Shown here: one piece after another, positions 1 to 10,121 of the stretch
Numbering within the stretch: position 1 is the first letter of the stretch
How the letters are laid out: every line of letters starts with the position of its first letter
Assembly (NCBI GenBank): GCA_030823965.1
Contig: JAVBYP010000290.1
Coordinates: forward strand, 1-10,121
Source: Sideroxydans sp.
GTDB taxonomy: Bacteria > Pseudomonadota > Gammaproteobacteria > Burkholderiales > Gallionellaceae
Reading direction: 5' to 3'
Length of the DNA: 10,121 nt
The notes under the pieces: model-generated
What the model saw: the letters and a program-made list of their open reading frames with translations, nothing else
What the model was told of the DNA's origin: nothing
The model's database searches: none
Translations under genes and position numbers: made by a program

Positions 1-672
1 TGGGCCTGACAACACCGATCCATCCTTCGTGAGCAGGAAGATATCCTTACCCTTGGTCTTCTTACTGTCCAAGACATCTTCGGCCCATTTCCAGAAGATG
101 TGACCACACAACACACCTTGCAACTTCCCTTTGCTATCTATCACTGGAGCAGCGACATCGACCAAGTAGAACATATCTCCACTGGGGTTCGGTAAAAGCT
201 TTGAAAGCAACAATGCATCGTGCATATCACCCAGATACACTCGATCACGCCCTTGGGTACACCATGGCCGCTTGGATAGGTCCTTGCCCTCCAGATACTT
301 ACCTGTACCGACCGAACCGATGCCCTTCTCATCACAGATGCCGATCCAAGCATATGCATTGAAGCTGCTCTGCAAACGCTCCAAAATCTCCCGCTTGCGC
401 TCTAGCGGGACACTGGATTCACGTATCTCATAAAGTGCCGCTGCGTTCTGGATCTCGCGACTGCGCTCGAACATGCCACGATCCATCACATCCAGCGCGC
501 TTTGTGCACGGCGCATGAAGGATGCCCCTTCATCTTGCTCGATCTGCCGTCTACTTTCCTCAGCCGCATAGAAGCTGAGCGCCAATGACAGTAGTAGCGC
601 GATGCCGCCGCTGGCCAAGCTGATCTGCGCCCGTAAGCTATTCTTGGGATTCAGTTTGTTCAGAAAATTCAT
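1..672 (-). CDS. dCache-type membrane sensor protein, N-terminal part (cut by window edge)
   Basis: Open frame of 224 codons from an ATG at 672-670, with no stop before the window edge. The N-terminus (MNFLNKLNPKNSLRAQ) is followed by one membrane segment at about residues 18-37, then a charged helix (about 38-100) and a periplasmic sensor of dCache type at about 100-224. Supporting motifs are DVMDRGMFER (61-70), RPWCTQG (135-141), YLGDMHDALLLSKLLPNP (146-163) and VDVAAPV (171-177), the last two typical of Cache sensors in proteobacterial signalling proteins. The start is well supported: GAGGGG at 687-682 lies 9 bases upstream, inside the end of the preceding gene, whose TAG ends 3 bases before this ATG. 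Translational coupling is likely. Cache domains usually bind small extracellular ligands such as amino or organic acids; the ligand cannot be read here. The output domain is outside the window. GGDEF/EAL is my guess from the neighbours, but a histidine kinase or chemoreceptor output is equally compatible with this half. Confidence 0.85.
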   Translation of the reverse strand, partial: MNFLNKLNPKNSLRAQISLASGGIALLLSLALSFYAAEESRRQIEQDEGASFMRRAQSALDVMDRGMFERSREIQNAAALYEIRESSVPLERKREILERLQSSFNAYAWIGICDEKGIGSVGTGKYLEGKDLSKRPWCTQGRDRVYLGDMHDALLLSKLLPNPSGDMFYLVDVAAPVIDSKGKLQGVLCGHIFWKWAEDVLDSKKTKGKDIFLLTKDGSVLSGP

Positions 673-675
673 ATC

Positions 676-3210
676 CTATGTCCCCTCAAAAAAGCGCACT
701 TGATCACGCCCCTCGCGCTTAGCCTGATACATCGCCTTATCCGCATAGTTGAGCAGCTCTTGCTCATTGTTCTCGTGATTGATGAAGGGCACCACACCCA
801 CGCTGACGGTACAGCAGTGTTGTACGACCACATGCGTCCCATCTTTCAGCTTTACGTTCAACTCGTAAGGTTGGCTGATCGCTTCCTTGATCTTCTCAGC
901 CACCACTCTACTCTGCTCGATGGCGATGTTCTTATTTAAACTTAATTCGGTGAGCATCACCACGAATTCGTCACCGCCGAAACGCGCCACCGTATCTATC
1001 TCACGCAGACATTGCTTGATTCGGTTCGACGCTTCGATAAGGAGAACATCCCCCACCTCATGACCGTGTTCATCATTGAGTGGTTTGAAGTTATCCAGAT
1101 CGAGGAACATCAACGCACCATATAGATTGTTTCGTTTGCTGGAAGCCATCGCCTGCGCCAAACGGTCGCTCAGCATGCGACGGTTCGGCAGTCCAGTGAG
1201 TGCATCGTAATATGCCAAGTCGCGCATGGCCAGTTCGGCCGCCTTGCGTCCGCTGATATCACGGCAAAAAACGAAAAATGTCTGCGCCTCATGCATGAAG
1301 GTCGCGGATACCTCGATATCGATCATGTTGCCATCTTTGCGCCGATGTTTCGTCTCGAACAGATCGTGCCCCTGCGCGATGATCTTCATGGCATGGGCCC
1401 GAACCACATCCTCATCTTCGTATGCATCCAGATCACTTATATGCATCCGTGTCAGCTCCTCCACCGAATAGCCCGTCAGGTTGGAATATGCCTGATTCAC
1501 CTCTTGGATATTGCCATGCACATCCGTCATCCAAAAACCGTCTTGTGCGGTATCCACGATGACTTTGTGACGTCTGAGTATCTCTTCTGCCTTCTTGCGC
1601 TCGGTGATATCGGTGAATATCGCGAACACTTCGAACGGCTCTGCCTCACCTTGTTTGAATTGCGGGATGGCGGAGACCGAAAGCCAGCGCGTCTCATCCA
1701 ACAAGGGATTGAACACACCCATCATCACGTCACACACCTGCTTGCCGGTCCTTAAAGCCTGCATGGCTGGATGCTGGTCACCGGGGAAATCGCTGCCATC
1801 TTCATGGATGGTCTTCCAACGCGGATCGAGTGAAGAGCGCCCCTGCATCTGATCCAAGGTCAATCCCAATATCCGCTCCGCCATCGGATTCGCCGCAGTG
1901 ATCTCACCGCGTCGGTTGTGGAAAACCACACCATGCAACATGCTCACGAACAACAAGCGCATATGCTCTTCACTCTCCGCGAGGGCGATGTTCTTCTCTT
2001 TGAGTTCAGTGACGTCACGCAGATAGCCATTCCACAAGATGGAGCCATCATCCTCTTTGCTGGGAAGCGTATCACCTAGCACCCAAGCGACCTTCCCATC
2101 CTCATGCCTCACTCTGAACTCGTGATGCCACTGGGTCATATCGCGTGCGGAAATCTCAGTGGATGCGAGGATGCCGGCGAGGTCATCCGTATGCACTGCC
2201 GCAAAAGCCTGAGAGGCATCATCACGCACCTCATGCGGACGCACCCCGAACAAGTCGAAGAAACGTTCGCTGGCATACGGGATACAGGTCGTGCCATCTG
2301 GCCGCAAGCGATATTGATACACCACACCGGGTGCCATATCGCCCACCATACGCAAGGTGCGCATGGAGTCATTCAATTGCTGTGTGCGCGCTTCGACTGT
2401 CGCTTCCAAGCGTTCGTTGGCCTTGGTCAACTCAGCTTTGGATTCATTGATGGTGCTCAGATTGCACAACAACTGCCGGATAGCCAACACCAACAGCACA
2501 CTGACCACGAACCACACCATCGTGTGGACACTGATCGAATGTGTACGCGCGGTTTCCATCGCAGTGGTGAGTGGATCGACCGACCACTGCACACTCAATC
2601 CACCGCGCACATCACCCAGTTTGTAGCCCTGCTTCGCGTGACAATTCAGACAGGGTTGCTTGACGAACAAAGGCGCGATGTAACGCGCCATGTCTTTGCC
2701 ATCCGTGTGATCGATGGAGATGCGTTCTTGCGACACCTGCTGTTCAAAGGCGCGTAGTGCATCTGCCTCCCATGCGTTAGCTTTGTTATTCGGATTGATG
2801 GGATTCAAACTGGTCAGATGGAGTTTTATCCCTGCCTCGCGTTCGATGACACCGGATATCTGGCGCGTCATGTAAGCTGGATTGAGCAAGGTCAATGGCT
2901 GCCCCGTGATGGTGGCGGATGCTCGCATCTCTTTGCTCAAATAGGGGTTCGGTGGGTCACGCTCTGTCTGCAACACATAGATGCCGCCATGCTCCGCGTT
3001 CCATACGCGCATGGCCTCGACCAAACGGAACACCTCACGCCCTTGAGTGGAGGCGACTTCGAGTTTGGAATGTTCCAAGTTGTGTAAAGAAGACCACAGC
3101 GACGCGCCTACCAATACACTCCACAGTAAGAGCGGAAGGAGACAGAAACGCAGCAATGTCTTGCCTCCACAACTCCCCTCGCCATTCAATACCAGACGGA
3201 TCGGCATCAT
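676..3210 (-). CDS. Membrane diguanylate cyclase: DUF3365 (CxxCH) - PAS x3 - GGDEF
   Basis: 844-residue predicted diguanylate cyclase (2 GTP to c-di-GMP) of the inner membrane. Domains: membrane segment about 18-41; periplasmic DUF3365 (Tll0287-like) region about 45-222 with a c-type haem attachment motif CLNCH at 187-191; second membrane segment about 226-249; a coiled-coil-like linker about 250-290; PAS domains at about 290-404, 412-540 and 547-657; GGDEF domain about 663-844. The active site GGDEF is at 745-749 and the RxxD inhibitory site (REID) at 736-739, five residues before it as in the family. No EAL domain follows, so this should be a pure synthase. The CxxCH lies between the two membrane segments, hence on the side where c-haem is attached. 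The gene overlaps the preceding one by 4 bases (ATGA). There are two tandem ATGs (3210 and 3207); AAAGGA at 3219-3214 is 3 bases from the first and 6 from the second, so the second may be the true start. The signal sensed (redox or a gas) is inference. Confidence 0.93.
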   Translation of the reverse strand: MMPIRLVLNGEGSCGGKTLLRFCLLPLLLWSVLVGASLWSSLHNLEHSKLEVASTQGREVFRLVEAMRVWNAEHGGIYVLQTERDPPNPYLSKEMRASATITGQPLTLLNPAYMTRQISGVIEREAGIKLHLTSLNPINPNNKANAWEADALRAFEQQVSQERISIDHTDGKDMARYIAPLFVKQPCLNCHAKQGYKLGDVRGGLSVQWSVDPLTTAMETARTHSISVHTMVWFVVSVLLVLAIRQLLCNLSTINESKAELTKANERLEATVEARTQQLNDSMRTLRMVGDMAPGVVYQYRLRPDGTTCIPYASERFFDLFGVRPHEVRDDASQAFAAVHTDDLAGILASTEISARDMTQWHHEFRVRHEDGKVAWVLGDTLPSKEDDGSILWNGYLRDVTELKEKNIALAESEEHMRLLFVSMLHGVVFHNRRGEITAANPMAERILGLTLDQMQGRSSLDPRWKTIHEDGSDFPGDQHPAMQALRTGKQVCDVMMGVFNPLLDETRWLSVSAIPQFKQGEAEPFEVFAIFTDITERKKAEEILRRHKVIVDTAQDGFWMTDVHGNIQEVNQAYSNLTGYSVEELTRMHISDLDAYEDEDVVRAHAMKIIAQGHDLFETKHRRKDGNMIDIEVSATFMHEAQTFFVFCRDISGRKAAELAMRDLAYYDALTGLPNRRMLSDRLAQAMASSKRNNLYGALMFLDLDNFKPLNDEHGHEVGDVLLIEASNRIKQCLREIDTVARFGGDEFVVMLTELSLNKNIAIEQSRVVAEKIKEAISQPYELNVKLKDGTHVVVQHCCTVSVGVVPFINHENNEQELLNYADKAMYQAKREGRDQVRFFEGT
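682..687 (-). promoter_or_regulatory. Ribosome-binding site for the dCache gene
   Basis: GAGGGG on the minus strand, in the last codons of the DUF3365 cyclase gene, 9 bases before ATG 672-670. Good spacing supports that start for the partial gene, whose other end is not visible. Confidence 0.6.
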
Positions 3211-5810
3211 CGTTCCTTTAGCAGATCAGATTCGAACTGGCTCAGCGGAACGGGTCGTCCGAAATAATAGCCTTGGAATGTGTGGCAACCACGCTGTTCC
3301 AAGAACTCCTGTTGTTCTTTAGTCTCTACCCCTTCGGCGATGACGTTCAAGCCAAGTGCTTCTGTCATAGCGATGATGGTCTGTACGATGGCTGCATCGT
3401 TAGGGTCGATGGCGATGTCTCGCACGAAGCTCTGGTCGATCTTGATCTGATCCAGCGGCAATAACTTCAGATACTGCAGCGACGAGTAGCCCGTGCCGAA
3501 GTCGTCCATGGAGAACATGATGCCCAGCAGTTTCAATTCACGCATCTTGGCGATTGTGTCTTCCACGTTCTCCAGCACGGTGCTTTCCGTCAGTTCGAGT
3601 TTGAGATGAGAGGGCTTCGCGCCTGTCTCTACCAACACGCGACGCACTTGATCGACGAAGTCTTTCTTGCGGAATTGTTTTGCGCTCACATTCACCGCAA
3701 GCGTCAGATCGCGCGTCGCAGGGGATCTCTGCCAAAGTTTCAACTGAACACAGGCTGAATGGAACACCCACAGACCGACTGGGATGATGATGCCCGTCTC
3801 TTCAGCAAGTGGGATGAAATCTCCCGGCGAAACCATGCCACGACTCGGATGGTTCCAGCGCAACAGCACTTCGGCGCCTACTGCACGCCCATCTGCATCC
3901 ACCTGCTTCTGAAAATACAGTTGCAATTGCTGGTTGTCGATGGCTTTCCTTAGGTCATCCGCCATGGACAGTCGTTCTTCCAACTCAGCCTGCATCTTGG
4001 GATCGAAGAATCGGATCGTATTGCGCCCCGCTTGCTTGGCTTGATACATGGCCGTATCGGCATGCTGCAGCAAGGAATCGAATGTGTCGTGTGGATCATT
4101 GAACAAGACGATGCCGATACTGGGTGTGGTGCGCACCTCAAGATCATCGAATTGGTAGCGTTCACACAAGGCAGTGCGTATCTTTTCGGCCACCAGTTCA
4201 GCTTGGGTCGCAGCTTCGTTGGTGATGGTGCTCAGATTCTCTAAGATCACCACGAACTCGTCACCGCCCAATCTTGCTACGGTATCTCCATCGCGCACAC
4301 TTGCGATGAGTCGCTGCCCGACCTCGACCAATAAACGATCACCCACGGTATGACCTTTGCTGTCGTTCAGCGACTTGAAATCGTCCAGATCAAGGTAGAT
4401 GAGCGCGCCGTAATGGCGACTACGCACACTGACGGCCATCGCTTGCTGCAAACGATCTTGTAACAAGCGACGGTTGGGTAGGTCAGTGAGTGAATCGAAA
4501 TAGGCCAGCTGGTGTATCTTCATCTCCGCGTTCTTCTGTTCGGTGATGTCGTCATACATGCCCAGTATGCCGATCACTTTCCCTTCACCGTCCTGCAAGG
4601 GGACTTTAGAAGTACGTAACCATATCTGCTTGCCGTCGGGTGTGGTCTGCGGCTCTTCGAAGTTCAACTTGGATTTCTTGCCAACCATCACTTGGTGATC
4701 GTCTTCACGGTACAGCGCCGCTTGGTCTTTCCACCCCATCTGAGTATCGTCTTTGCCGACCAATTCTTCCGGTCTGTTCAATCCCGCATCATGGGCAAAG
4801 GCTGGGTTACAACCCAGATAGCGAGATTCAGTATCCTTCCAGAAGATGCGTACGGGTACCGTTTCCAGTACGGACCGCAACATGTCGTTTACCGAACGCA
4901 GTTGTTGCTCAGCGCGTTTCTGCTCGGTGAGTTCGATGAAGAAGGTGAAGGTACGCGCGCCTTGCTCGGTCTCGACCCGCTTGACAGAGACCATGAATGG
5001 GAACTGCGACCTATCCATGCGCGAACCTAAAGTCTCATAGGTATCAGGAACGGGATGGCCTTGGGCGCGCAACTGGATACGCTCGATTATCTCTGCGCGT
5101 TTCTGCGGTGCGATGAGTTCAGTGAGCGGCAGACCCTGCAATTGGGCGATCTCTGCATAGCCGAACATCGACAAGAATGCGGAGTTCCCATCGATCACGA
5201 TTCCATCGCTGGATAATGCGACCCCGATCGGACTCAGCTCGATCAATGAACGGAATTGTGACTCGACTTGCTGGAGCGACTGTTGTAACTGTCGTTGCTT
5301 CGCTCTAGCCATTTCTTCTTGTGCATCTTGCGTGCGGCACAAGGTGATGGCTTTTGCCAATTGCGTAAGTACGGGCAGCAATATCTGAGGGAGATCGAGG
5401 TTCGTATCCGGCAGGTGCATCGCCAGCAAAATGATGACGCCATCCTTACCTACAGGGAGACGCAGATAGGATCTGTAGTGACTGTGTGTGGTGCTGAGCT
5501 GGCTCAACAGTTCGGTTTGGTCCTTTTCCACACTTGAACAACCGTAGACCAATTCGCAGGGGACACTGATGTCCTTATCGATCGCCGCGATCAGATCGAA
5601 ATCCCCTACCGCCGCTTGGATGCGCACTGCTCTCTGCGCATCTGCGACCCTTTCACAAGGTGGCATATCTAGGCAGACGAAACCCGCAGAGAACGAGGTG
5701 TGATAGAGCAGGCGCTGAAGCGTACGCGTCAGCAATGGTTTGACTTTGACCTCTGCTCCTATCGTCACCGAAAGGTCATATAGGACCGGCAGTATCTCCT
5801 TGCGCTCCAT
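3207..5810 (-). CDS. Cytosolic GAF - PAS x2 - GGDEF - EAL c-di-GMP enzyme
   Basis: 867 residues with no membrane segment or signal peptide, so cytosolic. A GAF-like domain spans about 5-155 (cysteines at 46, 52, 86 and 91), followed by a short coiled coil (about 160-187), PAS domains about 187-298 and 308-428, GGDEF about 434-602 and EAL about 618-862. The cyclase motif GGDEF (515-519) and RxxD site (RDGD, 506-509) are intact. The phosphodiesterase domain carries EVL (647-649) in place of EAL, a common ExL variant, with the other expected residues in place: N707, E739/E742 in ELTES, D769-D770 in DDFGTG, K790, E826 in AEGVE and Q846. It should therefore be able both to make and to hydrolyse c-di-GMP, with the GAF/PAS inputs deciding the balance; which activity dominates cannot be read. 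The ATG at 5810 lies 6 bases after the FIST stop, with only a weak AAAGAG upstream, which suggests coupling. Codons 698-837 are almost identical to those of the MHYT paralogue (see repeat). Confidence 0.93.
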   Translation of the reverse strand: MERKEILPVLYDLSVTIGAEVKVKPLLTRTLQRLLYHTSFSAGFVCLDMPPCERVADAQRAVRIQAAVGDFDLIAAIDKDISVPCELVYGCSSVEKDQTELLSQLSTTHSHYRSYLRLPVGKDGVIILLAMHLPDTNLDLPQILLPVLTQLAKAITLCRTQDAQEEMARAKQRQLQQSLQQVESQFRSLIELSPIGVALSSDGIVIDGNSAFLSMFGYAEIAQLQGLPLTELIAPQKRAEIIERIQLRAQGHPVPDTYETLGSRMDRSQFPFMVSVKRVETEQGARTFTFFIELTEQKRAEQQLRSVNDMLRSVLETVPVRIFWKDTESRYLGCNPAFAHDAGLNRPEELVGKDDTQMGWKDQAALYREDDHQVMVGKKSKLNFEEPQTTPDGKQIWLRTSKVPLQDGEGKVIGILGMYDDITEQKNAEMKIHQLAYFDSLTDLPNRRLLQDRLQQAMAVSVRSRHYGALIYLDLDDFKSLNDSKGHTVGDRLLVEVGQRLIASVRDGDTVARLGGDEFVVILENLSTITNEAATQAELVAEKIRTALCERYQFDDLEVRTTPSIGIVLFNDPHDTFDSLLQHADTAMYQAKQAGRNTIRFFDPKMQAELEERLSMADDLRKAIDNQQLQLYFQKQVDADGRAVGAEVLLRWNHPSRGMVSPGDFIPLAEETGIIIPVGLWVFHSACVQLKLWQRSPATRDLTLAVNVSAKQFRKKDFVDQVRRVLVETGAKPSHLKLELTESTVLENVEDTIAKMRELKLLGIMFSMDDFGTGYSSLQYLKLLPLDQIKIDQSFVRDIAIDPNDAAIVQTIIAMTEALGLNVIAEGVETKEQQEFLEQRGCHTFQGYYFGRPVPLSQFESDLLKER
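3214..3219 (-). promoter_or_regulatory. Ribosome-binding site at the ATGA overlap of the EAL and DUF3365 genes
   Basis: AAAGGA on the minus strand, inside the last codons of the GAF-PAS-GGDEF-EAL gene. It is 3 bases from the ATG at 3210 and 6 bases from the ATG at 3207. The stop TGA (3209-3207) overlaps the first ATG, so translation of the two genes is probably coupled. Confidence 0.6.
3300..3719 (-). repeat. Direct repeat copy A, within the EAL domain of the GAF protein
   Basis: Pairs with copy B at 7122-7541 at a constant offset of 3822 bases and without gaps. By hand alignment about 40 of 420 bases differ, nearly all silent. The encoded 140 residues (698-837) differ at three positions (M765, I801, K831 here versus S, T, I). 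The longest perfect match is 53 bases (3631-3683). The segment covers the NVSA, ELTES, DDFGTG and AEGVE motifs. Confidence 0.9.
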
Positions 5811-5816
5811 GGCTCT

Positions 5817-6971
5817 TTACCAGCGGGCAGCCACCAATGTCGCGTTATGGAACAAGGGATAGCCATGCAAGGTCGAGCCGCCGATCTCACCTAGAGACAA
5901 CGCGCCCGCCACTTGTGAGGCGGCAGTACGTTTGTCGAATTCTTGTAGCTCGGAGGTCGCCACCTCGATACCCAGGTGCATGCGTCGCCCCGCACAATAG
6001 AACAGCAGAAGTTCTTTGCCCGCACTGCTCCCATTCATCGCTTGCAGGCCATCCACCAATACCCTCAAGGTCTCCTGCGTGTCCACAGATGGACGCTCCA
6101 ACAATGTCAGAACCGAGTTGGCTGGTACTTCTCCGACACAGAACAGAGATCCATCATCGTTCAGCATTACCGGGATGCGCACCACGACATGATGATTGGC
6201 CCGCACGATACCAAAGGGGAAGTGCACGGCATGTTCATAGAAATTCGCTTGCGTGATCTCCACACCATATTGCTCGCGCACCATTTCTTGATACACCTCG
6301 AACGCGGGTCGCCAATCGATCTGTGAGATGCGATTTCCCGCCGTTGTGGTGGCATACACGATCTTGCGTGGAGCATGGTAACCATGCTCAAGGATGGCAC
6401 CTTTGTGGTTGGGGATCAGCACCAACAACACACCGTTGCTAACTAAGCGTTGGCCATCGAACAAACATGGCATGGGTTGGAAAGTCTCGCTTCCCGCATT
6501 CGAACCTGCATAGTGGACGCGATTCGCCAATTGCAGATAGGTCTCATCCAGCAAGGTGCCGATGTTGGGCACCATGGCATCGAACAACATGAACAAGGTC
6601 GCCTCGTCCACGCCCTCTAACTTACTCGCGACATGTTGTGCGATCTCTCGTGATTTATTCTCTGCACCTTCGCTATCGGTGGGCAGGTCAGCGTGTAATG
6701 CATAATCCGGCATCACATCGAAACGCAGCAGCCATACCCCCTCGGTCTCGAACTTCCCGCCCACGACCAGCGCAGGAAAGATACCTCCGACCAAGGGTAC
6801 TTGCTTTTGCGTGCAGGTAGCTTGCAACACAGCGACGTTCTCTTTTTGTGCTTCAGGTACGAAGGCACAGACACCCATCTTGGGGAACCTGCCTTGCCAT
6901 TCATCTAGTATTTGCGCCAGCGATGTCTTGTCTACCTGTCGCAGGTAGCGCATCTTGTTGGTTTCCATCAT
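5817..6971 (-). CDS. FIST-domain sensor protein (possibly NosP-like)
   Basis: 384 residues, soluble. The protein fits the FIST family: an N-terminal FIST_N half (about 10-205, with VGGIFPALVV at 61-70 and HYAGSNAGS at 153-161) and a FIST_C half (about 220-384) ending in the family-like SLGEIGG (359-365) and LFHNATLV (373-380). FIST is a stand-alone or fused small-ligand sensory domain often found beside or within signal-transduction proteins. Some members, called NosP, are haem proteins that bind nitric oxide and act on c-di-GMP or kinase partners encoded alongside. Here it sits between two GGDEF-EAL genes, which fits a partner-sensor role. Many histidines are present (for example H190, H196, H247, H250, H260, H261), but I cannot say which, if any, binds haem. 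The start has tandem ATGs (6971, 6968); AAGGGGGA at 6982-6975 is better spaced for the second. The gap from the preceding stop is 15 bases. FIST assignment is firm; NosP function is a hypothesis. Confidence 0.88.
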   Translation of the reverse strand: MMETNKMRYLRQVDKTSLAQILDEWQGRFPKMGVCAFVPEAQKENVAVLQATCTQKQVPLVGGIFPALVVGGKFETEGVWLLRFDVMPDYALHADLPTDSEGAENKSREIAQHVASKLEGVDEATLFMLFDAMVPNIGTLLDETYLQLANRVHYAGSNAGSETFQPMPCLFDGQRLVSNGVLLVLIPNHKGAILEHGYHAPRKIVYATTTAGNRISQIDWRPAFEVYQEMVREQYGVEITQANFYEHAVHFPFGIVRANHHVVVRIPVMLNDDGSLFCVGEVPANSVLTLLERPSVDTQETLRVLVDGLQAMNGSSAGKELLLFYCAGRRMHLGIEVATSELQEFDKRTAASQVAGALSLGEIGGSTLHGYPLFHNATLVAARW

Positions 6972-6986
6972 TTATCCCCCTTGGAT

Positions 6987-9914
6987 CTATTGGTAGTTGA
7001 CTCGTATCCCTTGGTTGGTCGCTAATTGCGGCCCTTCATGTTTTAGCAATGCCTCGAACTCTTCGATCGGTACTGGCTTGCCGAACAGATAACCTTGGAA
7101 GGCGTGGCAACCACGCAGATCCAAGAACTCCTGTTGTTCTATGGTCTCGACACCCTCGGCGATGACGTTCAAGCCAAGGGCTTCGGTCATGGCGATGATG
7201 GTCTGCACGATGGCGGCATCGTTAGGGTCGGTGGCGATGTCGCGCACGAAGCTCTGGTCGATCTTGATCTGATCCAGCGGTAACAGCTTCAAATATTGCA
7301 GAGACGAGTAACCCGTGCCGAAGTCGTCCATAGAGAAACTGATGCCCAGCAGTTTCAGTTCACGCATCTTAGCGATGGTGTCTTCCACGTTTTCCAGCAC
7401 GGTGCTTTCCGTCAGTTCGAGCTTGAGATGAGAGGGCTTCGCGCCTGTCTCCACCAACACGCGACGCACTTGATCGACGAAGTCTTTCTTGCGGAATTGT
7501 TTTGCACTCACGTTGACGGCCAAGGTCAAGTCGCGGGTAGCGATGTCCTGATGCCACTGCTTCAGTTGTGTACAAGCAGTGCGCAAAGCCCACAAGCCCA
7601 TCTCGACGATCTGCCCTGTCTCTTCTGCCAAGGGGATGAACTGCGCAGGAGAGATCAGACCCCGTTGTGGATGCACCCAGCGCATCAACACCTCTGCCCC
7701 CAGTGCCCGACGACGGCTATCTACTTGTATCTGGTAGAACAGGCGCAATTCGTTATTTTGCAAGGCGTGATCCAACTCAGACTCCAGCTCGATACGCGCG
7801 TCGATAGCCTCTTGCATAGCGGGATCGTAAAAGCGAATGGTGTTGCGCCCCGCCTGCTTGGCTTGATACATGGCGATGTCGGCGTACTTCAACAAGGAAT
7901 CGAGATCCTCTTGATGCCCCCTGAACAGCACCACGCCGATACTCGGCGAAGTCTGATGGGCGTATTCCTGCAGGACATAACGATTACTCAAAGTGACGCG
8001 TATCTTCTCCGCCACCAATTCGGCTTGAGCCGCAGCTTCCGCCTGATTACTGCTCAAGCCCTCTAGCACGACAACGAACTCATCGCCGCCCAAACGCGCG
8101 ACTGTGTCACCTTCACGCATCGCGTCCTGTAGACGTTGGGCGACCTCGCGTAGCAACAGGTCACCCACATCATGACCTTTGGAATCGTTGAGTTTCTTGA
8201 AGTTATCCAGATCCAACAACATCAAAGCACCGTAACGTCCGCTACGCGCACTGACCGCCAAGGCTTGCAGTGCACGTTCCATCAGCAAGCGACGATTAGC
8301 TAGATGCGTGAGCGCGTCATAGAAAGCGAGTTGATGGATGTGCTGTTCTTTTTCTTTGCGTTCTGAGATGTCCAGGAAAGTGGCGACCGCACCGATGACT
8401 TTGCCTTCCTTCATGATGGGGTGTGACCAATACTCCACTGGAACAGCTACCCCATCTTTACGCCAGAACACCTCTTGGTCAGAGTTGACGGAATGATTGA
8501 TCTTGAATGCCTGATACATGATGCAATCTTGTGCTGGATAGTGCTTTCCATCGGCATGTGAATGATGGATCAGCGTATGGATATGCTTGCCTAACACCTC
8601 ATCGGCATGCTGGAAACCCAACATACTCAAGAAGGCATTGTTGACGAATGTGCAATTCCCTTCGGTATCCACCCCATACATTCCCTCTGTGATGGAGTCC
8701 ATCATGCGTTGCAGATGTTGTTTGGATTCTTCCAATGCATGTTGCGCCGCCTTACGGTCACGGATATCGCGACAAGAACCATAGACCCTGCCGTTCGGCA
8801 ATAATACGGCGTTCAATTCCATCGGTATCTTGATGCCGTCTTTGGTGACCAGTCGTATCTCGAACACATGACGCTTGCCCGTGGCGATGATCTGCTTGCC
8901 GCCGTAGCGATATCCTTCGCGCCAACCTTCCGGAACGAGCTCGAACACGGTCTTGCCATACAACTCATCGCGGTCATAGCCCAGCAGTTCGACGACGTTG
9001 TCGTTGACGTACACGATGTGACCATCCTGCTCGGTGATGAACACTGCATCTGGCGCATTCTGCAAGGTCATACGCATGCGGTCTTCGCTATCGCGTAATG
9101 CCTGGATCATGGATTCAGACACTTGCTCCGAGTGAGCGGCCAACTCGCGATGCGCCTTCTCCAGATCCGCCAATTCTTGTGCGTTCTTACGTGCCATGCG
9201 CTGATCGAACAGACTGGCAAGCAGACCACCGCCGAACCAGACCAGCACCGTCATCGTCAACATCGCAGCCATGACGCCTGGTTCGATGCGCAAAGCGTCG
9301 GTGAGGCACATACCGCCCTCGGGGATATCCATCCCCAGCATCGCGGTGTAGTGCATGGATGAGATCGCCAAGCCCATCACTGTCGCCCCCAAAACGGTAC
9401 GTGGCAAAGTGGGAAGCCCTACCCAGTCTTGCCTATACATGATGAGCAACGCACCCCAAGAAGCGACGATGGCGATGACGATCGAGAGGATGAACATCAT
9501 CGGCTCATAACTGATGGACGGCGACATCTTGAGTGCTTCCATCCCCAAGTAATGCATGGTGCTGATACCAACTCCCATGACGATGCCGCTGAATAGGATG
9601 CGCCTAGGTTCGACATGCACTTCTCGTAAGACGTGGAAGCCAAGCAATGCTGCTGCAACTGCCGGAAGTAAGGAGATCGCGGTGAGTCGTGTATCGAAAC
9701 CGATGGGGATAGGCAGATGGAAAGCCAACATGCCCACGAAATGCATAGCCCAGATGGCAACACCTAGGGTACTACCGCCCGCCCACATCCAGATCGTGGC
9801 GGTTCGCCCAGTGTTCTCGCGCATACGCTGAGCATGAGTCAACGCCGTGAACGAGCCAAAGAAGGCGATCAACACAGACAAAACGACCAGTGGGATATTC
9901 CACGTGATAGGCAC
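6987..9914 (-). CDS. Membrane MHYT - PAS x2 - GGDEF - EAL c-di-GMP enzyme
   Basis: 975 residues. The N-terminal 235 residues form about seven membrane helices with three MHYT-type repeats: MHFVGM (57-62), MHYLGM (120-125) and MHYTAM (187-192). The MHYT domain is proposed to bind metal, probably copper, through these Met/His residues near the outer face and to sense O2, CO or NO. A cytoplasmic coiled coil (about 236-275), PAS domains (about 278-393 and 397-520), GGDEF (about 526-692) and EAL (about 710-957) follow. GGDEF (609-613) and RxxD (REGD, 600-603) are intact. The EAL site reads EVL (741-743), with N801, E833/E836, D863-D864, K884, E920 and Q940 present. Both activities are therefore plausible. 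The start is GTG at 9914-9912: an in-frame TAA lies five codons upstream, and the first internal ATG (residue 31) would remove membrane helix 1. AAGGGG at 9924-9919 is the likely ribosome-binding site, slightly close (4 bases). It is the first gene of the operon. Confidence 0.94.
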   Translation of the reverse strand: MPITWNIPLVVLSVLIAFFGSFTALTHAQRMRENTGRTATIWMWAGGSTLGVAIWAMHFVGMLAFHLPIPIGFDTRLTAISLLPAVAAALLGFHVLREVHVEPRRILFSGIVMGVGISTMHYLGMEALKMSPSISYEPMMFILSIVIAIVASWGALLIMYRQDWVGLPTLPRTVLGATVMGLAISSMHYTAMLGMDIPEGGMCLTDALRIEPGVMAAMLTMTVLVWFGGGLLASLFDQRMARKNAQELADLEKAHRELAAHSEQVSESMIQALRDSEDRMRMTLQNAPDAVFITEQDGHIVYVNDNVVELLGYDRDELYGKTVFELVPEGWREGYRYGGKQIIATGKRHVFEIRLVTKDGIKIPMELNAVLLPNGRVYGSCRDIRDRKAAQHALEESKQHLQRMMDSITEGMYGVDTEGNCTFVNNAFLSMLGFQHADEVLGKHIHTLIHHSHADGKHYPAQDCIMYQAFKINHSVNSDQEVFWRKDGVAVPVEYWSHPIMKEGKVIGAVATFLDISERKEKEQHIHQLAFYDALTHLANRRLLMERALQALAVSARSGRYGALMLLDLDNFKKLNDSKGHDVGDLLLREVAQRLQDAMREGDTVARLGGDEFVVVLEGLSSNQAEAAAQAELVAEKIRVTLSNRYVLQEYAHQTSPSIGVVLFRGHQEDLDSLLKYADIAMYQAKQAGRNTIRFYDPAMQEAIDARIELESELDHALQNNELRLFYQIQVDSRRRALGAEVLMRWVHPQRGLISPAQFIPLAEETGQIVEMGLWALRTACTQLKQWHQDIATRDLTLAVNVSAKQFRKKDFVDQVRRVLVETGAKPSHLKLELTESTVLENVEDTIAKMRELKLLGISFSMDDFGTGYSSLQYLKLLPLDQIKIDQSFVRDIATDPNDAAIVQTIIAMTEALGLNVIAEGVETIEQQEFLDLRGCHAFQGYLFGKPVPIEEFEALLKHEGPQLATNQGIRVNYQ
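7122..7541 (-). repeat. Direct repeat copy B, within the EAL domain of the MHYT protein
   Basis: Partner of copy A at 3300-3719, encoding residues 792-931 of the MHYT protein, with S859, T895 and I925 as the only differences from copy A. Upstream of it (GGDEF and the start of EAL) and downstream (last roughly 30 EAL residues) the two proteins diverge clearly, so the high identity is local to this segment. Confidence 0.9.
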
Positions 9915-9918
9915 GATG

Positions 9919-9924
9919 CCCCTT
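9919..9924 (-). promoter_or_regulatory. Ribosome-binding site supporting the GTG start of the MHYT gene
   Basis: AAGGGG on the minus strand, 4 bases before GTG (9914-9912), or 6 bases if only AAGG pairs. Together with the in-frame TAA just upstream it fixes the non-ATG start. Confidence 0.6.
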
Positions 9925-9935
9925 TTTTATTGAAC

Positions 9936-9950
9936 TTAGCTTGATGCTAA
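9936..9950 (-). other. Small inverted repeat in the leader
   Basis: On the minus strand TTAGC, a five-base spacer (ATCAA), then GCTAA. It lies 12 bases before the AAGGGG ribosome-binding site of the MHYT gene. It could form a weak five-pair hairpin in the mRNA or be a small operator. There is no U-run after it suggestive of a terminator. It could equally be chance. Confidence 0.3.
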
Positions 9951-10044
9951 CCCAGTGACCAGCCGTCCTAAATCTTAAGTAAGACTGGCACTCCCCCTCT
10001 TTTCCCCTGCTTCAACTCTTTATTCTTAAATGAGCCTAACGACC

Positions 10045-10071
10045 CTATCGGCAACTTTTTCGAATCCTTTA
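10045..10071 (-). promoter_or_regulatory. Candidate sigma-28 (FliA) promoter of the operon
   Basis: Read on the minus strand, TAAA (10071-10068), then exactly 15 bases, then GCCGATAG (10052-10045). The enteric flagellar class 3 consensus is TAAA-N15-GCCGATAA, so only the last base differs. Transcription would begin near 10035-10038, giving an untranslated leader of roughly 120 bases before the GTG at 9914. The position, upstream of the first gene and in the right orientation, supports a real promoter. This would place the cluster in the late flagellar/chemotaxis regulon. I saw no equally good sigma-70 promoter in the same region. Confidence 0.72.
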
Positions 10072-10121
10072 GAAAAACATCGAGCCATACACAATCTAAC
10101 TGTAAGGGTATTTTTCAGCTT

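Follow-up and report, generated by a model that had tools for sequence, protein, structure and literature searches.

A probable FliA (sigma-28) promoter ahead of a run of sensory c-di-GMP genes in a Sideroxydans-like member of the Gallionellaceae

Genes of the locus and the site ahead of them

The window analysed here, 10,121 nt of DNA from Sideroxydans sp. (Gallionellaceae), constitutes contig C105 in full; the draft genome to which it belongs (G000 hereafter) comprises 1.95 Mb on 291 contigs and is 79% complete. Five genes, four of them complete and the fifth cut by the contig end, follow each other head to tail (Table 1), and the gaps between them amount to 15, 6, -4 and 3 nt, so that they are packed like one operon. 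GGDEF occurs in three of them (genes 1, 3 and 4), two of which (genes 1 and 3) also carry EAL; all three retain intact GGDEF and RxxD motifs, and in both EAL genes EVL stands in place of the EAL motif and DDFG is present. On the sensory side, gene 1 has the N-terminal membrane part of an MHYT sensor, with four Pfam stretches and the motifs MHFV, MHYL and MHYT, and gene 4 combines a Tll0287-like domain (residues 55-208) with a CxxCH motif (CLNCH at residue 187), as sCache_heme proteins do. The fragment of gene 5 has no Pfam match itself and is 66-68% identical to the sensor part of proteins at five other loci (L153-L157), which are about 934 residues long and of cache-like-HAMP-PAS-GGDEF-EAL architecture (domains taken from the L153 protein).

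The first-pass annotation had described five or more c-di-GMP genes serving as sensors for c-di-GMP. The wording is not supported: there are four complete genes and the cut one, only three of them show GGDEF, the FIST protein has no c-di-GMP domain in Pfam and gene 5 is seen as its sensor part. The notion of sensors for c-di-GMP is ruled out by the enzyme domains: judged from these, the products should be c-di-GMP synthases and phosphodiesterases, whose sensing parts would look at something else. The inputs look gas- or redox-related, given the MHYT domain, the NosP-like FIST protein with its adjoining GAF-fold partner, and the c-heme sCache domain.

Table 1. Features of the window and the basis on which each was assigned
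Feature	Position	Strand	Basis
-35 element TAAA of the putative sigma-28 promoter	10068..10071	-	direct reading and pattern match
-10 element GCCGATAG, 15-nt spacer to the -35	10045..10052	-	direct reading; matrix scores 19.2 and 18.4
Leader, -10 to start codon, 130 nt	9915..10044	-	
AAGGGG, ribosome-binding-site-like, ahead of GTG	9919..9924	-	direct reading
Gene 1, MHYT-PAS-PAS-GGDEF-EAL, 975 aa, GTG start	6987..9914	-	Pfam MHYT 5.8e-44, GGDEF 4.8e-46, EAL 5.6e-74
Gene 2, FIST N and FIST_C protein, 384 aa	5817..6971	-	Pfam FIST_C 2.5e-22, FIST 1.4e-13
Gene 3, GAF-fold N-terminus-PAS-PAS-GGDEF-EAL, 867 aa	3207..5810	-	Pfam EAL 9.6e-73, GGDEF 1.1e-46
Gene 4, Tll0287-like (c-heme sCache)-PAS-PAS-PAS-GGDEF, 844 aa	676..3210	-	Pfam Tll0287-like 3.4e-23
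Gene 5, sensor part, 224 aa, 3' end missing at contig end	1..672	-	relatives' sequence

Read directly, the minus strand from 10071 to 10045 is TAAAGGATTCGAAAAAGTTGCCGATAG, that is, a sigma-28-type site TAAA-N15-GCCGATAG. Both boxes and their spacing are as first annotated and agree with the FliA consensus (-35 TAAA, -10 GCCGATAA, 15 nt between) apart from the last base of the -10 element, which is G in place of the consensus A. The GTG of gene 1 at 9914 follows the -10 element after 130 nt; the earlier figure of about 120 bases suits the expected transcription start, which should lie near 10038. No Rfam match was found at E<=1 between 9880 and 10121, and the idea that the leader contains an RNA family of Rfam, for instance a c-di-GMP riboswitch, was accordingly set aside. 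Upstream of the -35 element the known DNA runs for 50 nt, up to the contig end.

FliA and its candidate sites in the genome

The genome encodes the cognate sigma factor (FliA_WhiG, 268.9 bits against a cut-off of 189.6), the absence of which the first-pass annotation had named as fatal to its proposal, together with flagellin and FlgM. In the whole-genome scan that it had also called for, TAAA-N15-GCCGATA occurs nine times exactly against once for the reversed pattern and, when up to one mismatch is allowed, 36 times (30 of which were fetched as loci) against 19 for the reversed control. The neighbours of the eight other exact sites are in every case genes of flagella, of chemotaxis or of the HD-GYP type, or one of two conserved small ORFs. 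One site lies 40 nt before the gene of a PAS-4HB_MCP receptor (aer-like MCP; L005), one at the end of flhB, 41 nt ahead of a response regulator gene of the HD-GYP type (L006, with site and distance the same in G045), one upstream of flhD (L008), one at an MCP gene (L011), one 95 nt from flgK (L012), one inside fliK and 280 nt ahead of fliL (L013; here the conservation of codons might be the explanation), and two before the small ORFs (L009, L010); a site of this kind is also found at their relatives in G045 and G015 and, for one of them, in G020. Sites with one mismatch precede flagellin, motA, an MCP, flgM and a DUF3391-HD-GYP gene, and many other one-mismatch matches fall inside genes.

A matrix of 16 positions was built from seven other sites of G000, with the window site left out; they precede the aer-like MCP, flgK, flhD, flgM, an MCP, flagellin and motA. 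On this matrix the window site scores 19.2, among the seven themselves (15.0-23.7, each left out in turn), and that value was reached by none of 5000 simulated upstream regions and none of 200 simulated windows (first-order Markov). Since the seven sites were picked with nearly the same pattern, which is a mild bias, the site was rescored with an independent matrix of 25 FliA sites from E. coli ChIP-seq (PMC4183435, as given in its Table 2). Its score of 18.4 falls between those of fliD (19.3) and yjcZ (16.9), hence within the range of sites bound in E. coli. Among 843 unrelated upstream regions, a fraction of 0.0059 attains this value, and the five highest-scoring controls (18.7) are near-identical copies of one region. 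With two mismatches allowed, the single match in the window is unremarkable (mean of 0.70 in shuffles, at least one match in 100 of 200). The first-pass assignment to sigma-28 is thus upheld by an encoded FliA, by a site that scores with the flagellar and chemotaxis promoters of its own genome and by the operon-like packing of the genes, and the site is very probably a genuine flagellar promoter.

Across the genus set of 34 genomes, exact sites number 155 in the 28 in which fliA was detected, where the control pattern gives 30, and eight in the six in which it was not, where the control gives five. Two of these six may own a missed fliA: G020, because it has flhDC-motA-like genes (recognised from translations), and G010, because it is 63% complete and contains a flagellin gene.

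Some of these sites deserve mention in their own right. The perfect site upstream of flhD, the gene of the flagellar master regulator (contig C152), suggests, as read from the sequence, a FliA feedback on flhDC. HD-GYP genes behind FliA-type sites are the response regulator after flhB (L006 and, in G045, L195) and, with one mismatch, the DUF3391 protein (L026), and therefore other c-di-GMP genes of the genome may belong to the FliA regulon. One of the small ORFs (L010:504-713, contig C262) encodes a protein of 69-73 residues without Pfam match; it has relatives in G045 (L194), G015 (L196) and G020 (L190), and a TAAAC-N14-GCCGATAC site stands 50-52 nt before the ATG in all four genomes looked at. 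Its 36 database relatives are hypothetical proteins by name, and it is probably an undescribed small protein under FliA control. A second small protein (L039:1547-1756, contig C178; 69 aa, no Pfam match), with relatives in G045 (L193) and G015 (L192), follows a TAAAGGA-N12-GCCGATAAG site by 38-52 nt to the ATG in three genomes; nearly all of its 96 database relatives are unnamed or hypothetical. The named relatives of the two small ORFs come from Sideroxydans sp.

Conservation of the site among congeners

The MHYT part of gene 1 was matched in 15 of the 34 genomes (18 matches in total), and a site scoring at least 12 on the own matrix stands before four of the 18, in G000, G015, G009 and G047. 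G015 has the exact site 145 nt before the lead gene, and when its leader is set against that of G000 the two boxes form the best kept block of an otherwise poorly kept stretch. TAAA-N15-GCCGATG is found before the lead gene of G009, G047, G022 and G012; the flgM promoter of G000 also has GCCGATG. In G022 (L156) and G012 (L158) the lead gene was not recognised as MHYT, yet the site is still ahead of it, and the N-terminus of the G022 gene reads as shortened. When one lead gene is counted per fliA-carrying genome (at least 63% identity, or the genes of G022 and G012; readable DNA), a good site is present in five of nine other congeners, or six of ten with the window. Not counted are G002, with a run of N at the place, the additional copies that G043 and G047 have, and MHYT genes of greater distance in G003, G007 and G046, before which no site was found; once these three genomes are added, the site is present in six of 13 fliA-carrying genomes, or five of 12 without the window.

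The first-pass annotation had looked to the site before orthologous MHYT genes as a check, and to its loss in close relatives that keep the operon as an argument against it; both expectations were borne out in part. Against the five congeners with a good site, G043, which is the nearest relative, carries TTAA-N15-GACGATAA in the corresponding position (129 nt), weakened by two changes (scores of 8.6 and 12.2 on the own and E. coli matrices), one of each type being carried by the E. coli ycgR and fliC promoters (PMC4183435, in extract); the place is eroded in G006 and G018, although G018 keeps fliA and the MHYT / FIST / GAF-GGDEF-EAL genes; and the site is absent before the lead gene of G049. 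G001 and G017, in both of which neither fliA nor flagellin was found, and G020 are likewise without it. The association with fliA, six of ten genomes against none of three (p 0.12), is not significant, with G020 and its flhDC and motA among the three, and the statement that the site occurs only where fliA is found was dropped, as G020 has its four exact sites and flhDC-motA-like genes with neither fliA nor flagellin detected. Conservation of the site appears real but is patchy.

A chance match devoid of function could be suspected from the four congeners of nine that have no good site and from the one exact match of the reversed pattern in this same genome. The nine exact sites against that one, the plausible FliA targets beside all eight others and the identical site in the poorly kept leader of G015 argue the opposite, as does its retention in five of nine congeners when eight of 548 unrelated regions reach a comparable score (binomial 8e-8 under independence, which congeners do not have). 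We hold pure chance to be very improbable.

The lead gene is retained in relatives that lack the site, so it can be expressed by other means, and a second promoter, lying either in the known leader or above it, might supply a base level that the FliA site only boosts. This is the arrangement of P. putida bifA, with two mapped starts of sigma-70 and sigma-28 type and a roughly twofold FliA effect, transcription being halved by deletion of fliA (PMC5300878, in extract). The contig end 50 nt above the -35 element leaves such a promoter a place outside the window, while a simple scan of 9800-10121, for one promoter type over this short stretch, gave no sigma-70-like site. Dual control of this kind is a substantial possibility, if somewhat short of even.

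A further reading is that the promoter is real and serves gene 1 only or mainly, the later genes having promoters of their own. Behind the lead gene of G015 and G043 stand different genes, at gaps of about 205 and 248 nt and without FIST, and loci that begin with FIST (L083, L085, L090, L093) have candidate sites of their own; in the window, the gaps between the five genes leave little room for internal promoters, and we regard this reading as unlikely.

We consider it probable that the site at 10071..10045 is a functional FliA promoter that drives an operon of at least five genes in Sideroxydans-like Gallionellaceae and so couples sensing to c-di-GMP in swimming cells.

The FIST-GAF pair, the proposed role and related systems

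The N-terminal domain of gene 3 (window 5241-5810, minus strand; loci L072-L142) has no Pfam match; its high-confidence model (pLDDT 94.0; alignment of 65 of 69 sequences, four near-identical ones being left out) finds its best structural matches among GAF domains. Among 80 loci fetched with the FIST protein, 65 have a next gene, and in 56 of these the same domain follows FIST, mostly fused to GGDEF-EAL in Gallionellaceae-type loci and to HisKA-HATPase-REC in the other loci scanned (L111, L133, L138). The GAF-fold domain is a likely receiver for the FIST protein. The best FIST relatives come mostly from Sideroxydans sp.; scanning viral contigs turned up a single distant match, and a sequence search of solved structures gave no relative. 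As in NosP, FIST and FIST_C form a stand-alone protein, but the adjoining gene encodes the GAF-fold-PAS-PAS-GGDEF-EAL enzyme and no histidine kinase; by analogy, the predicted FIST-GAF pair would resemble the NosP pair in its working and is not classed as NosP.

A general rule that FIST genes are controlled by FliA was rejected, for sites are enriched upstream of FIST and yet present in a small minority of loci: four of 55 against eight of 548 controls at a score of at least 12 on the own matrix (p 0.018) and five of 55 against ten of 548 on the E. coli matrix (p 0.0078), after ten of 67 loci had been dropped as near-duplicates, three of which (L079, L086, L090) have candidate sites. Before this removal the enrichment was stronger (nine of 66 against 15 of 853; operon heads, eight of 60 against four of 523) because five near-identical endosymbiont loci inflated it. 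These loci, from gammaproteobacterial tubeworm endosymbionts (L111, L112, L114, L115, L119), have TAAAGGG-N12-GTCGATAT 44 nt before FIST and, being near-identical, count as one observation; in L111, the sole one scanned, a GAF-PAS-histidine kinase gene follows FIST.

If the promoter works as proposed, completion of the hook and export of FlgM would free FliA, as in class-3 flagellar control, and FliA-RNA polymerase would transcribe an operon of at least five genes: the c-di-GMP-turnover genes 1, 3, 4 and very likely 5, plus one FIST sensor. In flagellated cells, their products would make local c-di-GMP respond to signals from the cytoplasm and the periplasm. Diatomic gases or redox state are the likeliest such signals, in view of the MHYT domain, the FIST protein with its GAF partner and the c-heme sCache domain, and the response would govern if, and at what point of an oxygen/iron gradient, a swimming cell slows down and settles. 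We infer here the transcription start, the FliA dependence, the single transcript, the signals sensed and the net direction of the c-di-GMP change. More tentatively, it is possible that iron-oxidizing Gallionellaceae have wired a battery of c-di-GMP enzymes that sense diatomic gases or redox state (through MHYT, a periplasmic c-heme sCache and a NosP-like FIST protein that would act directly on the GAF-GGDEF-EAL enzyme) into the last flagellar tier. Swimming cells alone would then be equipped to time their stop in the gradient according to O2, NO or redox state. Such a device would be a slow equivalent of aerotaxis that works through c-di-GMP, and close relatives would have acquired or lost it as promoters turned over. 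The kin of this organism, freshwater iron oxidizers, live in narrow oxygen/iron gradients, and two COGs of GGDEF/EAL type account for 43 genes in Sideroxydans ES-1 and 46 in Gallionella ES-2 (PMC3770913, in extract). A sensor battery tied to sigma-28 would link c-di-GMP to the motile state beyond single genes, and how swimming cells come to be given one particular set among dozens of c-di-GMP enzymes becomes open to test; in the FIST-GAF sensor pair, the output domain differs by lineage, being a histidine kinase or a c-di-GMP enzyme.

Single c-di-GMP genes under FliA control are already known; what would be new here is a multi-gene operon with several such sensors, and no FliA-controlled gas-sensor operon is described in the titles and abstracts listed by searches of open-access papers on FliA/sigma-28, FIST/NosP and MHYT. 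The MHYT part, with three MHYT-type motifs before PAS, GGDEF and EAL, is like that of the MHYT-GGDEF-EAL proteins NbdA, MucR and CdgB and of the MHYT regulator CoxC, in which it is associated with copper/CO (PMC11347149, in extract). Gene 4 shares a Pfam Tll0287-like domain and CxxCH on a signalling protein with the Tll0287/DUF3365 "sCache_heme" sensors, a class reported to have properties like those of NO sensors (preprint PMC12889525, in extract). NosP senses NO via heme and, in NosP-NahK-NarR of Legionella and relatives, is likewise a FIST auxiliary protein beside its partner and a c-di-GMP enzyme; those systems place a histidine kinase and a response regulator in between, whereas in the window the gene after FIST is itself the GAF-PAS-GGDEF-EAL enzyme (extracts of PMC12570481, PMC8846402 and PMC11237717).

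As regards the promoter, it is useful to look at c-di-GMP genes whose link to FliA is established. P. putida bifA, a GGDEF-EAL-type phosphodiesterase gene, is like the present operon in having a FliA promoter, but it is not a gas-sensor operon. In E. coli, yhjH (pdeH) and ycgR encode one phosphodiesterase and one effector. Their promoters read TAAA (or TTAA)-N15-(G/A)CCGATA, and without fliA their expression drops from 511 to 2 and from 104 to 0, respectively (PMC4183435, in extract). The likeness lies in the FliA-type promoter and in the link between a c-di-GMP gene and the flagellar cascade; the E. coli cases are single genes, whereas the window holds, as predicted from its sequence, a run of five with several sensor-coupled GGDEF and GGDEF-EAL enzymes.
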